A DNA stretch of 64,000 nucleotides, taken from the NCBI RefSeq assembly GCF_003171715.1, contig NZ_QGHL01000020.1, positions 124,001 to 188,000 on the forward strand, written 5' to 3'. Shown piece after piece: positions 1 to 64,000 of this stretch; the first letter of the stretch is position 1; each line of letters begins with the position of its first letter. Below the pieces are notes generated by a model, which had not been told where the DNA came from, did not search any database, and was given only the letters and a program-made list of their open reading frames with translations. A program made the position numbers and the translations under genes. Source of the stretch: Novosphingobium meiothermophilum. GTDB lineage: Bacteria > Pseudomonadota > Alphaproteobacteria > Sphingomonadales > Sphingomonadaceae.

Positions 1-470
1 AGGGCCTGCCAGATGCGCTGGATCTTCTGGTCATCTGCGCTGAAGCCGGTCTCACTGTCGATGCCGCGTTCAACCGAGTGGCGCGCGAACTGGGCCGTGC
101 CTATCCCGAACTGGGCGATGAGTTCGCGCTGACGGCAATCGAGCTTTCGTTTCTCACGGAACGGCGTCAGGCTTTCGAGAACCTTGCCTACCGCGTTGAT
201 CTCGAATCGGTGAAGGGCGTCGTCACCACGATGATCCAGACCGAACGCTATGGCACGCCGCTGGCTTCTGCGCTGCGCGTGCTCTCGGCAGAGTTCCGCA
301 ACGAGCGCATGATGCGCGCAGAAGAAAAGGCTGCACGCCTGCCCGCCATCATGACGATCCCGCTGATCCTGTTCATCCTGCCGGTGCTGTTCATCGTGAT
401 CCTTGGGCCGGCGGCCTGCTCGATCAGCGACACACTCATCAACAACAAGGCGGTGGGAGGCGGCGGCTGA
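1..470 (+). CDS. tadC: TadC-like type II secretion F-family protein, C-terminal part (5' truncated by window)
   Basis: The reading frame is open from base 3, so the gene begins upstream of the window. About 155 C-terminal residues are present. They carry the second T2SS-F domain: a helical cytoplasmic part with the pattern LLVICAEAGLT and then an ELG/YPELGDE stretch, followed by one hydrophobic segment (about 20 residues ending ILGPA) near the C-terminus. TadC is an inner-membrane platform protein of the Tad/Flp pilus machine and normally pairs with TadB just upstream. The C-terminal tail ends in four glycines. A strong hairpin terminator follows. The family call is confident; tadC rather than tadB is inferred from the single C-terminal segment and the terminal position. 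Confidence 0.85.
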   Translation, partial: GLPDALDLLVICAEAGLTVDAAFNRVARELGRAYPELGDEFALTAIELSFLTERRQAFENLAYRVDLESVKGVVTTMIQTERYGTPLASALRVLSAEFRNERMMRAEEKAARLPAIMTIPLILFILPVLFIVILGPAACSISDTLINNKAVGGGG

Positions 471-488
471 TCCCTGCCATCCGACCAG

Positions 489-538
489 ACGAAAGTCCCC
501 CGCCAGTCTTCGCTGGCGGGGGACTTTCGTTTCAACCG
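489..538. terminator. Intrinsic bidirectional terminator between tadC and the fumarylacetoacetase gene
   Basis: Perfect 18-bp inverted repeat: arms 489-506 and 513-530 around a 6-nt loop TCTTCG. The stem contains CCCCC/GGGGG, and the right arm runs into GTTTC. It lies between the convergent stops at 470 (+) and 558 (-) and can serve both. Confidence 0.85.
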
Positions 539-557
539 GGGTGATGAAGCGCGAAAA

Positions 558-1565
558 TCAGGCGCGCACAACCTCCTGCTCTATCGCGCCGAAGATACTG
601 CGCCCTCTGCCATCACGCATCTCGATGCGCAGGCGATCACCCCACTTGAGGAAGGGCGTGTGCGGCTGCCCGTCGGCAATGGTCTCGACCATGCGCTGTT
701 CGGCGATGCAGGCATAGCCGCGCCCGCCCAGCGCAACCGGCCTTCCGGGAGAACCGTCTGGATCGCGGTTGGAAACAGTGCCCGAACCGATGATCGATCC
801 GGCCCCGATCCGGCGTGTCTTTGCCAGATGCGCGATCAGCACGCCGAAATCGAAGGTGCACTCTTCGCCAGCCTCAACACGTCCAAAAGGCTGGCCATTC
901 AGATCGACCATCAGCGTCTGCGACAGCTTGCCGCCCTGCCATGCCTCGCCCAGCGAATCCGGCGTGACAAAGACCGGCGAGAAATGACTGGCAGGCTTGG
1001 ACTGCACAAAACCGAAACCCTTGGCCAGTTCGCCCGGAATGAGGTTGCGCAGCGATACGTCGTTCACAAGGCCGACCAGCCGGATATGGTCAAGCGCATC
1101 CTGCGCGGTGACGCCCTGGGGCACATCGCCGGTGACGACGACAATCTCGGCCTCGAAATCACAGCCCCATGATTCATCCGCCAGCTGGATCGGATCGCGG
1201 CCGCCGCGCAGATCATCGCTGCCGCCCTGATACATGAGCGGATCGGTCCAGAAGCTGTCGGGAAGCTGCGCGCCGCGCGCCATGCGCACCAGTTCCACAT
1301 GGTTGACATAGGCGCTGCCATCGGCCCACTGGAAGGCACGTGGCAGTGGGGCGCAGGCTTCGCGCTCGTGGAAGCGCTTGCGCGGGATCGCGCCATGCGC
1401 AAGTTCGATGGAAAGCGCTTCAAGCAGCGGATAGTGCCGATCCCACTGATCCAGCAGCTCCTGCATGGTCGGCACGATGTGATCGGCATCGGCATACCAG
1501 GCAAGATCGTCGGAAACCACGATGAGCCGTCCGTCACGCCCCTGCGGCAGCGAGGCGAGCTTCAC
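558..1565 (-). CDS. Fumarylacetoacetate hydrolase family protein
   Basis: 335-aa protein of the FAH fold, with an N-terminal MKLASL..GRDGRL stretch typical of bacterial fumarylacetoacetases and the C-terminal hydrolase domain. The pattern DFEAEIVVVTGDVP provides the metal-binding acidic residues, and GFGFVQSKPASHFSP is conserved in this subfamily. Family members cleave fumarylacetoacetate to fumarate and acetoacetate, the last step of tyrosine/homogentisate catabolism; related enzymes act on acylpyruvates. The start is GTG, overlapping the TGA of the upstream marR-type gene (GTGA), so the two are probably co-translated. No hmgA or maleylacetoacetate isomerase lies in the window, so the substrate is inferred. 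Confidence 0.85.
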   Translation of the reverse strand: MKLASLPQGRDGRLIVVSDDLAWYADADHIVPTMQELLDQWDRHYPLLEALSIELAHGAIPRKRFHEREACAPLPRAFQWADGSAYVNHVELVRMARGAQLPDSFWTDPLMYQGGSDDLRGGRDPIQLADESWGCDFEAEIVVVTGDVPQGVTAQDALDHIRLVGLVNDVSLRNLIPGELAKGFGFVQSKPASHFSPVFVTPDSLGEAWQGGKLSQTLMVDLNGQPFGRVEAGEECTFDFGVLIAHLAKTRRIGAGSIIGSGTVSNRDPDGSPGRPVALGGRGYACIAEQRMVETIADGQPHTPFLKWGDRLRIEMRDGRGRSIFGAIEQEVVRA

Positions 1566-2020
1566 TTGTCGTCCCCCTCGATCGCACGGGCGGCTTTCAG
1601 CAACTTGTCGAGAATAGCGCGCAGCTTCTCCTGCTCGCGCGGGGTGATGGCGGCAAAGATCCGCTCGTAGGTCTGCACCGCCTGCGGCCAGATGCGCCCA
1701 TGCAGCTCGCGCCCGGATACCGTCAGTTCAAGATGATGGGAACGGCCATCCAGTGCATTGGGACGGCGCTGCACGAAGCCGCGATCTTCCAGCACCTTGC
1801 AGGCACGGTTCACGGCCACCTTGTCCATCAGCGTTGCGCGCACGAGATCGCGCTGGGTCAGCGCGCCGGCATCGCCCAGCACCGCCATGATGCGCCATTC
1901 GGGGATCTTGAGGCCGAACTCGCTGCGGTATTCCCCGGCAATAAGGCCGCTCACCGCGTTGGAGGTGATGGCCATCCGGTAGGGCATGAAATCGGAAAGA
2001 CGGGTCTGTGTCTGCGGCAT
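1562..2020 (-). CDS. MarR family transcriptional regulator
   Basis: 152-aa winged-helix regulator. The central part carries the MarR pattern: ILGDAGALTQRDL-type helices, a recognition helix near VNRACKVLEDRGFVQR (about residues 70-85) and the wing DGRSHHLELT. MarR proteins usually bind a phenolic or aromatic ligand and repress the adjacent catabolic gene. Here it is first in a two-gene unit with the fumarylacetoacetase-like gene, which it overlaps by 4 nt, so it probably controls that gene and itself. An imperfect inverted repeat lies directly upstream of its start codon. Confidence 0.88.
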   Translation of the reverse strand: MPQTQTRLSDFMPYRMAITSNAVSGLIAGEYRSEFGLKIPEWRIMAVLGDAGALTQRDLVRATLMDKVAVNRACKVLEDRGFVQRRPNALDGRSHHLELTVSGRELHGRIWPQAVQTYERIFAAITPREQEKLRAILDKLLKAARAIEGDDK

Positions 2021-2022
2021 GA

Positions 2023-2039
2023 TTTCGTATCACATGAAA
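2023..2039. promoter_or_regulatory. Candidate MarR operator
   Basis: Imperfect inverted repeat TTTCGT-ATCAC-ATGAAA (one mismatch in six) immediately upstream of the marR start at 2020, overlapping the ribosome-binding region. MarR operators are typically 15-20-bp imperfect palindromes near their own start. This is inferred from symmetry and position only. Confidence 0.35.
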
Positions 2040-2188
2040 CCAGCCTGATGCGCAACAGGGAAATATCCAGACACCAAGCCTTGGGGAAACGGGATAAATG
2101 ATGCCGTGCAACGTGGCTACACGACATTTTCTTTACCCCTTGCGTTCCAGCCTTTCAGCCGCCCCTTGCCGATTCAGGCGGCTCTGAT

Positions 2189-2827
2189 TCAGGCGGCAAG
2201 GATTCCGGCCATGATGAAATCGACGGTATGTTCGCGATAGCTGTCGCGCAGTTCCTCGGTCAGTGTATCCTGATCGAAGCAGTGCTTCAGCACGAGCCGC
2301 GCGGAAAAGAAGCGGTCTGCGGCCCCGGTGACGGTGAAATAGAAAAGCCGCGGATTGATCGGCCGGAATACGCCTGCCTTCACGCCATCCCCGATGAAGC
2401 GCTGGTAGGCATTGTGCAGGGGTATGAGATAGAGATCGGCAATGCGGCGTGCTTCCGCCTCGTCGCTGTCGCGCACAAGCCGCATCAGCAGGCGGTTGAG
2501 GTAAGGATAATCGTAATAGGTATCGATGCACTTCGAGATGTGCAGGCGCAGCTTGGCCTCTGGCGACATGTCGTCCTTGGAAAGCAGGGCATCGACCGAC
2601 TTGACGATGTTCTGCATGTCGCGGTCAAGCAGGGCGCGCAACATTCCTGCCTTGTTTCCGAAGTAATACTTGACCAGCGCAGAGTTCAGCCCGGATCGCA
2701 GGCTGAGCTCCGACAACGATATATCCACCACATCGCCTTCGCGCATGATGGCCGATGCTGTCTGAAGCAGCAATTCGCGTGCGCCTGGCGTTTCGGGGTT
2801 TTCCCCTTTTTCCACTTCGATGCTCAT
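2189..2827 (-). CDS. TetR/AcrR family regulator of the beta-oxidation operon
   Basis: 212-aa protein with an N-terminal TetR helix-turn-helix (about residues 35-60: ISLSELSLRSGLNSALVKYYF, then GNKAGML) and a divergent all-helical ligand domain. I chose ATG at 2827, which overlaps the enoyl-CoA hydratase TGA as ATGA; an upstream TTG would add only two residues. It is the last gene of the thiolase-SDR-hydratase unit. TetR repressors in this position commonly sense an acyl-CoA and release a palindromic operator. A matching operator candidate is at 5776-5793 on the operon promoter. Confidence 0.88.
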   Translation of the reverse strand: MSIEVEKGENPETPGARELLLQTASAIMREGDVVDISLSELSLRSGLNSALVKYYFGNKAGMLRALLDRDMQNIVKSVDALLSKDDMSPEAKLRLHISKCIDTYYDYPYLNRLLMRLVRDSDEAEARRIADLYLIPLHNAYQRFIGDGVKAGVFRPINPRLFYFTVTGAADRFFSARLVLKHCFDQDTLTEELRDSYREHTVDFIMAGILAA

Positions 2828-3696
2828 TCCCAACCCGGTTCATTCCACCACGGATAAAACGACGGCATATCCGAAGAAACGCGCGCAGGGTAGCGGGGTG
2901 CGCGCTTTTCGAGGAAACTGGCAATCCCTTCCGCCGCATCGGGCCCGCGCGACAGGGTGTAGATCGCACGGCTGTCGATCCGGTGCGCTTCCATCGGGTG
3001 TGTCAAAACGTGGTTGTGCCAGAGCATTGCGCGGGTCATCGAAACCGAAACCGCGCTTGTGTTGTCGGCAATCTCGCGTGCCAGCGCCACGGCGGCGGGC
3101 ATGAGATCCTCCGGTTCGTGAAGCGAACGCACAAGACCGCCGCGCAAGGCTTCCTCGGCATCAAAGACCCGGCCGGTCATGCACCATTCAAGCGCCCGCG
3201 GCAGACCGACGATCCGCGGCAGAAACCAGCTTGAGGCAGCTTCGGGCACGATCCCGCGCCGCGCAAAGACCAGCCCGAAGCGCGCCTTGGTTGACGCAAG
3301 GCGAATGTCCATGGGCAATTGCATGGTCACGCCCACCCCCACGGCCGCACCATTGATTGCGCCAATCACCGGCTTCTTCGACTGGAATATCCGCAAGGTC
3401 AGCAAGCCGCCGCCATCACGGACGCGCGGATCGGAAAGATCGTCGACCGCATCCGCGCTGGAGAACACCCGCCCGCCATCATCGGGCGTAAGATCGGCGC
3501 CCGCGCAGAAGGCCCGTTCGCCCGAACCTGTCACGATGACCGCGCGAACCGCGTCATCGGCATCAGTGCGATCGAAAGCATCGATCATTTCCTGCATCAT
3601 CGTGCCGGTAAAGGCATTCATCTTTTCCGGCCGGTGCAGGGTCAGCGTGGCAATGCCATCGGCGATCTCAAGCCTGATCTGCTGGTAACCGCTCAA
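2824..3696 (-). CDS. Enoyl-CoA hydratase/isomerase family protein
   Basis: Crotonase-fold enzyme, about 290 aa. The oxyanion-hole segments are AFCAGADL and GAAVGVGV, and the catalytic-glutamate region is GIVPEAASS. Canonical members hydrate trans-2-enoyl-CoA to 3-hydroxyacyl-CoA. The frame stays open to ATG 3732, but a strong Shine-Dalgarno (GGGGAGAGGA) sits 3-4 nt before a TTG at 3696, which starts LSGYQQIRLE, the usual N-terminus of the family, so TTG 3696 is preferred. It lies between the SDR gene (upstream) and the tetR gene, which it overlaps by 4 nt. Substrate chain or ring type cannot be read from the sequence. Confidence 0.88.
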   Translation of the reverse strand: MSGYQQIRLEIADGIATLTLHRPEKMNAFTGTMMQEMIDAFDRTDADDAVRAVIVTGSGERAFCAGADLTPDDGGRVFSSADAVDDLSDPRVRDGGGLLTLRIFQSKKPVIGAINGAAVGVGVTMQLPMDIRLASTKARFGLVFARRGIVPEAASSWFLPRIVGLPRALEWCMTGRVFDAEEALRGGLVRSLHEPEDLMPAAVALAREIADNTSAVSVSMTRAMLWHNHVLTHPMEAHRIDSRAIYTLSRGPDAAEGIASFLEKRAPRYPARVSSDMPSFYPWWNEPGWE

Positions 3697-3760
3697 CGAT
3701 CCTCTCCCCGTAAGCGGCGGGAGCGGGATCACTTGCCCCGCTCCTCACCTCACCGACCGC

Positions 3761-4546
3761 TCAGCGCGGAGCCATGCGGATGGCGCCGTCGAGGCGCACA
3801 TCCTCACCGTTGAAATAGCCCGTCTCGATCATGCAGAGCGCCAGATTGGCATATTCCTCAGGCATGCCCAGCCGCTTGGGGAACGGCACCGAAGCGGCCA
3901 GCGCGGCCTTCACGTTTTCCGGCGCCCCCTGAAGCAGCGGGGTGTTGAAAATGCCGGGCAGGATGGTGTTGACGCGAATGCCTTCGTTCATCAGGTCGCG
4001 CGCGATCGGCAGGGTCATGCCTACTACGCCGCCCTTCGAAGCCGAATAGGCGGCCTGCCCGATCTGGCCATCCTCGGCCGCCACCGATGCGGTGTTGACG
4101 ATGGCGCCGCGCTCGCCGAACTCGTCGCACGGGTCGAGCGTCATCATGCCGGCGGCAGACTTGGCAATGCAGCGGAAAGTGCCGACAAGGTTGATCTGGA
4201 TGATCCAGTTGAAGGCATCCAGCGGGAAATGCTTGATCTCGCCGGTTTCCTTCGAACGGCTTGCCGTCTTGATCGCGTTGCCGGTGCCTGCACAGTTGAC
4301 GAGGACACGCTCTTGCCCATGGGCCGCACGCGCCTTGGCAAAGCCGGCATCGACGCTTTCGTCGCTGGTCACGTTCACTTCGCAGAACACGCCGCCGATC
4401 TCGGCTGCAATTGCCTCGCCCTTTTCCTTTTGCAGGTCGAAGATGGCAACCTTCACTCCCTTGGCGGCAAGCGCACGGGCCGTGGCGGCACCAAGGCCGG
4501 AAGCACCGCCGGTAACGACCGCGGCAACGCTGTTGTCGAGCTTCAT
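3761..4546 (-). CDS. SDR family NAD(P)-dependent oxidoreductase (3-hydroxyacyl-CoA dehydrogenase type)
   Basis: 261-aa classical short-chain dehydrogenase. Visible motifs: nucleotide-binding TGGASGLG near the N-terminus, VNCAGTG (in place of NNAG), the serine in VNTASVA and the active-site pair YSASK. The C-terminal part (GIFNTPLL, FPKRLGMPEEYANL) resembles type II 3-hydroxyacyl-CoA dehydrogenases (HSD17B10 group), which oxidise 3-hydroxyacyl-CoA with NAD+. Placement between a thiolase and an enoyl-CoA hydratase supports that role. It is separated from the thiolase by 30 nt in the same transcription unit. Confidence 0.9.
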   Translation of the reverse strand: MKLDNSVAAVVTGGASGLGAATARALAAKGVKVAIFDLQKEKGEAIAAEIGGVFCEVNVTSDESVDAGFAKARAAHGQERVLVNCAGTGNAIKTASRSKETGEIKHFPLDAFNWIIQINLVGTFRCIAKSAAGMMTLDPCDEFGERGAIVNTASVAAEDGQIGQAAYSASKGGVVGMTLPIARDLMNEGIRVNTILPGIFNTPLLQGAPENVKAALAASVPFPKRLGMPEEYANLALCMIETGYFNGEDVRLDGAIRMAPR

Positions 4547-4576
4547 TCGGATAGTTCCTCTCTCAAAAGTGCAAAA

Positions 4577-5749
4577 TCAGAGCGCTTCGATGATGGTGAC
4601 ATTGGCCACGCCGCCGCCTTCGCACATGGTCTGCAAGCCATACTTGCCCCCACGCGCGCGCAGCGCATGGACAAGGGTTGCCATGAGCTTGGTTCCCGAC
4701 GCGCCCAGCGGATGGCCGAGCGCAATGGCCCCGCCGTTCACATTGAGCCGTTCGGGATCGGCACCGGTGTGCTTCAGCCATGCCAGTGGCACCGAGGCAA
4801 ATGCCTCGTTCACTTCAAAAAGGTCAATATCGGCAATAGTCATGCCCGCACGTTGCAAGGCGCGGTCCGTGGCGAACAACGGCTCTTCCAGCATGATGAC
4901 CGGATCACCTGCCGTCACGGTCAGGTTGTGGATGCGCGCCAGCGGTGTCAGGCCATGGGCCTTGAGCGCGGACTCCGAAACCACCATGACCGCGCTTGAT
5001 CCGTCGCAGATCTGGCTGGAACTGGCTGCGGTAAGCGCGCCTTCGGGGTTGAGCAGTTTGACCGAAGCGATACCTTCCAGCGTGGCATCGAAGCGGATGC
5101 CCTCGTCAACGGTATGCATGGCCGGGCCATCGGGTGTCTCGATCTCAACCGGGACAATTTCTGCGGCAAAGGCCTGCGCATTGGTGGCCGCGATGGCCTT
5201 CTGGTGACTGGAGAGCGCGAAGCGATCAAGCTCGTCCTTGGTGAAGCCGTGCTTCTTCACGATCATTTCCGCGCCCATGAACTGCGAGAACATGATGCCC
5301 GGATACTTTGCTTCAAGCCCCGGCGACTTGTAGTGGCCCATGCCTTCCTTCATGTGGAAAGTGGCGTTGGACCCCATCGGCACCCGGCTCATGCTTTCGA
5401 CGCCAGCGGCAATCACCACGTCCTGCACGCCCGACATCACCGCCTGGGCGGCAAACTGGATGGCTTGCTGCGAGGAACCGCACTGCCGGTCGATCGTGAC
5501 GGCCGGTGTCGATTGCGGCAGCAGCTTCGAGGCGAGCACGGCATTGCGCCCCACCTGCATGGCCTGTTCGCCCGCCTGGGTAACGCAGCCCATGACCACA
5601 TCATCGATCGCGCCGGGATCAATGCCCGTGCGTGCCACGATCGCATCAAGGCTGCGCGCAGCCAGATCGACGGGGTGAACACCCGAAAGCCGTCCGCCGC
5701 GACGCCCCCCGGCAGTCCGCACCGCATCGACAATATAGGCAGTTGCCAT
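4577..5749 (-). CDS. Acetyl-CoA C-acyltransferase (thiolase)
   Basis: 390-aa thiolase of normal length. The nucleophilic cysteine lies in RQCGSSQQ (Cys90), the active-site histidine in GGAIALGHPLG and the second cysteine in MCEGGG near the C-terminus. It cleaves 3-ketoacyl-CoA with CoA to give acetyl-CoA. It is the first gene of the operon thiolase-SDR-enoyl-CoA hydratase-tetR, which covers the hydration, oxidation and cleavage steps of a beta-oxidation round but has no acyl-CoA dehydrogenase or ligase nearby. The promoter carries a perfect palindrome. Confidence 0.93.
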   Translation of the reverse strand: MATAYIVDAVRTAGGRRGGRLSGVHPVDLAARSLDAIVARTGIDPGAIDDVVMGCVTQAGEQAMQVGRNAVLASKLLPQSTPAVTIDRQCGSSQQAIQFAAQAVMSGVQDVVIAAGVESMSRVPMGSNATFHMKEGMGHYKSPGLEAKYPGIMFSQFMGAEMIVKKHGFTKDELDRFALSSHQKAIAATNAQAFAAEIVPVEIETPDGPAMHTVDEGIRFDATLEGIASVKLLNPEGALTAASSSQICDGSSAVMVVSESALKAHGLTPLARIHNLTVTAGDPVIMLEEPLFATDRALQRAGMTIADIDLFEVNEAFASVPLAWLKHTGADPERLNVNGGAIALGHPLGASGTKLMATLVHALRARGGKYGLQTMCEGGGVANVTIIEAL

Positions 5750-5775
5750 GGCTTTCCCGACTCCTCTCGAAAGAA

Positions 5776-5814
5776 CTTAATCAAACGATTAAGCGGCGGC
5801 GCGGCAGCGGTCAA
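5776..5814 (-). promoter_or_regulatory. Promoter and palindromic operator of the thiolase operon
   Basis: On the minus strand a TTGACC -35 (5809-5814) is 17 nt from a TAATCG -10 (5786-5791). Overlapping the -10 is a perfect inverted repeat CTTAATC-AAAC-GATTAAG (5776-5793). Symmetry and position fit a TetR-type operator blocking polymerase; the tetR gene closes the same operon. The thiolase start lies 27 nt downstream of the repeat. Confidence 0.6.
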
Positions 5815-5872
5815 GCTGGCTTGTGCCGCGCCATCTTGAGCTTGCCCGCGCGCCGCCCCATAGACAGGTGCG

Positions 5873-6748
5873 ATGAGCAAGGAAGCCGCCCTCATTCAGG
5901 CCCTGCGCGCACTGGCGCTCGATCCGGCGGCGCGCGGCCTGATGGACGATTGCGCCGTGATCGATTTCGGCACCGAAACCCTGATCCTGACCCACGACAT
6001 GATGGCCGAAGGCATCCACTGGCTGCCGGAGCAGGATCTGGCCGACGTGGCTTGGAAGCTGGTTGCCAGCAACCTGTCCGATCTGGCGGCCAAGGGCGCC
6101 GAACCAGTGGGCGTCCTGCTCGGCTTCATGCTGGGCGAAGGCGATGCACGCTTCATCGCGGGACTTGGCGAGGCGCTGAAGGCTTTTGCAGTCCCCTTGC
6201 TCGGCGGTGATACCGTAAGCAGCAATGGTGCGCGCAGCTTTGGGCTTACGGCAATCGGACGCGCCACTTCGCGCCATGTGCCCGACCGGCGCGGGGCTTC
6301 GGCGGGCGACAGCCTGTGGGTTACTGGCCCTGTCGGCGCGGCGATGCTCGGCTTCGAAGCGCTGCTCGCGGGCACTACGGCTGCGACCGCCGCCTTTCGC
6401 AGGCCCAAGCCGCGCCTTGCCGAAGGACGGGCGCTCGCCCCTCTCGTGTCTGCCATGATGGACATCTCGGACGGGCTGCTGATCGATGCGGCGCGCATGG
6501 CCGAAGCCAGCGGGATCAGCTTTGCCATCGACAGCAAATGCATCCCCTTCCCGCCGGAACTAACGGAGCATCGTCAGGGCGATGCCATGCGCTGGGGCGA
6601 GGATTACGAACTGCTGTTCACGCTGCCTCCCGGCAAGGCCCCGCCCGTCCGCGCTTTTCGCATCGGCGCGGCAATCGCGCGCGGCGACGCCCTACTGCTG
6701 ATCGACGGCGCACCACCCTCAGGAAGGCTTGGTTATACGCACGATTAA
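5873..6748 (+). CDS. thiL: Thiamine-monophosphate kinase
   Basis: 291-aa AIR-synthase/PurM-fold kinase that makes thiamine diphosphate from thiamine monophosphate and ATP. Landmarks: MDDCAVID (N-terminal acidic metal site), [31 protein letters not shown] and [10 protein letters not shown]. At 291 aa it is somewhat shorter than enterobacterial ThiL (about 325). It is transcribed toward hppA and divergent from the thiolase operon. The ATG at 5873 gives the expected N-terminus. Confidence 0.92.
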
Positions 6749-6870
6749 AAACCTGCCCTCACACCGCATGGAAGGGCTTGCGAGGCAGAAATAAAGCTAT
6801 AGCTTCCCGCCCACCCGCAACGACGGGGGCGCGGCCATCCGTGGCCTGCGAAGATAAGGGGGATGCCAAA

Positions 6871-8994
6871 GTGAACCTAGTCGTATTATCGATACTGCTT
6901 GGGTTGCTGGCCGTGATCTACGGCTTCGTGACCAGCCGCCAGGTGCTGGGCGCACCGGCGGGCAACGCGAAAATGCAGGAAATCGCCGCCGCCATTCAGG
7001 AAGGCGCGCAAGCCTATCTCAAGCGTCAATATACCACCATCGCGATCGTCGGCGTGGTCGTCGCCGTCATCATCGCGGCAACGCTGGGTGCCATTTCGGC
7101 CACTGGCTTCATCATCGGCGCGGTGCTTTCGGGCGTTGCTGGCTTCATCGGGATGAACATCTCGGTCCGTTCCAATGTCCGCACGGCGGCTGCCGCGCAG
7201 AACGGCCTGCAATCGGGTCTGACACTGGCATTCCGCGCTGGCGCGATCACCGGGATGCTGGTGGCCGGACTCGCTCTCCTCGCCATCGCGGTATTCTACC
7301 ACTATCTGACTGACATTGCGGGCTACACCGTGGGCGGCGATGACCGCACCGTGGTCGACGGCCTTGTGGCGCTTGCCTTCGGCGCATCGCTCATCTCCAT
7401 CTTTGCGCGCCTTGGCGGCGGGATATTCACCAAGGCGGCAGACGTTGGCGCGGACCTTGTCGGCAAGGTCGAGGCTGGCATCCCCGAAGACGATCCGCGC
7501 AATCCTGCGGTGATTGCCGACAACGTGGGCGACAATGTAGGCGACTGCGCCGGCATGGCCGCAGACCTGTTTGAAACCTATGTCGTGACCGTGGGTGCAA
7601 CCATGGTTCTCACCGCGCTGCTGCTCAAAGGTCTTGGCGCAGCACTTGGCCCGATGATGGCACTGCCGCTGCTGATCGGCGGCGTTTGCATCGTCACCTC
7701 GATCATCGGCACCTACTTCGTGAAGCTCGGTTCGTCGAACAACATCATGGGCGCGATGTACAAGGGCTTCCTTGTCACCGCCGTCCTTTCGGTGGGCGCC
7801 ATCTGGTGGGCCATTTCCCATGCGCTGGGCGGCATGGAAACACCGATGAGCTACACCATTCTCGGCAATACCGTGACCTTTACCGGCCGCACGCTGTTCT
7901 ACTGCTCGCTGCTCGGCCTTGTCATCACGGGCGTTATCATCTGGATCACCGAATACTACACAGGCACCAACTATCGTCCGGTGCGCTCGATCGCCAAGTC
8001 CTCGGAAACCGGGCACGGCACCAACGTGATTCAGGGCCTTGCCATCAGCCTTGAATCGACCGCGATGCCCACCATCGTGATCTGCGCCGGCATCGTGATC
8101 GCCTATCAGCTCGCGGGACTGATCGGCATTGCCTATGCGGCAACTGCAATGCTTGCGCTGGCGGGCATGGTGGTTGCGCTCGACGCCTATGGACCGGTCA
8201 CGGACAACGCGGGCGGCATTGCCGAAATGGCGGGTCTCGATGATTCGGTGCGCGACAAGACCGACGCTCTGGATGCGGTGGGCAACACCACCAAGGCCGT
8301 GACAAAGGGCTACGCCATCGGCTCGGCAGGGCTTGCCGCGCTGGTGCTCTTCGCCGCCTACACCACCGACCTGCGCGAGTTCTTCCCCGATCTCGCGGTC
8401 AGCTTCAGCCTCGAAAATCCCTACGTCATCGTCGGGCTGCTGCTGGGTGCGCTTCTGCCCTACCTGTTCGGGGCCATGGGCATGACCGCCGTGGGCCGCG
8501 CTGCCGGTGACGTGGTGATCGACGTGCGCGACCAGTTCCGTGAAAACGCCGGGATCATGGCGGGCACCAGCAAGCCCGACTATGCCCGCACCGTGGACCT
8601 TGTAACCAAGGCGGCGATCAAGGAAATGATCGTGCCTTCGCTGCTGCCGGTGCTCGCGCCCATCGTGGTCTATTTCGTGATCGCGGCAGTTGCAGGCGCG
8701 GCCAACGGCTTTGCCGCGCTGGGCGCCCTGCTGCTTGGTGTGATCGTGGGCGGGCTCTTCGTTGCCATCTCGATGACATCGGGGGGCGGCGCGTGGGACA
8801 ACGCCAAGAAGTATATCGAGGACGGCAACCACGGCGGAAAAGGCAGCGAAGCGCACAAGGCCGCCGTCACCGGTGATACCGTGGGCGATCCCTACAAGGA
8901 TACCGCCGGACCTGCCGTGAACCCGATGATCAAGATCACCAACATCGTTGCCCTTCTGCTCCTTGCAGCGCTTGCAGGGCACGCTGTGGGCTGA
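6871..8994 (+). CDS. hppA: Membrane-bound proton-translocating pyrophosphatase, K+-independent type
   Basis: 707-aa polytopic membrane protein that couples PPi hydrolysis to H+ export. The PPi-binding motif [11 protein letters not shown] begins at Asp191 and is followed by [12 protein letters not shown]. The K+-dependence determinant reads GNTTKA with Lys475 (K+-dependent enzymes have Ala), so this should be a K+-independent H+ pump. The start is GTG 6871, preceded by AAGGGGG; the frame is open much further upstream through thiL but the protein begins here. A strong terminator follows. Confidence 0.96.
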
Positions 8995-9025
8995 TAAGCA
9001 CACCAGACAAGTTGGGGAGAGGATG

Positions 9026-9070
9026 TCCCGCCCGGCCACGCTCAATGATGGCCGGGCGGGATTTTCTTTT
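9026..9070 (+). terminator. Intrinsic terminator of hppA
   Basis: Perfect 13-bp stem (9026-9038 with 9049-9061), 10-nt loop, followed by TTTTCTTTT. Confidence 0.88.
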
Positions 9071-9159
9071 GTGCATTTGCGTTGTTCGACGAGCAACTTT
9101 GCTCGACTGTTAACGGAGTTTTCGCAAGCACCGGGCTAAGCCATGCGCGGAGACCACCC

Positions 9160-10341
9160 TTGAACGCCCCGCCGCTTGCCCCCCTTGATCCGCACGCACA
9201 GCGCCTGCCGCAACACCCGCATGGCAGCCCTGTCGAGGCGCGCATCGTGTTCTGGACCGATTGGACGGACGATGCACAGATCGCGCGCTGGGAGGAGCTT
9301 GCCCGCACGGCTTCAACCTCCAACCCGTTCCTTGAAGCATGGTATCTCCTGCCTGCGCTCGGCGCTTTCGACCCTGCCGGAACAGGCAGGCTGCTGATTG
9401 TCGAAGCCGGAGAGGAACTGATCGGCCTGATGCCGCTGGCAGCGCCACAGCGCTATGGCCGGTGGCCCTTGCCGCATCTGGCAACCTGGCTCCACCCCAA
9501 TGCCTTTCTTGGTGCGCCACTGGTCAAAGCGGGCATGGAATTGCCGTTCTGGCAGGCCATGCTCGCCTGTCTCGACACGCGCAGTGTCCGCGACGGCGCA
9601 CTGTTCATGCACTTTCCGGCCATGCCGCTGGAAGAACCACTCGTCCAAAGCCTGTTCGCCCATGCGCGCGGGGAAGGACGCAAGGCTGTGCTCGTCATGC
9701 GCGAGGAGCGCGCGATGCTGCGATCCGCGCTTGGGCCGGAAGCCTATCTTGAACAGGCCCTCACCGCCAAAAAACGCAAGGAACTGCGCCGCCAGCACGC
9801 GCGCCTTTCCGAACAGGGCAAGCTCACGTTCGAGCGGCGCGACGATGCGCAGGGGGTGGAAGAGTGGATCGAGGCGTTCCTCGATCTGGAACGCAAGGGC
9901 TGGAAGGGCCGCAGCGGCAGCGCCATGGCCGGTTCACCCCAGACGCTTGCGCTGTTCCGGCAGTCCCTTGGCAAGGCCGCCCGCATCGGAAGGCTGGAGC
10001 GGCTCTCGCTCAATCTCGATGGCAGGCCCATTGCCATGCTCGCAAATTTCCTGACCCCGCCGGGAAGCTTTTCCTTCAAGACCGCTTTCGACGAGGATTT
10101 CGCGCGCTACTCGCCCGGCGTCCTGCTGCAACGCGAAAACCTCGCCCTGCTGGAGCGTGAGGGCATTGTCTGGTGCGACAGCTGCGCCGCGCCCGATCAC
10201 CCCATGATCGACAGCCTGTGGACCGAGCGGCGTGCCATCGGCCGCATTTCGGTGGCCATAGGCACAGCGTGGCGGCGCGGCCTGTTCGGCCTCCTTTCCG
10301 GGCTGGAACTGGCCCGTTCGCCTGTGGGAATCGCGCAATGA
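9160..10341 (+). CDS. GNAT family N-acetyltransferase (CelD/BcsL-like, Acetyltransf_6 type)
   Basis: About 393 aa. It matches the two-lobed GNAT-like proteins annotated as CelD/BcsL: NPFLEAWYL near the N-terminus, a basic KKRKELRRQHARL helix (about residues 197-210), then EWIEAFLDLERKGWKGR and SFSFKTAFDEDFARYSPGVLL. Members are thought to modify polysaccharides or other acceptors; none of that is shown here. The frame is open to TTG 9082, but GCGGAG 7 nt before TTG 9160 makes that start likely. Its stop overlaps the ATG of the JmjC-like gene (ATGA), so the two products are probably made together. Confidence 0.75.
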   Translation: MNAPPLAPLDPHAQRLPQHPHGSPVEARIVFWTDWTDDAQIARWEELARTASTSNPFLEAWYLLPALGAFDPAGTGRLLIVEAGEELIGLMPLAAPQRYGRWPLPHLATWLHPNAFLGAPLVKAGMELPFWQAMLACLDTRSVRDGALFMHFPAMPLEEPLVQSLFAHARGEGRKAVLVMREERAMLRSALGPEAYLEQALTAKKRKELRRQHARLSEQGKLTFERRDDAQGVEEWIEAFLDLERKGWKGRSGSAMAGSPQTLALFRQSLGKAARIGRLERLSLNLDGRPIAMLANFLTPPGSFSFKTAFDEDFARYSPGVLLQRENLALLEREGIVWCDSCAAPDHPMIDSLWTERRAIGRISVAIGTAWRRGLFGLLSGLELARSPVGIAQ

Positions 10342-11219
10342 ACCAGATGCCCGCCCATCCTTCCTCCATCCGTCCGGTCGATACCTTTGACGAGACTTCG
10401 CTTCACGCCTTCGCGGCGTCCTATCCCGAAGTGCCGCACAAGCTGGTGCACCGCCTTGGGCACCATCCGCTGATGCAGCTTGATGCGCTGGCAACGCTGG
10501 CCGAGGCGCTTCCGCCGGCCTCGGTCGAATACAACCGTGCCGAACTGCCGCTGGGCCTCAATGGGGCGAAGGCACCGGCCAACGGCATCGGGATCGGTGA
10601 GACGATCCGCAACATCGGCTCTGCGGGAAGCTGGGCGGCGCTCAAGAACATCGAACAGTGCCCGGCCTATGGCCAGTTGCTGATGGACTTGCTCGAACAG
10701 CTCCGCCCGGTCATCGAGGCACGCACCGGAGCCATGCTCAAGCCGCAGGGCTTCGTCTTCGTGACCAGCCCCGGAGGCGTCACACCCTATCATTTCGATC
10801 CGGAACACAACATCCTGCTGCAGATCACGGGTTCCAAGCAGATGACGATGTTCCCAGCAGGCAATCCCCGCTTCGCTCCCGACGAGACGCACGAGAGCTA
10901 TCATACCGGCGGCCCGCGCGATCTGTTCTGGCGCGACGACCTGCTGGGCAAAGGCAAGGTCTGGCCGCTTTCTCCGGGTGAAGCTCTCTACGTGCCGGTC
11001 ATGTCACCGCACTTCGTGCAGAATGGCCCGGCGCCGTCCGTCTCGCTTTCAATCACGTGGCGTTCGGAATGGAGCTTTGCCGAAGCCGATGCGCGGGCTT
11101 TCAACAGCCTGCTGCGCAAGATCGGGATAAGGCCGCGCGCGCCGGGCCGCTGGCCGGCTACCAACCGCGCCAAGGCAATGGGCTGGCGGCTCTATGCCAA
11201 GGCACGCGGGCTGCGCTGA
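10338..11219 (+). CDS. Cupin-like JmjC-domain protein
   Basis: 293 aa. The C-terminal half is a cupin/JmjC fold with an HxD pair (His152, Asp154 in TPYHFDPEHN) and a distal His225 in VMSPHFVQNG, the usual Fe(II) facial triad of 2-oxoglutarate hydroxylases. A lysine-containing strand (TGSKQMTMFP) follows the HxD, as in cupin_8 proteins. Such enzymes hydroxylate proteins or small molecules; some lack activity. The start ATG overlaps the GNAT stop by 4 nt. No experimental role can be inferred beyond a joint function with the GNAT protein. Confidence 0.8.
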   Translation: MNQMPAHPSSIRPVDTFDETSLHAFAASYPEVPHKLVHRLGHHPLMQLDALATLAEALPPASVEYNRAELPLGLNGAKAPANGIGIGETIRNIGSAGSWAALKNIEQCPAYGQLLMDLLEQLRPVIEARTGAMLKPQGFVFVTSPGGVTPYHFDPEHNILLQITGSKQMTMFPAGNPRFAPDETHESYHTGGPRDLFWRDDLLGKGKVWPLSPGEALYVPVMSPHFVQNGPAPSVSLSITWRSEWSFAEADARAFNSLLRKIGIRPRAPGRWPATNRAKAMGWRLYAKARGLR

Positions 11220-11277
11220 CCCGATCCGCCAATTTCACGGCGTTGACGCAAACCCTCTGCCGGTCCATCGGGCCGTC

Positions 11278-12180
11278 ATGACCCAGCAGCAAGAACCCAC
11301 CAACGAGGAACTGGTCCAGCGCCTGCTCGACCTGCTTGACGTGAAGGACCACGGCGGCGACCGCTTTGAAGGACGCCGCAAGATCGGCGGCGTGGGCCGC
11401 GTGTTTGGCGGGCAGGTGATCGGTCAGGCCCTTGCCAGCGCGGAACGCACCGTGCCGGATGATCGCCCTGTCCACTCGCTCCATGCCTATTTCCTTCGCG
11501 GCGGAAGCGAGGATCACGAAATCGACTTCAAGGTCGAGCGCGATCTCGATGGCGGCAGCTTCTCGAACCGGCGTGTGGTCGCCAGCCAGCTCGGCAAGCC
11601 GATCCTCAATCTCGTTGCTTCGTTCCACCGGCGCGAGGAAGGCCGTTATCATGCCGAACCAATGCCCGACGTGCCCGGCCCCGAAGGACTGGAATGCGAA
11701 CAGGAACTGCGCCGCAGGTTTGCCGCAAAGGTGCCGGAACGCCAGCGCGCACAGATGCTCCAGCCCCGTCCGATCGAACTGCGCCCGCTCGAATCACGGC
11801 ACTGGATGGGCGGAGGCCCGCAGGAACCGAAGGCGCACACCTGGTTTCGCTCGGTTGCGCCCCTGCCCGATAATCCCCGCATCCACCGTGCTGTTCTGGC
11901 CTATGCCAGCGACATGACGCTGCTCGGCACGTCCACTCTGCCCCACGATATCAGCTGGGCGAAGGGCAACATGATGGGGGCCAGCCTCGATCACGCGATA
12001 TGGTTCCACGACGATTTCCGCGCCGACGAATGGCTGCTCTATGCCTGCGACAGCCCATGGGCAGGCCGTGCGCGCGGGTTCAATCGCGGCCGGATCTACA
12101 CCCGCGATGGCAGGCTGGTGGCCAGCGTGACGCAGGAAGGACTGATCCGCCCGATCACGCGCAACCCTGAGAAGGACTGA
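11278..12180 (+). CDS. tesB: Acyl-CoA thioesterase II
   Basis: 300-aa double-hotdog thioesterase. Conserved TesB segments are visible: VFGGQVIGQAL, HSLHAYFLRGG, SFSNRRVVASQ in the first hotdog and SLDHAIWFHDDFRADEWLLY with GRARGFNRGRIYTRDG in the second (catalytic Asp/Gln/Thr region). It hydrolyses acyl-CoA to free fatty acid and CoA. ATG 11278 gives the normal N-terminus; the frame runs further upstream without a family match. Confidence 0.93.
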   Translation: MTQQQEPTNEELVQRLLDLLDVKDHGGDRFEGRRKIGGVGRVFGGQVIGQALASAERTVPDDRPVHSLHAYFLRGGSEDHEIDFKVERDLDGGSFSNRRVVASQLGKPILNLVASFHRREEGRYHAEPMPDVPGPEGLECEQELRRRFAAKVPERQRAQMLQPRPIELRPLESRHWMGGGPQEPKAHTWFRSVAPLPDNPRIHRAVLAYASDMTLLGTSTLPHDISWAKGNMMGASLDHAIWFHDDFRADEWLLYACDSPWAGRARGFNRGRIYTRDGRLVASVTQEGLIRPITRNPEKD

Positions 12181-12193
12181 GCGCAGGCGGAAA

Positions 12194-13252
12194 TCAGGAG
12201 AGCAGCGCGAGGGTTCGTTCAAAATCCGCCTGCCATGCAATCCCGGCGTGGTCGAGCCAGCTGTCGTCATAATAGGTATCGGTGTAGCGCAGCCCGGAAT
12301 CGCACAGGATCGTCACGATCGATCCGTCCTGACCTGTGGCCGCCATTTCCTGCGCCAGCACAAGGCAGGCATGGATGTTGGTGCCAGTCGATCCGCCCAC
12401 AGGCCTGCCGATCCGCGCGGCGATGGCCCGCATGGCTCCGATAGATACTGCATCGGGGACTGCGATCATCCGGTCAATCACTTCCGGAAGAAAGGATGGC
12501 TCCACCCGCGGACGGCCGATCCCCTCGATCAGGCAGCACGCCCCTGGCGGGGGGGCGGTCACGCTTCGGTCGGCGTGATGGCGGTGAAACACTGATCCTT
12601 CCGGGTCGGCCACGCACAGCCGCGTGGCATGGCGGCCATAGCGGATGAACCGCCCCAGTGTGGCCGATGTGCCGCCCGTGCCTGCCCCGCAGACAATCCA
12701 TGCAGGAACGGGATGATCTTCCTGCGCCATCTGCTGGAAGATCGACTGCGCGATATTGTTGTTACCGCGCCAGTCGGTTGCGCGCTCGGCAAATGTGAAC
12801 TGATCGAGAAACAGGCCCCCGGCTTCAGCCGCAAGCCGCTCTGCCGCAGCATACATTTCCGCCGCCGTGTCGACCATGTGAACGTCGCCGCCGTGGAAGC
12901 GGATGGCAGCGATCTTGGCGGGCGAGGTGCTTCGCGGGATCACCGCCACGAACCGCAGGCCGATGAGCCGCGCGAAGTAGGCTTCCGATACGGCAGTCGA
13001 ACCGCTTGTGGCATCCACCAGCAGGGTATCGGGACCGATACGGTTGTTGCACAGCCCGTAAAGGATCAGCGACCGCGCCAGACGGTGCTTCAGGCTGCCT
13101 GTCGGATGCACGCTCTCGTCCTTGAGATAGAGCGTGATGCCCCGAAACTTCGGCAGTTCCACACGGATCAGATGCGTGTCGGCAGAACGGTTGAAATCTG
13201 CCTCGATCCGGCGCACCGCCTCGTCGCTCCAGACCCTGCGCTGGTCAATCAT
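12194..13252 (-). CDS. PLP-dependent cysteine synthase family protein
   Basis: About 352 aa, fold-type II PLP enzyme. The Schiff-base lysine lies in [10 protein letters not shown], the substrate loop is [12 protein letters not shown], and the phosphate-binding loop is GAGTGGTSA. It resembles the cysteine-synthase-like group that includes cysteine desulfhydrase/D-cysteine lyase-type enzymes and some cystathionine synthases; the exact reaction is not determinable. ATG 13252 is preceded by AGGAG at ideal spacing (AGGAGAACAGG), making it the start instead of the upstream GTG at 13279. Its stop faces tesB with only 13 nt between. Confidence 0.85.
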
Positions 13253-13284
13253 CCTGTTCTCCTGCAACAAATGCACCAAGGCAT

Positions 13285-15222
13285 CTAGCCGTTGGGGTGA
13301 TAGAAGTCATAGACCGTCTGCGCCACGGCCGCGCTGACACCCGGAGCGCGCTGGAGATCGTCGAGACTGGCGGCGCGCACCTTGCCTGCGGTGCCGAAGT
13401 GCAGGAGCAAGGCGCGCTTGCGCGCTGGGCCAATGCCGGGAATCTCGTCGAGCGGGCTGGCGGTGATCGCCCGGCTGCGCTTGGCCCGGTGGGCACCGAT
13501 GGCAAAGCGGTGCACTTCATCGCGCAGGTTCTGCAAATGGAACAGGACCGGCGAATTGACCGCAAGCATCTTCTCGCGCCCGTCCGGGAAATGGAACACC
13601 TCGCGCCCCTCGCGCCCGTGATGCGGTCCCTTGGCAATGGCAATCAGCGGCACGTCCTCGATGCCAAGCTCGCTGAGCGCGTCCTTCACTGCGTTCAGCT
13701 GGCCCTTTCCGCCATCGATCAGCACCAGATCAGGCCACGTGCCGCTCTCCCGGTCGGGGTCTTCTTCCTGCGCCTTGCCGAAGCGCCGGGTCATCACTTC
13801 GCGCATCATGCCGAAATCGTCATCGGTCTGCGCCGCCTTGATGTTCCACTTGCGATACTGGCCCTTCACGAACCCGTCCGGCCCCGCCACGATCATCGCG
13901 CCGAGTGCGTTCGTGCCCTGAATGTGGCTGTTGTCATAAACCTCGATGCGCTGCGGGACATCGGGCAGTTCCAGAAACTCGGCCAGTTCGCGCATGACTC
14001 TGGCCCTGGTGCCGCTTTCCGCCATTCGCCGCTCCAGTGCTTCGGCGGCATTGCGCTGCGCCTGTTCCATCAGTCGCCGCCGGTCGCCCCGCTGCGGCAC
14101 CGAAATCTCGACCTTCCCGCCCGCGCTTTCGTGCAGCGCCTCGGCCAGCAGGTCCGCTTCCGGCAATTGCCGGTCGACCAGAATCAGGCGGGCAGGCGGC
14201 ACTTCCTCGTAGAACTGGGCCAGAAAGCTGGTCAGCACCTCTTCCTCGGCAAGACCATCGGTGTGGCTGGGGAAAAAGGCCCTGTGCCCCCAGTTCTGCC
14301 CGCCCCGGATGAAGAACGCCTGCACCGCCACCTGCCCGCCCTTAACCGCCATGGCGAAGACATCGGCATTGCCCACGCCTTCGGCGTTGATGGCCTGACT
14401 GCCCTGAATGAAGGTGGCCGCGCGCAGGCGGTCGCGCAGCATGGCCGCCCGTTCGAAATCCAGCGCTTCGGCGGCCGCGTGCATCTGCGCCTCGATCTCG
14501 CGCTGGACGGCGCTGGACTTGCCGCCGAGGAAATCCTTGGCCTGACGCACAAGTTCGGCATAGTCGTCCTGCGAAATGCGGTCCACGCACGGGGCCGAGC
14601 AGCGACGGATCTGGTAGAGCAGACAGGGTCGGTCACGCCGGGCCATGAAGCCATCGTTGCAACTGCGCAGCAGGAACAGTTTCTGCAAGGCGTTGATCGT
14701 GGTGTTGACGCTGCCCGCGCTGGCAAAGGGGCCATAATAGTTGCCCTTCGCCTTGCGCGCGCCCCGGTGCTTCTGGATGCGGGGAAAATCGTGATCGCTG
14801 CGCAGAAGGATGAACGGGAACGATTTGTCATCGCGCAGCAGCACGTTGTAGGGCGGGCGGAACCGCTTGATGAGCTGCGCTTCCAGCAGCAGCGCTTCCG
14901 CCTCGGAATTGGTCGTGACAATGGTCATCTCGCGCGTCTGGCTGACCATGCGGCGCAGGCGGTTGGGGAGGCGGTCAACCTGCGTATAGTTGGCCACCCG
15001 GTTCCTGAGCGCGCGGGCCTTGCCCACGTAGAGCACATCGCCGCGCGCATCGAGCATCCGGTAAACCCCCGGTTTGGGTTTCAGCGTCTGCACGGTTTCG
15101 CGGATTACCGCCACGCCGCGTTCCAGATCGGGGCGGTCCGAACCGCGCACGGTGGTTGCCGCGCGCTCCTCGTGAAAGCGCTCGGTATCGCGGTCAGGCG
15201 GGGTGGCGGGAGGGCGGGCCAT
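13285..15222 (-). CDS. uvrC: Excinuclease ABC subunit C
   Basis: About 645 aa. An N-terminal GIY-YIG nuclease domain ([20 protein letters not shown], about residues 50-70) is followed by a cysteine-containing linker ([13 protein letters not shown]), a UVR motif, the RNase H-like C-terminal nuclease ([21 protein letters not shown]) and tandem HhH motifs ([23 protein letters not shown]). It makes both incisions in nucleotide excision repair. ATG 15222 (MARPPATPP) is the family-like start. The frame extends 39 codons further upstream to an ATG at 15339 with several cysteines; I treat that as untranslated. Confidence 0.95.
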
Positions 15223-15448
15223 GGTGCGTTCCAGATAATCGCTGCGCAGGCGCTGGCAATGGCGGCAAGGCGGCTTTCCCCAAGCCTGACCGCAGCATGC
15301 AATGCACTTCCGGCCAGCGCCGCCCGTCGATGCACCCATCAGGGTTATCCCGCATGGTCCGTTTCGGCGGTTTTAGCCGGAGCCGGGCCAAAGAAGATGA
15401 ATGATCGGGAAACCATCAGGCTCCTTTGGTTCGCGCCGGGAAACCGTC

Positions 15449-15808
15449 ATGCCCGGCCGTCGCGCCGATGCGCGGGTGCGGCTGCACCTGCCGGCGCGGC
15501 TTGTTCTGCTGACCGGGACAATGGCCTGCATTCTGGAAGACCTGTCCGTGACCGGTGCGGCCGTGATCGTGCAGGATGCGCTGCCCGCGCCCGGCGCATC
15601 GGCCATTCTCCAGTGCCAGCATATCGAGGCATTCGGACAGGTGCGCTGGGCGCGACACGGACGCTGCGGGCTGATGTTCGACGACAAGCTGCCGCTGGCT
15701 AAGGTCGTCGCGCTGCGCCATGTTGCCGATACGTTCGAGGTCAGCGAACGCCAGCGCAATCTGGAACGCGCCCGCGCATGGGTGCAGGGCCATTCGCGGG
15801 TGCTCTGA
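15449..15808 (+). CDS. PilZ domain protein
   Basis: 119 aa (135 aa if ATG 15401 is used). It contains the c-di-GMP motif R-R-A-D-A-R followed by EDLSVTGAAV (the D/N-x-S-x-x-G motif), the two determinants of PilZ ligand binding. It is a single-domain protein, so probably an effector that binds a partner. I prefer ATG 15449 because GGGAAA precedes it and RR falls just after the start, as is usual; the upstream ATG has a poorer ribosome-binding site. Convergent with the TonB-dependent receptor gene. Confidence 0.82.
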   Translation: MPGRRADARVRLHLPARLVLLTGTMACILEDLSVTGAAVIVQDALPAPGASAILQCQHIEAFGQVRWARHGRCGLMFDDKLPLAKVVALRHVADTFEVSERQRNLERARAWVQGHSRVL

Positions 15809-15841
15809 AACCGCGCCCGCCGCTTCAGGACAGCTTGCACC

Positions 15842-18403
15842 TCAGAACTGTTTGCGGAACTCCAGTTCGAAGACCGCGCCACGCGGATCGAGGAACCCCG
15901 GCTGATAGCGCAGAGGCACGGCCCCGCTGTCATCGGTCACGCGCTGCTGCGCATTGAACAGATTGTCCGCCGAGAGCGAGATGCGCGAGCCCTTGAGGAA
16001 GGGCACCTTCTCCACCAGTTTTTCCTTGCGTCCCAGATCGGCAAACAGCCGCAGGTTGAACATGGCGATCGGGGCAAAATGCAGCGCGGTTGATCCCGGC
16101 GCGCCACTCGCGTCAATGCGGGCGCCGCCGGTGTAAGTGCCGCTCACCCGCAGGCCGAAACCGCGGTAGAAACCGCCGCCTTCCAGTTCCATGCCATGCC
16201 GGGCCACCGCGCCGGAAAGCGCCTGCCCGCCAAGCTGGTCGAGCACGGCCGTGCCTTGACCGATCTGCACCGTCTGGTCGAAGCGGATGGTGTGGAAGAG
16301 CGAAAGATTCCAGCGGCCGCGCCCGTCCGAATTGAACCCGCCGGGTCCACCCCTGAACCCGCCCATGCGCGGCATTCCCGCGCCGCCGCCCGCGGAAGGG
16401 GGACGCATCCCCCCGCCCGGTCCAGCCCCCATGCCGGGCCCACCGCCAGGGCCGCCCGCTCCCGGAGGCCCGCGCCGTGCCGAAGCATCGGGCTTGCCGA
16501 AGCTGCCCGAAAGGTTGACGCCCTGGCGCAGGCGTGAGCTTTTCTCTTCGGCAAAAGTCACCGCACGCTGATCGACGGAGATGATCCGCCCGTCGGCATC
16601 GCGCACGACCCGCCCCGGAAATGCCGCCTCGACTTCCGGCGTCAGCAGCGGGAATGCGTTGGTGGTATCGTTCGACCGGTTGCGGAAGTATTCCGCCACG
16701 AAGGTCGAGTTTGCGAGGAAGGGCAGGTTCCATGTCGCGCCGAACTTCCAGTCGCGCTGGCGCTCTTTCAGCAACCCCGGATTGCCGCCGGTGATGACGG
16801 TTGCCAGCACTGTCTCACCCCGGCTGAAATCGAACACGGCAACATTGGGTGTCACGATGGTCGGCCCGCCAAGCTGAGTAAGCGTGGGCGCCTTGTCCGC
16901 TGCCACGTAGCTCGCCTGAAGTGTCAGCTTTTCGGTGGGCGACCATGTCAGCCCGCCGCCCCAGTTATATAGCGTGCCGAAATCGGACAGACGGTGCACC
17001 TCGGCATTGGCGTTGAACGAGAGATCGCCCAGCGTCGCACCGAACGCTTCCTTGCGGCTGGTGATCGGCAGGTCGATGCTGAAACCGGCCTGCGCATCGC
17101 CACGCTTCAGCCTTACGGTCCCCTGCTGGGTGCGGGTGTCATTGCTGCGGATTCCCGCGTAATCGAACCCTGTCTTGACCGTGAGCGAAACCTCGCCGCC
17201 CGGAAGGCGCAGCGGCCTGCCGCTGATCGTGGCAAGGCTCGTCAGCGAATCCGTCTTGGCAAGCGCACGGTCCGCCGGCACCGCTACGATTCCGGCAGCA
17301 GGAAGGGTGCCGCCTGCCGCCAGCGCGCCAGAACTCACAAGGGATTGCAGGCCGGAAAGATCGGCCCGGTTGTCGATGGTGCTGCGCGTCTCGACATGGC
17401 CGCCGTCTGCCGTCACCGCCAGCAGCCATGCTCCCAGCGGCTTGTTGAGCGCGGCGCTCGCCTGCAAGGTGGTGGTGCGGCGCTGCGTTGTCAGCGGGCG
17501 CGGATCAAGCGTCGTGCGCGTGAAGCTCCCTTCACCATCGGTCAGGGTCACGCCGTTCAGCCCGTTGAGTGTGCGCGAATGGTCCTGCTGCGCAAGCATG
17601 TTGACCGTCAGCCCGGCGCCCCCGCCCAGCGCGCGTGCCAGCGTGGCGTTGATCTGCGCCGAACGTGTATCGCCAAGCAGCGTGCGATAGGCCGCCGGAT
17701 CGGGATCTGCGGCAACGCGCGTGCCTGCCGTGGGCGGCTGGATTATGCCGCGCTCGGCCTCGGTCAGGGGGCTGGCGTCTTCCAGTTTGGCAACGACGTT
17801 GATGCGGTTGTTCCCCGCGATCTTCGTCAGCGTGAACTCCTGCTCCCACTCGGCAAAGCCGCCACTGGCCGGAAGGCGAAACTCCGTGTCGGTGCCAAGG
17901 CTGCTGAAGTTGTCCTTGAGAATGAAGTTCACCACCCGCTGATCGGGGCGATAGCCGTATTTCAGCGCGACCTCTTCGGGCAGGACTTCGACCCGGCGGA
18001 TGGCTTCGGGTGGAAGCCCGCGCAACTCGCGAAAGCCTGATACGCGCATTCCGTTGACCAGCACGATCGGCATTCCGCCCGAACGCCCACGCCCTGATGA
18101 GGTCTGCGGCGACAAGGCCGCCAGAAGTTCCTGGATCGAACCGGCACCGTAGGAAGCGATCGCTTCCTCGTCGAGCACGGCGATTGGCGGCAGGGCGGTT
18201 TCCACCTGCCCCTTGAGCCGGGTGGCGACAACCACGATCTGCCCCGGCCGTGCAGGCATGTCGTCGGTGGTTTCCTCATCCTCGACCATGGCCGCACCTG
18301 TTGCATCGCCTGCCGCCGATCCTGCGTCCTGCGCAAGAGATGGCTGGCTTGCTGCCATGGCCATCGAAATACCTGCCAGCGAGGCAGCCGAATTGATCCG
18401 CAC
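15842..18403 (-). CDS. TonB-dependent outer-membrane receptor with a Gly/Pro/Met-rich insert
   Basis: 853 aa. It has a signal peptide (cleavage after PSLAQ, about residue 25), an acidic spacer, a TonB-box-like region IVVVATR, and a plug domain (AVLDEEAIASYGAGSIQELL, VLVNGMRVSGFRELRGLPPEAIRRVEVLPEEVALKYGY). A 22-strand barrel follows and ends in FELEFRKQF with a C-terminal Phe. Residues about 638-695 form an unusual loop rich in Gly, Pro, Met and Arg. The gene is monocistronic with no siderophore or sugar genes nearby, so the ligand is unknown. The ABC of usual OM receptor targeting (signal peptide, terminal Phe) is present. Confidence 0.9.
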   Translation of the reverse strand: MRINSAASLAGISMAMAASQPSLAQDAGSAAGDATGAAMVEDEETTDDMPARPGQIVVVATRLKGQVETALPPIAVLDEEAIASYGAGSIQELLAALSPQTSSGRGRSGGMPIVLVNGMRVSGFRELRGLPPEAIRRVEVLPEEVALKYGYRPDQRVVNFILKDNFSSLGTDTEFRLPASGGFAEWEQEFTLTKIAGNNRINVVAKLEDASPLTEAERGIIQPPTAGTRVAADPDPAAYRTLLGDTRSAQINATLARALGGGAGLTVNMLAQQDHSRTLNGLNGVTLTDGEGSFTRTTLDPRPLTTQRRTTTLQASAALNKPLGAWLLAVTADGGHVETRSTIDNRADLSGLQSLVSSGALAAGGTLPAAGIVAVPADRALAKTDSLTSLATISGRPLRLPGGEVSLTVKTGFDYAGIRSNDTRTQQGTVRLKRGDAQAGFSIDLPITSRKEAFGATLGDLSFNANAEVHRLSDFGTLYNWGGGLTWSPTEKLTLQASYVAADKAPTLTQLGGPTIVTPNVAVFDFSRGETVLATVITGGNPGLLKERQRDWKFGATWNLPFLANSTFVAEYFRNRSNDTTNAFPLLTPEVEAAFPGRVVRDADGRIISVDQRAVTFAEEKSSRLRQGVNLSGSFGKPDASARRGPPGAGGPGGGPGMGAGPGGGMRPPSAGGGAGMPRMGGFRGGPGGFNSDGRGRWNLSLFHTIRFDQTVQIGQGTAVLDQLGGQALSGAVARHGMELEGGGFYRGFGLRVSGTYTGGARIDASGAPGSTALHFAPIAMFNLRLFADLGRKEKLVEKVPFLKGSRISLSADNLFNAQQRVTDDSGAVPLRYQPGFLDPRGAVFELEFRKQF

Positions 18404-18708
18404 GTCCGACTTTCCCTGAAAATGTCACTCGCGGCCTCAACGCCGCCATTCCGACCGCACCGCTCGCCAAACCGGCGCGCCGTGGCAACGCCCAAATGGT
18501 AACAGTTTGTCGCACTGCAACATGAATTGCGCCATCTGAACCAAAGCCCAACGACGCGCGGGCCGCACGAAGCAGCCCGATGGTGCGTCCCCCTTTCCTT
18601 TTTCGGTCGGCAAGGCTATGGGCGCGGGGAAGTTCAAGCATGGCGCCCGCGCCCGGCGGCACATGCGATCAATCCGGGCGTATCAGCAAAAGGCATCCGA
18701 ACCCGCCG
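18404..18708. other. Divergent intergenic region between the receptor gene and infA
   Basis: 305 nt without a supported gene. It must contain the promoters of the TonB-dependent receptor (minus) and of infA (plus). A TTTCCTTTTTC pyrimidine run lies near 18595-18606. I could not assign confident -35/-10 boxes. Confidence 0.5.
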
Positions 18709-18954
18709 ATGGCGAAAGAAGAACTCCTCGAAATGCGCGGTCAGGTGGTGGAACTCCTGCCCAACGCAATGTTCCGCGTCCGCCTTGAAAACGACCACGA
18801 AATCCTCGGCCACACGGCAGGCAAGATGCGCAAGAACCGCATCCGCGTTCTGGTGGGTGACGAAGTTCTGGTCGAACTCACCCCGTATGACCTGACCAAG
18901 GGGCGCATTACCTACCGCTTCATGCCCGGTCGCGGCGGTCCCGGCGGCTTCTGA
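18709..18954 (+). CDS. infA: Translation initiation factor IF-1
   Basis: 81 aa, single S1/OB-fold. Sequence runs [42 protein letters not shown] and a C-terminal tail [11 protein letters not shown] that extends beyond the E. coli protein, as in sphingomonads. It binds the ribosomal A site during initiation. The frame is open upstream, but ATG 18709 is the family start. The stop TGA overlaps the maf ATG by 1 nt (TGATG), beginning the infA-maf-rng-yacG unit. Confidence 0.97.
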
Positions 18955-19592
18955 TGGCGGGCGAAGCCCCGCCAGAACCATCCACGTCCACCCCGTGCAT
19001 CCCCGCAACCGATGGGGCCATCGATCTGGTGCTGGCCTCCGCCAGTCCCCGTCGGCTTGAACTGCTTGGCCGTCTTGGCCTTGCCCCTTCCCGCATTGTC
19101 GCAACCGACATCGACGAATCCCCGCTCAAGGGTGAGCGACCGCGCCAGCACGCAGTGCGCCTTGCCGCAGAAAAGGCCCGCGCCGCAGCGGCCATGGCCC
19201 CCGGCGCGGTGATCCTTGCGGGCGATACCGTCGTGGGTGCAGGCGCGCGCATTCTGCCCAAGGCCGAAGATGAGGCGACCGCGCGCCAGTGCCTTGCCCT
19301 GCTTTCGGGGCGCCGCCACCGTGTCTATTCCGCTGTTGCCCTCCTCACTCCCGATGGTTCGCTGCGCGAGGCGCTGTCGGAAACGATCGTGCGCTTCAAG
19401 CGGCTTTCGGCAGAGGAAATCGATCACTACATCGCCAACGGCGAATGGCAGGGCAAGGCTGGCGGCTATGCCATTCAGGGCAGCGCCGAGGGATTCTGCA
19501 ACTGGCTTTCCGGCAGCCATTCCGGCGTGATCGGCCTTCCCCTGTTCGAGACCCGCCGCCTGCTGCGTGCCGCGGGCCTGCCGGTCCGCTAA
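18954..19592 (+). CDS. Maf family nucleoside triphosphate pyrophosphatase
   Basis: 212 aa. It carries the Maf signature SASPRRLELL near the N-terminus and the catalytic region ILAGDTVV, then YSAVALL and GEWQGKAGGYAIQG. Maf proteins hydrolyse non-canonical or pyrimidine nucleoside triphosphates (house-cleaning) and influence septation in some bacteria. About 20 extra N-terminal residues rich in Pro/Thr precede the family core. It starts on the infA stop (TGATG), and the next gene follows after 16 nt. Confidence 0.92.
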   Translation: MAGEAPPEPSTSTPCIPATDGAIDLVLASASPRRLELLGRLGLAPSRIVATDIDESPLKGERPRQHAVRLAAEKARAAAAMAPGAVILAGDTVVGAGARILPKAEDEATARQCLALLSGRRHRVYSAVALLTPDGSLREALSETIVRFKRLSAEEIDHYIANGEWQGKAGGYAIQGSAEGFCNWLSGSHSGVIGLPLFETRRLLRAAGLPVR

Positions 19593-19608
19593 GGCGGAGC
19601 GCTGCGCC

Positions 19609-20601
19609 ATGGCGGCCGAATGGCTTTATGAGGCGGGAATTGCCGAGGAACGAGCGATCCTTACATCGCACGGCCAGATCCTTTCGGCCCGCATCTGCTG
19701 GGGTGAAAGGGTGCGTACCGGCCTTGTCGCACAGGCGCAGCTTGTGCGACGCCATCAGGGCAGCAGACGCGGCCTTGTCCGTCTTGGTGATGGCCACGAG
19801 GCGCTGATCGACCAGCTCCCCCGCGAAGCGACCGAAGGGGCGCGGCTGATGGTGCGGATCGTGCGAGCTGCCATTGCCGAGAAAGGGCGAACAAAGCTGC
19901 CCGTGGCGCGCCCTGCGCCGGGCGAATTGCCCCGCCCCGCCCCCACTTTGCGCGAGGAGATCGAAGCATCCGGGGCGGCGTTGCGGGCCTTGCCCGTCAC
20001 CAGCCCCGAATTTGCCGAACACGGCTGGGATGAACTGGTTGAACAGGCCCGGAGCGGCGAGATCGCCTTTGCGGGCGGCTCCATCATCATCAGTCCCACA
20101 CCGGCGATGACACTGATCGACGTTGATGGCGCGCTGCCCCCGCTCAAGCTCGCGCTTTGCGCGGCGCCTGCCATTGCCGATGCGCTGCACCGGCTCGACA
20201 TCGGCGGATCGGTGGGAATCGATTTTCCCACACTGGCGGAACGGAAGGATCGCCAGCAGGTGGACCGGACGCTTGCCGATGCGCTGATCGACTGGCAGGG
20301 CGAACGCACCGCCATGAACGGCTTCGGCTTCGTGCAGCTTGTCTCGCGGCTTGAGCGCCCCTCGCTGCTTGCACGCTTTGCGCGTCATCCCGCCGCCGCT
20401 GCCGCGCGCATCCTGCTGCGTCAGGCCGAACGGACAGGCGGCGCGGGCGCGATCCTGCTCACCGCGCATCCGCGCGTGCTGGATGCGATTGATCCGGCAT
20501 GGGAAGCCGAACTGGCGCGCCGCACCGGCCGCCCGATCCGGCGCCAGGCCGATGCAGGGCTTGCCCTTGGCGGCGGATTTGCACAGGCGATTGCGCCATG
20601 A
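19609..20601 (+). CDS. Minimal ribonuclease E/G family protein
   Basis: 331 aa. It contains the DNase I-like catalytic core of RNase E/G with the two metal-binding aspartates in MTLIDVDG and GIDFPTL, plus the small-domain remnant. It is shorter than RNase G (about 490) and lacks the CPxC zinc-link, so tetramer assembly of the RNase E kind is not expected. ATG 19609 follows AAGGCGGAGC. It overlaps yacG by 4 nt. This placement between maf and yacG is usual in alphaproteobacteria. Confidence 0.88.
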   Translation: MAAEWLYEAGIAEERAILTSHGQILSARICWGERVRTGLVAQAQLVRRHQGSRRGLVRLGDGHEALIDQLPREATEGARLMVRIVRAAIAEKGRTKLPVARPAPGELPRPAPTLREEIEASGAALRALPVTSPEFAEHGWDELVEQARSGEIAFAGGSIIISPTPAMTLIDVDGALPPLKLALCAAPAIADALHRLDIGGSVGIDFPTLAERKDRQQVDRTLADALIDWQGERTAMNGFGFVQLVSRLERPSLLARFARHPAAAAARILLRQAERTGGAGAILLTAHPRVLDAIDPAWEAELARRTGRPIRRQADAGLALGGGFAQAIAP

Positions 20602-20768
20602 AACCGACCGAAACCAGAATCAGGCGCTGCCCGATCTGCGGCAAGCCCCGTCAGGAAGCGCACAGCCCCTTCTGTTCCTCACGTTGCCGCGACCGCGATC
20701 TGGTCCAGTGGCTTGAGGGCGGCTATGCCCTGCCCGGCCGTCCTGCAGGGGAAGACCCGGAAGACTGA
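20598..20768 (+). CDS. yacG: DNA gyrase inhibitor YacG (zinc-ribbon protein)
   Basis: 56 aa. A four-cysteine zinc site is formed by CPICGKP and FCSSRCRDRDL, the YacG fingerprint, followed by the gyrase-facing acidic/tryptophan part LVQWLEGGYALPG. In E. coli YacG binds GyrB and blocks DNA binding. ATG overlaps the stop of the RNase gene (ATGA). Confidence 0.93.
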   Translation: MKPTETRIRRCPICGKPRQEAHSPFCSSRCRDRDLVQWLEGGYALPGRPAGEDPED

Positions 20769-20879
20769 CGCGCCGGCAAAAAATGTCGCTCAAAGAGGCT
20801 TGCCAAGCCGCGCGCGCTTCGCCATAGGCGCGCTTCCGATTGCTGGCTGCCTTGCTGAACAAGGTAAGGATGCCGCAAC

Positions 20880-20955
20880 GCCCGGGTAGCTCAGTTGGTA
20901 GAGCAGCGGATTGAAAATCCGCGTGTCGGCGGTTCGAATCCGTCCCCGGGCACCA
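20880..20955 (+). tRNA. tRNA-Phe (GAA)
   Basis: 76 nt. The acceptor arms are GCCCGGG and CCCGGGC, with discriminator A and encoded CCA. The anticodon GAA is at 20913-20915 in the loop of the GGATT/AATCC stem. T-loop is GTTCGAATC. Confidence 0.98.
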
Positions 20956-21054
20956 CTCCCCGTGCATCGCCACTCACCCTGAACCCCGCACTTGATCGCG
21001 GGCGCAATCCTGCCAGACTTGCCGCTGCTGTTGGCAATGTGAAAAGGGGCAGGC

Positions 21055-22044
21055 TTGACAAGAGCGCCAAGAAGCGTCTGCGTTGCAGGAGGGACCGGCA
21101 CGATCGGCCGCGCCGTCGTCGCCGAACTACTGCATCGCGGGGACCGCGTGACCTGCCTTGTGCGGCATGGCCGCGCGCAACAAGCCGCACAGAGACTGCC
21201 TGATTTTCCGGCGGGCTGCACGGTGCGCCCGGTGGACTTTTCCGATTCTTCCAGCCTTGACCGCGACGGTCTGGCAGGTGCGCCTTTCGATGCGATCATC
21301 TCGTGCCTTGCTTCGCGGACCGGGACACCTGATGACGCATGGGCGGTCGATCATCGTGCCAACCTGAACCTGATGCAGGCTGCTCTCAGCAATCAGGCCA
21401 CACAATTCGTGCTGCTTTCAGCGATCTGCGTTCAGAAGCCCCTGCTGGCCTTTCAGCACGCCAAGCTGGCGTTCGAGGCCGCGCTTGCGCAATCCGGGAT
21501 GCGCTATTCGATCGTGCGCCCGACCGCCTTTTTCAAATCGCTTTCCGGGCAGATCGAACGTGTGCGCAAGGGCCGACCGTTCCTTGTCTTTGGCAATGGC
21601 GAATTGACTGCCTGCAAGCCGATCAGCGACCGCGATCTTGCACGCTATATCATTGATTGCCTTGATGATACCGATCGGTGGAACCGGATTCTGCCGATCG
21701 GCGGCCCCGGCCCGGCCATCACTCCGCGCGAGCAGGGCGAAATGCTGTTCGCGATGCTCGGCAAGCGGCCGCGCTTTCGCTCGATGCCGCTGGCGCTGCT
21801 TGATGCGATTGTCGGCATCCTTGGCCTTGGCGGCAGGATCGTGCCTGATCTGGCGAGAAAGGCCGAACTTGCACGCATAGGGCGCTATTACGCCAGCGAA
21901 TCGATGCTCGTGTTCGATCCCCAGACCGGACGCTATGATGCTGCGGCAACACCATCGACCGGATCGGACACTCTGGCAGACCATTACCGGTCTGTTCTTT
22001 CAGGTGCGGCGCGGGTGGATCTGGGCGATCATGCAGTGTTCTGA
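21055..22044 (+). CDS. Divinyl (bacterio)chlorophyllide 8-vinyl reductase-like NAD(P)-binding protein (BciA type)
   Basis: 329-aa extended-SDR protein with an N-terminal Rossmann motif GGTGTIGRAV. The conserved DVR/BciA features are present: FQHAKLAFEAAL, YSIVRPTAFFKSLSGQ and NGELTACKPISDRDLARYI. BciA reduces the 8-vinyl group of divinyl chlorophyllide in (bacterio)chlorophyll synthesis. The start is TTG 21055 with AAAAGGGG 6 nt before. No other photosynthesis gene is in the window; bciA is often outside the photosynthesis cluster. It could instead be a paralogue with another role. Confidence 0.75.
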   Translation: MTRAPRSVCVAGGTGTIGRAVVAELLHRGDRVTCLVRHGRAQQAAQRLPDFPAGCTVRPVDFSDSSSLDRDGLAGAPFDAIISCLASRTGTPDDAWAVDHRANLNLMQAALSNQATQFVLLSAICVQKPLLAFQHAKLAFEAALAQSGMRYSIVRPTAFFKSLSGQIERVRKGRPFLVFGNGELTACKPISDRDLARYIIDCLDDTDRWNRILPIGGPGPAITPREQGEMLFAMLGKRPRFRSMPLALLDAIVGILGLGGRIVPDLARKAELARIGRYYASESMLVFDPQTGRYDAAATPSTGSDTLADHYRSVLSGAARVDLGDHAVF

Positions 22045-22086
22045 TGCGCTGCAAGGACAACCCTTGAGATCAGCGCGAAATGCCAA

Positions 22087-22551
22087 TCATGGGGTGAAGC
22101 GCCCCACCAGAACATTGGCGGCTGCGCTCACATCGGCCCAAGCCTGCTCGAAATCCTCCTCGTCTCCATAATAGGGATCGACCACCGCCGTGCCCTTGCG
22201 GCCGGGCACAAGGTCCATCAGCAGCGCCACCTCTGCTGCGTGGCGTGAAGGCGCGATGCGGCGCAAGTCCTTGAGGTTCTGCTGATCGAGCGCGAAGATG
22301 TGGCCGAAGCGGAAAAAATCGGCCTCGACCACCTGCCGGGCCTTGTAGCCCGATATGTCTAGGCCATGGCGGCGCACCGTCTGCTGCGCGCGCGGATCGG
22401 GCGGGCGGCCCACATGCCAGTTGCCGGTGCCGGCAGAATCGATCGTCAGTGCCACTCCTGCCGCAACGGCCTGTGCGCGCAAGGCTGCCTCGGCCATGGG
22501 CGAGCGGCAGATGTTGCCAAGGCAGACGAACAGTATGGATGGCTGACTCAC
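22087..22551 (-). CDS. Low-molecular-weight protein tyrosine phosphatase
   Basis: 154 aa. The P-loop CLGNICRS has nucleophile Cys10 and Arg16, and the general acid lies in DPYYGDEEDF. The fold and length are typical of LMW-PTP/Wzb-like phosphatases. There is no adjacent tyrosine kinase or export cluster, so the target is unknown. Convergent with the vinyl reductase gene. Confidence 0.94.
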   Translation of the reverse strand: MSQPSILFVCLGNICRSPMAEAALRAQAVAAGVALTIDSAGTGNWHVGRPPDPRAQQTVRRHGLDISGYKARQVVEADFFRFGHIFALDQQNLKDLRRIAPSRHAAEVALLMDLVPGRKGTAVVDPYYGDEEDFEQAWADVSAAANVLVGRFTP

Positions 22552-22651
22552 GGGATCACGCTGCCTCGCTGGTTTGACACAACCAATCAGGACCGGATCC
22601 TCTCCCGCTGACAGAAGAACATGTTACGTCACGCCTTGTCCAGCCCCTTGC

Positions 22652-24853
22652 CTATCCGGCCATCATCTCCAGAACCTTGGCGGCAATGCCGTCGCGGCTT
22701 GGCAGGGTATGCGTGGCAGCCCTGCCAAGCGGGATGAAGCTGTCGGTAGCTGCCATGCGCGCAATGGCCTTGCCGGATGCCCGTTCGGCAAACAGCGTCA
22801 TCAGAGCCTCGCTCTGCCCGCCGGTGATGCGGCATTCGTCGACTACCAGCACCCGCCCGCAAGGCCCAGTCGCGGCCAGCACGGCTGCTTCATTGAGCGG
22901 GGCCAGCCAGCGCAGATCGATCACCCGGATATTCACGCCTTCCTGCAAGAGCAGCCGCTGCGCCTGAAGCGAAAGGAAAAAGCCATTGCCATAGGTCACG
23001 ATGGCAAGGTCGGTGCCGTCTCCCGCCACGTTGATTTCGCCGAGTCGGACCGGGTCTTCACCGGGCGGTGCATAGACACTTGCCCATAGGCCATCGCCGG
23101 GCGCGTGCAGATCGCGGGTCATGTAAAGTGCGATCGGTTCCACAAAGACAACCACGCGGCCTTCCTCGTGCGCCAGCCGGACACATTCGCGCAGCATTGC
23201 CACGGCATCGCGGCCATTGGACGGCACGGCGAGGACAAGCCCCGGCACATCGCGGAAGACGGCCAGCGAATTGTCATTGTGGAAGTGGCCGCCGAACCCC
23301 TTCTGATAAGGCAGACCGGCGATCCGCACGACCATGGGATTGGTGAACTGGCCATTGGAGAAGAACGAAAGCGTTGCTGCCTCGCCCCTGATCTGGTCCT
23401 CGGCATTGTGGACATAGGCAAGGAACTGGATTTCCGGGATGGGCAGAAGTCCGTTGTGCGCAGCCCCGATGGCAAGGCCAAGAATGGCCTGTTCATCGAG
23501 CAGGGTGTTGATGACCCGCGCCGCGCCAAAACGGGAATACAGCTTCTGTGTGGCGGCATAGACCCCGCCCTTCGGCCCCACGTCCTCGCCGCAAACGAAG
23601 GCATTCGGGTATTGCAGCAGCAGGTCGGCCAAGGCCCAGCTGATGAGCCTGGCCATGTGCTGCGGCCTTGCCATGGCATCGGCTTCATCGGCAAACAGAG
23701 CCGCGCGCGATGAGGATGGCGCAAGCGAGGGGCCGGGGCCGCGCTGCGGCGGCACGATACTGGCCATGACTTCACCTGCATCGCGCAGCTTGGGCCGGAC
23801 GATGGCTTCGTCCGCGCGGCGCTCCAGCCCTTCGCCGATGGCGTCATAGATCGCCCGCACCCCTTCGGCAGACATTATGCCTTCCTCGATCAGCAAGGCC
23901 GCAGTGGCAAGCAGCGGATCGCGCGCTTCTTCGGCGCGCACGTCATCACGGCGGCGGTAGGCAAGCTGCATGTCGTTTCCGGCGTGACCGTAGAGCCGCA
24001 CCGTCTTCATGTGCAGGAATACAGGCTTGCGCTCGCGGCGAGCAATGCGCTCTGCCTCGCGTGCGCCGCGCAAGGCATCGGCGATGTCGCATCCGTCGCA
24101 GGCAATATAGGCAAGCCCCGGCCGGTGCGAAAAATTCGCCTCGATCCAGCCCGGCGGGGTTGGCGTGGAAATGCCGATACCGTTGTCTTCGCACAGGAAG
24201 ATGATCGGCATGGGGGTGCCCTGAAAGGCGGCCCAGCAGGCGGTATTGAACGCACCCAGCGCGGTGGAGTGATTGGCGCTGGCATCGCCGAAGCTGCACA
24301 GGATCACGCCATCACGCGCCAGCACCGTGCCATCAACGCCCATGCGTCGCGCCAGCCCGATGGAGAACGCCGCCCCAACCGCCTTGGGCAGGTGGCTGGC
24401 AATCGTTGATGTCTGGGGCGGGATGAACAGGCGCTTCGATCCCAGCACTTTGTGGCGTCCGCCCGAAATGGGATCCTCGGCGCTTGCCACGAAGGACAGG
24501 AGCATGTCCCATGCCGGATCCTCTCCAGGCAGCTTTCCGGCGCGGTGAATCTGGAAGGCTGCATCGCGGTAGTGCAGGAATGCCATGTCATCCACACGCA
24601 GCACCTCGGCCAGCGCTGCGTTGCCTTCGTGCCCGGATGACCCGATGGTATAGAAGCCTTCTCCGCGCGCTTGGAGCTTGCGGCTCATTCGGTCAAGCTG
24701 GCGCGACAGTGCCTGCGAACGGAACAGGGCCTCGGCACGCTCCGCCGTCAGGTTCACGTCCTGAAGCCGAAGGGCCGACCGCCGCGTGGCCGTGCGGTTT
24801 TCCAGCGCAGTCAGGAATTGCAGGTGAACCTGCTCGGCGGCATCGATCGACAT
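22652..24853 (-). CDS. Fused E1 alpha/beta 2-oxoacid dehydrogenase-type protein
   Basis: About 733 aa, one polypeptide with both E1 subunits. Residues about 1-350 are the alpha (TPP-binding) half: YTIGSSGHEGNAALAEVL, FLHYRDAAFQI, and GDASANHSTALGAFNTACW followed by EDNGIGIS. Residues about 370-733 are the beta half: FVCGEDVGPKGGVYAAT, NTLLDEQAILGLAIGAA, FFSNGQFTNPMVVRIAGL and the C-terminal transketolase domain with TYGNGFFLSLQA. The substrate could be pyruvate, branched-chain 2-oxoacids or another. No E2 or E3 gene is adjacent, so the partner must lie elsewhere. ATG 24853 gives MSIDAAEQ. Confidence 0.85.
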   Translation of the reverse strand: MSIDAAEQVHLQFLTALENRTATRRSALRLQDVNLTAERAEALFRSQALSRQLDRMSRKLQARGEGFYTIGSSGHEGNAALAEVLRVDDMAFLHYRDAAFQIHRAGKLPGEDPAWDMLLSFVASAEDPISGGRHKVLGSKRLFIPPQTSTIASHLPKAVGAAFSIGLARRMGVDGTVLARDGVILCSFGDASANHSTALGAFNTACWAAFQGTPMPIIFLCEDNGIGISTPTPPGWIEANFSHRPGLAYIACDGCDIADALRGAREAERIARRERKPVFLHMKTVRLYGHAGNDMQLAYRRRDDVRAEEARDPLLATAALLIEEGIMSAEGVRAIYDAIGEGLERRADEAIVRPKLRDAGEVMASIVPPQRGPGPSLAPSSSRAALFADEADAMARPQHMARLISWALADLLLQYPNAFVCGEDVGPKGGVYAATQKLYSRFGAARVINTLLDEQAILGLAIGAAHNGLLPIPEIQFLAYVHNAEDQIRGEAATLSFFSNGQFTNPMVVRIAGLPYQKGFGGHFHNDNSLAVFRDVPGLVLAVPSNGRDAVAMLRECVRLAHEEGRVVVFVEPIALYMTRDLHAPGDGLWASVYAPPGEDPVRLGEINVAGDGTDLAIVTYGNGFFLSLQAQRLLLQEGVNIRVIDLRWLAPLNEAAVLAATGPCGRVLVVDECRITGGQSEALMTLFAERASGKAIARMAATDSFIPLGRAATHTLPSRDGIAAKVLEMMAG

Positions 24854-24898
24854 GGAAACCGGTTTCCCTTGCAACGAAACTCGGTGATAGCCATGCCT

Positions 24899-25795
24899 TC
24901 AGCGCAAGTCCACGATCTCCACCGGCGGCAAGGGGGCTGCGCCGGGCTGTTCGGCCCAGTGCCGAACGTTGAGGACGCCGCCATCAGCCCGCAGTTCTGT
25001 CACTCTGGTCGTATCGACTGCTGCAAACACCCACTGCGCCACGCCTTCGGTGCCTTTCGCAAGAACGCCATCCTCCGGCATTGCACGGTCGGGCGGGCCA
25101 TAGATGGCAGCGGCCCCGCGATTGACATCCACCGCAGGAGACCAGCCGGCCTCACCCACGGTCGGGGACTGCACTGCAAAGCATTGTCCCTCAAGCGCGC
25201 GGGCTTGCGATCCGATGCGCACCCGCCAGTAGCCATGCAGGGTATCGGTGCATGATGGCACCAGCAGCACCTCAGCCCCCGCCTCCACGCAGGCGCGCGC
25301 AAGAAGCGGAAACTCGCTATCATAGCAGATCGTCACCGCCAGCCGGCCAAGCGCGGTATCGAACACGCGTAGCGCCGTGCCCGGCGCAACGTTCCATTCC
25401 TCCCGCTCGAACCGGGTCATCACGAGCTTTTCCTGAACCCCGCTGCGGCCGTTGGGAGCAAACAGCCTGGCCGCATTGCGAAAGCGCCCGTCGGCATCCT
25501 TGCGCGGTGCAGAAGCCGCAAGAAGGTGCATTCCGGTGCGCGCGGCCAAAGCAGCATGAAGCTTATCGACCCGCGGTAACAGAGCCGAGACCGTCTCGAT
25601 CGAAAGTGCCAGATCCCCCATGGTCGCCGGATCAAGGCTGGCCAGTTCCATCGCCCCGTATTCGGGAAAGACCGCAAGCGATGCGCCCGCTTCTGCCGCC
25701 TGGTCAACCCAGCGTGTGAGCTTGGCCTCATAGGCATCCCAGTCCGCAAGTCGGTCGATCGGGTATTGCGCCGCCGCGATGGTGAAGCTCACCAT
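24899..25795 (-). CDS. Carbon-nitrogen hydrolase (nitrilase superfamily)
   Basis: 298 aa. The catalytic triad is Glu45 (VFPEYG), Lys123 (QEKLVMTRFE) and Cys157 (ICYDSEFP), as in nitrilase-superfamily amidases. Substrate class is not clear; branches include nitrilase, aliphatic amidase and carbamoylase. The start overlaps the end of the downstream-numbered GNAT gene by 7 nt, and a SnoaL-like gene begins the same unit, so the three are probably co-transcribed. Confidence 0.87.
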   Translation of the reverse strand: MVSFTIAAAQYPIDRLADWDAYEAKLTRWVDQAAEAGASLAVFPEYGAMELASLDPATMGDLALSIETVSALLPRVDKLHAALAARTGMHLLAASAPRKDADGRFRNAARLFAPNGRSGVQEKLVMTRFEREEWNVAPGTALRVFDTALGRLAVTICYDSEFPLLARACVEAGAEVLLVPSCTDTLHGYWRVRIGSQARALEGQCFAVQSPTVGEAGWSPAVDVNRGAAAIYGPPDRAMPEDGVLAKGTEGVAQWVFAAVDTTRVTELRADGGVLNVRHWAEQPGAAPLPPVEIVDLR

Positions 25796-26376
25796 TGGCG
25801 CAACCAGTATTGCATGGTGTTCACCTGCTCTGCCTCATGGCCGTGTTCCTTCCACGCCAGACTGGTAGTCAGCCCCGGCACCACGGCATAGCCGCGCCGT
25901 GTCCAGAAGGCATCAAGCGGGCGGTAATCCGCTGGCCTTGCGGGATGGTCGGTCGGACGGACAACCGCCGCAAAACACGCGGCATTCGCCCCGCAGCGGG
26001 TAGCATGCGCTTCACGCTGATCGAAAAAGGCATGACCAATGCCTGCCCCGCGATATTGCGGCAGCAGCACGCTTTCGCCGAAATAGAACAGCCGCGTCGT
26101 ATCCAGTCCCCGCGCTTCGAAAGGGGCGCGAAACACCGCCTTCTGGTGCATCATCGACGCCGCCGTGGCCGCGCCGACGATCTGCCCGCCATCGAAGGCG
26201 GCCACCAGCACCGCATCGGGCGCAGCAGCATATTCGGCCAGATACGTCGCTTCGTATGCCGCGTCGCCGTCATAAAGATATGGATATGCCGCAAAGACGG
26301 TGATCCGCAGTTCTGCCAGATCATCCAGCGCGGCCGCGATCTCGGCGCCCGTCAGAGGCCGGACAGTGATGCTCAT
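25789..26376 (-). CDS. GNAT family N-acetyltransferase
   Basis: 195 aa. Acetyl-CoA-binding loop motif QYRGAGIGHAFF is at about residues 110-122, preceded by FYFGESVLL (beta4), and the C-terminal part is aromatic. Acceptor unknown. It overlaps the nitrilase gene by 7 nt and follows the SnoaL-like gene after 19 nt, so it is the middle gene of a three-gene unit. Confidence 0.88.
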   Translation of the reverse strand: MSITVRPLTGAEIAAALDDLAELRITVFAAYPYLYDGDAAYEATYLAEYAAAPDAVLVAAFDGGQIVGAATAASMMHQKAVFRAPFEARGLDTTRLFYFGESVLLPQYRGAGIGHAFFDQREAHATRCGANAACFAAVVRPTDHPARPADYRPLDAFWTRRGYAVVPGLTTSLAWKEHGHEAEQVNTMQYWLRQW

Positions 26377-26395
26377 TTGCCCTCATTCCTGCGCT

Positions 26396-26818
26396 TCATG
26401 CGGCCACCTGCCTCATCCAGTCCGCCAGATTGTAGTGCATGGTCAGGCGCGCGATCCTGCCATTCGCAATCTCCAGAAAGGCACCGGCGGGCAGGACATA
26501 GGTCTGCCCGCGTGCTTCGGGCAGACCATCATCGGTTGCAAGATACTGGCCGTGAACCACGAACTCCGCCGCAGCGCGCATCCCATCCTCGCTTGCCATG
26601 AGGACGATGTTTTCCAGCCTTTCCTTGTAGCAACGTTCCATGTGCTTCAGGAAATCGGCGAAGGCGGCCTTGCCGATCACCCTTTCGCCCTGATTGATAT
26701 CGTGGGCGACGTCCTCGCTCAGGCAATCGAGCATTCCCTGCCAATCGCCCGCATTGAAGGCGGCGTAATAGCGGGCCATCAGGGCAATGGCATCGGTGCG
26801 GGCGGCAGGGCTGGTCAT
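26396..26818 (-). CDS. SnoaL/NTF2-like (ketosteroid isomerase-related) protein
   Basis: 140 aa, NTF2-like cone fold inferred from YYAAFNAGDWQGMLDCLSEDVAHDINQG, a pattern typical of the ketosteroid-isomerase-related family. The C-terminal strands (GRIARLTMHYNLADW) fit the family. Enzymatic role unknown. First gene of the trio with GNAT and nitrilase. Confidence 0.85.
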   Translation of the reverse strand: MTSPAARTDAIALMARYYAAFNAGDWQGMLDCLSEDVAHDINQGERVIGKAAFADFLKHMERCYKERLENIVLMASEDGMRAAAEFVVHGQYLATDDGLPEARGQTYVLPAGAFLEIANGRIARLTMHYNLADWMRQVAA

Positions 26819-27051
26819 TGGGGCGATCTCCTCTCGTGTTCTGGTCTAGCCTCTGGCCAGCCTCCGTTCCAGAGCGATGCCGGGCCAGGACGGACAAGGC
26901 TGCATTGCATTCCTGCATCCAATTGCACTTTCGTGCCGGTTCGCCTATGGGCCAAGGCAACGCCCCGGCCGAAGCGATGGAGTCGCCTCCAACGTTATGC
27001 CGGGGTTTTTGATTTCCCGTGGGTGCGCCCACTCCGAAGGATTGCCCGAAG

Positions 27052-27837
27052 ATGTCCCGTCGCCGCCAGATCTACGAAGGCAAGGCCAAGATCCTTTACG
27101 AGGGCCCCGAACCGGGCACCCTGATCCAGTATTTCAAGGATGACGCCACCGCGTTTAACGCGCAGAAGCGCGGCACGATCAACGGCAAGGGCGTCATCAA
27201 CAATCGCATCAGCGAATACGTGTTCACGCGCCTTGCCCATATCGGCATCCCCACGCACTTCATCCGCCGCCTGAACATGCGCGAACAGCTCGTGCGACAG
27301 GCCGAGATCATCCCGATCGAAGTGGTGGTGCGCAATATCGCCGCAGGGTCCATTTCCAAGCGCCTTGGCATTCCCGAAGGCGAACCCTTGCCCCACACGC
27401 TGATCGAATACTATTACAAGGACGATGCGCTGGGCGATCCGATGATTGCAGAAGAGCACATCGCATGCTTCGGATGGGCTTCGAACGAGGAAATGCAGGA
27501 CATCTCCTCGATGGCTATCCGCGTGAACGATTTCCTGTGCGGCATGTTCGCGGCGATCAACATCAGCCTTGTCGATTTCAAGCTTGAGTTCGGCCGCATC
27601 TGGGACGGCGATTACAGCCGCGTGATCCTGGCCGACGAGATCAGCCCCGATGGCTGCCGCCTCTGGGACATGACCACGGGCGAGAAGCTCGACAAGGACC
27701 GCTTCCGCCGCGATCTGGGCGGTGAAGAGGAAGCCTATCAGGAAGTCGCGCGCCGTCTCGGCCTGCTTGAGAACGACGGCGGTCCCAGCGAAGTCTTCGA
27801 CCTTGGTGCCCACCGCAAACTGCGCGGCAAGAAGTAG
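27052..27837 (+). CDS. purC: Phosphoribosylaminoimidazole-succinocarboxamide synthase
   Basis: 261 aa of the expected SAICAR synthase. Landmarks: [12 protein letters not shown] near the N-terminus, [38 protein letters not shown] and [14 protein letters not shown]. It makes SAICAR from CAIR, aspartate and ATP in purine synthesis. ATG 27052 begins [13 protein letters not shown]; the upstream in-frame start adds 11 unlike residues. A terminator follows. Confidence 0.97.
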
Positions 27838-27881
27838 CCAGCCCGAACGCAGACTTCAGCCGCTTTTGGCCGAGCCTGAAC

Positions 27882-27914
27882 AAGCCTCCTTCCCCGCCGG
27901 AAGGGGGCTTTCTC
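27882..27914 (+). terminator. Intrinsic terminator of purC
   Basis: 12-bp stem with one G-U pair (27882-27893 with 27899-27910), loop CCGCC, then CTTTCTC. Confidence 0.78.
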
Positions 27915-27977
27915 ATGACCGCAGCCTTTCTGCGGCCATGCGAGACGCCGAAATCCTGCGGTGTCCAACAGCACGAA

Positions 27978-28010
27978 AAAGGGCCGGATCGCGCCGGCCC
28001 TTTCCCTTCA
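27978..28010. terminator. Bidirectional terminator between purC and the autotransporter gene
   Basis: 10-bp stem AAAGGGCCGG (27978-27987) with CCGGCCCTTT (27994-28003), loop ATCGCG. The A-run on the left becomes a U-run for the minus-strand gene ending at 28033. Confidence 0.78.
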
Positions 28011-28032
28011 GGTTTGAACGTGCCGGTTCCGG

Positions 28033-31000
28033 TCAGAAGCCGGAGCCGGGCCCGTAGGTGATTTCCACCCGGCGGTTCTGAGGTTCGCGCACGCCATCGG
28101 CGGTGGGCACGCGCGGATTGGTTTCACCAACACCCGAAGCCGAAATCGCCGATCCGTCCACACCCTTGCTTTCAAGGTATCCGCGCACCGTCACGGCGCG
28201 GCGTTCCGAGAGGCCCTGATTGTACTTGGCCCCGCCCGACTTGTCGGCATGGCCAACCACCATCACCGGCACCTTGGCGCAGTTGCCATAGGCGGTCACC
28301 GCATTGTCCAGAACCGTCGCAGCCTCAGGCGTAATGGCCGTGCTGTCCCAATCGAAGAACACGATATACGGACCCTTGTTGCAAACCGGTGCCGGAGCAG
28401 GCGGCGGCGGGGGCGGCGGAGGCGTTTCAGCCGGCGGCGGAGGCGGCGGAGGCGGAGGCGGCGGAGGCACCGCTGCCGAGCCGCCAAACCGGACCACCAG
28501 ACTGCCGAAGAACGCATTGTCCTTCAGATCGCTGGCAAAGCGGCCCTGATACCCGATCCGCCCGGTTACCCGGTCGGAGAAGGCCCCGGCCAGGCTGAAC
28601 CCGGCCATTACCGAGTCGCGCTTGGTAACGGGCGAGCGCGTGGTGAACAGACCGCCCGCCGGACCATCGGCAAACCGCTGGGTCGTGGTGAAGAACCCGT
28701 CGCCACTGTCGTTGCGATAGGCCACCTTCGCTTCGGGAATGATGCCCCCGAAGTTTCCGGCCCACTTCAGACCCGCCATCAGCGCGGTATTGCTTTCGGT
28801 CTGATCGGCGAACTGGAGATTGGCCCCCGGCACACCCGTTTCGGTAAAGCCCTTCAGCTTCACGCTGGTGTGTTCGGCCGCGGCAAACGGGGTCAGCCAA
28901 GTCTGGCCCAGCGGCACCCGCACACCGGCCTCGCCATAGAACGAGGTGACGGCGAAGTCGGACTTGCCAGTGATCAGGCCGGCGGTGGACAGCACCGCAA
29001 CCGACCGACGGCTGTTGCCGCCGAGATCGGAATAGCTGCCGTTTGCGCGCAGATAGAAGTTGCCATTGTCAAATCCGGCCAACGCACCGATCTGATAGCC
29101 GTCGGCCGAAATCCGGCCCTGATTGCGGTCGAAGTCCGCCGAATATTTGCGGTAGCCCCCGAACGCACCGATGGTGAAGCCGCCGGTCGTGTAGTCCAGC
29201 CCCATCAGAGCAAAGGTGCCGTCGCCTTCGAAGCCCGGCGCGTTCACGTCGGTATCGATCCTCGCATCGTTGTAGCCACCCAGCGCCCAGAGACGGAAAC
29301 CGCCTTCCCGGTTCCGGCAACCATCGACCCCTTCGCGGCTGATCGCGCAGTCAAGCTGATCGGACACCAGGGTGGACACCTGCAGCGCATTGTTGCGCAG
29401 GCCGTGCATGTATCCGGCATACTGATCGCCCGAAAGCTGCGTCAGTGCCCCCGCATAGGTTGCCGGGGTTTGCAGGAACAGGTTGGCCAGAAGCGTTCCG
29501 AACGGGCCAGTCTGGTTCGGGCTGTAAACAGCCTCGATCCCGCCGCCGGTTGCGGCCTGGTTGAAGGTCAGGCCGGGCACGGCATCGAAGGCCACCCGGT
29601 TGACCCGCAGGTCCACATTGTTCAGCGCATCATAGGTGACAACCGGCGTCAGCAGCGCCGAACCCGTGCTCGTCACCACGCTGGAGAACGTGCCGTTGCG
29701 GGTGGCGGCATCGATGATGTCGTTGAACACGTAGCTGTTGGCGTAGAGCCCGTTGGGCGGCGACAGGCCAACAACCAGCGTTCCGGCGAGGTTCGCAGTA
29801 TTGGCGTTGATATAGGGATATGCTGCCTGTGCTGCCGTGGCGCTGTTGCTCGTCACCAGTTGCATCGACAGCGTGCTGCCGGAAGCCATGGTGAAGGTGT
29901 TCACGTTGACCGCTGCCGGTCCTTCGTAGTTCGGGTTGTTGTTGGGCTGGTTGACCAGCAACAGCGTTGCGCCATTGGCAACCGTCATGGTGCCGACGAG
30001 CGGCCCGACCGGCCCGGCCGCCAGAGTGCCGATGCCGCTGCTGATGACCTCTTCCTCGACAAACGGATTGACGATGCCGTCCAGCGTCGTCGTGCCGCTG
30101 GCAATCGTGATCGTGTCGGCAGCGGCAAGCTTGATGTTGCCATAGACCGAACTTGCACCCTGGAAGCGGATGTCCACGGGATTGGGGGCCGCCGAAGTAT
30201 CGATGGCCGTGCCGCGCCGGAAGGTGGTTCCGCCATTCACGCTCTGCCGGGCAATGATCGTGCCGCCGTTGTTCACGATGGTCATGCGATCATTTGCACC
30301 GGGCACGATCGGCGAGATTGCGAAATCGGTCACGAGAATGCCGGTTGCGCGCGAAGTGCCGCCGTTCGTCACCGCTGTGGCGCGGATCGTTCCGGTATTG
30401 GTGAACGTGGTCGTGTTCACGGCCGATTCAAAGTGCACGCCAACTGCATTGGCTTCGGCATTCGGACCTTCGGCAGGAGGCGCGCCGGTTGCCGTTGCGG
30501 TCACTGCCAGCGTTCCGCTGTTCGCCACGGTGCCGCTGATGCGATTGGTCCATGTCGCCCAAGGGTCATCCGGCTCTTCTGCTGTTGCCTCGAACAGCGT
30601 CGGCTCTTCGCCGCCGCCATGGCCACCACCGCCGCCGCCATGGCCACCGCCGCCGCCGCCATGGCCACCGCCGCCTTCTTCCTCTGCCGGCAAGGTGGTC
30701 GGATCGATATTGGCAAACAGCGCCATACCCTTTGCCGCGGCGCTGGCAGAGCCGCTGCTTCCCGCAGTGGCGTTGACGGTAAATGTGCCACCGTTGGTTA
30801 CGTTGAGCGCCAGAGGCTCGCTAACTACCTGATACCCCAAGGCATTGGCCGAAGAAGAAGCGCCCGTTCCGCCTGAAGCAGTTGACGTTGCCGACGTGGT
30901 GAAGCTGCCGCCATTGGCAAAACTGGCGTTGAAGCCGCCGATGGAAACGCCCGTCTGACGGACGCCCTCGGCTGCGGCTGCGGCACTGGCCGAGCCGCCG

Positions 31001-32415
31001 GTGGCAGAAGCCGTGGAACCGGCAGTGAATGTGCCTGCATTGCTGAAGGCCACATTCGAAACGCCAATGATCTCGCCGTTCTGCAGAACCGCTGCGCCCA
31101 GTTGCGACGAAGCACTGCTGGCGCCCACCGCAGTGCTGGTGGCCGCCGTCGAAACGGTGATCGTGCCAGTAGCTGCATTTGAGATCGTCGCAGTGCCCAC
31201 CCGGCCTACGAACGATTCGGGGCCACCTGCTTCCACGATCTGACGAATGGTCCCGTTCGAGATCGTGCTCGCGCCGGCGCTGCCTTCCGCACCGGTCGAC
31301 GTCGCCCGCGATGTGAAGGAGGCGCTGATCGTGCCGGCGTTGGAAAGGGTGGCATTGGCCGTGCCCGCGTCGGCGCCGCTCGCCTGCGCCTGGATCAGGA
31401 ACACCGACCCCTTGCTGTCCTCGGCGGTGGAGAAACCATCGCCGCCCAGCGCGGTGGCGCTGGCATTGCCAAGAGCCAGAGAAGAGGCGCTCGATCCGAC
31501 AGAAATGCTTGCACCCGCATTGTTGGTCAGCGAAGCGTTGCCAACGTCCACACCTGTGCCATTAACGGCGCTGCGGATGTGGAACAGACCGTGCTCGCCT
31601 CCACCTGCACTTGCAGTGGCTTCTGCATCCAGCGCGGTCGATGTGCTGTTGGCAGAAGATGAAGCGGTGATCGTGCCACTGTTGGTCAGGCTGGAATTGG
31701 CAGTGACATTGCCGCTCCCATTACCCTGCGCACGAATGAACACGGCCTCTTCCAACTCGGCAGTTGCACTGGCTGAATCGGTGGCGCGGGCCGAAGCGCC
31801 AGACGTGAAAACGAAGGTTCCGCTGTTGGTGTGGCTGACGGTCGTGGTTCCCGTCTTGTTGCCTTCAATCACCGCTTCCTGATGCACCCCGCCGATCGCA
31901 GAGGACGTGGCCCGCGCACCAAGTGCATTGCCCTCACCCGGCCCGGTGGCGCCGACTGCGCTGGCAACAGCTTGAGTCGACACTGCGCCAGAGTTGGAAT
32001 AAGTGCCCGAAACCGCAGTGTAAGGCCCCGCGATGTTCTGGTTGATGCCGTCCGTCAGCGAGGCATTCGCGATGGCTTGCGCGTCGGCGTTGGTTGCCGT
32101 TGCACTCGCACGGATGGTCGTGCTGCCATTATTGAGCAACGAGGCGCTACCTGTTGTCGCACCACCTTCTTCACCTTGCACCAGCTGCTCGATCGTTCCC
32201 GTAGGAACGTCAGCTACGGTGGCGCTCGCGGCAGGCGATCCGGTGCTGGTCACGCCAGTTGCCAGCGGCGCTTCGCCGGGGATGGTGGCAGAAGCCGGGA
32301 GGCTGAGACCGGGAACCGTCACAGTGGTCATCTGCGCCACTGCCGGCATCGCGACACACAGAGCAGTAAGCGAAGCCCCCATCACGATCTGCTTGCGGTA
32401 TTGCCTTTTTCTCAT
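28033..32415 (-). CDS. Autotransporter-OmpA hybrid surface protein
   Basis: 1460 aa. ATG 32415 is 6 nt from AGGAGG. A signal peptide (MRKRQYRKQIVMGASLTALC..AVAQ) is followed by a passenger of about 12 degenerate beta-type repeats (residues about 78-710) and a second beta-helical part ending in a two-Cys segment. An autotransporter beta-barrel lies at about residues 1041-1312 (FRLWALGGYNDARI to LVVRFGG). A proline linker (about 1315-1345) leads to an OmpA peptidoglycan-binding domain (about 1345-1460: IVFFDWDSTAITPEA, VVGHADKSG, NRRVEI). Normally these barrels end at the outer membrane, so the C-terminal OmpA domain would lie in the periplasm and anchor the protein. A His/Gly-rich tract lies at about 579-603. 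Inferred adhesin. Confidence 0.88.
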   Translation of the reverse strand: MRKRQYRKQIVMGASLTALCVAMPAVAQMTTVTVPGLSLPASATIPGEAPLATGVTSTGSPAASATVADVPTGTIEQLVQGEEGGATTGSASLLNNGSTTIRASATATNADAQAIANASLTDGINQNIAGPYTAVSGTYSNSGAVSTQAVASAVGATGPGEGNALGARATSSAIGGVHQEAVIEGNKTGTTTVSHTNSGTFVFTSGASARATDSASATAELEEAVFIRAQGNGSGNVTANSSLTNSGTITASSSANSTSTALDAEATASAGGGEHGLFHIRSAVNGTGVDVGNASLTNNAGASISVGSSASSLALGNASATALGGDGFSTAEDSKGSVFLIQAQASGADAGTANATLSNAGTISASFTSRATSTGAEGSAGASTISNGTIRQIVEAGGPESFVGRVGTATISNAATGTITVSTAATSTAVGASSASSQLGAAVLQNGEIIGVSNVAFSNAGTFTAGSTASATGGSASAAAAAEGVRQTGVSIGGFNASFANGGSFTTSATSTASGGTGASSSANALGYQVVSEPLALNVTNGGTFTVNATAGSSGSASAAAKGMALFANIDPTTLPAEEEGGGGHGGGGGGHGGGGGGHGGGEEPTLFEATAEEPDDPWATWTNRISGTVANSGTLAVTATATGAPPAEGPNAEANAVGVHFESAVNTTTFTNTGTIRATAVTNGGTSRATGILVTDFAISPIVPGANDRMTIVNNGGTIIARQSVNGGTTFRRGTAIDTSAAPNPVDIRFQGASSVYGNIKLAAADTITIASGTTTLDGIVNPFVEEEVISSGIGTLAAGPVGPLVGTMTVANGATLLLVNQPNNNPNYEGPAAVNVNTFTMASGSTLSMQLVTSNSATAAQAAYPYINANTANLAGTLVVGLSPPNGLYANSYVFNDIIDAATRNGTFSSVVTSTGSALLTPVVTYDALNNVDLRVNRVAFDAVPGLTFNQAATGGGIEAVYSPNQTGPFGTLLANLFLQTPATYAGALTQLSGDQYAGYMHGLRNNALQVSTLVSDQLDCAISREGVDGCRNREGGFRLWALGGYNDARIDTDVNAPGFEGDGTFALMGLDYTTGGFTIGAFGGYRKYSADFDRNQGRISADGYQIGALAGFDNGNFYLRANGSYSDLGGNSRRSVAVLSTAGLITGKSDFAVTSFYGEAGVRVPLGQTWLTPFAAAEHTSVKLKGFTETGVPGANLQFADQTESNTALMAGLKWAGNFGGIIPEAKVAYRNDSGDGFFTTTQRFADGPAGGLFTTRSPVTKRDSVMAGFSLAGAFSDRVTGRIGYQGRFASDLKDNAFFGSLVVRFGGSAAVPPPPPPPPPPPPAETPPPPPPPPAPAPVCNKGPYIVFFDWDSTAITPEAATVLDNAVTAYGNCAKVPVMVVGHADKSGGAKYNQGLSERRAVTVRGYLESKGVDGSAISASGVGETNPRVPTADGVREPQNRRVEITYGPGSGF
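30300..32190 (-). repeat. About 12 degenerate protein repeats in the autotransporter passenger
   Basis: The repeat unit is 40-60 aa, with a core strand like SLTNSGTITAS followed by an Ala/Ser/Thr-rich run and then a polar GxVxxIxxxAxG-type turn. Examples of the core: SLTNSGTITAS, SLTNNAGASIS, TLSNAGTISAS, TISNAATGTIT, AFSNAGTFTAG, SFANGGSFTTS, TVANSGTLAVT, TFTNTGTIRAT. Nucleotide copies have diverged, so this is a protein-level repeat. Confidence 0.75.
30607..30680 (-). repeat. His-Gly(6) tandem tract inside the autotransporter gene
   Basis: 21-nt repeats coding HGGGGGG three times, flanked by EEE and EE: acidic-His-Gly cluster at about residues 579-603. It interrupts the beta repeats just before a new repeat begins. 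Confidence 0.8.
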
Positions 32416-33376
32416 CGCTTTCCTCCTGTTACAACCTTCAAAGCCACCAAACTCACCATGCGCCCGGCCCAGCCGGACGTGCCGAAGCGACCGCGAAACC
32501 TTGCGGCTCACGCTGACCTGCCATTCCTCTGCGATTGAACGGGGCGTCGGACCTCAGTCCGACAGAACAGTTGCCGGGATGGACCGGCTCGCCAAATATC
32601 GGGCTGTGCACGGTGTCCGATGCCTTGGATGACATTGGCCGACCGGTGCGAGCCATCTTACGCGCGCCTCTCCGAGACAGCGCAGCTCAGGAACTTTCGA
32701 TAGGCAAAGCAGCTTGCTCCGCTGCGCTTGCGAGAAATCGCCAACGTCAACCCTCCCATCCAGGCGACCGTTTGTGTTGGTTTGTTTTTACTAACATATT
32801 CTCGGTCCGGTTTGACAGCAATCAAATTTGATCAAAAAAGTCTGCGGCTGCCCGCATTTCTGACCGGGGTTGAACTCGGATAATTATATTTAATAATTTC
32901 AATATATTAAGATAATGAAGATAGCGCAGTCGGCCACCCGCCATCCAGAATGGCGAGATCGGATCGTTGCTCCCGTGAAATCCTTGTATTGCGCGACCCG
33001 ATCAAAAGATTGCCAAAGGTTAAGCGTGCACCGGCAGAGCTCGCACAATCTCGAATCGCACAGCGGCAAATGACACGGCGCAATTCCTTGACCGGGGCAT
33101 GACTACGTGCGCCTCGTCACATTCTCTGTCACAAACTGATCCCGTGCATTTTACGTTGGCCAAAATGCCCATCCGGCAAACTGGGAATCAATGTGCTCGT
33201 GATACGCCATGCGTCACCGGACATTGCGCGAGGCAAACACGGAGCGTTCGCCGCCAATGCCGTTATCTGGATCAGGAACAGGCTTGGCCATATCAGTGGG
33301 CAAAATCAGCCCTCCCGAAGTCACGTCCTTTGGCAGGAAGCCGATGATTTTCCTTGGGAAAGCACCTTAAAGAAGG
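32416..33376. other. Long gene-free region upstream of the autotransporter gene
   Basis: About 960 nt between the autotransporter start and tRNA-Thr. No open frame has homology or codon bias that I would accept. Contents: a 7-bp perfect hairpin GTCGGAC-CTCA-GTCCGAC (32546-32563); an AT-rich tract at about 32770-32930, most extreme at 32880-32920 (nearly all A/T); overlapping palindromes ATCAAATTTGAT (32821-32832) and TTTGATCAAA (32827-32836); and a candidate promoter described separately. The segment at 32590-32660 resembles a fragment of an RraA-type protein (TVSDALDDIGRP). Confidence 0.6.
32793..32825 (-). promoter_or_regulatory. Candidate promoter with FNR/FixK-like box for the autotransporter
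   Basis: On the minus strand TTGCTG (32816-32821) is 17 nt from TATGTT (32793-32798). Overlapping the -35 is TTGAC-AGCA-ATCAA (32812-32825), which matches the FNR/FixK consensus TTGAT-N4-ATCAA at 9 of 10 bases. This would give a 5' leader of about 370 nt. Pattern-based only. Confidence 0.4.
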
Positions 33377-33452
33377 TGGTGCCGCTTACGTGACTCGAAC
33401 ACGTGACCCCATCATTACGAATGATGTGCTCTACCGACTGAGCTAAAGCGGC
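33377..33452 (-). tRNA. tRNA-Thr (CGU)
   Basis: 76 nt on the minus strand. The acceptor is GCCGCTT with AAGCGGC, discriminator A and encoded CCA. The anticodon CGT lies at 33417-33419 (complement) within the ATCAT/ATGAT stem; T-loop GTTCGAGTC. Confidence 0.97.
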
Positions 33453-33523
33453 ACGCCCTGTGGGCAGGGGCGGCGTTTAGCCAGCGCAGGGGGGCTACGC
33501 AAGGGTTTTTCGTCCTGATCTGT

Positions 33524-34843
33524 TCACGCTGGTTCTGGGCCCACTGTCCCAGCACCGTATCCGGCCGCCATCCCCTCGCTCCATTCGCGCACGGCTTGCA
33601 CCATGGCCCCTGCCACAAGCTCAAGATCGGCGTCGCAGATGCTCAGGGGGGGCGTGGTGTAGAGAATATCCCTGAAGGGGCGCAGCCAAACGCCCCGATT
33701 GATGCAGGCGGCCGAAAGCTGGTCGGCGGGAGCGGTTCGATCAAGCTGGATTACGCCGATCGCACCGCGCACGCGCACGTCCTTCACGCCTGCCATCTCT
33801 CTGGCTGGGGCCAGAAGCTGTCCCAGTCGCTCACCGATATGCCGCGCCTGTGCAAGCCGTGGCTCGCGCTCGAACAGATCAAGCGAGGCATTGGCCGCCG
33901 CACACCCCAGGGCATTGCCCATGTATGTTGGCCCGTGCATCAACGCGTGCAGGGGATCATCCGACAGAAATCCTTGGTGGATGCGCGCGCTGGCAATGGT
34001 TGCAGCAAGGGGCAGCGTGCCCCCGGTAAGCGCCTTGGACAGCGTGACGATGTCTGGCTGCACCCCGGCGATCTCGCAGGCGAACATCGCATCGCCCAGC
34101 CGCCCCAGCCCGACGAATATCTCATCGAAAATCAGCAGCAGGTCATGCGCATCGGCCAGTCTGCGCAGGGCTTGCAGGGTGAAAGCATCGTGGAACACCA
34201 TCCCGCCAGCCCCCTGCACAAGCGGCTCGACCACGATCCCGGCAAGATCACGCCCGCACCGTTCAAGCATTTCGCCCAGCCGGGCTTCGCCTTCGGCATC
34301 GCGCGGCAGATCGACCACAACCTGTTCCAGCAGCGCGCCGCTGAACAGGCTGTGCATCCCCTCATCCGGATCGCAGACACTCATCGTGGCAAACGTGTCC
34401 CCGTGATAGCCGCCGCGAAAGCACAGGAACTTGACCCGGCGTTGCCCCCGGTTGAGCCAGAACTGCGCGGCCATTTTCATCGCCACTTCCACCGCGACCG
34501 ATCCCGAATCACTGAAGAACACGTGGTCAAGATCACCCGGAAGAAGGTCTGCCAGGCGCCGGGCGAGCACGTAGGCCTGTTCGTGGGCAAGCCCGCCGAG
34601 CATCACATGCGGCAGCGTTTCAAGCTGGCGCTGCACCGCCTGTTCAATGTGCGGGTGACGATAGCCATGCACGCAGGCCCACCAGCTTGAGATCCCATCG
34701 ACAAGCTCGCGCCCGTCGGCCAGACGCAGCCGTGCGCCTTGCGCGGACACCACTGGCAGCGGCGCACGCGCTGTCTTCATCTGGGTATAGGGCAGCCAGA
34801 CATGTCCGCGCCCTGCGCTGAACCATTCGGGAAGTTCGCTCAT
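33524..34843 (-). CDS. bioA: Adenosylmethionine-8-amino-7-oxononanoate aminotransferase
   Basis: 439-aa class III aminotransferase. BioA features: HVWLPYTQM and GISSWWACVHGYRHP near the N-terminus, FSDSGSVAVEVAMKMA, GGYHGDTF, IFDEIFVGLGRLG, and the PLP lysine in LSKALTGGTLPLAA. It makes DAPA from KAPA using SAM, in biotin synthesis. ATG 34843 is the family start; the frame reaches 35020 through the neighbouring gene. Downstream of the 2'-5' RNA ligase-like gene by 31 nt; no other bio genes in the window. Confidence 0.95.
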   Translation of the reverse strand: MSELPEWFSAGRGHVWLPYTQMKTARAPLPVVSAQGARLRLADGRELVDGISSWWACVHGYRHPHIEQAVQRQLETLPHVMLGGLAHEQAYVLARRLADLLPGDLDHVFFSDSGSVAVEVAMKMAAQFWLNRGQRRVKFLCFRGGYHGDTFATMSVCDPDEGMHSLFSGALLEQVVVDLPRDAEGEARLGEMLERCGRDLAGIVVEPLVQGAGGMVFHDAFTLQALRRLADAHDLLLIFDEIFVGLGRLGDAMFACEIAGVQPDIVTLSKALTGGTLPLAATIASARIHQGFLSDDPLHALMHGPTYMGNALGCAAANASLDLFEREPRLAQARHIGERLGQLLAPAREMAGVKDVRVRGAIGVIQLDRTAPADQLSAACINRGVWLRPFRDILYTTPPLSICDADLELVAGAMVQAVREWSEGMAAGYGAGTVGPEPA

Positions 34844-34874
34844 GGCAATGCCCTGACCTTCCTTCTGCCGGCAA

Positions 34875-35402
34875 TCAAGCCTTCTCGCATCCGCGAAAGG
34901 ACCACTGGCCTGCATTCTCCCACGAACTGCCCCGATAGCGATGAACCGCCAGACCGGTGAAGACGAAGCGGCGCGGTTCCAGCCAGCCAGACAGATACTT
35001 CTGCAAGGCACGCGCTGCATTGCGAGAGACCTTGTTCTGCACAGTGATGTGCAGGCGCGGTTCGGCCATGTCCTGTGCGGTCAGCATCCCGTGAAGGTGT
35101 TCTGCCATCCGGGCGCGCAGCGCCATCATGCCGGGACTGGTGATGGCAAGCGCAGTTCCGGTGCCAAGGTCCATGATGCCATCCAGATAGGCGGCGACTG
35201 GCGCATAAGAGCCTCCCATCCCGGCAAGCATGGCGCACACTTCATCGCGCATCGTCGGTCTCAAGGCGTGAAACAGCGTGACGTGGGCCTGCACCCGGTT
35301 CCGCTCAGGCGGATAGTGCGCGACACGCAAGGCATCTGCCCAGCGCTGCATGTCACCGGGCAACTCTGCCGTTACGATAAGTGGGTATAGGGCTGCATCC
35401 AT
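34875..35402 (-). CDS. 2'-5' RNA ligase family protein
   Basis: 175 aa. Two HxT/S motifs of the 2H phosphodiesterase superfamily, HVTLF (about residue 40) and HITVQ (about residue 118), define the active site. Members include 2'-5' RNA ligase/LigT and cyclic phosphodiesterases; the substrate is not known. Same strand as bioA, 31 nt before it, so co-transcription is likely although functionally unrelated. Confidence 0.82.
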   Translation of the reverse strand: MDAALYPLIVTAELPGDMQRWADALRVAHYPPERNRVQAHVTLFHALRPTMRDEVCAMLAGMGGSYAPVAAYLDGIMDLGTGTALAITSPGMMALRARMAEHLHGMLTAQDMAEPRLHITVQNKVSRNAARALQKYLSGWLEPRRFVFTGLAVHRYRGSSWENAGQWSFRGCEKA

Positions 35403-35673
35403 CGCTGACCGTCAACCTTCAACAGGCCGAGCAAAGCGTGCGACCAGCGCAGACTTTGAGCGAAGGAAGGGTGGGAACACTCGGCAAAGCCTTGCTCAGC
35501 CAGCAACGCAGCAGACCTGCATTTCCAGCCAACCCGGCACAGCCGCAATGTTCCCAGGAAATCAGGGGTGAGACAAACCCACCCCAGTGCCTTCCTCCGT
35601 CTAACTTACGTAATTATGCCTAAATTGAAAGAAAGTTCTTACCGTTTCGGACAGTTTGTGCAGTGCACCGAAA
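35403..35673. other. Intergenic region upstream of the 2'-5' RNA ligase gene
   Basis: 271 nt. No gene supported. It holds an 8-bp palindrome TTACGTAA at 35606-35613 and an AT-richer stretch at 35600-35650. It must contain the promoter for the ligase-bioA unit. I see no clear terminator for mltG. Confidence 0.45.
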
Positions 35674-36651
35674 TCACAGCTCACCGCGCGCCTTGCGCAA
35701 GGCGAACCACTTGGCAACATTGGCATTATGTTCCTGCAGCGTGCTGGCAAAGACATGCCCTCCGGTGCCGTCGGCCACCATGAAAAGAGCATCCGTTTCG
35801 GCGGGATCAAGCACGGCAGCGATGGAATCCCGGCCCGGATTGGTGATCGGCCCCTTCGGCAATCCTACCATCGTATAAGTGTTGTAGCCGTTCACCGCCT
35901 GAATTTCGGACTGGCGAATGCGCCGACCAAGCGGTTTTCCTTTGGTGATCGGGTAGATGATCGTGGGATCGGCCTGCAACAGCATGCCCTTGCGCACCCG
36001 GTTTGAATAAAGCCCGGCCACCATCCGCCGTTCTTCCGGCTTGCCTGTTTCCTTTTCGACGATCGAGGCAAGGATGATGGCTTCCTGCGGCGTCTTGGCG
36101 ACCGTTCTGGAAGACCGCTTTGCCCACAGTTCGGCGAGCGTCCGGTCCATGGCTGCCTGCATCCGCTTCAGCACCGCGGCGCGGGTCTCGCCTTTCTGCC
36201 AATCATAGCTGTCGGGCAGGACACTGCCTTCTTCCGGCACGTCCACGGGGCCGACAAGATCGGCATTGGCCAACAGCCGTTCGGCAACCATGATCGAAGG
36301 CATCCCTTCCGGAATGGTCAGAAGACGCCGGATAACCTTGTCGCCCTTGAGAATCTCAAGGATCGTCGCCTCGCTCGCGCGTTTGGGGATGAGGAAGGAG
36401 CCTGCCTTGACCTCGCCGCTGCCGCCCAGCAGCCGCGCACGAAGCCGGAACATGCCTGCCGAGGTAATCGCGCCTTGTGCCTCAAGATCATCAGCCAGTG
36501 CGGCAAGGCCTTCGCCTTTGCCTACGTCGAACTCGATCTGCTCGTCGAGCGGGCCTGAAAGATACCACCCTGCAACAAACCAGCAGAGCACACCGAAAAC
36601 CAGCGCTGCCGCTGCGATCAGCGGCGCGCGGAAGGAGCGGCGGCGAACCAT
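35674..36651 (-). CDS. mltG: Endolytic murein transglycosylase
   Basis: 325 aa. One N-terminal transmembrane helix (about residues 9-29) precedes a LysM-like subdomain, and the YceG catalytic domain contains AIILASIVEKETG with the catalytic glutamate and LPKGPITNPG near the end. MltG cleaves nascent glycan strands in the periplasm and sets glycan length. It follows fabF by 10 nt in the same direction; the mltG-fabF-acpP order is common in alphaproteobacteria. Confidence 0.95.
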   Translation of the reverse strand: MVRRRSFRAPLIAAAALVFGVLCWFVAGWYLSGPLDEQIEFDVGKGEGLAALADDLEAQGAITSAGMFRLRARLLGGSGEVKAGSFLIPKRASEATILEILKGDKVIRRLLTIPEGMPSIMVAERLLANADLVGPVDVPEEGSVLPDSYDWQKGETRAAVLKRMQAAMDRTLAELWAKRSSRTVAKTPQEAIILASIVEKETGKPEERRMVAGLYSNRVRKGMLLQADPTIIYPITKGKPLGRRIRQSEIQAVNGYNTYTMVGLPKGPITNPGRDSIAAVLDPAETDALFMVADGTGGHVFASTLQEHNANVAKWFALRKARGEL

Positions 36652-36661
36652 CGGGGTGCCC

Positions 36662-37924
36662 TCAGTCTTCGAGGGCCTTGACGATCACGCTGGCATTGGT
36701 TCCGCCGAACCCGAAGGAATTGTTCAGCGCCGCCCGCACCCGGCGGGGCTTGGCCGTGAGCGGCACCAGATCGACGCCTTCGGTGCCTTCATCGGGATTG
36801 TGCAGGTTGAGTGTTGGCGGGACAATCTGATCGCGGATGGCGAGGATGCAGAAGATGGTTTCCACTGCCCCGGCCCCTCCCAGAAGATGGCCGATGGCGG
36901 ACTTGGTGCTGCTCATCGAGGCGCCACCAAGATCATCGCCCAGAACCCGCTTCACTGCCGCCAGTTCGATGGTGTCTGCCATGGTCGAAGTTCCATGCGC
37001 ATTCACGTAATCGATATCGCCCGCAGCCAGTCCGGCCTTGCGCAAGGCCATGCGCATGGCCAGTTCCGCGCCCTTGCCTTCGGGGTGCGGTGCGGTGACG
37101 TGATAGGCGTCGCCCGAAAGGCCATAGCCGACCACTTCGGCATAGATTTTCGCGCCGCGCGCCTTGGCGTGTTCATATTCCTCTAGCACGACAACGCCCG
37201 CGCCTTCCCCCATGACAAAACCATCGCGATCCCTGTCATAGGGGCGGCTCGCCTCGGTGGGGCGGTCGTTGTAGCTGCAATTGAGCGCACGGGCCTGTGC
37301 AAAGCCGGCAACGCCCAGCGGGTTGATCGTGCTTTCCGCACCGCCCGCCAGCATCACGTCGGCATCGCCGTCCTTGATCATGCGCGCCGCATCGCCAATC
37401 GAGTGCGCACCGGTGGAACAAGCCGTCACGACCGCATGGTTCGGTCCCATCAGGCCATACTTGATCGAAACCTGCCCGGAGATCAGGTTGATGAGCCGCC
37501 CGTGCACGAAGTGCGGGCTGACGCGGCCCGGCCCCTTCTCGTGCAGGACAATCGATTCGCTCTCTATCCCCGGCAGACCGCCGATCCCCGAACCGATCGA
37601 ACAACCGGTCCGCAGCTTGAGATCGTCGTCCATATCGGCAAGCCCGGCATCTTCCAGAGCCTGCCCGGCAGCATCGATACCATAGATGATAAAAGGATCG
37701 ACCTGGCGTTGGATCTTGTGATCCACGCGCTTGCCCGGATCAAATCCGTATTCGTGGTCAGCGGGCTTCACCTCGCAGGCGATCTTGCACTTCTGGTCGG
37801 TAACGTCGAAGCGCGTGATCGGGCCTGCGCCGCTCTTGCCCGCCAGCAGGTTCTTCCAAACGGTTTCCACGTCCGCACCGAGCGGGGTGACAAGGCCAAG
37901 TCCGGTAACAACGACACGACGCAT
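36662..37924 (-). CDS. fabF: 3-oxoacyl-ACP synthase II
   Basis: 420-aa KAS II. Catalytic Cys169 lies in VVTACSTGAHS, the two histidines in VNAHGTSTMADTIE and SAIGHLLGGAGA, and the C-terminus is NSFGFGGTNAS. It condenses malonyl-ACP with acyl-ACP in fatty acid elongation. Separated from acpP by a REP-like element; shared transcription with acpP and mltG is probable. Confidence 0.97.
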   Translation of the reverse strand: MRRVVVTGLGLVTPLGADVETVWKNLLAGKSGAGPITRFDVTDQKCKIACEVKPADHEYGFDPGKRVDHKIQRQVDPFIIYGIDAAGQALEDAGLADMDDDLKLRTGCSIGSGIGGLPGIESESIVLHEKGPGRVSPHFVHGRLINLISGQVSIKYGLMGPNHAVVTACSTGAHSIGDAARMIKDGDADVMLAGGAESTINPLGVAGFAQARALNCSYNDRPTEASRPYDRDRDGFVMGEGAGVVVLEEYEHAKARGAKIYAEVVGYGLSGDAYHVTAPHPEGKGAELAMRMALRKAGLAAGDIDYVNAHGTSTMADTIELAAVKRVLGDDLGGASMSSTKSAIGHLLGGAGAVETIFCILAIRDQIVPPTLNLHNPDEGTEGVDLVPLTAKPRRVRAALNNSFGFGGTNASVIVKALED

Positions 37925-37954
37925 TGAAATCTCCGGGAAATATGCAAACAGGCC

Positions 37955-38045
37955 CAGCCCCTGATCGAGGGCTGAGCCTGCCGAAGTCCTCCCCTGCCGC
38001 CCGCGACGGGCAGCAGCCCTTCGACAAGCTCAGGGCAGCGGGGAT
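37955..38045. repeat. REP-like palindromic element between acpP and fabF
   Basis: Arms CTGAGCCTGCCGAAG (37972-37986) and CTTCGACAAGCTCAG (38019-38033) are inverted with three mismatches. They flank an inner CTGCC..GGCAG hairpin. The CTTCGACAAGCTCAGG core is a familiar intergenic repeat of sphingomonad genomes. Confidence 0.72.
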
Positions 38046-38053
38046 ATGGGCGA

Positions 38054-38290
38054 TCAGCCCTTGTTTTCGTCGATGTACTTGATCGCGTCCGAGACGGTCG
38101 AGATCTTCTCGGCCGCATCGTCGGGAATCTCGACGCCGAACTCTTCTTCGAACGCCATGACCAGCTCGACGATATCGAGCGAGTCAGCGCCCAGATCGTC
38201 AATGAAGCTGGCCTCTTCGGTGACCTTGTCAGCCTCGACGCCGAGGTGCTCGACAACGATCTTCTTAACGCGGTCGGCGGTATCGCTCAT
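38054..38290 (-). CDS. acpP: Acyl carrier protein
   Basis: 78 aa, acidic. The phosphopantetheine serine is Ser37 in [13 protein letters not shown] 38290 gives [12 protein letters not shown], the usual alphaproteobacterial AcpP N-terminus. It carries acyl chains in fatty acid synthesis. Placed directly upstream of fabF, with a REP-like element in the 129-nt gap. Confidence 0.98.
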
Positions 38291-38407
38291 GAAATGCCCC
38301 TTCGAAGGAAAGCGGTTGGTTATCTGTTCGGCTTTCGCCCTAATGAACGGAAAGCGGGCTGGCAAGGGGTGCGGTATGCTTCATCCCAATCGCCGCCCGG
38401 CCGCCGC

Positions 38408-40201
38408 TCAGCCCTTTGCCTGCTCCACCACGCGGATGTTCAATTCGCGCAGCTGCTTGAGAGATGCCGGAGATGGCGCCCCCATCAGCAGATCCTCGGC
38501 GCGCTGGTTCATCGGGAACAGCGTCACCTCGCGCAGGTTCTGGGCCCCGCAGATCAGCATGACGATGCGGTCCACGCCCGCCGCCATGCCCCCGTGCGGC
38601 GGCGCGCCATACTGGAAGGCACGGTAAAGACCGCCGAAGCGTTCTTCCACGTCAGCCTTCGAAAGACCGACGATCTCAAACGCCCTGACCATGGTTTCAG
38701 GCGACTGGTTGCGGATTGATCCGCTCGCGATCTCGTAGCCGTTGCACACAAGGTCGTACTGGAACGCCTTGATCGTCAGCGGATCCTGATTGTTCAGCGC
38801 CTCGATCCCGCCTTGCGGCATCGAGAACGGGTTGTGGCTGAACTCGACCTTCTTGTTCTCCTCATCCCATTCATAGAACGGGAAATCGACGATCCAGCAA
38901 AGCTCGAAGCGGTCCTGATCGATCAGACCGAGCTGGTCGGCCACGCGGGTGCGCGCAGCGCCCGCCAGCTTCGCCGCCTGCTCTTCCTTGCCCGCGGCAA
39001 AGAAGCAGCCGTCATCAGGGCCAAGGCCGAGCCGGTCGAACAGCGCGGCCATCCGGTCTGCGCCATGGTTCTTGGCAATGGGGCCGCCGAACTCGCCCCC
39101 CTTGCGCGTGACATAGCCAAGCCCGGCATGACCTTCCGAACGCGCCCAGTCGTTCATGTCGTCGAAGAACTTGCGGCTCTTGTCGGCTGTGCCCGGCGCC
39201 GGGATCAGGCGCACGACGCCGCCCGTGCCTACGATCTTCTCGAACAGGCCGAAACCGGACTGGGCAAACTCTTCCGAGACATCCGAAATGATGATCGGGT
39301 TACGCAGGTCCGGCTTGTCCGAGCCATACTTGAGCATGGCCTCGGCATAGGGAATGCGCGGAAAGCTGCCGATAGGCGTGACCTTGCGGGTCTTGCCATC
39401 TCTGGCGGCAAAGGCTTCGAACACACCGCCGATGACCGGCTCCATCGTCTCCCAGACCTCTTCCTGCGTGACGAAGCTCATTTCGAGGTCAAGCTGGTAG
39501 AACTCGCCCGGCAGACGGTCGGCACGCGGGTCTTCGTCGCGGAAGCACGGGGCGATCTGGAAGTAGCGATCAAAGCCCGCCACCATCAGCAGCTGCTTGT
39601 ATTGCTGGGGCGCCTGCGGCAACGCATAGAACTTGCCCGGATGGATGCGACTGGGAACGAGGAAGTCGCGCGCGCCTTCGGGCGAGGAGGCCGTCAGGAT
39701 CGGGGTGGAATATTCGGTAAAGCCAGCCGCTTCCATGCGTCGGCGCATGTCCGAAATGACCTTGGTGCGCGTGACGATGTTGGCGTGCAGCGTCTCGCGC
39801 CGCAGATCGAGGAACCGGTAGCGCAGGCGGATGTCTTCCGGATAGTCCTGCTCGCCTGCAACCGGCATCGGCAGTTCTTCTGCTGCCGAAAGCACGGTGG
39901 CGGCGCGGGCAAAAACCTCGATCTCGCCGGTTGCCAGATTGGGGTTCACGGTCCCTTCGGAGCGGGCCTTCACCTCGCCATCGATGGTCACGACCGATTC
40001 CACGCGCAGCGATTCCAGGATCGGCAGGGCCGGGCTGTCGGCATCAGCCACGATCTGGGTCATGCCGTAGTGATCGCGCAGGTCAACGAACAGCACGCCG
40101 CCATGGTCGCGCTTGCGGTGCACCCAGCCTGAAAGGCGGACGGCCTGCCCGACATCACCGCGCGAAAGGGCGCCGCAGGTATGGGAACGGTAAAGGTGCA
40201 T
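38408..40201 (-). CDS. aspS: Aspartate-tRNA ligase, probably non-discriminating (Asp/Asn)
   Basis: 597 aa, bacterial type with an N-terminal OB domain, class II catalytic motifs and a GAD insertion (motif 2 region [19 protein letters not shown], motif 3 [11 protein letters not shown]). The anticodon-binding domain reads [11 protein letters not shown] and [13 protein letters not shown]. In Pseudomonas AspRS, the His of RDHGG and the Gly before TVNP mark a non-discriminating enzyme that also charges tRNA-Asn. If so, Asp-tRNA-Asn needs GatCAB, which is not in the window. ATG 40201 follows GGAAAGAG. Confidence 0.95.
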
Positions 40202-40375
40202 CGAAACTCTTTCCAATCGGTCTGCAATCGGGCAGGGGGGAATGCGCGGCTAACAGGCGATGGCCGCGCATTTGTCAAGCCGCGCCCCCACGCTGGAGGG
40301 AAGCGGTCAAGCCGAAGCCTCCGGCAGGGGGCACCACCGGGCCGCTTTCCACAGCGCGCCATACAGAAAAGACCG

Positions 40376-41593
40376 ATGAAGATACATCCCCTCATCACCA
40401 CGACCGATGCTCTGGCTGACCTGTGCGAACGTCTGGCCAAGGCCGATTTCATAACGGTCGATACCGAGTTCATGCGCGAGAACACCTACTGGCCCGAACT
40501 GTGCCTGGTGCAGATCGCAGACGACAAGGAGGCCGCCGCGATCGATCCGCTGGCTCCCGGTCTCGACATGTCGCCCCTGCTCGACCTGCTCGTCGACAAC
40601 GAGGACGTGCTCAAGGTCTTTCATGCTGGCGGGCAGGACGTGGAGATCATCTACAACCTCACCGGCAAGACGCCGCACCCGATCTTCGACACGCAGATTG
40701 CCATGATGGCCATCAGCCAGTCGGAACAGATCGGTTATTCCAACCTCGTCGAAAGCTGGCTTGGCCTGACGATCGACAAAGGCGCGCGCTTTACCGACTG
40801 GTCACGCCGCCCGCTCACCGAACGCCAGATCGAATATGCCATCGGCGATGTCACTCACCTCGCGAAGATCTTTCCCAAGCTGCTCAAGCGCCTCATCAAG
40901 ACCGGGCGTGGCGAATGGCTCGACATCGAGATGGAAAAGCTCGCCGATCCGGAAAACTACCGCACCGACATGGACACGGTGTGGCAGAAAATCCGCGCCC
41001 CAAGCCGCAATCCCGCTGTGCTCGGTCGGCTGAAAGCGCTGGCCGCCTGGCGCGAACGCGAAGCTATGGACAAGAACATCCCGCGCGGGCGCATCATGCG
41101 CGACGAAACACTGGCCGACATCGCGAGCCACCCTCCGCGCGATCAGGCCGATCTTGCCAAGGTGCGCGGCCTTTCCGCCGGATGGAAGGACAACGACATA
41201 GGCCGCCGCCTCATGCAGACGCTGGCCGATGCCACGCCTCTTTCAGAGGCGGAAATGCCGCCCAAGACACCGCGCGGCGCGCCTCTTGGCAAGGAAGGCG
41301 CGCTGGTGGCCGATCTGCTCAAGCTGCTGCTCAAGATACGTAGCCGCGAGATCGACATCGCCGCGCGCCTTCTGGCGCGCTCGGATGATCTGGAACTGCT
41401 GGCCGCGGGGCAGCGCAAGAACCTGCCCATCCTCGAAGGCTGGCGCTTCGAGCAGTTCGGCCGTGATGCGCTCGAACTGGTGGAAGGCAAGCTTGCCTTC
41501 GCGGTCGTGAACGGCAAACTCAAGATGGCCCATATCGACGATATCGGCGGCAGCGAAAGTGCCCCCGCCGTCGTCGTGCACGTCGACGAGTGA
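40376..41593 (+). CDS. rnd: Ribonuclease D
   Basis: 405 aa. The DEDDy exonuclease motifs are VDTEFMRE (ExoI), HAGGQDVEII with FDTQIAMMA (ExoII), and YAIGDVTHL (ExoIII, Tyr/Asp), followed by HRDC domains. RNase D trims tRNA 3' ends. ATG 40376 yields MKIHPLITTTDALADL; the frame is open further upstream without homology. oxyR starts 4 nt after its stop. Confidence 0.94.
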   Translation: MKIHPLITTTDALADLCERLAKADFITVDTEFMRENTYWPELCLVQIADDKEAAAIDPLAPGLDMSPLLDLLVDNEDVLKVFHAGGQDVEIIYNLTGKTPHPIFDTQIAMMAISQSEQIGYSNLVESWLGLTIDKGARFTDWSRRPLTERQIEYAIGDVTHLAKIFPKLLKRLIKTGRGEWLDIEMEKLADPENYRTDMDTVWQKIRAPSRNPAVLGRLKALAAWREREAMDKNIPRGRIMRDETLADIASHPPRDQADLAKVRGLSAGWKDNDIGRRLMQTLADATPLSEAEMPPKTPRGAPLGKEGALVADLLKLLLKIRSREIDIAARLLARSDDLELLAAGQRKNLPILEGWRFEQFGRDALELVEGKLAFAVVNGKLKMAHIDDIGGSESAPAVVVHVDE

Positions 41594-41597
41594 ACCC

Positions 41598-42494
41598 ATG
41601 ACCACCTATCTGCCCACGCTCAAGCAGTTGCAGTATCTAGTCGCGCTGCATGAACATGGGCACTTCGGCCGCGCGGCCGATGCCTGCTACGTCTCGCAAT
41701 CCACGCTTTCGGCGGGTCTGCGCGAACTGGAATCGCTGCTGGGCGTCACGCTGGTGGAACGCACGCGGCGCGTCGTGCGCTTCACGCCGCTGGGCAATCA
41801 GGTTGTTGCCAAAGCCCACCGCCTGCTGCGCGAGGCAGAGGAACTGTCCGAACTGGTGCAGAGCCATGGCGCGCCACTGGCGGGCGAACTGCGCATGAGC
41901 GTGATCCCCACGATCGCGCCGTTCCTGCTGCCGCGCATTCTGCCGCGCCTGCGCAAGGAGCGGCCGCAGCTCAAGCTTTTCCTGCGCGAGGAGCCAAGCG
42001 CCGCAGCCATCGAATCGCTCCACCACGGGCGCGCGGACTGCGTCCTGCTCGCCCTGCCCTTCGCCACCGGCGACGTGGAGACAGAGGTGCTGTTCCAGGA
42101 CGATCTGTTCGTGGCGTTTCCCAAGGACGATCCGCGCGATCCTCCCGCCACGATCACCGCAAACCTGATCGACGAGAACCGCCTGCTTCTGCTGGAAGAT
42201 GGCCACTGCCTGAAAGAGCACGCGCTTGCTGCCTGCAACCGCCCTGAACTGCGGGCAAGCGCCACGATGATAGGCACCTCGCTGCATACGCTTGTCCAGA
42301 TGGTCGACAATGGACTGGGGCTGACGATGCTGCCCAAGATGGCGATCGATGCGGGCATTCTGCACGATACCCAGATCGTGGCCCGCCCGCTCAAGGCAGA
42401 CCATGCCTGGCGCGATATTGCGCTGGTCTGGCGCCGCAACAGCCCCCGTTCGGCAGAGTTCAGGATGCTGGCGGAAGAACTGCGCGCGGGCTGA
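41598..42494 (+). CDS. oxyR: Hydrogen peroxide-responsive LysR regulator OxyR
   Basis: 298-aa LysR protein. HTH at residues about 20-45 (HFGRAADACYVSQSTLSAGL). The redox pair Cys204 in EDGHCLKEH and Cys213 in LAAC matches E. coli Cys199/Cys208, which form the activating disulphide. No katG or ahpC is adjacent, so targets are elsewhere. Only 4 nt from rnd, so probably co-transcribed with it; convergent with pgsA. Confidence 0.93.
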   Translation: MTTYLPTLKQLQYLVALHEHGHFGRAADACYVSQSTLSAGLRELESLLGVTLVERTRRVVRFTPLGNQVVAKAHRLLREAEELSELVQSHGAPLAGELRMSVIPTIAPFLLPRILPRLRKERPQLKLFLREEPSAAAIESLHHGRADCVLLALPFATGDVETEVLFQDDLFVAFPKDDPRDPPATITANLIDENRLLLLEDGHCLKEHALAACNRPELRASATMIGTSLHTLVQMVDNGLGLTMLPKMAIDAGILHDTQIVARPLKADHAWRDIALVWRRNSPRSAEFRMLAEELRAG

Positions 42495-42554
42495 TAGCGG
42501 TTCAATTGCCGAAGACGGACGACAAAGCGCGATGATCGGTCAGCCTGCCCGCGG

Positions 42555-43148
42555 TCAGTCCATATGCTTCAGGCCGACCCTCAGGTAATCCCAACCGGTG
42601 ATGACCGTCAGCGCGGCCGCTGCCCATAGCGTTGTCAGGCCAACGGTATGGGGCACGTTCACCTCGATCCCCGCCACCGGCATGAGCCAGCCAGGCAGAG
42701 CCTTGCCGAGAATCAGGGCACCCAGCGCGATCATCTGGAAGGTGGTCTTCCATTTGGCGAGGCGGCTGACCGGCACGGAAACCCGGATGCCGCCAAGAAA
42801 CTCGCGCAGTCCGGAAACGGCGATCTCCCGAAGCATGATGATGAGACCTGCAATCACGTGCATGTCGCCCACATAAGGGCCGTGGAGCACGCCTTGCGCC
42901 GTAAGAACAAGGATAACGGCCACAACCATGATCTTGTCGGCAATGGGATCGAGAAAGATGCCGAGCTTGCTGACAGTCCCCTGTGCGCGGGCCAGATAAC
43001 CGTCGAAATAATCTGTGATGCCCATCAGGCAATAGACCGCGAAGGCCAGCCCATAACCCATACGCCATTGCGGCCACCACAGGAGAGCAGCCAGCAGGGG
43101 CACAGCAAGGATGCGGGAAAGCGTGAGCAGATTGGGCAGGGTCAGCAT
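42555..43148 (-). CDS. pgsA: CDP-diacylglycerol-glycerol-3-phosphate 3-phosphatidyltransferase
   Basis: 197 aa, about five membrane helices. The CDP-alcohol phosphotransferase motif D-x2-DG-x2-AR-x8-G-x3-D-x3-D is complete (DYFDGYLAR then GIFLDPIADK). It makes phosphatidylglycerophosphate, the first step to phosphatidylglycerol and cardiolipin. I chose ATG 43148 (MLTLPNLLTLSRI), the family start; the frame extends 21 codons upstream. Confidence 0.95.
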   Translation of the reverse strand: MLTLPNLLTLSRILAVPLLAALLWWPQWRMGYGLAFAVYCLMGITDYFDGYLARAQGTVSKLGIFLDPIADKIMVVAVILVLTAQGVLHGPYVGDMHVIAGLIIMLREIAVSGLREFLGGIRVSVPVSRLAKWKTTFQMIALGALILGKALPGWLMPVAGIEVNVPHTVGLTTLWAAAALTVITGWDYLRVGLKHMD

Positions 43149-43287
43149 CGGCCCAAGGCATAGCGCGCAAATGCGGCAAACGGAATCGCAACATTGGCGC
43201 CATAGTGCCATGCCCGCCGAAACCTCTTGCCCAAGCCCGGCACCGGGCTAAGGGTGCTCCCGACAAGACGATGCTGGCCAAGGATAC

Positions 43288-44595
43288 ATGACAACATCGA
43301 CGCATCTGGTGCGCACGCGCCGCTTCCTGCCGCTGTTCGTCACCCAGCTAATGGGGGCCTTCAACGACAATCTCTACAAGAACGCGATGGTGCTCTTCGC
43401 GGTTTACAGCGTTTACAGCTCCGAAGCCGAGGAGGCGCGCTTCTCGGCCATCGCCTCGGCCCTGTTCATTCTGCCCTTCTTCCTGCTTTCCGCGTTGGCA
43501 GGCCAGCTTGCCGACATGCGCGACAAGGCCCGGATCATCCGCATTGTCAAGGCGTGCGAAATCGGCATCATGCTAGTTGGCGGCGGAGGTCTGCTGATGG
43601 CATGGATGGGGCTGGAAGTGCAGGCCATCGCCATCCCGCTGATGCTGGCGGCCCTTCTGGCAATGGGCGTGCACTCCACCTTTTTCGGCCCCATCAAATA
43701 CGCCATCCTGCCGCAGCACCTGCACGAGCACGAAGTGCTGGCTGGCACCGGTCTGGTCGAGGCCGGAACCTATATCGCGATTCTCGCCGGGACGATTCTT
43801 GCAGGCTGGATCCCGGTCGAACTGGCGGCAGTGGCTGTCGTTATGACTGCCGTGGCCGGATACATCGCTGGCCGACAGGTGCCCCCTGCACCGCCACTGA
43901 TCGAGCGCCAGAAGATCGACTACAACGTGCTGACCTCCTCGCTGGCGCTGATTCGCAATACGATGCGCCATCGGCAGGTCTTCATGGCCATCGTGGCCAT
44001 CAGCTTCTTCTGGACCGTGGGAACCGTTCTGTTCATCCAGTTTCCACCCCTGGCCAAGAACGTGCTCCACGCCAGCAAGGAAGTGGCCAGCCTTTTCCTC
44101 GTCATGTTCTCGGTCGGCATCGCGATCGGCTCGATGTCGATCAACGCACTGCTGAAAGGCACGGTTTCGGCGCGCTACTCGCCCGCTTCCGTGATCGTCA
44201 TGGGGCTGTTCGTCGTCGCGTTCTATCTGGTATGCCGCGCCTGGCCAGACATGGATGGCCGCGCGCTGATGAACGTGGCCACCTTCATCGCGCAGCCACT
44301 GGCCATCCCCCTGCTGCTCACGCTGCTCGGCATTGCGGTGGCGGGCGGCATGTTCGTGGTGCCGCTCTATGCGTTTCTGACCACGGTGGTCGATAAGTCT
44401 GAAACCGCACGGACCATCGCGGCAAACAACATCGTGAACTCCGGCGCGATGGTCATGGGCGCGCTGATCGCTGCCAGTCTCAGCGGGCTTGGGGTAGCTC
44501 TGGCCGAACAGCTTCTGCTGGGAGCGGCCATGTGCGTCGTTTCAGCCTGGCTGGGCTGGCTGCTTTACCGCGCGGAAAAGGCCGCGGCGGTCTGA
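43288..44595 (+). CDS. MFS transporter, LplT-like (lysophospholipid carrier type)
   Basis: 435 aa, 12 predicted transmembrane helices. FLPLFVTQLMGAFNDNLYKNAMV and GHSTFFGPIKYAILPQ-type patterns (here VHSTFFGPIKYAILPQHL) match the LplT branch, which flips lysophospholipids inward for reacylation. LplT usually neighbours or is fused to an acyltransferase/acyl-ACP synthetase (Aas); none is seen here. Divergent from pgsA, with 139 nt between. Function is inferred from family. Confidence 0.85.
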   Translation: MTTSTHLVRTRRFLPLFVTQLMGAFNDNLYKNAMVLFAVYSVYSSEAEEARFSAIASALFILPFFLLSALAGQLADMRDKARIIRIVKACEIGIMLVGGGGLLMAWMGLEVQAIAIPLMLAALLAMGVHSTFFGPIKYAILPQHLHEHEVLAGTGLVEAGTYIAILAGTILAGWIPVELAAVAVVMTAVAGYIAGRQVPPAPPLIERQKIDYNVLTSSLALIRNTMRHRQVFMAIVAISFFWTVGTVLFIQFPPLAKNVLHASKEVASLFLVMFSVGIAIGSMSINALLKGTVSARYSPASVIVMGLFVVAFYLVCRAWPDMDGRALMNVATFIAQPLAIPLLLTLLGIAVAGGMFVVPLYAFLTTVVDKSETARTIAANNIVNSGAMVMGALIAASLSGLGVALAEQLLLGAAMCVVSAWLGWLLYRAEKAAAV

Positions 44596-44616
44596 AGGTC
44601 AGGCAATGCCTGATCT

Positions 44617-44901
44617 TCAGGCAATGAATGCCATTACTGCCAGAAAGCAGGCGCAATAGGCCAGCAGGAACTCGCGGATGTCGCGCATGGAAATGCGCTT
44701 GAGATCGACCGGCGCGGAACGCACCTCCACCTCGCGCAGGCGCTCTTCCGCACGGCGCATGGCCGCCATCACTTCCGGCTCGAACCGCGGCAGTTCACGC
44801 AGTGCGTGGCGCGGCAGCGAGGCGCGAAACGGGTGGCGGGCGGTGCCGTAGGCCGCCCCGTTGAAGAGCGCTCCGGCGTGTCTGGCAAGCATCCTGTCCA
44901 T
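44617..44901 (-). CDS. Small hypothetical membrane protein
   Basis: 94 aa. N-terminal half is basic and Ala/Arg-rich; a region from about residue 40 to 76 is charged (RRAEERLREVEVRS, then RDIREFLL); the last 17 residues form a hydrophobic segment (FLLAYCACFLAVMAFIA) that can span the membrane. The codon pattern and conserved charged-helix/TM layout suggest a real gene, but I do not recognise a family. The MFS gene is convergent. Confidence 0.6.
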   Translation of the reverse strand: MDRMLARHAGALFNGAAYGTARHPFRASLPRHALRELPRFEPEVMAAMRRAEERLREVEVRSAPVDLKRISMRDIREFLLAYCACFLAVMAFIA

Positions 44902-44986
44902 GCCCGCCAGTTTAACGATTCGTTTACCTTGTGAAATACCCGGCCATGCGCAATGTCCGCCCTGTTCCGGGACGGGACAGGATTGC

Positions 44987-45430
44987 TCAGCGCGCCCCCG
45001 CCATTTCCAGGATCAGATGCCACTCCTCTGGCCGGACCGCGCCGACCGACAGCCGCGAAAGCCGGATAAGGTCCATGTCCTGAAGTTCGGGCGTTGCCTT
45101 GATCTGCTTCAGCGTTACCGTCTGCGGCAGCTTTTCGACCGGCTTAACCTTGACGGCAGCCCACTTTCCTTCTGGGTCGGTCGGATCGGTGATGCCGCCC
45201 ACGCTGATCATCATTACGCCAACGATCTCTATGCCGATGTTGGAGTGGTAGAAAAAGGCAAGATCACCGGGCTGCATGGTGCGCAGATTGCGTGCCGCAA
45301 GATGATTGCGCACGCCATCCCACGTGCCCTCGCCTTCGGTCACGAGATCGTCCCAGCTATAGACATCCGGTTCCGACTTCATCAGCCAGAGATTGCGGCC
45401 ATCGGTATCTGCGATGTTGATTTTGGTCAT
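44987..45430 (-). CDS. EVE domain-containing protein
   Basis: 147 aa. The EVE fold (PUA-like) is recognisable from LWLMKSEPDVYSWDDLV, DGVRNHLAARNLRTMQPGD and FFYHSNIGIEIVG. EVE proteins bind modified bases in DNA or RNA and sometimes act in restriction or antiviral systems; single-domain versions are widely conserved with no fixed role. ATG 45430 is the likely start. Divergent from the 2OG oxygenase gene by 64 nt. Confidence 0.9.
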   Translation of the reverse strand: MTKINIADTDGRNLWLMKSEPDVYSWDDLVTEGEGTWDGVRNHLAARNLRTMQPGDLAFFYHSNIGIEIVGVMMISVGGITDPTDPEGKWAAVKVKPVEKLPQTVTLKQIKATPELQDMDLIRLSRLSVGAVRPEEWHLILEMAGAR

Positions 45431-45494
45431 GAAAGCCTGCGCGATTCCCGTTAGAGGCGGTTTCCATAGCGACAATTTTCCGAACTGGAACACC

Positions 45495-46436
45495 ATGCCT
45501 CTCGAAACCCTGCCCGTCATCTCGCTGAACGGCGAGCCTGAAGCCCTGTCTCGCGAACTGGGCGAATCCTTTCAGACCTTCGGCTTTGCGATGGTAAAGG
45601 ACCACGGCATTGATCCCGCGCTCATCGCCCGCGCATGGGAGCTGACAGCCGCGTTCTTTGCCCTGCCCGAAGCGGAAAAACGGCAATACTTTATCGAAGG
45701 CCAAGGCGGCGCACGAGGCTACACCCCCTTCGGCACCGAAATCGCCAAGGGCGCAAAGCAGCATGACCTGAAGGAGTTCTGGCACGTCGGACGCGATCTT
45801 CCGGCGGATCATCCTCTGGCCGGGCTGTCGATGTTCCCCAATGTCTGGCCGACACGGCCAGAGGGTTTTCGCGAAACCTTCCAGACGCTTTATGCTGCAT
45901 TCGACGCTGTCGGCGCGCGCATTCTCTCACACATCGCCACATGGCTCGGTCTGGATGCGCACTGGTTCGATCCCGCGATCGAGGATGGCAACTCGGTCAT
46001 GCGTCTGCTGCACTATCCGCCCCTTCCCGCCGATGCTCCCGAAGGCGCCATCCGGGCCGGTGCACACGAGGACATCAATCTCATCACTCTGCTGCTTGGC
46101 GCGGAAGAAGCAGGACTTGAGCTGCTGACCAAGCAGGGCGAATGGATCGGCGTTTCACCGCCGGATGGCGCACTCGTCATCAATATCGGCGACATGCTGC
46201 AACGGCTGACGAATCACGTCCTGCCATCCACCACGCACCGCGTCCGCAACCCGCGGGGCGAACGCGCAAGGCACAGCCGCTATTCGATGCCCTTCTTCCT
46301 GCACCTGCGCAGCGACTTCCGCTTCAAGACGCTGCCCCAGTGCATCACCGCCGACAATCCAGACCGTTATCCGGTCTCGATCAGCGCAGACGACTACCTG
46401 CAGGAACGCCTGCGTGAGATCGGCCTGAAGAAGTGA
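45495..46436 (+). CDS. Isopenicillin N synthase-family 2-oxoglutarate/Fe(II) dioxygenase
   Basis: 313 aa. Non-haem iron ligands: HxD in GAHEDINLITLLL and the distal histidine in TNHVLPSTTHRV, with the 2-oxoglutarate/substrate R-x-S motif RHSRYSMPFF. The N-terminal ISLNGEPEALSRELGESFQTFGFAMVKDHGI part is the family substrate lid. Substrate unknown; ethylene-forming-like and gibberellin-type oxygenases also belong here. ATG 45495 fits best. Confidence 0.88.
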   Translation: MPLETLPVISLNGEPEALSRELGESFQTFGFAMVKDHGIDPALIARAWELTAAFFALPEAEKRQYFIEGQGGARGYTPFGTEIAKGAKQHDLKEFWHVGRDLPADHPLAGLSMFPNVWPTRPEGFRETFQTLYAAFDAVGARILSHIATWLGLDAHWFDPAIEDGNSVMRLLHYPPLPADAPEGAIRAGAHEDINLITLLLGAEEAGLELLTKQGEWIGVSPPDGALVINIGDMLQRLTNHVLPSTTHRVRNPRGERARHSRYSMPFFLHLRSDFRFKTLPQCITADNPDRYPVSISADDYLQERLREIGLKK

Positions 46437-46510
46437 AACGTTTGCCGAAGCCTGCGCACTTGCTTCAGCGAGAGCGCGGGCTTCGGCAAAGCCCCGCGCA
46501 GCCACAAACG

Positions 46511-46540
46511 AAAAAGGCCGCCTGCGGGCGGCCTTTTCGA
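46511..46540. terminator. Bidirectional terminator between the dioxygenase gene and tRNA-Ala
   Basis: 11-bp perfect stem AAAAGGCCGCC (46512-46522) with GGCGGCCTTTT (46527-46537), loop TGCG. The A-run before the stem makes it functional for the minus-strand tRNA too. Confidence 0.85.
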
Positions 46541-46547
46541 TCGTGAA

Positions 46548-46623
46548 TGGTGGAGCCTAGCGGGATCGAACCGCTGACCTCCTGCATGCCATGCAGGCGC
46601 TCTCCCAGCTGAGCTAAGGCCCC
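46548..46623 (-). tRNA. tRNA-Ala (GGC)
   Basis: 76 nt on the minus strand. Acceptor GGGGCCT paired with AGGCTCC (a G-U pair), discriminator A and encoded CCA. Anticodon GGC at 46588-46590 (complement). Confidence 0.96.
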
Positions 46624-46792
46624 GTAATTCATCCGGCCTGTAATGGCATTTCAGACCGTTCCGGCGGATGTCTGTCGCCGGGAGCCGCGCCTCTAAGGGA
46701 GAGCTTCCCGGCTGACAAGACGCTTTTTTCAGGTCTGGCCATTTTTTTGCTACGGGGAAGACAAGCGCGGCCTTCTCCCGCAGCCGAAGAAC

Positions 46793-47110
46793 TCAGACCT
46801 CGTCGTCGTCGCCGTCGTGTCCGGGCACACCCAGATCGTCGTCGCCGCCAAGATCGACATCGTTGTCGGGCGAATCGCCGTCCTCGTCAATGTCGAGATC
46901 CTCATCGGCCAGATCGACGTCGGGCACGGCGTCGGCCTTCTCCTTCTGGATCTCCTCATAGGGGATCGGCTGCTTGGACTTGAGCACTGGCTCGGCGGTC
47001 CAGGTGTACTTGCACTCGACGCAGGTGATCGGGTCGGTATTGCCCAGATCGTAGAAGCGGGTGCCACACTTCGGACAACCGTGCTTGGCGCCCCATTCCG
47101 GCTTGACCAT
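46793..47110 (-). CDS. FYDLN acid domain protein (TIGR02300 family)
   Basis: 105 aa. The N-terminal zinc-ribbon CPKCGTRFYDLGNTDPITCVEC carries the FYDLN signature and four cysteines. The C-terminal 45 residues are almost all Asp/Glu/Gly. The family is alphaproteobacterial and its role is unknown; zinc binding plus an acidic tail suggests nucleic-acid or protein interaction. Divergent from aroA. Confidence 0.95.
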   Translation of the reverse strand: MVKPEWGAKHGCPKCGTRFYDLGNTDPITCVECKYTWTAEPVLKSKQPIPYEEIQKEKADAVPDVDLADEDLDIDEDGDSPDNDVDLGGDDDLGVPGHDGDDDEV

Positions 47111-47280
47111 GAAACTTCCTCAAGACTGGCCCGGCGCGGCAAAAGCGCCCGGCGGAGAAACTGCACGCTTGATGGGTCCGCACAACCGCGGAATCAAGAG
47201 AGCGCGCGCCTTGCCATAGCGGCGCGCTGCTGTCAAAAGCCGCGCGCTTTATTGGCCCTCCCCGTTTGGAAAGACCCGAC

Positions 47281-48627
47281 GTGTCCTCTCACGATACCAA
47301 CCAGATGCGTCCGCGCCGCTTCACTGCCAACGGCTCGCTGAAGGGCCGCATCCGCGTGCCCGGCGACAAATCGATCAGCCACCGCTCGATCATGCTCGGT
47401 GCGCTGGCTGTGGGCGAAACGCGGGTTACGGGCCTGCTGGAAGGCGAAGACGTGCTTTCCACTGCCGCCGCGATGCGGGCAATGGGTGCCACGATCGAAC
47501 GCGATGCCAAGGGCATGTGGCACGTTCATGGCGTTGGCGCAGGTGGTCTGCTCCAGCCGCAACAGGCGCTCGACATGGGCAATTCGGGCACGTCCACGCG
47601 GCTGCTCATGGGCCTTGTTGCCAGCCATCCGATTACCGCCACGTTCGTCGGCGATGCCTCGCTATCGAAGCGCCCGATGGGCAGGGTGATCGATCCTCTG
47701 TCGATGATGGGCGCACAGTTCACCGCCAGCCCCGGCGGGCGGCTTCCCCTTACCCTTCGCGGGATTTCCCCCGCAGTCCCGATCGAATACCGGCTGCCCG
47801 TGGCATCGGCGCAGGTGAAGAGCGCGGTGCTGCTGGCGGGGCTGAACACGCCGGGGATCACCACGGTGATCGAACCGATCCCCACGCGCGATCATTCCGA
47901 ACGGATGCTGCGCGGGTTCGGCGCCGAACTGACCGTCGATCTGGCAGATGACGGCACCCGCATCATCAGGGTGCGCGGGGAAGCCGAACTCACCCCGCAA
48001 GACATCGTGGTGCCGGGCGATCCTTCATCTGCTGCGTTCTTCGTCGTTGCCGCACTGCTTGTCGAAGGATCGGACCTCGTCATCGAGAACGTGGGCCTCA
48101 ACCCCACGCGCGCCGCGCTGTTCGATGTGCTGCGTCTGATGGGCGGGAACATCGAGGAAACGGACCGGCGCGATGTCGGCGGCGAACCGGTGGCCGATCT
48201 GCGCGTGCGCCATTCGGTGCTGACAGGAATCGAGGTCGATCCCGCTGTCGTGCCCAGCATGGTCGACGAGTTCCCTATCCTTTTCGTCGCCGCCGCGCTC
48301 GCACAGGGCCGCACCGTAACCACCGGCCTTGAAGAGCTGCGTGTGAAGGAAAGTGACCGGATCAGCGCCATGCGCGCCGCCCTGGAACTTGCCGGTGCAA
48401 CCGTTACTGAAACCGAGGACGGCCTCATCATCGACGGCACCGGCGGCGAGCTTCTGCCCGGCACGGCCGACGGCGCAAGCGTCGTCACGCACCTTGATCA
48501 CCGGATCGCCATGAGCATGGCGATTGCCGGGCTTGTAAGCCGCAGCGGGGTGAGCGTGGACGATACGCGCCCCATCGCCACCAGCTTCCCGATATTCGAA
48601 AGCCTGCTGGAAAGCGCGGCAGCCTGA
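47281..48627 (+). CDS. aroA: 3-phosphoshikimate 1-carboxyvinyltransferase (class II EPSP synthase)
   Basis: 448 aa. PEP-dependent EPSP formation in the shikimate pathway. It resembles the class II enzymes: PGDKSISHRSIMLGALA, ASAQVKSAVLLAGLN, PTRDHSERMLRGFGA, VPGDPSSAAFF and THLDHRIAMSMAI. The segment LDMGNSGTSTRL carries Gly where the CP4-type tolerant enzyme has Ala (Ala100 in GNAATGCR). GTG 47281, with GGAAAG before it, is preferred over the TTG at 47266. Overlaps the next gene TGATG. Confidence 0.96.
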   Translation: MSSHDTNQMRPRRFTANGSLKGRIRVPGDKSISHRSIMLGALAVGETRVTGLLEGEDVLSTAAAMRAMGATIERDAKGMWHVHGVGAGGLLQPQQALDMGNSGTSTRLLMGLVASHPITATFVGDASLSKRPMGRVIDPLSMMGAQFTASPGGRLPLTLRGISPAVPIEYRLPVASAQVKSAVLLAGLNTPGITTVIEPIPTRDHSERMLRGFGAELTVDLADDGTRIIRVRGEAELTPQDIVVPGDPSSAAFFVVAALLVEGSDLVIENVGLNPTRAALFDVLRLMGGNIEETDRRDVGGEPVADLRVRHSVLTGIEVDPAVVPSMVDEFPILFVAAALAQGRTVTTGLEELRVKESDRISAMRAALELAGATVTETEDGLIIDGTGGELLPGTADGASVVTHLDHRIAMSMAIAGLVSRSGVSVDDTRPIATSFPIFESLLESAAA

Positions 48628-48881
48628 TGGACCCGACAATGGCCAACGTCATCGGCTTTTGCGGCACGGCCTGCATCGTTCTTGCCTATGGCTACGTGAC
48701 CAAGGTCGCACAGCCCAATCCCTTCGTGCAGCACGGTGTCAACCTGCTGGGCGCGGCGCTGCTCACGATCTCGCTGTTGGTCAACATGAATCCCGCCTCG
48801 TTCGTGCTGGAGTTCTTCTGGGCGGCCATTGCCATCTGGGGGCTGGTCAAGGCATTCCGCAGCCGGAGATTGCACAAGTGA
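48627..48881 (+). CDS. Small membrane protein, CBU_0592-type
   Basis: 84 aa, about three hydrophobic segments (IGFCGTACIVLAYGYV, VNLLGAALLTISLLVNM, EFFWAAIAIWGLV). The gene order aroA-this-cmk is conserved in related genomes. Function unknown. ATG overlaps the aroA stop as TGATG and its stop overlaps the cmk GTG. Confidence 0.85.
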   Translation: MDPTMANVIGFCGTACIVLAYGYVTKVAQPNPFVQHGVNLLGAALLTISLLVNMNPASFVLEFFWAAIAIWGLVKAFRSRRLHK

Positions 48882-49507
48882 TCATTGCCGTCGATGGCCC
48901 GACCGCATCGGGCAAGGGCACCATTGCCAAGGCGCTTGCCGCACATTTCGGGCTGCCGCACCTCGATACCGGGCTGCTCTACCGCGCAGTCGGGCGGCAA
49001 GTTTTCCTGAACGGCGGCAACCCGGATGATCCGGCCGACGCGCTTGCCGCTTGTACCTTTCCTGAAAGCCTGCTTGATGATCCCGAACTGCGGACCGAGG
49101 AAACAGGGGGCTACGCCAGCCGCGTTTCGGTGCACCCTGCGGTCCGTGCCGCACTTCTTGCCCGCCAGCAGGCTTTCGCCAACCAGCCAGGCGGCGCTGT
49201 CCTCGACGGCCGCGATATCGCCACCGTCATCGCTCCGCACGCCGACGCCAAGCTTTTCGTCACCGCCAGCGTATCGGCACGCGCCCTGCGCCGCTGGATG
49301 GAGATGAAAGGGCTGGGCAAGGACGTCGAACGCGCCGAAATCGAAGCAGACCTCGCAGCCCGCGACGAACGCGACCGCAACCGCCCCGAGGCTCCGCTAC
49401 GTCAGGCCGAAGGCGCCGCGCTGCTGGATACGTCGAACCTGACCAGGGAAATGGCGGTGGCGACAGCAATTGCGCTGGTGGAGAAGCAGGTGGCCGCGCG
49501 GGGGTAA
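48878..49507 (+). CDS. cmk: Cytidylate kinase
   Basis: 209 aa. P-loop GPTASGKGTIAK, substrate-binding LDTGLLYRAVG and DGRDIATVI are typical of Cmk. It phosphorylates CMP/dCMP. GTG 48878 is preceded by CCGGAG and overlaps the stop of the upstream membrane protein. It precedes rpsA, a common arrangement. Confidence 0.96.
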   Translation: MIIAVDGPTASGKGTIAKALAAHFGLPHLDTGLLYRAVGRQVFLNGGNPDDPADALAACTFPESLLDDPELRTEETGGYASRVSVHPAVRAALLARQQAFANQPGGAVLDGRDIATVIAPHADAKLFVTASVSARALRRWMEMKGLGKDVERAEIEADLAARDERDRNRPEAPLRQAEGAALLDTSNLTREMAVATAIALVEKQVAARG

Positions 49508-49786
49508 TCGGGTGCGCGGTTGACTGCGCAGCACGCACGATAACGAACCGACCAGTGCCCTCCGCTAAAGCCAAGCAGCCCGCATTTTCCTTGCTTTTCC
49601 GGCCCTGTGCGCCTAAGCGCCGCCCGTCCGTGATGGCTCGTGTCTGAGCGGATGCCCCCGCCAGCATTCGGCTCCGGGGGCGGTTCGGCCCTTTTTGGCC
49701 CGCGCACCGCATGGGGCGGAGCGTGGAGGAAAGACCGGCGGAAACAACCGCCTGGCCGGAATACTTGCAAACAGGAAGCTTGAACA
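49508..49786 (+). promoter_or_regulatory. rpsA leader region
   Basis: 279 nt between cmk and rpsA. It holds a TTGACT at 49520-49525 (weak spacing to a downstream ATAACG), and a 7-bp GC stem GCCCCCG/CGGGGGC (49654-49660 with 49675-49681) followed by GGTTCGGCCCTTTTTGGCC, which looks like a terminator or attenuator. The Shine-Dalgarno is AGGAAG just before ATG 49787. S1 autoregulates its own leader in E. coli; whether this hairpin does so here is unknown. Confidence 0.5.
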
Positions 49787-51493
49787 ATGGCTACCAATCC
49801 GACGCGCGACGATTTCGCCGCGCTGCTTGACGAATCGCTTGGCGGCGCCGCCAACGGCGGCTTTGAAGGCCGCGTCGTCAAGGGCACCATCACCGCCATC
49901 GAAAACGACAAGGCCGTCATCGACGTAGGCCTGAAGAGCGAGGGCCGCGTTGCCCTGCGCGAATTTGCCGCTCCCGGCCAGCCGCACGGCCTCAAGGTCG
50001 GCGATGAAGTCGAAGTCTATGTCGACCGCGTCGAGAACGCCGACGGCGAGGCCATGCTCTCGCGCGACCGCGCCCGCCGCGAAGCCGCATGGGACAAGCT
50101 CGAAAACGAATTCGGCGAAGGCAAGCGCGTCGAAGGCGTGATCTTCGGCCGCGTGAAGGGTGGCTTCACCGTTGACCTCGACGGCGCCGTGGCGTTCCTC
50201 CCCGGCTCGCAGGTCGACATCCGCCCGGTGCGCGATGTCACCCCGCTGATGGACATGCCCCAGCCCTTCCAGATCCTCAAGATGGACCGCCGCCGCGGCA
50301 ACATCGTCGTTTCGCGCCGTGCGGTGCTCGAAGAAACCCGCGCAGAACAGCGTTCGGGCCTGATCCAGAACCTCAAGGAAGGCCAGATCATCGACGGTGT
50401 GGTCAAGAACATCACCGATTACGGCGCGTTCGTGGACCTGGGCGGCATCGACGGCCTGCTCCACGTGACGGACATGAGCTACAAGCGCGTCAACCACCCG
50501 TCGGAAGTCATTGCCATCGGCGATACCGTCAAGGTGCAGATCATCCGCATCAATCAGGACACGCAGCGCATCAGCCTTGGCATGAAGCAGCTTGAAAGCG
50601 ATCCGTGGGATGGCGTGGCCGCCAAGTATCCGGTGGGTGCAAAGCTTTCGGGCGTTGTCACCAACATCACCGAATATGGCGCGTTCGTGGAACTGGAAGC
50701 CGGCATCGAAGGCCTTGTCCACGTTTCGGAAATGTCCTGGACCAAGAAGAACGTCCACCCCGGCAAGATCGTTTCGACGAGCCAGGAAGTCGACGTCATG
50801 GTTCTGGAAGTCGACAGCGACAAGCGCCGCATCAGCCTTGGTCTCAAGCAGGCCCAGCAGAACCCGTGGGAAGCCTTCGCCGAGAAGCACCCGGTCGGGT
50901 CGGTCGTGGAAGGCGAAGTCAAGAATGCCACCGAGTTCGGCCTATTCATCGGTCTGGACGGCGACGTGGACGGCATGGTCCACATGTCGGATATCGCATG
51001 GGGCATTTCGGGCGAGGACGCACTGGCCCTGCACCGCAAGGGCGAGCAGGTTTCGGCCGTGGTTCTTGATGTGGACGTCGAGAAGGAACGCATCAGCCTT
51101 GGCATGAAGCAGCTCGAAAAGGGCGCTCCGGCTGCTGGCGGCGCCTCGGCTGCCGGCGCGGGCTCTCTGCGCCGCGGCGAAGTTGTCACCGTCACCGTCC
51201 TCGAAGTGCGCGATGGCGGCCTCGAAGTGCAGGCTGGCGAAGACGGCGCGACCGGCTTCATCAAGCGCTCGGATCTCGGCCGTGACCGCGACGAGCAGCG
51301 TCCTGACCGTTTCCAGGTCGGCCAGAAGGTTGATGCCATGGTCACCGGGTTCGACCGTTCGAAGAAACCGAACTTCTCGATCAAGGCACGCCAGCTCGCC
51401 GAAGAGAAGGAAGCCGTGGAACAGTATGGCTCCTCGGATGCCGGCGCCTCGCTGGGCGACATCCTCGGTGCGGCGCTGAAGGCCCGCAACTGA
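49787..51493 (+). CDS. rpsA: 30S ribosomal protein S1
   Basis: 568 aa. Six S1/OB motifs; the strongest repeats show the YGAFVDLGGIDGLLHVTDMSY and YGAFVELEAGIEGLVHVSEMS patterns with SLGMKQL/SLGLKQA between them. It binds mRNA leader sequences on the small subunit and is essential. Follows cmk; a terminator follows. Confidence 0.97.
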   Translation: MATNPTRDDFAALLDESLGGAANGGFEGRVVKGTITAIENDKAVIDVGLKSEGRVALREFAAPGQPHGLKVGDEVEVYVDRVENADGEAMLSRDRARREAAWDKLENEFGEGKRVEGVIFGRVKGGFTVDLDGAVAFLPGSQVDIRPVRDVTPLMDMPQPFQILKMDRRRGNIVVSRRAVLEETRAEQRSGLIQNLKEGQIIDGVVKNITDYGAFVDLGGIDGLLHVTDMSYKRVNHPSEVIAIGDTVKVQIIRINQDTQRISLGMKQLESDPWDGVAAKYPVGAKLSGVVTNITEYGAFVELEAGIEGLVHVSEMSWTKKNVHPGKIVSTSQEVDVMVLEVDSDKRRISLGLKQAQQNPWEAFAEKHPVGSVVEGEVKNATEFGLFIGLDGDVDGMVHMSDIAWGISGEDALALHRKGEQVSAVVLDVDVEKERISLGMKQLEKGAPAAGGASAAGAGSLRRGEVVTVTVLEVRDGGLEVQAGEDGATGFIKRSDLGRDRDEQRPDRFQVGQKVDAMVTGFDRSKKPNFSIKARQLAEEKEAVEQYGSSDAGASLGDILGAALKARN

Positions 51494-51500
51494 GCATCGA

Positions 51501-51566
51501 GCCTCTCCGCAAGGGAGGCTTGAAGCAAGGCCCGTCCGGAGCGATCCGGGCGGGCTTTTGCTTTGT
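51501..51566 (+). terminator. Tandem hairpins ending rpsA
   Basis: First a small stem-loop (51501-51519), then a strong one AAGGCCCGTCCGGA (51527-51540) with TCCGGGCGGGCTT (51545-51557), loop GCGA, followed by TTGCTTTG. Confidence 0.85.
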
Positions 51567-51596
51567 TTGACGCCCGCGCGGCGCTAAGCTGCGCCC

Positions 51597-52361
51597 ATGA
51601 CGACAGAGATCCACCAGTTCCCCTGCCTCGCCGACAACTACGGTTTCCTGGTGCATGATGCCGCCAGTGGCGAAACTGCCTGCATCGATACGCCCGATGC
51701 CGGGGCCTGCCTGCGCGAAGCCGATGCGAAAGGCTGGCGGATCACGCAGATCTGGAACACGCACTGGCACCCGGATCATGCGGGCGGCAACGAAGCCATC
51801 AAGGCGGCAACGGGGTGCATGGTGGTCGCGCCAGCAGGAGATGCAGCGCGGATAGCCGGAATTGACCGGCAGGTAGCCCATGGCGATGTGATTGCACTGG
51901 GTTCAATCAGCGCCAACGTCATCGATGTGGGCGGGCACACGCTGGGGCACATTGCCTATCATCTGCCTGAGGCGAACGGGGCCTTCGTTGGCGATTCCCT
52001 GTTTCCGCTGGGCTGCGGGCGCATGTTCGAGGGCACCGCGCTGCAGTTCTGGGCGAGCCTCCTGCGCCTGAAGGCCCTGCCCCCTGAAACGACGCTTTAC
52101 AGCGCGCACGAATATACGCTCTCGAACGCGCGCTTCGCCATCTTCGCCGATCCGGACAATGACGCACTTCGTGCCTATGCGCAGAATGTAGCGGCAAGGC
52201 GCGAGCGGGGTGAGTGGACAGTGCCCACAACGCTCGCCGCAGAACTGGCCGCGAACCCCTTTCTGCGTGCCGATGCGCCAGACATGGCAGCACGCTGGGG
52301 CGGCGAATCTCCTGTCGAGACATTCGCCGCCCTGCGCGCTGCGAAGGACACTTTCCGCTAG
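51597..52361 (+). CDS. gloB: Hydroxyacylglutathione hydrolase (glyoxalase II)
   Basis: 254 aa. Metallo-beta-lactamase fold with THWHPDHAGG metal motif, GHTLGHIAY, FVGDSLF and a later SAHEYTLSNARF typical of glyoxalase II. It releases lactate and glutathione from S-lactoylglutathione in methylglyoxal detoxification. LacI regulator begins 40 nt after its stop. Confidence 0.95.
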   Translation: MTTEIHQFPCLADNYGFLVHDAASGETACIDTPDAGACLREADAKGWRITQIWNTHWHPDHAGGNEAIKAATGCMVVAPAGDAARIAGIDRQVAHGDVIALGSISANVIDVGGHTLGHIAYHLPEANGAFVGDSLFPLGCGRMFEGTALQFWASLLRLKALPPETTLYSAHEYTLSNARFAIFADPDNDALRAYAQNVAARRERGEWTVPTTLAAELAANPFLRADAPDMAARWGGESPVETFAALRAAKDTFR

Positions 52362-52401
52362 CGCCGATCCTGCTAAAGCGGCAGTTGACTGGGGGAAACG
52401 C

Positions 52402-53430
52402 ATGGCCGGCGACAGGAAGATCATCCGCGTAACGTCTTTCGACGTGGCCGAGGCCGCGGGCGTAAGCCAATCGACCGTCAGCCGCGCCCTTGCGGGCGAT
52501 ACCTCGATCAGCGAACCGACACGTCTGCGAGTGATCGAGGCAGCGCGGCGGCTGAACTATCAGGTTGACGAGAACGCGGCGCGCCTGCGACGCGGTCGCA
52601 CGGGCACCTTGGCCGTGGTCATGATCTGCCGTGAGGGGCAGGATCGCAAGGACATCAACCCCTTCTATTTCTCATTGCTCGGCAGTGTCTGCGCGGCGGC
52701 CTCCGCGCGCGGATACGAGACTCTGGTTTCCTTTCAGGATGCACCGGAGAACTTCTGGGGGCACTTCCAGGAACGGCGCAAGGCCGACGGAATGATCGTG
52801 ATCGGCACAACCACGAACACCGCCGCATGGGACTATTTCCGGAACATGCCCGATGGCACAAACTGGACCTGCTGGGGCGCGCCTGACAACGACCTGCCAT
52901 GGGTCCGCAGCGACAACCTTTCGGGGGCAACACTCGCCACGCGGCATCTGCTTGTGCGCGGCTACCGACAGATCGTTTGCATCGGCTCCGCTACGTCGCC
53001 CCAGCGCCAGTTTCAGGAACGCTACGAAGGCTATGCCGAAGCCATGCGCTCTGCCGGTCTGGAGCCGCGCCTGCAACAGGTCGAAAGCGGCCTCGCCCGT
53101 GAAGAGCAGGGACGCCGCGCTGCAATCGCTCTGGCCCAAAACGGGGAGCCGTTCGACGCGATCTTTGCAGTATGCGATGAAATGGCGCTCGGTGCGCTGA
53201 AGGAGCTTACCGCGCGCGGCTTCGCCATTCCGGATAAAGTGGGAATCATCGGGTTCGACGGCATCCGGGCCGGCGCTTGGTCCACCCCGCCCCTCACCTC
53301 AATCGAGCCTGACTTCCAGATGGCAGGAGCACTGTTGGTGGAGCAGCTTCTGGCGAAGATCAACGGCACCGAGGGGTCAGGACGGCGCGTGCCCGTCAGA
53401 CTGGTTATCCGGGGATCTACCCGTCCCTGA
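52402..53430 (+). CDS. LacI family transcriptional regulator
   Basis: 342 aa. HTH near residues 10-33 (TSFDVAEAAGVSQSTVSRALAG) with hinge, then a periplasmic-binding-type effector domain (VVMICREGQDRKDINPFYF; IIGFDGIRAGAWSTPPLTSI near the end). The ligand is probably a sugar or purine derivative; no operon partner lies next to it. ATG 52402 follows GGGGGAAACGC. Confidence 0.92.
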   Translation: MAGDRKIIRVTSFDVAEAAGVSQSTVSRALAGDTSISEPTRLRVIEAARRLNYQVDENAARLRRGRTGTLAVVMICREGQDRKDINPFYFSLLGSVCAAASARGYETLVSFQDAPENFWGHFQERRKADGMIVIGTTTNTAAWDYFRNMPDGTNWTCWGAPDNDLPWVRSDNLSGATLATRHLLVRGYRQIVCIGSATSPQRQFQERYEGYAEAMRSAGLEPRLQQVESGLAREEQGRRAAIALAQNGEPFDAIFAVCDEMALGALKELTARGFAIPDKVGIIGFDGIRAGAWSTPPLTSIEPDFQMAGALLVEQLLAKINGTEGSGRRVPVRLVIRGSTRP

Positions 53431-53463
53431 GAAGCTTGACTGCCAATCTCCAGCTGAATCAAG

Positions 53464-53498
53464 AAGCCCCTCCTGGCCTTGAGCCGGAAGGGGCTTTC
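53464..53498. terminator. Terminator between the LacI gene and the Fo operon
   Basis: 8-bp stem AAGCCCCT (53464-53471) with AGGGGCTT (53489-53496), extended by weaker pairs inside, then TC. It lies between convergent genes and could serve both. Confidence 0.65.
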
Positions 53499-53531
53499 AT
53501 GATTTTGAGCGGTGATCCTGACGCCAGCGGC

Positions 53532-54083
53532 TCAGTTCACCAGACCAGCGATGGCCGTATCAACCAAGGCCTTGTCCGCTCCGGCAGAATGGTTCCTGGC
53601 GATGAGGTCGCGCGCGGCAGAGGCAGCCGCTTCGGCTGCCTTGACGCGCAGATCATCCACGGCAGCGCGTTCGGCAGCAGCGATCTTGTCGGCAGCCATC
53701 TTTTCACGGCGCGCAATCACGGCTGCAGTGTCCGCCTCAGCCTTGGCGACAATGGCAGCAGCTTCGCTCTTCGCGTGCTCAACCATGGCAGCCGCATCCT
53801 TTTCGGCATTGGCGATCTTGGCGGCGTATTCGGCACGCAGCTTTTCCGCTTCGGCGCGGAGCGCCTTGGCTTCGTCAAGCTGCTTGCGGATTGCGTCGAT
53901 CTGCTTGTCCAGTCCGCCCACAATCAGGCCCGGCACCTTCTTGTAAACAAGGATGCCAAGGAAAATCAGCATGGCGAGTGCGACCCACGCACCCGGCCCC
54001 AGGCCAAGCGCGGAAGGTTCGACGTGATGCTCTGCGGCGGCGCCGTGTTCCACCACCGCGGTTGTTTCGGCGTGGTCAGCCAT
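53532..54083 (-). CDS. atpF: ATP synthase Fo subunit b
   Basis: 183 aa. An N-terminal part includes one transmembrane segment (GPGAWVALAMLIFLGILVYK) and then a long Ala/Lys/Glu-rich helix (peripheral stalk). The last 10 residues are DTAIAGLVN-like, as in alphaproteobacterial b. Its ATG overlaps the b' stop by 8 nt. The b subunit links Fo to F1 as stator. Confidence 0.93.
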   Translation of the reverse strand: MADHAETTAVVEHGAAAEHHVEPSALGLGPGAWVALAMLIFLGILVYKKVPGLIVGGLDKQIDAIRKQLDEAKALRAEAEKLRAEYAAKIANAEKDAAAMVEHAKSEAAAIVAKAEADTAAVIARREKMAADKIAAAERAAVDDLRVKAAEAAASAARDLIARNHSAGADKALVDTAIAGLVN

Positions 54084-54570
54084 GCGCAAGAACTCCCTTA
54101 ACGGCGGCCTGTGCTTCCTCGGCAGGGATCGACAGGCCGGCGAGGCGGCTCGCGATATCCTGCGCGGCTTCGGCGGCAACACCTTCCACTTCGGCCAGCG
54201 CGGCAGCGCGAGCAGCGGAGATGCGGGCTTCAGCGGCCGTCACGGTTTCGTCAATCCGAGCCGAAGCGGCGGCAAGCTTGGCGTCCGTGGCCTTGGCCGC
54301 GTCAGCCTTGGCGGCAGCGATCAGGCCTTGCGCTTCGGCGCGCTGCCTGTTTGCCTGCGCGCGCCATGCCTCTTCCTCGGCATCGGCGGCGGCCCGTGCG
54401 GCTTCGGCAGCGGCAAGGTCGTCGGCGATCTGCTTGTCGCGGCCGTCCATCGTGGCAACGACCTTGGGCAGCATGCCCCGGCCGATCACGAAAAAGACAA
54501 TGCCGAAGAACACCAGCAACCAGAAGATCTGGCTGGAATAGGTGGTGGCAAGCTGTTCAATCTGAGGCAT
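54076..54570 (-). CDS. atpF': ATP synthase Fo subunit b'
   Basis: 164 aa. One N-terminal membrane segment (SSQIFWLLVFFGIVFFVIGRGMLPKV-type) and a long charged helix. Duplicated b and b' genes are usual in alphaproteobacteria and photosynthetic bacteria, where they form a heterodimeric stalk. Follows atpE with a 76-nt gap that contains two hairpins. Confidence 0.92.
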   Translation of the reverse strand: MPQIEQLATTYSSQIFWLLVFFGIVFFVIGRGMLPKVVATMDGRDKQIADDLAAAEAARAAADAEEEAWRAQANRQRAEAQGLIAAAKADAAKATDAKLAAASARIDETVTAAEARISAARAAALAEVEGVAAEAAQDIASRLAGLSIPAEEAQAAVKGVLAHG

Positions 54571-54592
54571 CGCGGTTGTCCGGGCGTCAGGC

Positions 54593-54612
54593 GGCCGGGG
54601 TAAACCCCGGCC
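54593..54612. other. GC hairpin between atpE and atpF'
   Basis: Perfect 8-bp stem GGCCGGGG (54593-54600) with CCCCGGCC (54605-54612), tetraloop TAAA (plus strand). No T-run follows on the minus strand, so it is more likely an RNA-stabilising or attenuating element than a terminator. Confidence 0.65.
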
Positions 54613-54634
54613 AGCATTTCAACAATCTGTGACG

Positions 54635-54658
54635 TTCGTTGCCGGATCAGGCAACGAA
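54635..54658. other. Hairpin spanning the atpE stop codon
   Basis: Perfect 9-bp inverted repeat TTCGTTGCC (54635-54643) with GGCAACGAA (54650-54658) around 6 nt that include the atpE stop. It can fold over the end of the coding region. Confidence 0.65.
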
Positions 54659-54874
54659 GATCAGGATCATCGCGACGACGAACGAGAGCAGGCCCAGAAG
54701 TTCGGCAGCGGCGAAGCCGATGAAAAGGCGGCCCTGCTGACCGTCGGCAGCGCCGGGGTTGCGCAGCGCGCCTTCAAGGAACTTGGCAAACACGTTGCCC
54801 ACGCCGAGCGAGGCGAGACCGGCGCCAACAGCGGCGAGACCAGCACCGAGCAGCTTTGCGCTTTCTGCGTCCAT
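54647..54874 (-). CDS. atpE: ATP synthase Fo subunit c
   Basis: 75 aa, two hydrophobic helices joined by a polar loop (RNPGAADGQQGR). The essential carboxylate is Glu58 in GFAAAELLGLLS, so the ring is H+-type by default. The rotor uses many copies per complex. The gap upstream of atpB is 49 nt. Confidence 0.97.
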   Translation of the reverse strand: MDAESAKLLGAGLAAVGAGLASLGVGNVFAKFLEGALRNPGAADGQQGRLFIGFAAAELLGLLSFVVAMILIFVA

Positions 54875-54923
54875 GTCAAAAAACTCCTTTGATCAAATCC
54901 GAATGGATAAAGTGTTGCGGTTA

Positions 54924-55706
54924 TCAGTGAAGATTCTCGGCGTCGTTCAGATAGACGCAGGTGAGCAGGGCGAAGACATAGGCCTGAATGCCTGCCACCA
55001 GAAGTTCCAGCGCGCAGATGCCAATCATCAGCACGAAGCTGGGAAGGGCAGCGAGGAAGAATGTCCCGACCCCGGCATTGGTGCCGGAGATCACGAAGCC
55101 TGAGAGCACTTCAAGGAGCACGTGCCCGGCCATCATCGCCACGAACAGACGCAGACCGAGGCTGAACGGACGCACCAGAAACGAGATCAGCTCGATCGGA
55201 AAGATGATCGGGATCATCGGCACGGGCGTGCCGTGCGGCACGAACAGAGAAAAGAAGTGCAGGCCATGCTTGGCAAAGCCGACGCCAAGCACGATGGCGA
55301 AACTCATGACCGCCAGAACGCCCGTGACGGTGAAATGGCTGGTTGCCGTAAACGGATGAACACCAACAAGTGCCAGCGGCAGAAGGCCGAGCATGTTGGC
55401 AAAAAGGATGAAGGCGAAGAGCGAGAAGACATAGGGCAGATACTTGCGGCCCGCCTTGCCAATATTGGCCTGAAGCAGATTATCAACGAAGCCGGTCAGC
55501 CCTTCCACCGCCATCTGCCAGCGGCCCGGCACAAGCTGGCGCTTGGCGCCGCCCGCAACGAAAACCACGAGGACGGCAGTGGTGATCGCCATCCACAACG
55601 CCGAATTGGTGAACGCGATGTTGTAACCGCCGATAGCCCAGTTCTCGGTCCCAAAAAGGGTCTGGATCGTGAACTGGTGAACCGGATCGACCTTGCCTTC
55701 GGCCAC
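54924..55706 (-). CDS. atpB: ATP synthase Fo subunit a
   Basis: 260 aa. Five to six membrane helices; the conserved half-channel segment VRPFSLGLRLFVAMMAGH carries the essential arginine. It forms the proton path with subunit c. Second gene of atpI-atpB-atpE-atpF'-atpF. Confidence 0.96.
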   Translation of the reverse strand: MAEGKVDPVHQFTIQTLFGTENWAIGGYNIAFTNSALWMAITTAVLVVFVAGGAKRQLVPGRWQMAVEGLTGFVDNLLQANIGKAGRKYLPYVFSLFAFILFANMLGLLPLALVGVHPFTATSHFTVTGVLAVMSFAIVLGVGFAKHGLHFFSLFVPHGTPVPMIPIIFPIELISFLVRPFSLGLRLFVAMMAGHVLLEVLSGFVISGTNAGVGTFFLAALPSFVLMIGICALELLVAGIQAYVFALLTCVYLNDAENLH

Positions 55707-55745
55707 GCGCTAAACCCCGTCTCACTCGAATACAACAACAGCGCC

Positions 55746-56066
55746 CTAATCGGGGCGCCGGCTCGAAATCCGGATGATGTTGCGGAAAGCCACCACGACC
55801 CCCATGAACAGCATCACCAGCAACCCCCAGGGGCTTGTTCCGGCAAACTGGTCAATGACCCAGCCGATGAACGCGCCGCCTACAAGACCTCCGATCAACT
55901 CCGCCAGCACGCGGTTGCCCATGCGATAATTCGCATCGGTTTCCCCGCCCGCCTTTGGTCGGCCGCGCTCTTCTTCCCGCTCGCGAAGGGCTTTCAGCCG
56001 CTTGTCGAGCGCGTCGATACGCGCGTCCTCACCGATAGGCTCGATCCCGTGCGGATCATCATTCAT
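55746..56066 (-). CDS. atpI: AtpI/ATPase gene 1-type protein
   Basis: 106 aa. Acidic soluble N-terminus (IGEDARIDALDKRLKALREREEE), then two hydrophobic segments (AELIGGLVGGAFIGWVI and WGLLVMLFMGVVVAFRNI) as in AtpI proteins, which help c-ring assembly. First gene of the Fo operon; a promoter candidate lies about 80 nt upstream. Confidence 0.87.
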   Translation of the reverse strand: MNDDPHGIEPIGEDARIDALDKRLKALREREEERGRPKAGGETDANYRMGNRVLAELIGGLVGGAFIGWVIDQFAGTSPWGLLVMLFMGVVVAFRNIIRISSRRPD

Positions 56067-56142
56067 GCCGTTTACCCCCCTGATCGGTTGTCCGACCCAA
56101 AAGTTTCAGCACAAACGACGGGTATCCGCCGAGGGCGCGGTC

Positions 56143-56171
56143 CCCTTAGGCGGGGGGTATCGCCGAGTCAA
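56143..56171 (-). promoter_or_regulatory. Candidate promoter of the Fo operon
   Basis: Minus strand: TTGACT (56166-56171), 17-nt spacer, TAAGGG (56143-56148). Consensus-like -35, weaker -10. Confidence 0.5.
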
Positions 56172-56216
56172 CTGTCACGGACTGTGTCTGAACCAAGGTA
56201 TCATCGCAAAAGCGAA

Positions 56217-56246
56217 CGCCCTTCCCCGCAAAGGCGGGAAAGGGCG
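56217..56246 (-). terminator. Terminator of the ydbH-ynbE-ydbL operon
   Basis: 13-bp stem with one mismatch (56217-56229 with 56234-56246). Read on the minus strand it is followed by GTTCGCTTTTG. Confidence 0.72.
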
Positions 56247-56292
56247 CAAAAGCGAGAGAAACTGGCTGGCGATTCGTATGCGCAATTTCAGT

Positions 56293-56721
56293 TCAGGGGC
56301 AGCGCGAATCACGCAGCGGCGGTCCATCGCCGCGTGTCTGCCACGAGCCGTCCGGCGCCTGATACTTCTCGCCCGGCTTGGTCTGGGCAATGAGCAGACA
56401 GCCTGAGGTCAGCGCATACTCCTCAACCGTCGCCTTGTTGGCCTGCGCCTTTTCCGCATAAAGCGCCTTGCGCTTGATGTTGATGTCTTCGACGATCGCT
56501 CTCAGGGCCGGACTGGGCGGCACGACATAACCGAGATAGCCGTCCATCTTCTCGCCCACCTGCCCGGCGCTGCGGGCAGCAGCATAGGCCGGATCGCGGG
56601 CCTGCGCAGCCGCGGAACCCGCCATCGGGCCAAGAGCCATACCGGCAACCGCCGCGGCCAGAAGTGCCTTGTGCATGGGAACCAAGATCATGGCTTCGAT
56701 CCTTGCGTTTTCCTTGGACAT
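56293..56721 (-). CDS. ydbL: YdbL family protein (DUF1318)
   Basis: 142 aa. The body (YLGYVVPPSPALRAIVEDINIKRKALY, TVEEYALTSGCLLI) fits the DUF1318/YdbL family. The N-terminus is exported: MHKALLAAAVAGMALGPMAG..AQA; translation may start at ATG 56676 instead of 56721, the latter overlapping the ynbE stop as TGATG. YdbL modulates the YdbH-YnbE bridge in E. coli. Last gene of the three. Confidence 0.85.
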   Translation of the reverse strand: MSKENARIEAMILVPMHKALLAAAVAGMALGPMAGSAAAQARDPAYAAARSAGQVGEKMDGYLGYVVPPSPALRAIVEDINIKRKALYAEKAQANKATVEEYALTSGCLLIAQTKPGEKYQAPDGSWQTRGDGPPLRDSRCP

Positions 56722-56993
56722 CAGAAGATGTCCGGATGGGTTTCAATCGTGGCGTTCGCATCCTGTGCGAGCCGGTACACGACCTCCTGCTTGATGTTGA
56801 TGTTGAGTTCGATGACGATCGGCTTGTCCGGTGCGTTCACCGAAATGCAGCCTGATAACGCCAACCCTCCCAACAGCGGCAGCGCCAGCAGGATGCGCCG
56901 CTTTCGCTTCGTTTTCGTTCTTGCGCCAGTGCCATTTGCCATGCCCATGCTGCTCGCAGGATTGGCGGACCGGGTCAATTCCAAGCGTTTCAT
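56721..56993 (-). CDS. ynbE: YnbE-like lipoprotein
   Basis: 90 aa. Lipobox LALSGC with Cys49 after a basic n-region (KRKRR). The mature part (PIVIELNINIKQEVVYRLAQDA) is the YnbE core. In E. coli YnbE is an outer-membrane lipoprotein that stacks on the C-terminus of YdbH. An internal ATG (56942) could give a more usual signal length. It overlaps ydbH by 4 nt. Confidence 0.88.
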   Translation of the reverse strand: MKRLELTRSANPASSMGMANGTGARTKTKRKRRILLALPLLGGLALSGCISVNAPDKPIVIELNINIKQEVVYRLAQDANATIETHPDIF

Positions 56994-59900
56994 GGCACGT
57001 TTCCGCTTTCTGCCGGCTGAATGCCGTGTTGTGAAACAGGCAGCACCACTCTTGTTGCGCCGCCCGTCTGGCCGATTGCTCCAAGGCGCTGCAGGGGCCT
57101 TCCCTGCGCATCGACCAGCCCAAGCAAGCGCGGATCCTTCACAAACGCAGGATCATAGAGCGCCTTGAACGAGGTTATGAGCTGGTAGAATGGTGCGCGA
57201 ATGTTGACGTTGAACTGGATCGGAAGGTTGGCTACCTGTTTCGTGATGAAGTTCCGCTTCGTCCCGGCCCCTTGCCGGACACCATCGAACTTCACGTTTG
57301 TAACGATCTCGCCTTCCAGATCGCCGCGCATGGCGATGGCCATGGTCCGGTAATCGAGAGACTTGAGTGAATCGAAGGCGAAGTTGGCCATCGCGCCCAT
57401 GTTCTCGTAGGTCAGTGCGCCAATGTAGGAGACATTACCACCGCCGCTGCGCGATACGAGCGTGCCTTCCTCGATACGTCCGCCGTTCGCATCGAATACG
57501 AGCGGGAACTGCCCATCGAAGGTGCCGGTCGCGGCAAGGTTGCCGAGTTCCATCTTCTCGATGAACTTGGCCGCATCGATAGCGGTGACAGTCAGGGTAT
57601 AGCGACGGGCCTCGGCCACGCCGAGCCGCAGATCGGTCGGCTCGAGCACCAATGTGCCGCCCAGGAACGGCCAGCGGGCATCGTGCAGGCGCAAGACCTG
57701 CTCCGGCATGAGCGTGAGGTCGATCTGCCCCTCCGTCACTTCGATGCCGGGATTGATGGAAGCAACCGTGATCCTCTGGTGGGGCTTGCTCACCATGCCA
57801 AGCAGATCGATAAACTCGATCCGCCCCTTGATGCCCTTGGCCGGACCGAACGCCGCCGCAAGATCGAGATTCTCGGTGCCGAAGCTGCCTGTGCTGGCAA
57901 CGCCGCGTGCGTTCCAGTCAATGCGCCCCGATCCCGTGATCCGGCCTTCGACATTGGCAACCACCCCCAGGGCAAGCCGGGTCAGTTGGGCAGGCTGAAA
58001 GCCCTTGTCGAACTTCAGGTCTGGCACGGTCAGATCGGCATGACCGGCACCTGTCGCAAGATCGTGTCCGATGGAAACCTCGCCCACGCCGCGCAACGTC
58101 TTGGCTTCGCGCAGCGCTGCTTTCGCCGAAATGCGGCTGCCTTCCAGCGTCAGCATGGCACCATCGCTGCGCAGAGGCTCGAAGCGCGCCGGATCGAGCC
58201 TGTCGGTCAGGTCGAAACCGGCTTGTGAAATGCTGAGCCTGCCATCTGCATAGCGCCACTGGCCGGATGCGCCCGCAAGGTCGAGCGGCACATCGGCCAA
58301 CCGAGCCTCCAGCCCATCGAATGTTCCGGCAGGATCCTTCTCCGCCCGCAAATCAATCTTCGTCACACGAATACGCGAAGCCGCTGCGTCGGTGCCAAGA
58401 CGAACGTCAACCGCAGCGGCACGGAGTGTGCCGGGATATCCGAGACTGATCGCGCCGGTTGAAAGCGCAAGCGGGCTTTCTCCGACGCGCCCGGTCAAAG
58501 CCAGCCCCTCCGCGCGCGCAGCAATACGCAGACCATCGCGCCCGCTTTTCACGATCGCATAGCCTTCGGAAGGACAAAGGTTGATTGCCGCTCGATCGAA
58601 AACCGCTGTGCCCAGCGCAATCCGCTCGAACCGAGGCTGGATGCAGCGCTTCCACAGCGCAAGTTGCCCCTTTGCATCCAGGCTGCCCGCCAAAGGCACT
58701 TCAAGATTCTGCACGGTGCCACCGGGAATCGCGCCTGACACCTTTGCCAGACCCGAAAAGCCGATCGAGCCATCAGTCACCTGCGCAACCATAAGTTCCG
58801 GAATGGCCAGAGAATTGGCGCCTTCGCGCCACGGCGCCATTGTCAGCCGGAACAGAGCCTGACCGGCGCGCCCTTGCTCAAGGCGCCCGACGATCCGCGG
58901 CAGGCCAGCCCCTGCGGTCGCGAAGTTGCCCGCCAGCAGCGGCGGGCCAGCAGGACTGGCCGTGACAAGCTGGAACCGGGAAAGCGAGAACAGATCCTGC
59001 CCGCTGCCGCCGGTGAGCCGCGCCTGAGGAACAACGATGGACAAAGCCTCACCGTTTCGGCGCAAGCCGACTTCGCCCACCAGTCGGCTGCCGCGTTCCT
59101 GCGCAGCCAGTGCCTTGCGGAACTGGTCGAGGAGCGGACCAAGCATGGTGCCGCGCGATGCGTCCGCGCTACGAGCGAGCGCACCGGCAAAACCGCTACC
59201 TACACGCGCGCCCTCACCCTTGATGGCACCGCGAAACTCAGCGCGAGACTCGCCCGGTTCATACCGGAGCGCTCCTTCAAGACCGACCAGCCCGAATTGC
59301 GCCGCATCGGTGACAAAGCTTCCTGCATTCGCCTCGACCCGCCCGCTGAGCGCGCCATCGCGCAAGGCCAGCCGCGCATCAAGTGCGAGCGATGCCGCCG
59401 AAGCCCCCGGCAAGGCAAGCTCACGCCCGCGCAAGGAAACCGTGCCCGTCAACCCGGCCAGATCCTTGTCGGCCTGCACTTTCAAGTTGGCCGTCATCCC
59501 CTTGCCACTGGCGCTGCCCGCCTTGTCATCAGCGCCGTCGCATTGCAGCGATGCCATGCGCAAGGGGCCTTCCAGCCGGGGCCTTGCGTCATCGACCGCA
59601 ATCCTGCCGAACAGCGTGACGTCCGCCGCACGGCACCGCCCCATTGAAAGCTTGGGCGCACTGGCCGCAATCGTGCCGGCGAAACCGCTTTGCAGGTTGC
59701 CCTCGCCATCCACCGCAATCCCCGCCTTGCCGAACCCGGTGAGCATGAGCGCGCGACCATCGATGACCGAGACCGCCAGATCGGGAAGCGTGAAGGGTTC
59801 CTGCGAAACCTGCTTGGGAAAGAGCAGCGGATCGAGAGCGCCGAAGCTCGGCTTGCCGTCAAGGAGGGTGCCGTAAAGCCGCGGCCGGACCAGCTTGACC

Positions 59901-60229
59901 GCACCGATCCTTGGAGTGCCGAACACGTAGTCGATCCGCACTTCGACTCGTTCGACCACGAGGTCCGGCCGTGCGGGATCGCCGACGACTACGTTGCGCA
60001 GCACCTGAAAGCGCGGACCGATGTTTTCCACTTCGTAGCGTGCAACAACGCCGTGTCTTTCAAGCTGGTCCAGAATGATCTGATCGGCAATCCGCTCACG
60101 CGAAAGCCAGAGGCCAGATGCACCGACAACCGCAATGGCGAGCGCCGTGCCTCCGGCGCGACGCCAGCGCCCGACGCGCGCAGGCGCGTCCGACGGGTCT
60201 GCTTCCGCCATTTCGAAACGATCTGCCAT
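56990..60229 (-). CDS. ydbH: YdbH family intermembrane lipid-transport protein
   Basis: 1079 aa. One N-terminal membrane anchor (ALAIAVVGASGLWL, about residues 27-40) followed by a long beta-rich AsmA-like/DUF2125-type stretch (bridge), ending in conserved YdbH C-terminus (NVSYIGALTYENMGAMANFAFDSLKSL, then INIRAPFYQLITSFKALYDP). AsmA-like proteins carry phospholipid across the periplasm between inner and outer membranes. The gene order ydbH-ynbE-ydbL is conserved. ATG 60229 follows AAGGGGG; upstream frame is unsupported. Confidence 0.9.
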   Translation of the reverse strand: MADRFEMAEADPSDAPARVGRWRRAGGTALAIAVVGASGLWLSRERIADQIILDQLERHGVVARYEVENIGPRFQVLRNVVVGDPARPDLVVERVEVRIDYVFGTPRIGAVKLVRPRLYGTLLDGKPSFGALDPLLFPKQVSQEPFTLPDLAVSVIDGRALMLTGFGKAGIAVDGEGNLQSGFAGTIAASAPKLSMGRCRAADVTLFGRIAVDDARPRLEGPLRMASLQCDGADDKAGSASGKGMTANLKVQADKDLAGLTGTVSLRGRELALPGASAASLALDARLALRDGALSGRVEANAGSFVTDAAQFGLVGLEGALRYEPGESRAEFRGAIKGEGARVGSGFAGALARSADASRGTMLGPLLDQFRKALAAQERGSRLVGEVGLRRNGEALSIVVPQARLTGGSGQDLFSLSRFQLVTASPAGPPLLAGNFATAGAGLPRIVGRLEQGRAGQALFRLTMAPWREGANSLAIPELMVAQVTDGSIGFSGLAKVSGAIPGGTVQNLEVPLAGSLDAKGQLALWKRCIQPRFERIALGTAVFDRAAINLCPSEGYAIVKSGRDGLRIAARAEGLALTGRVGESPLALSTGAISLGYPGTLRAAAVDVRLGTDAAASRIRVTKIDLRAEKDPAGTFDGLEARLADVPLDLAGASGQWRYADGRLSISQAGFDLTDRLDPARFEPLRSDGAMLTLEGSRISAKAALREAKTLRGVGEVSIGHDLATGAGHADLTVPDLKFDKGFQPAQLTRLALGVVANVEGRITGSGRIDWNARGVASTGSFGTENLDLAAAFGPAKGIKGRIEFIDLLGMVSKPHQRITVASINPGIEVTEGQIDLTLMPEQVLRLHDARWPFLGGTLVLEPTDLRLGVAEARRYTLTVTAIDAAKFIEKMELGNLAATGTFDGQFPLVFDANGGRIEEGTLVSRSGGGNVSYIGALTYENMGAMANFAFDSLKSLDYRTMAIAMRGDLEGEIVTNVKFDGVRQGAGTKRNFITKQVANLPIQFNVNIRAPFYQLITSFKALYDPAFVKDPRLLGLVDAQGRPLQRLGAIGQTGGATRVVLPVSQHGIQPAESGNVP

Positions 60230-60314
60230 TCGCCCCCTTCTTGCGCACTCCCGCCGCTTGGGCAATGCACGGCGTGGAACGCAAAAGCGCCAATTCGGTG
60301 CCCGCCGGGAAACC

Positions 60315-61052
60315 ATGGCTGACCAGACCCGACTCTTTCCTGAACAGGAAGCGGCCGCAGGCAGAAGATCGTCCTTCGACGCCAGCGATGCAAGCGGCCA
60401 CCGGGCGCGGCTGCGCAAGCGCCTGATGACCGGCGGCGAGGACGCGCTGGCAGATCATGAGCTGATCGAATACCTGCTCATTGTTGCGCGGCCGCGTATC
60501 GACACCAAGCCCATCGCGCGATCGCTGATCCAGCGCTTTGGCAGTCTGGCAGGCGTGCTGACCGCCGATCCGCAAACGCTGGCGCTGCATCCGGGAATGG
60601 GCGAAAGCAGCGCAGCCGCCCTGCGCATCGTGGCGCTTGCCGCGCGGCGGCTTGCCCGCACCAGTGTACGCGAACAGCCGATCCTTTCCAACTGGCAGGC
60701 CCTGCTTGATTATCTGCACATCGACATGGCGCACCTTAACGTGGAGCGCGTCCGCGTGCTCTATCTCAACACGCAGAACATGCTGATCCTCGATCATCTG
60801 GTCAGCGAGGGCACGCTTGACGAAAGTCCGATCTACACGCGCGAGGTGGTGAAGAAGGGGCTGGACGTTGGCGCGGCGGCCATGATCCTTGTTCACAACC
60901 ATCCTTCAGGATCTCCCCAGCCAAGCCGGGCAGACATCCAGATTACCCAGAAGATCATGGAAGCGGCGCACCTCCTGGGCATGACCGTTCATGACCACAT
61001 CGTGATCGGACGGGAAGGCCACACGTCGCTGAAAGCCCAAGGCCTGATCTGA
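60315..61052 (+). CDS. radC: RadC family protein (JAB/MPN domain)
   Basis: 245 aa. N-terminal HhH-like region, then a JAB domain with metal ligands in LVHNHPSGSPQPSRAD. The E. coli radC102 allele was linked to repair, but RadC is not required for it; the current function is unclear. ATG 60315 begins MADQTRLFPEQE and follows CGGGAAACC. Divergent from ydbH by 85 nt. Confidence 0.93.
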   Translation: MADQTRLFPEQEAAAGRRSSFDASDASGHRARLRKRLMTGGEDALADHELIEYLLIVARPRIDTKPIARSLIQRFGSLAGVLTADPQTLALHPGMGESSAAALRIVALAARRLARTSVREQPILSNWQALLDYLHIDMAHLNVERVRVLYLNTQNMLILDHLVSEGTLDESPIYTREVVKKGLDVGAAAMILVHNHPSGSPQPSRADIQITQKIMEAAHLLGMTVHDHIVIGREGHTSLKAQGLI

Positions 61053-61156
61053 GACGGGTGAAATCAGATGACCGCCAGCGCGGGCACCCCAAATGGTTGC
61101 GCGCTTGCTGACCTTGCGCCAAAGGTGCGGCGGAAGCAGCCGGACACAGGAAACCC

Positions 61157-63052
61157 TTGCAGCACAGAGCGGAAATCGAAGGTCTGCGCGCGGTTGCGGT
61201 CGTGCCGGTCGTGCTGTTCCATGCAGGAATTGCCGGTTTTGGCGGCGGTTTCGTCGGCGTCGACGTGTTCTTCGTCATCAGCGGCTATCTGGTCACACGC
61301 GCCATCCTTGCCGATGCTCTGGAACACCGCTTCTTGCTCCGCGACTTCTACGAAAGACGCGCGCGGCGCATCCTGCCCGCACTGTTCCCGGTGCTGCTTG
61401 CCAGCCTTGCCCTCGCATGGCTTGTTATGACCCCTCCGGATTTTCGCCAGTTCGCCCAGTCACTGGGCGCAAGCGCGCTGTTTGCCGCCAACCTGCTGTT
61501 TGCCCGCAAGACCGGCTACTTCGACGACGACGAAGGCTTTGCTCCCCTGCTGCACTTGTGGAGCCTTTCGGTAGAGGAACAGTTCTACATCCTGTTCCCG
61601 CTGCTAGTGCTCATGCTCCTCAGGATTGCGCGGCCGGAACGCAGGCAAACGATGGTGACAACGGCCTTTGCCTTGCTGGCGCTCGCCTCGCTGACCACAG
61701 CTCTGGCAATGCCATCAGAGCAGTCCTCGGTTGCCTTCTTCCTGCTGCCTGCCCGCGCGTGGGAGTTGCTGGCCGGGGCATTATGCGCCGTGCTTCCCGA
61801 TAGCAGCGGCGGCCAGCCCGCATCCACCCGCAGCACACTGGCGCTGGGAGGCCTTGTGCTGGTTGTTGCAGGCATGATGATCTCATCCGGAATGCAGGCG
61901 CCCGACTGGCGGCTGCTGCTGCCGGTCGGCGGCACCGCCCTTGTGCTTCGCCATGCCAGCGCCAGCAATCTCGCAGGACGCATTCTCGGCCTGCCCGTGC
62001 TCACAAGCATCGGGGCGGCCTCTTACGGGATATACCTCTGGCACAACCCCCTGCTGGCCACGCTGGACTATGTCTGGCTCGATGTGCCCCCGCTCTGGCT
62101 CTCGGCCAGTGCCATCGGGCTGGCAACAGCCTTGGGCTTTGCCTCGCTGCATCTGCTTGAGCGGCCTGTGCGCCAGCGTGAAATCCTGCGCGCTCCGCGG
62201 GCGCTGGCGGTCTTCTGCGGGCTTTCGCTGGCGCTGGCGCTCGCCGCGGGCATTGCCGGGCATCTGCGCTGGCTTCAGCCGCGCAGCATCGTTGCCGCAA
62301 AGGCGCTTGGTGCGCACCCCCCGCCGGGCGAGGAGCAGGGCATCATCCTTCCGGAAAATGGCGCGCCGCTGGCCTTCATCGTTTACGGGGACAGCCATGC
62401 CCGGCAATACTTCCCTTCCCTTCAGGCGCGCTTTGGCAAGGGGGCACTGCTGACCGTGCCGGGCTGCCTATCACTGCCGCAAATCACCAGCCGCAACGAG
62501 GTATCCGAAAGAGCCGAAATCTGCGCAGACTTGCCGCAGGAACTGGCAATGCTGGTGCGAGAGCGGCAAATCCCCGTGGTGATCTGGGCGCAGCGCTGGG
62601 ACCGGGAACTTTATGACAAGGCATCGCTGCATCTTCTGGGGCAGGCATCCGGCGCAGCCTGGCCCGCAATGCAGCAGGGCATAGAACAATTGCGCGCATC
62701 GCTGCCCTCCACCACCCGGCTAATTCTTGTAGGCAATGTTCCAACCGCTGCCACGGGCGGCCCGGCACTGTCTGACGGATACGCAAGGTGCCTTGCTTAT
62801 CTCGATATCCGCTGCCCCGTGTCCTATCCGGCTGAAAGGGCAGAAGGCCGCCACATCAATCCCCTGCTGGCCTCATTGGCGATGCGGCTGCCGCAGACGT
62901 TCTACTTTGATCCGACACTGGACCTTTGCGATGCCGCCGGGTGTGCGGTGATGCGGGATGGCAAGGTCATCTATCACGACTGGACACATCTTTCGGAATA
63001 TGGAGCTGGTCTAGTCGCCAGACGTCTGGGCGATGAGTTCCTCGCCCGCTGA
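61157..63052 (+). CDS. OafA/YrhL-type acyltransferase with C-terminal SGNH domain
   Basis: 631 aa. N-terminal acyltransferase-3 membrane domain (about 10 helices; EIEGLRAVAVVPVVLFHA, FFVISGYLV, HLWSLSVEEQFY) and a C-terminal periplasmic SGNH esterase-like domain (about residues 390-631: YGDSHARQY, then DWTHLSEYG). Such proteins O-acylate lipopolysaccharide, capsule or peptidoglycan. TTG 61157 with AGGAAACCC before it is the likely start. No polysaccharide cluster is adjacent. Confidence 0.9.
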   Translation: MQHRAEIEGLRAVAVVPVVLFHAGIAGFGGGFVGVDVFFVISGYLVTRAILADALEHRFLLRDFYERRARRILPALFPVLLASLALAWLVMTPPDFRQFAQSLGASALFAANLLFARKTGYFDDDEGFAPLLHLWSLSVEEQFYILFPLLVLMLLRIARPERRQTMVTTAFALLALASLTTALAMPSEQSSVAFFLLPARAWELLAGALCAVLPDSSGGQPASTRSTLALGGLVLVVAGMMISSGMQAPDWRLLLPVGGTALVLRHASASNLAGRILGLPVLTSIGAASYGIYLWHNPLLATLDYVWLDVPPLWLSASAIGLATALGFASLHLLERPVRQREILRAPRALAVFCGLSLALALAAGIAGHLRWLQPRSIVAAKALGAHPPPGEEQGIILPENGAPLAFIVYGDSHARQYFPSLQARFGKGALLTVPGCLSLPQITSRNEVSERAEICADLPQELAMLVRERQIPVVIWAQRWDRELYDKASLHLLGQASGAAWPAMQQGIEQLRASLPSTTRLILVGNVPTAATGGPALSDGYARCLAYLDIRCPVSYPAERAEGRHINPLLASLAMRLPQTFYFDPTLDLCDAAGCAVMRDGKVIYHDWTHLSEYGAGLVARRLGDEFLAR

Positions 63053-63172
63053 ACATCCTGCACGCCGCCGCGAAGGCCCCTGTCGGCCGTTGTTGCCCCT
63101 TGCCATCGCGCGCCCCCTTGCCTAGCGGCGCGCAGACACAGCGCAAGCGCCAAACCTTCCACGGAGTCGAAC

Positions 63173-64000
63173 ATGGTCCCCCGCTACGCCCGCCCCGCGA
63201 TGACCGCCATCTGGGACCCCGAAGCCCGCTATCGCATCTGGTTCGAGATCGAAGCCCACGCCACCGAGAAGCTGGGGCAGCTTGGCGTTGTGCCGCCATC
63301 GGGCGCGAAGGCCCTGTGGGACTGGTGGGCGACGAACCCCAGGATCGACGTTGCCGCGATCGATGCCATCGAGGCCGTGACCAAGCACGATGTCATCGCC
63401 TTCCTCGATTGGGTCGCACAGCAGGTTGGGCCGGAAGCGCGCTTCATGCATCAGGGGATGACCAGTTCGGACGTGCTCGACACGACGCTGAGCGTTCAAC
63501 TTGCGCGCGCATCCGATATCCTGCTCGCTGATCTTGACGCCCTGCTTGAGGCCATCAAGCGCCGCGCCTACGAACACAAATACACGCCCACCATTGGCCG
63601 CAGCCACGGCATTCATGCCGAACCCACCACCTTCGGCAAGAAGCTGGCCGAAGCCTATGCCGAGTTCAGCCGCTGCAAGGCGCGCCTCGTGGCTGCCCGT
63701 GCCGAAATCGCCACTTGCGCCATTTCTGGCGCGGTGGGCACCTTTGCCAACATCGACCCGTCGGTCGAGGAATACGTGGCGGAAAAGCTGGGCCTTGCGG
63801 TGGAGCCAGTGTCCACCCAGGTGATCCCGCGCGATCGCCATGCCATGTTCTTCGCAACGCTGGGTGTCATCGCCAGCAGCATCGAGAGGCTCGCCGTGGA
63901 AATCCGCCATCTCCAGCGCACCGAAGTGCTGGAGGCGGAAGAATACTTCTCGCCCGGCCAGAAGGGTTCGTCGGCCATGCCGCACAAGCGCAACCCCGTG
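63173..64000 (+). CDS. purB: Adenylosuccinate lyase (3' truncated by window)
   Basis: 276 codons, open to the window end. The fumarase/ASL-superfamily signature GSSAMPHKRNPV is at the very end, and earlier conserved parts are HQGMTSSDVLDT and TIGRSHGIHAEPT (catalytic histidine region). It removes fumarate in two purine steps. ATG 63173 follows ACGGAG. Together with purC, two purine genes lie in this window but 36 kb apart. Confidence 0.97.
   Translation, partial: MVPRYARPAMTAIWDPEARYRIWFEIEAHATEKLGQLGVVPPSGAKALWDWWATNPRIDVAAIDAIEAVTKHDVIAFLDWVAQQVGPEARFMHQGMTSSDVLDTTLSVQLARASDILLADLDALLEAIKRRAYEHKYTPTIGRSHGIHAEPTTFGKKLAEAYAEFSRCKARLVAARAEIATCAISGAVGTFANIDPSVEEYVAEKLGLAVEPVSTQVIPRDRHAMFFATLGVIASSIERLAVEIRHLQRTEVLEAEEYFSPGQKGSSAMPHKRNPV

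What the first reader, a model, noticed from the sequence alone, without database searches (positions are those of the whole stretch)
28033..32415. Autotransporter barrel followed by an OmpA peptidoglycan-binding domain
A C-terminal OmpA domain follows a complete autotransporter barrel with a proline linker. Normal autotransporters end in the barrel. Here the periplasmic OmpA domain would tie the surface passenger to the cell wall, a physical bridge from outside to peptidoglycan.
Basis: partly seen in the sequence, partly recalled or inferred. Interest (0 to 1): 0.6.

Follow-up and report, generated by a model that had tools for sequence, protein, structure and literature searches.

The report
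Autotransporter with built-in cell-wall anchor
A bacterial surface protein that normally ends in its outer-membrane pore here continues into a domain of the kind that grips the cell wall; similar add-on tails recur on several kinds of outer-membrane protein in related bacteria, and some genomes that have them lack the usual cell-wall anchor protein OmpA.

Summary
Observation confirmed. Window 28033-32415 (-) is one open gene of 1460 aa: signal-like start, predicted beta-solenoid passenger, complete 12-strand autotransporter (AT) barrel (PF03797, 255/255), Pro-rich linker, complete OmpA domain (PF00691, 98/98) with the peptidoglycan-binding Asp and Arg. It is not a one-off. Of 70 related barrels in 249 genomes of the family, 24 (18 genomes) run into OmpA, 43 stop after the barrel, 1 has another tail, 2 run off a contig. 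The trait changed at least about five times, and such tails also sit on distant AT barrels and on TonB receptors. The OmpA domain is 72% identical to the genome's own ordinary OmpA, the barrel region 21%: domain capture. Unexpectedly, 8 of 19 AT-OmpA genomes lack the ordinary OmpA barrel, against 5 of 230 others. Best reading: a surface solenoid continuous with an OmpA-type peptidoglycan tether that may stand in for OmpA in some lineages. Surface display and binding are inferred, not measured. Precedents: trimeric ATs with C-terminal OmpA, inverse ATs with LysM, AtaA-TpgA. I found no monomeric (type Va) case in print in my searches of open papers. New variant of a known kind.

The parts
28033..32415 (-). 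Coding sequence of the AT-OmpA protein, 1460 aa plus stop
   Evidence: Single open frame; Pfam PF03797 + PF00691
32422..32427 (-). Ribosome-binding site AGGAGG, 6 nt before the ATG
   Evidence: Read in the sequence
32335..32415 (-). Probable Sec signal peptide (aa 1-27, ending AVA)
   Evidence: Read from the sequence; no signal-peptide predictor was run
29596..32334 (-). Passenger, predicted beta-solenoid (about aa 28-940), rich in A/G/T/S with repeated N-x-G/A motifs
   Evidence: AlphaFold2 model, mean pLDDT 82; composition and motifs
30571..30690 (-). Gly/His/Glu-rich tract, predicted disordered (aa 576-615)
   Evidence: Model residues 549-588 with pLDDT below 50; coordinates
29314..29565 (-). 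Helical segment leading into the barrel (about aa 951-1034)
   Evidence: Helices at model residues 16-99
28486..29301 (-). 12-strand autotransporter barrel (aa 1039-1310), last strand ending VVRF
   Evidence: PF03797 1-255/255; strands counted in the model; Foldseek top hits EstA, AaaA, NalP, EspP
28384..28485 (-). Pro-rich linker (aa 1311-1344)
   Evidence: Sequence and codons; low confidence in the model
28036..28383 (-). OmpA-type peptidoglycan-binding domain (aa 1345-1460), with Cys1345 and Cys1379
   Evidence: PF00691 1-98/98; this Cys pair is invariant in the 20-row alignment
28243..28245 (-). Codon of Asp1391, aligned with the diaminopimelate-binding Asp of OmpA
   Evidence: Alignment with E. 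coli OmpA; position
28198..28200 (-). Codon of Arg1406, aligned with the diaminopimelate-binding Arg of OmpA
   Evidence: Alignment with E. coli OmpA; position

Best explanation
This is a monomeric (type Va) autotransporter that has acquired the C-terminal half of a sphingomonad OmpA: Pro-rich spacer plus peptidoglycan-binding domain. Proposed working: Sec export; the 12-strand barrel is assembled by the BAM machinery with its end-of-barrel signal internal, as in OmpA; the beta-solenoid passenger is displayed outside through the barrel; the C-terminus stays in the periplasm, where the linker lets the OmpA domain reach the wall and bind diaminopimelate through Asp1391 and Arg1406. One polypeptide then joins cell surface, outer membrane and peptidoglycan, so that load on the passenger is passed to the wall and the outer membrane is stapled to it. 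In some lineages the protein may have taken over the tethering role of ordinary OmpA. Shown: one gene, complete domains, conservation of the architecture and binding residues, repeated gain and loss, domain capture, co-occurrence with absence of the ordinary OmpA barrel. Inferred: topology, binding, load transfer, replacement.
For: Complete barrel and OmpA domain in one frame; 12-strand model with AT folds as best PDB matches; beta-solenoid passenger model. Architecture kept in 19 further loci from several genera; Asp, Arg and two Cys invariant in 20 aligned sequences, the window included; the Asp...RR motif in 22 of 22 AT tails, 3 of 3 TonB-receptor tails and 92 of 92 other OmpA tails of one set. 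Codon positions 1 and 2 differ much less than position 3 in the OmpA part (13-24% against 45-51% over five relatives), as in the barrel: consistent with purifying selection. Linker about as long as in ordinary OmpA (median 40.5 aa/25 Pro, n=22; 39 aa/23 Pro, n=83), so the same gap could be spanned. OmpA domain 71.6% identical to the genome's own OmpA but 20.9% in the barrel region. 24 of 70 related barrels fused, 43 stop after the barrel; the fused barrels are not one clade. Ordinary OmpA barrel absent in 8 of 19 AT-OmpA genomes against 5 of 230 others, Fisher p 2.4e-7; by genus 4 of 9 against 5 of 87, p 0.004. Functional parallel: the LysM domain of YeeJ binds peptidoglycan and raises surface display and biofilm (PMC5595812, passages).
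Against: No experiment on topology or binding. The OmpA part of the model has modest confidence (block means of pLDDT 33-87, only 20 sequences). A close relative (G252, passenger 65% identical over about 1000 aa) does without the tail, with a stop two residues after the matched barrel, and two others carry a Pro-rich tail without OmpA, so the tail is dispensable. The window's own genome keeps ordinary OmpA, so replacement cannot be claimed there; 11 of 19 AT-OmpA genomes have the ordinary barrel. The eight without it fall in four genera, so independent events are few.
Confidence: 0.72

Rival explanations
1. The main job is that of OmpA: the AT barrel is just another outer-membrane foot for the wall tether, and the passenger is incidental.
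For: G230, a single-contig genome, has an AT-OmpA with almost no passenger (593-aa frame) and no match to the ordinary OmpA barrel; 8 of 19 AT-OmpA genomes lack that barrel; linker length as in OmpA.
Against: All 16 complete fused frames are 1497-2363 aa, i.e. keep long passengers; the window's passenger aligns at 35-65% identity over about 1000 aa with six relatives, one of them without the tail; 11 of 19 AT-OmpA genomes still have the ordinary barrel, the window's own included.
Confidence: 0.22
2. The tail helps biogenesis, oligomerisation or placement (for example keeping the precursor near BAM and the wall, or confining the adhesin) rather than carrying load.
For: Loss of the LysM domain lowered surface display of YeeJ (PMC5595812, passages); simulations of AtaA-TpgA suggest that a periplasmic partner reinforces the barrel even without wall coupling (PMC13082670, abstract and passages).
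Against: Relatives without the tail exist with intact barrels, so the tail is not generally needed for assembly; the wall-binding residues are conserved in the tails tested.
Confidence: 0.15
3. The tail is a neutral passenger of recombination, perhaps at the Pro-coding tracts, with no function on the AT.
For: Tails are more alike than the barrels that bear them, within G1043 (31% barrel, 91% tail) and also between genomes (L293/L239, 24% and 84%); gains and losses are frequent; an alternative Pro-rich tail exists.
Against: Codon pattern of purifying selection in the OmpA part, conserved binding motif, and the link with absence of the ordinary OmpA barrel.
Confidence: 0.08
4. Artefact of frame or assembly.
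For: Both AT genes of G1067 break off at a contig end in the Pro tract, so the tract is hard to assemble.
Against: Same architecture in one frame in many genomes, including five genes in the single-contig G1120 and one in the single-contig G230.
Confidence: 0.01

Closest known systems
Trimeric autotransporters (type Vc) of Streptobacillus moniliformis with C-terminal OmpA, and of Veillonella with SLH domains (PMC7549365)
   Same: A wall-binding domain (PF00691 or SLH) after the membrane anchor of an autotransporter; wall attachment suggested by the authors
   Different: Trimeric YadA anchor, other phyla; here a monomeric 12-strand PF03797 barrel in Alphaproteobacteria with a Pro linker like that of the bacteria's own OmpA
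Inverse autotransporters (type Ve: intimin, YeeJ) with a periplasmic LysM domain
   Same: One protein spans surface, outer membrane and peptidoglycan
   Different: Wall domain N-terminal, LysM, reversed topology; a review states that such a periplasmic domain is not found in other AT types (PMC6555100, passage)
AtaA-TpgA of Acinetobacter
   Same: An autotransporter adhesin anchored through a peptidoglycan-binding protein; NCBIfam's TpgA model matches the OmpA part weakly (34.1 bits, cut-off 350)
   Different: Two proteins, trimeric barrel
OmpA of sphingomonads (8-strand barrel + Pro linker + OmpA domain)
   Same: Linker length and OmpA domain (71.6% identity with the own-genome OmpA)
   Different: A different, 8-strand barrel and no passenger
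Classical type Va autotransporters (EstA, NalP, EspP)
   Same: Helical segment and 12-strand barrel
   Different: They end at the barrel (recalled for these named proteins; seen here in 43 of 70 related barrels)

Membership tests
Type Va (classical, monomeric) autotransporter | N-terminal Sec signal peptide | tested here: inconclusive
   Sequence looks right; no predictor run
Type Va (classical, monomeric) autotransporter | Passenger N-terminal to the barrel, usually a beta-solenoid | tested here: met
   AlphaFold2 model, mean pLDDT 82, pTM 0.85, strand pattern read as a solenoid; PDB matches to AT passengers only weak, best E 0.024
Type Va (classical, monomeric) autotransporter | Alpha-helical segment plus 12-strand PF03797 barrel | tested here: met
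Type Va (classical, monomeric) autotransporter | Protein ends at the last barrel strand | tested here: not met
   150 residues follow the last strand; so it is filed as a variant, not a standard member
Type Va (classical, monomeric) autotransporter | Passenger exported to the surface | not testable with these tools
   Needs experiment
OmpA-type peptidoglycan-binding domain | Complete PF00691 match | tested here: met
   98/98 positions, E 5.8e-18
OmpA-type peptidoglycan-binding domain | Diaminopimelate-binding Asp and Arg | tested here: met
   D1391 and R1406 align with E. coli OmpA; invariant in 20 sequences; motif in 22 of 22 AT tails
OmpA-type peptidoglycan-binding domain | Binds peptidoglycan | not testable with these tools
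   Needs pull-down
Inverse autotransporter (type Ve) | Barrel N-terminal to the passenger | tested here: not met
   Barrel at 1042-1290 of 1460, C-terminal to the passenger
Trimeric autotransporter (type Vc) | YadA-type anchor | tested here: not met
   Pfam lists only PF03797 and PF00691
OmpA porin | 8-strand N-terminal barrel | tested here: not met
   12-strand AT barrel; 20.9% identity to the own OmpA in the barrel region

The most novel reading that the evidence does not exclude
In sphingomonads and at least one other alphaproteobacterial group, the OmpA half is a moving C-terminal tether module that has been put on autotransporters and TonB receptors many times, and in several lineages the autotransporter version has replaced OmpA as the outer-membrane-to-wall staple, making surface display and envelope tethering one protein.
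Probability: 0.4. Interest if true: 0.75.

Novelty: new variant of a known kind. Interest (0 to 1): 0.6.

Why it matters
Outer-membrane adhesins under load raise an open question: what keeps a barrel from being pulled out of a membrane with little support of its own. A single-chain solution, with natural relatives with and without the tail and one almost without the passenger, makes this directly testable. The link with absence of the ordinary OmpA barrel suggests that a main wall tether of Gram-negative cells can change its membrane foot, and the TonB-receptor versions suggest that wall anchoring is a portable trait of outer-membrane proteins.

Tried and rejected
Artefact of frame or assembly: rejected. 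Recent copying from the window genome's own OmpA: not supported; the window's tail is closer to the tail of another AT (75.9%, L041) than to its own OmpA (71.6%). One single origin of the AT tails judged from the OmpA-domain tree: rejected with L045 included (p-AU 0.012) but not without this long branch (p-AU 0.144), so I rest the repeated-gain claim on the barrel tree, which itself warns of long branches. Conserved neighbourhood as a clue to function: none found in all loci compared (the two largest clusters there are antisense or shadow frames of the AT gene itself); the window's neighbours are purC, tRNA-Thr and a class-III aminotransferase. Plasmid location: no plasmid record covers 80% of the C-terminal query (341 records with a partial match). 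Passenger fold search against the PDB: weak only (best E 0.024). TonB receptors with the tail in the family: in the listed matches only 1 of 149 genomes (G1053) spans receptor barrel and OmpA, in 4 genes (at most 10 candidates a genome scored, list cut). A 1008-aa frame with the tail in G312 is an ordinary OmpA behind a long open upstream frame by my reading of its sequence, not another fusion. Searches with profile A1 scored only 4-5 candidates a genome, so their counts are lower bounds; one search scored at most 12 (G1123: 12 of 15; the other seven AT-OmpA genomes without a match had every candidate scored).

Literature: of ten searches, eight bear on the architecture (two others were on TpgA and on the OmpA residues). 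In their listings, several of them cut to the top 12-20, I saw no report of a monomeric AT or a TonB receptor with a C-terminal OmpA domain; this covers open-licence PMC papers only. Two AT surveys were checked by word search: PMC3419190 has no 'OmpA' or 'peptidoglycan'; PMC9289746 has them only in its reference list.

Full report
Observation. The finding lies at window 28033-32415 on the minus strand: one open frame from ATG 32415 to the stop at 28033, 1460 aa, with AGGAGG six bases before the start. Pfam finds two families, both complete: PF03797 autotransporter barrel at 1042-1290 (255 of 255 positions, E 2e-42) and PF00691 OmpA at 1353-1448 (98 of 98, E 5.8e-18). Between the last strand (ending VVRF at aa 1310) and the OmpA domain lies a Pro-rich linker.

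Anatomy. An AlphaFold2 model of the last 525 residues (20 sequences) gives helices, then 12 barrel strands (my count) at high confidence, a low-confidence linker, and an OmpA-like domain at low to moderate confidence. The best PDB matches are autotransporters: EstA, AaaA, NalP, EspP. A second model, aa 28-960 (6 sequences), has the strand pattern of a beta-solenoid, mean pLDDT 82, and a disordered Gly/His/Glu-rich tract; its PDB matches are weak, the best being an autotransporter at E 0.024. The N-terminus looks like a Sec signal (not tested with a predictor). The OmpA domain has the Asp and Arg (D1391, R1406) that align with those of E. coli OmpA; in A. baumannii OmpA, Asp271 and Arg286 bind diaminopimelate (PMC12108004, passages seen). 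That the E. coli residues are D241 and R256 is recalled.

The host. The genome is 3.47 Mb in 20 contigs. It holds 7 PF00691 and 2 PF03797 matches, among them one ordinary OmpA (409-aa frame). The AT's OmpA domain is 71.6% identical to that OmpA while the barrel region aligns at only 20.9%: domain capture.

Distribution. A scan of one genome for each of 84,980 species found 419 related stretches, of which the best 80 were kept; 19 of these (L040-L058) cover barrel, linker and OmpA, from Novosphingobium, Altererythrobacter, Alteraurantiacibacter, Croceicoccus, Altericroceibacterium, Aquisediminimonas, Erythrobacter and less precisely named MAGs. In the order sample (296 genomes) 8 loci in 7 genomes match the whole fused profile. 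In the class sample (385 genomes) two genomes of another family (G649, G570) also carry AT-OmpA proteins, without a poly-Pro run. In the phylum sample (349 genomes, E <= 1e-30) no full-length match lies outside this family; of 18 listed barrel-only matches outside it, 17 run over a stop codon, so these proteins end within or at the matched stretch. A barrel-only profile in 249 genomes of the family gave 71 rows = 70 loci. I checked the tail of all 70 (and earlier loci; recount): 24 continue into OmpA (18 genomes, five of the loci in the single-contig genome G1120), 2 run off their contig within the Pro tract (both G1067), 1 has a Pro-rich tail with a CPDGS motif and no OmpA (G156), and 43 stop at the end of the barrel. 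For three of the 43 (L273, L276, L285) the profile match ends 31-51 residues before the stop and the barrel end is judged by eye. A close relative in G252, with a passenger 65% identical over about 1000 aa, also stops two residues after the matched barrel.

Evolution. On a tree of 86 barrels the OmpA label needs six changes, five of them forced by well-supported branches, and a single clade of fused barrels is rejected (p-AU 1.45e-109; long-branch warnings, SH-aLRT support only). Other, distant AT barrels bear such a tail in G1051, G1043, G1082, G1151, G1123 and G1148 (six tested by Pfam, six with PF03797 and PF00691). Tails can be far more alike than the barrels that bear them: within G1043, 31% barrel against 91% tail; within G1120, L241 against the other four, 57-63% against 96-97%; but also between genomes, L293/L239 24% against 84% and L294/L295 62% against 86%. 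For the window against five relatives the two are similar (barrel 64-70%, tail 66-76%), and in G1028 (77% against 75%) and L043/L046 (85% against 79%) tails are no more alike than barrels. This shows a shared, moving tail; exchange or conversion within genomes is suggested but not proved, since the domain is also well conserved in itself. The OmpA-domain tree is ambiguous on single origin: p-AU 0.012 with the long branch L045 and 0.144 without it.

Selection. In the OmpA part, codon positions 1 and 2 differ by 13-24% and position 3 by 45-51% between the window and five relatives, much as in the barrel. The Asp...RR motif is in 22 of 22 AT tails, 3 of 3 TonB-receptor tails and 92 of 92 other tails of the first set (rows were chosen by the sphingomonad GPYIVFF signature). 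In the later fused loci put to the test the motif was found wherever the tail was complete and unmasked; in L238 (masked) and L243 (contig end) it could not be read. The tails of L319-L337 were not put to this test. Linkers match those of ordinary OmpA: median 40.5 aa with 25 Pro (n=22) against 39 aa with 23 Pro (n=83).

A link with absence of OmpA. I made a profile of the ordinary 8-strand OmpA barrel alone (17 sequences) and searched 249 genomes of the family; all 49 barrel-positive genomes recur, so I take it for the same sample. 236 of 249 match. Of the 13 that do not, 8 carry AT-OmpA (G243, G1043, G230, G1067, G1078, G1110, G1123, G1148; G1067 is counted although its genes run off the contigs). 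So 8 of 19 AT-OmpA genomes lack the barrel, against 5 of 230 others (Fisher p 2.4e-7); among genomes at least 90% complete, 8 of 18 against 2 of 218 (p 8.6e-9); by genus, 4 of 9 against 5 of 87 (p 0.004). G1051 and G1082, which have only other-barrel AT-OmpA genes in my data, were counted among the 'others'; both have the ordinary barrel. A search with the tail agrees: in G1043, G1123, G1110, G243, G230 and G1148 every close tail listed sits on an AT frame (for the second tails of G1123 and G1148); G1078 has its only known one cut by a contig end and G1067 shows none. In G1038, G1120 and G1053, too, the close tails sit only on AT or TonB-receptor frames, but these genomes do match the barrel profile and were not counted as lacking it. 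G230, one contig, has a 593-aa AT-OmpA with almost no passenger; its next best tail match is 38% identical. The caveats are relatedness (four genera) and assembly gaps.

TonB receptors. The same kind of tail follows plug and barrel of TonB-dependent receptors in one MAG (G1053: 4 genes; three tested by Pfam, three with plug, barrel and OmpA). In G570 and G649, 35 and 27 OmpA-domain matches were found at E <= 1e-6; of the rows listed, 26 of 34 and 20 of 27 lie in frames of 900 aa or more (recount), of which one in each is the AT-OmpA of L153 and L152. Of 16 such stretches fetched, 15 gave a frame with the searched motif (L320 gave none). Nine of the 15 went to Pfam: 9 of 9 have OmpA and plug (the plug of L327 only just over its cut-off), 6 of 9 also PF00593.

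Mechanism. I read it as a surface beta-solenoid whose barrel carries, on the periplasmic side, an OmpA wall anchor on a spacer of the usual OmpA length. Steps shown: gene, domains, conservation, capture, association. Steps inferred: surface display, wall binding, load transfer, replacement of OmpA. That an end-of-barrel signal can work internally follows from OmpA itself (general knowledge).

Comparison with what is known. [quoted passage not shown] Yet trimeric ATs with C-terminal OmpA (Streptobacillus moniliformis, eight genes) and SLH domains (Veillonella) are in print (PMC7549365, passage), AtaA is anchored by the separate protein TpgA (PMC13082670, abstract and passages), and the LysM domain of YeeJ binds peptidoglycan and supports display and biofilm (PMC5595812, passages). 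So the principle is known; the monomeric PF03797 form, its repeated capture, the link with absence of OmpA and the TonB-receptor form did not appear in the listings of my searches of open papers. I file it as a new variant of a known kind.

Noticed in passing
L319, L321-L334 (G570, G649); L091, L104, L114 (G1053): TonB-dependent receptors with a C-terminal OmpA domain: in two genomes of one genus 26 of 34 and 20 of 27 listed OmpA-domain matches lie in frames of 900 aa or more (9 of 9 tested have plug + OmpA), and 4 genes in one Erythrobacteraceae MAG. No report turned up in my searches.
   Followed up: partly
L045:7411, L046:4647, L047:7341, L048:7386, L053:7378, and L177 downstream of the AT: A gene for a TPR protein with a sulfotransferase domain (PF13469; tested in 5 of the 6) lies just downstream, same strand, of the AT gene in 6 of 21 loci compared; perhaps a passenger-modifying enzyme. 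The window's neighbours do not include it; the genome's best matches lie on other contigs.
   Followed up: partly
L126 (G230): An AT-OmpA with almost no passenger: signal-like start, short stretch, AT barrel, Pro linker, OmpA, 593-aa frame.
   Followed up: partly
L177 (G156), L179 (G321): AT barrels followed by a Pro tract, a CPDGSVILATDTCP motif and a second Pro tract, with no OmpA: an alternative tail of unknown role.
   Followed up: no
window 30571-30690: Gly/His/Glu-rich tract inside the passenger, predicted disordered and also present in the relative L127; could bind metal.
   Followed up: no
L009 (G000 C9): The genome's only other PF03797 match ends at its barrel in the usual way.
   Followed up: no
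window 33377-33452 and 27019-27837: The AT gene lies between tRNA-Thr and purC, a setting of housekeeping genes rather than an adhesin operon.
   Followed up: no
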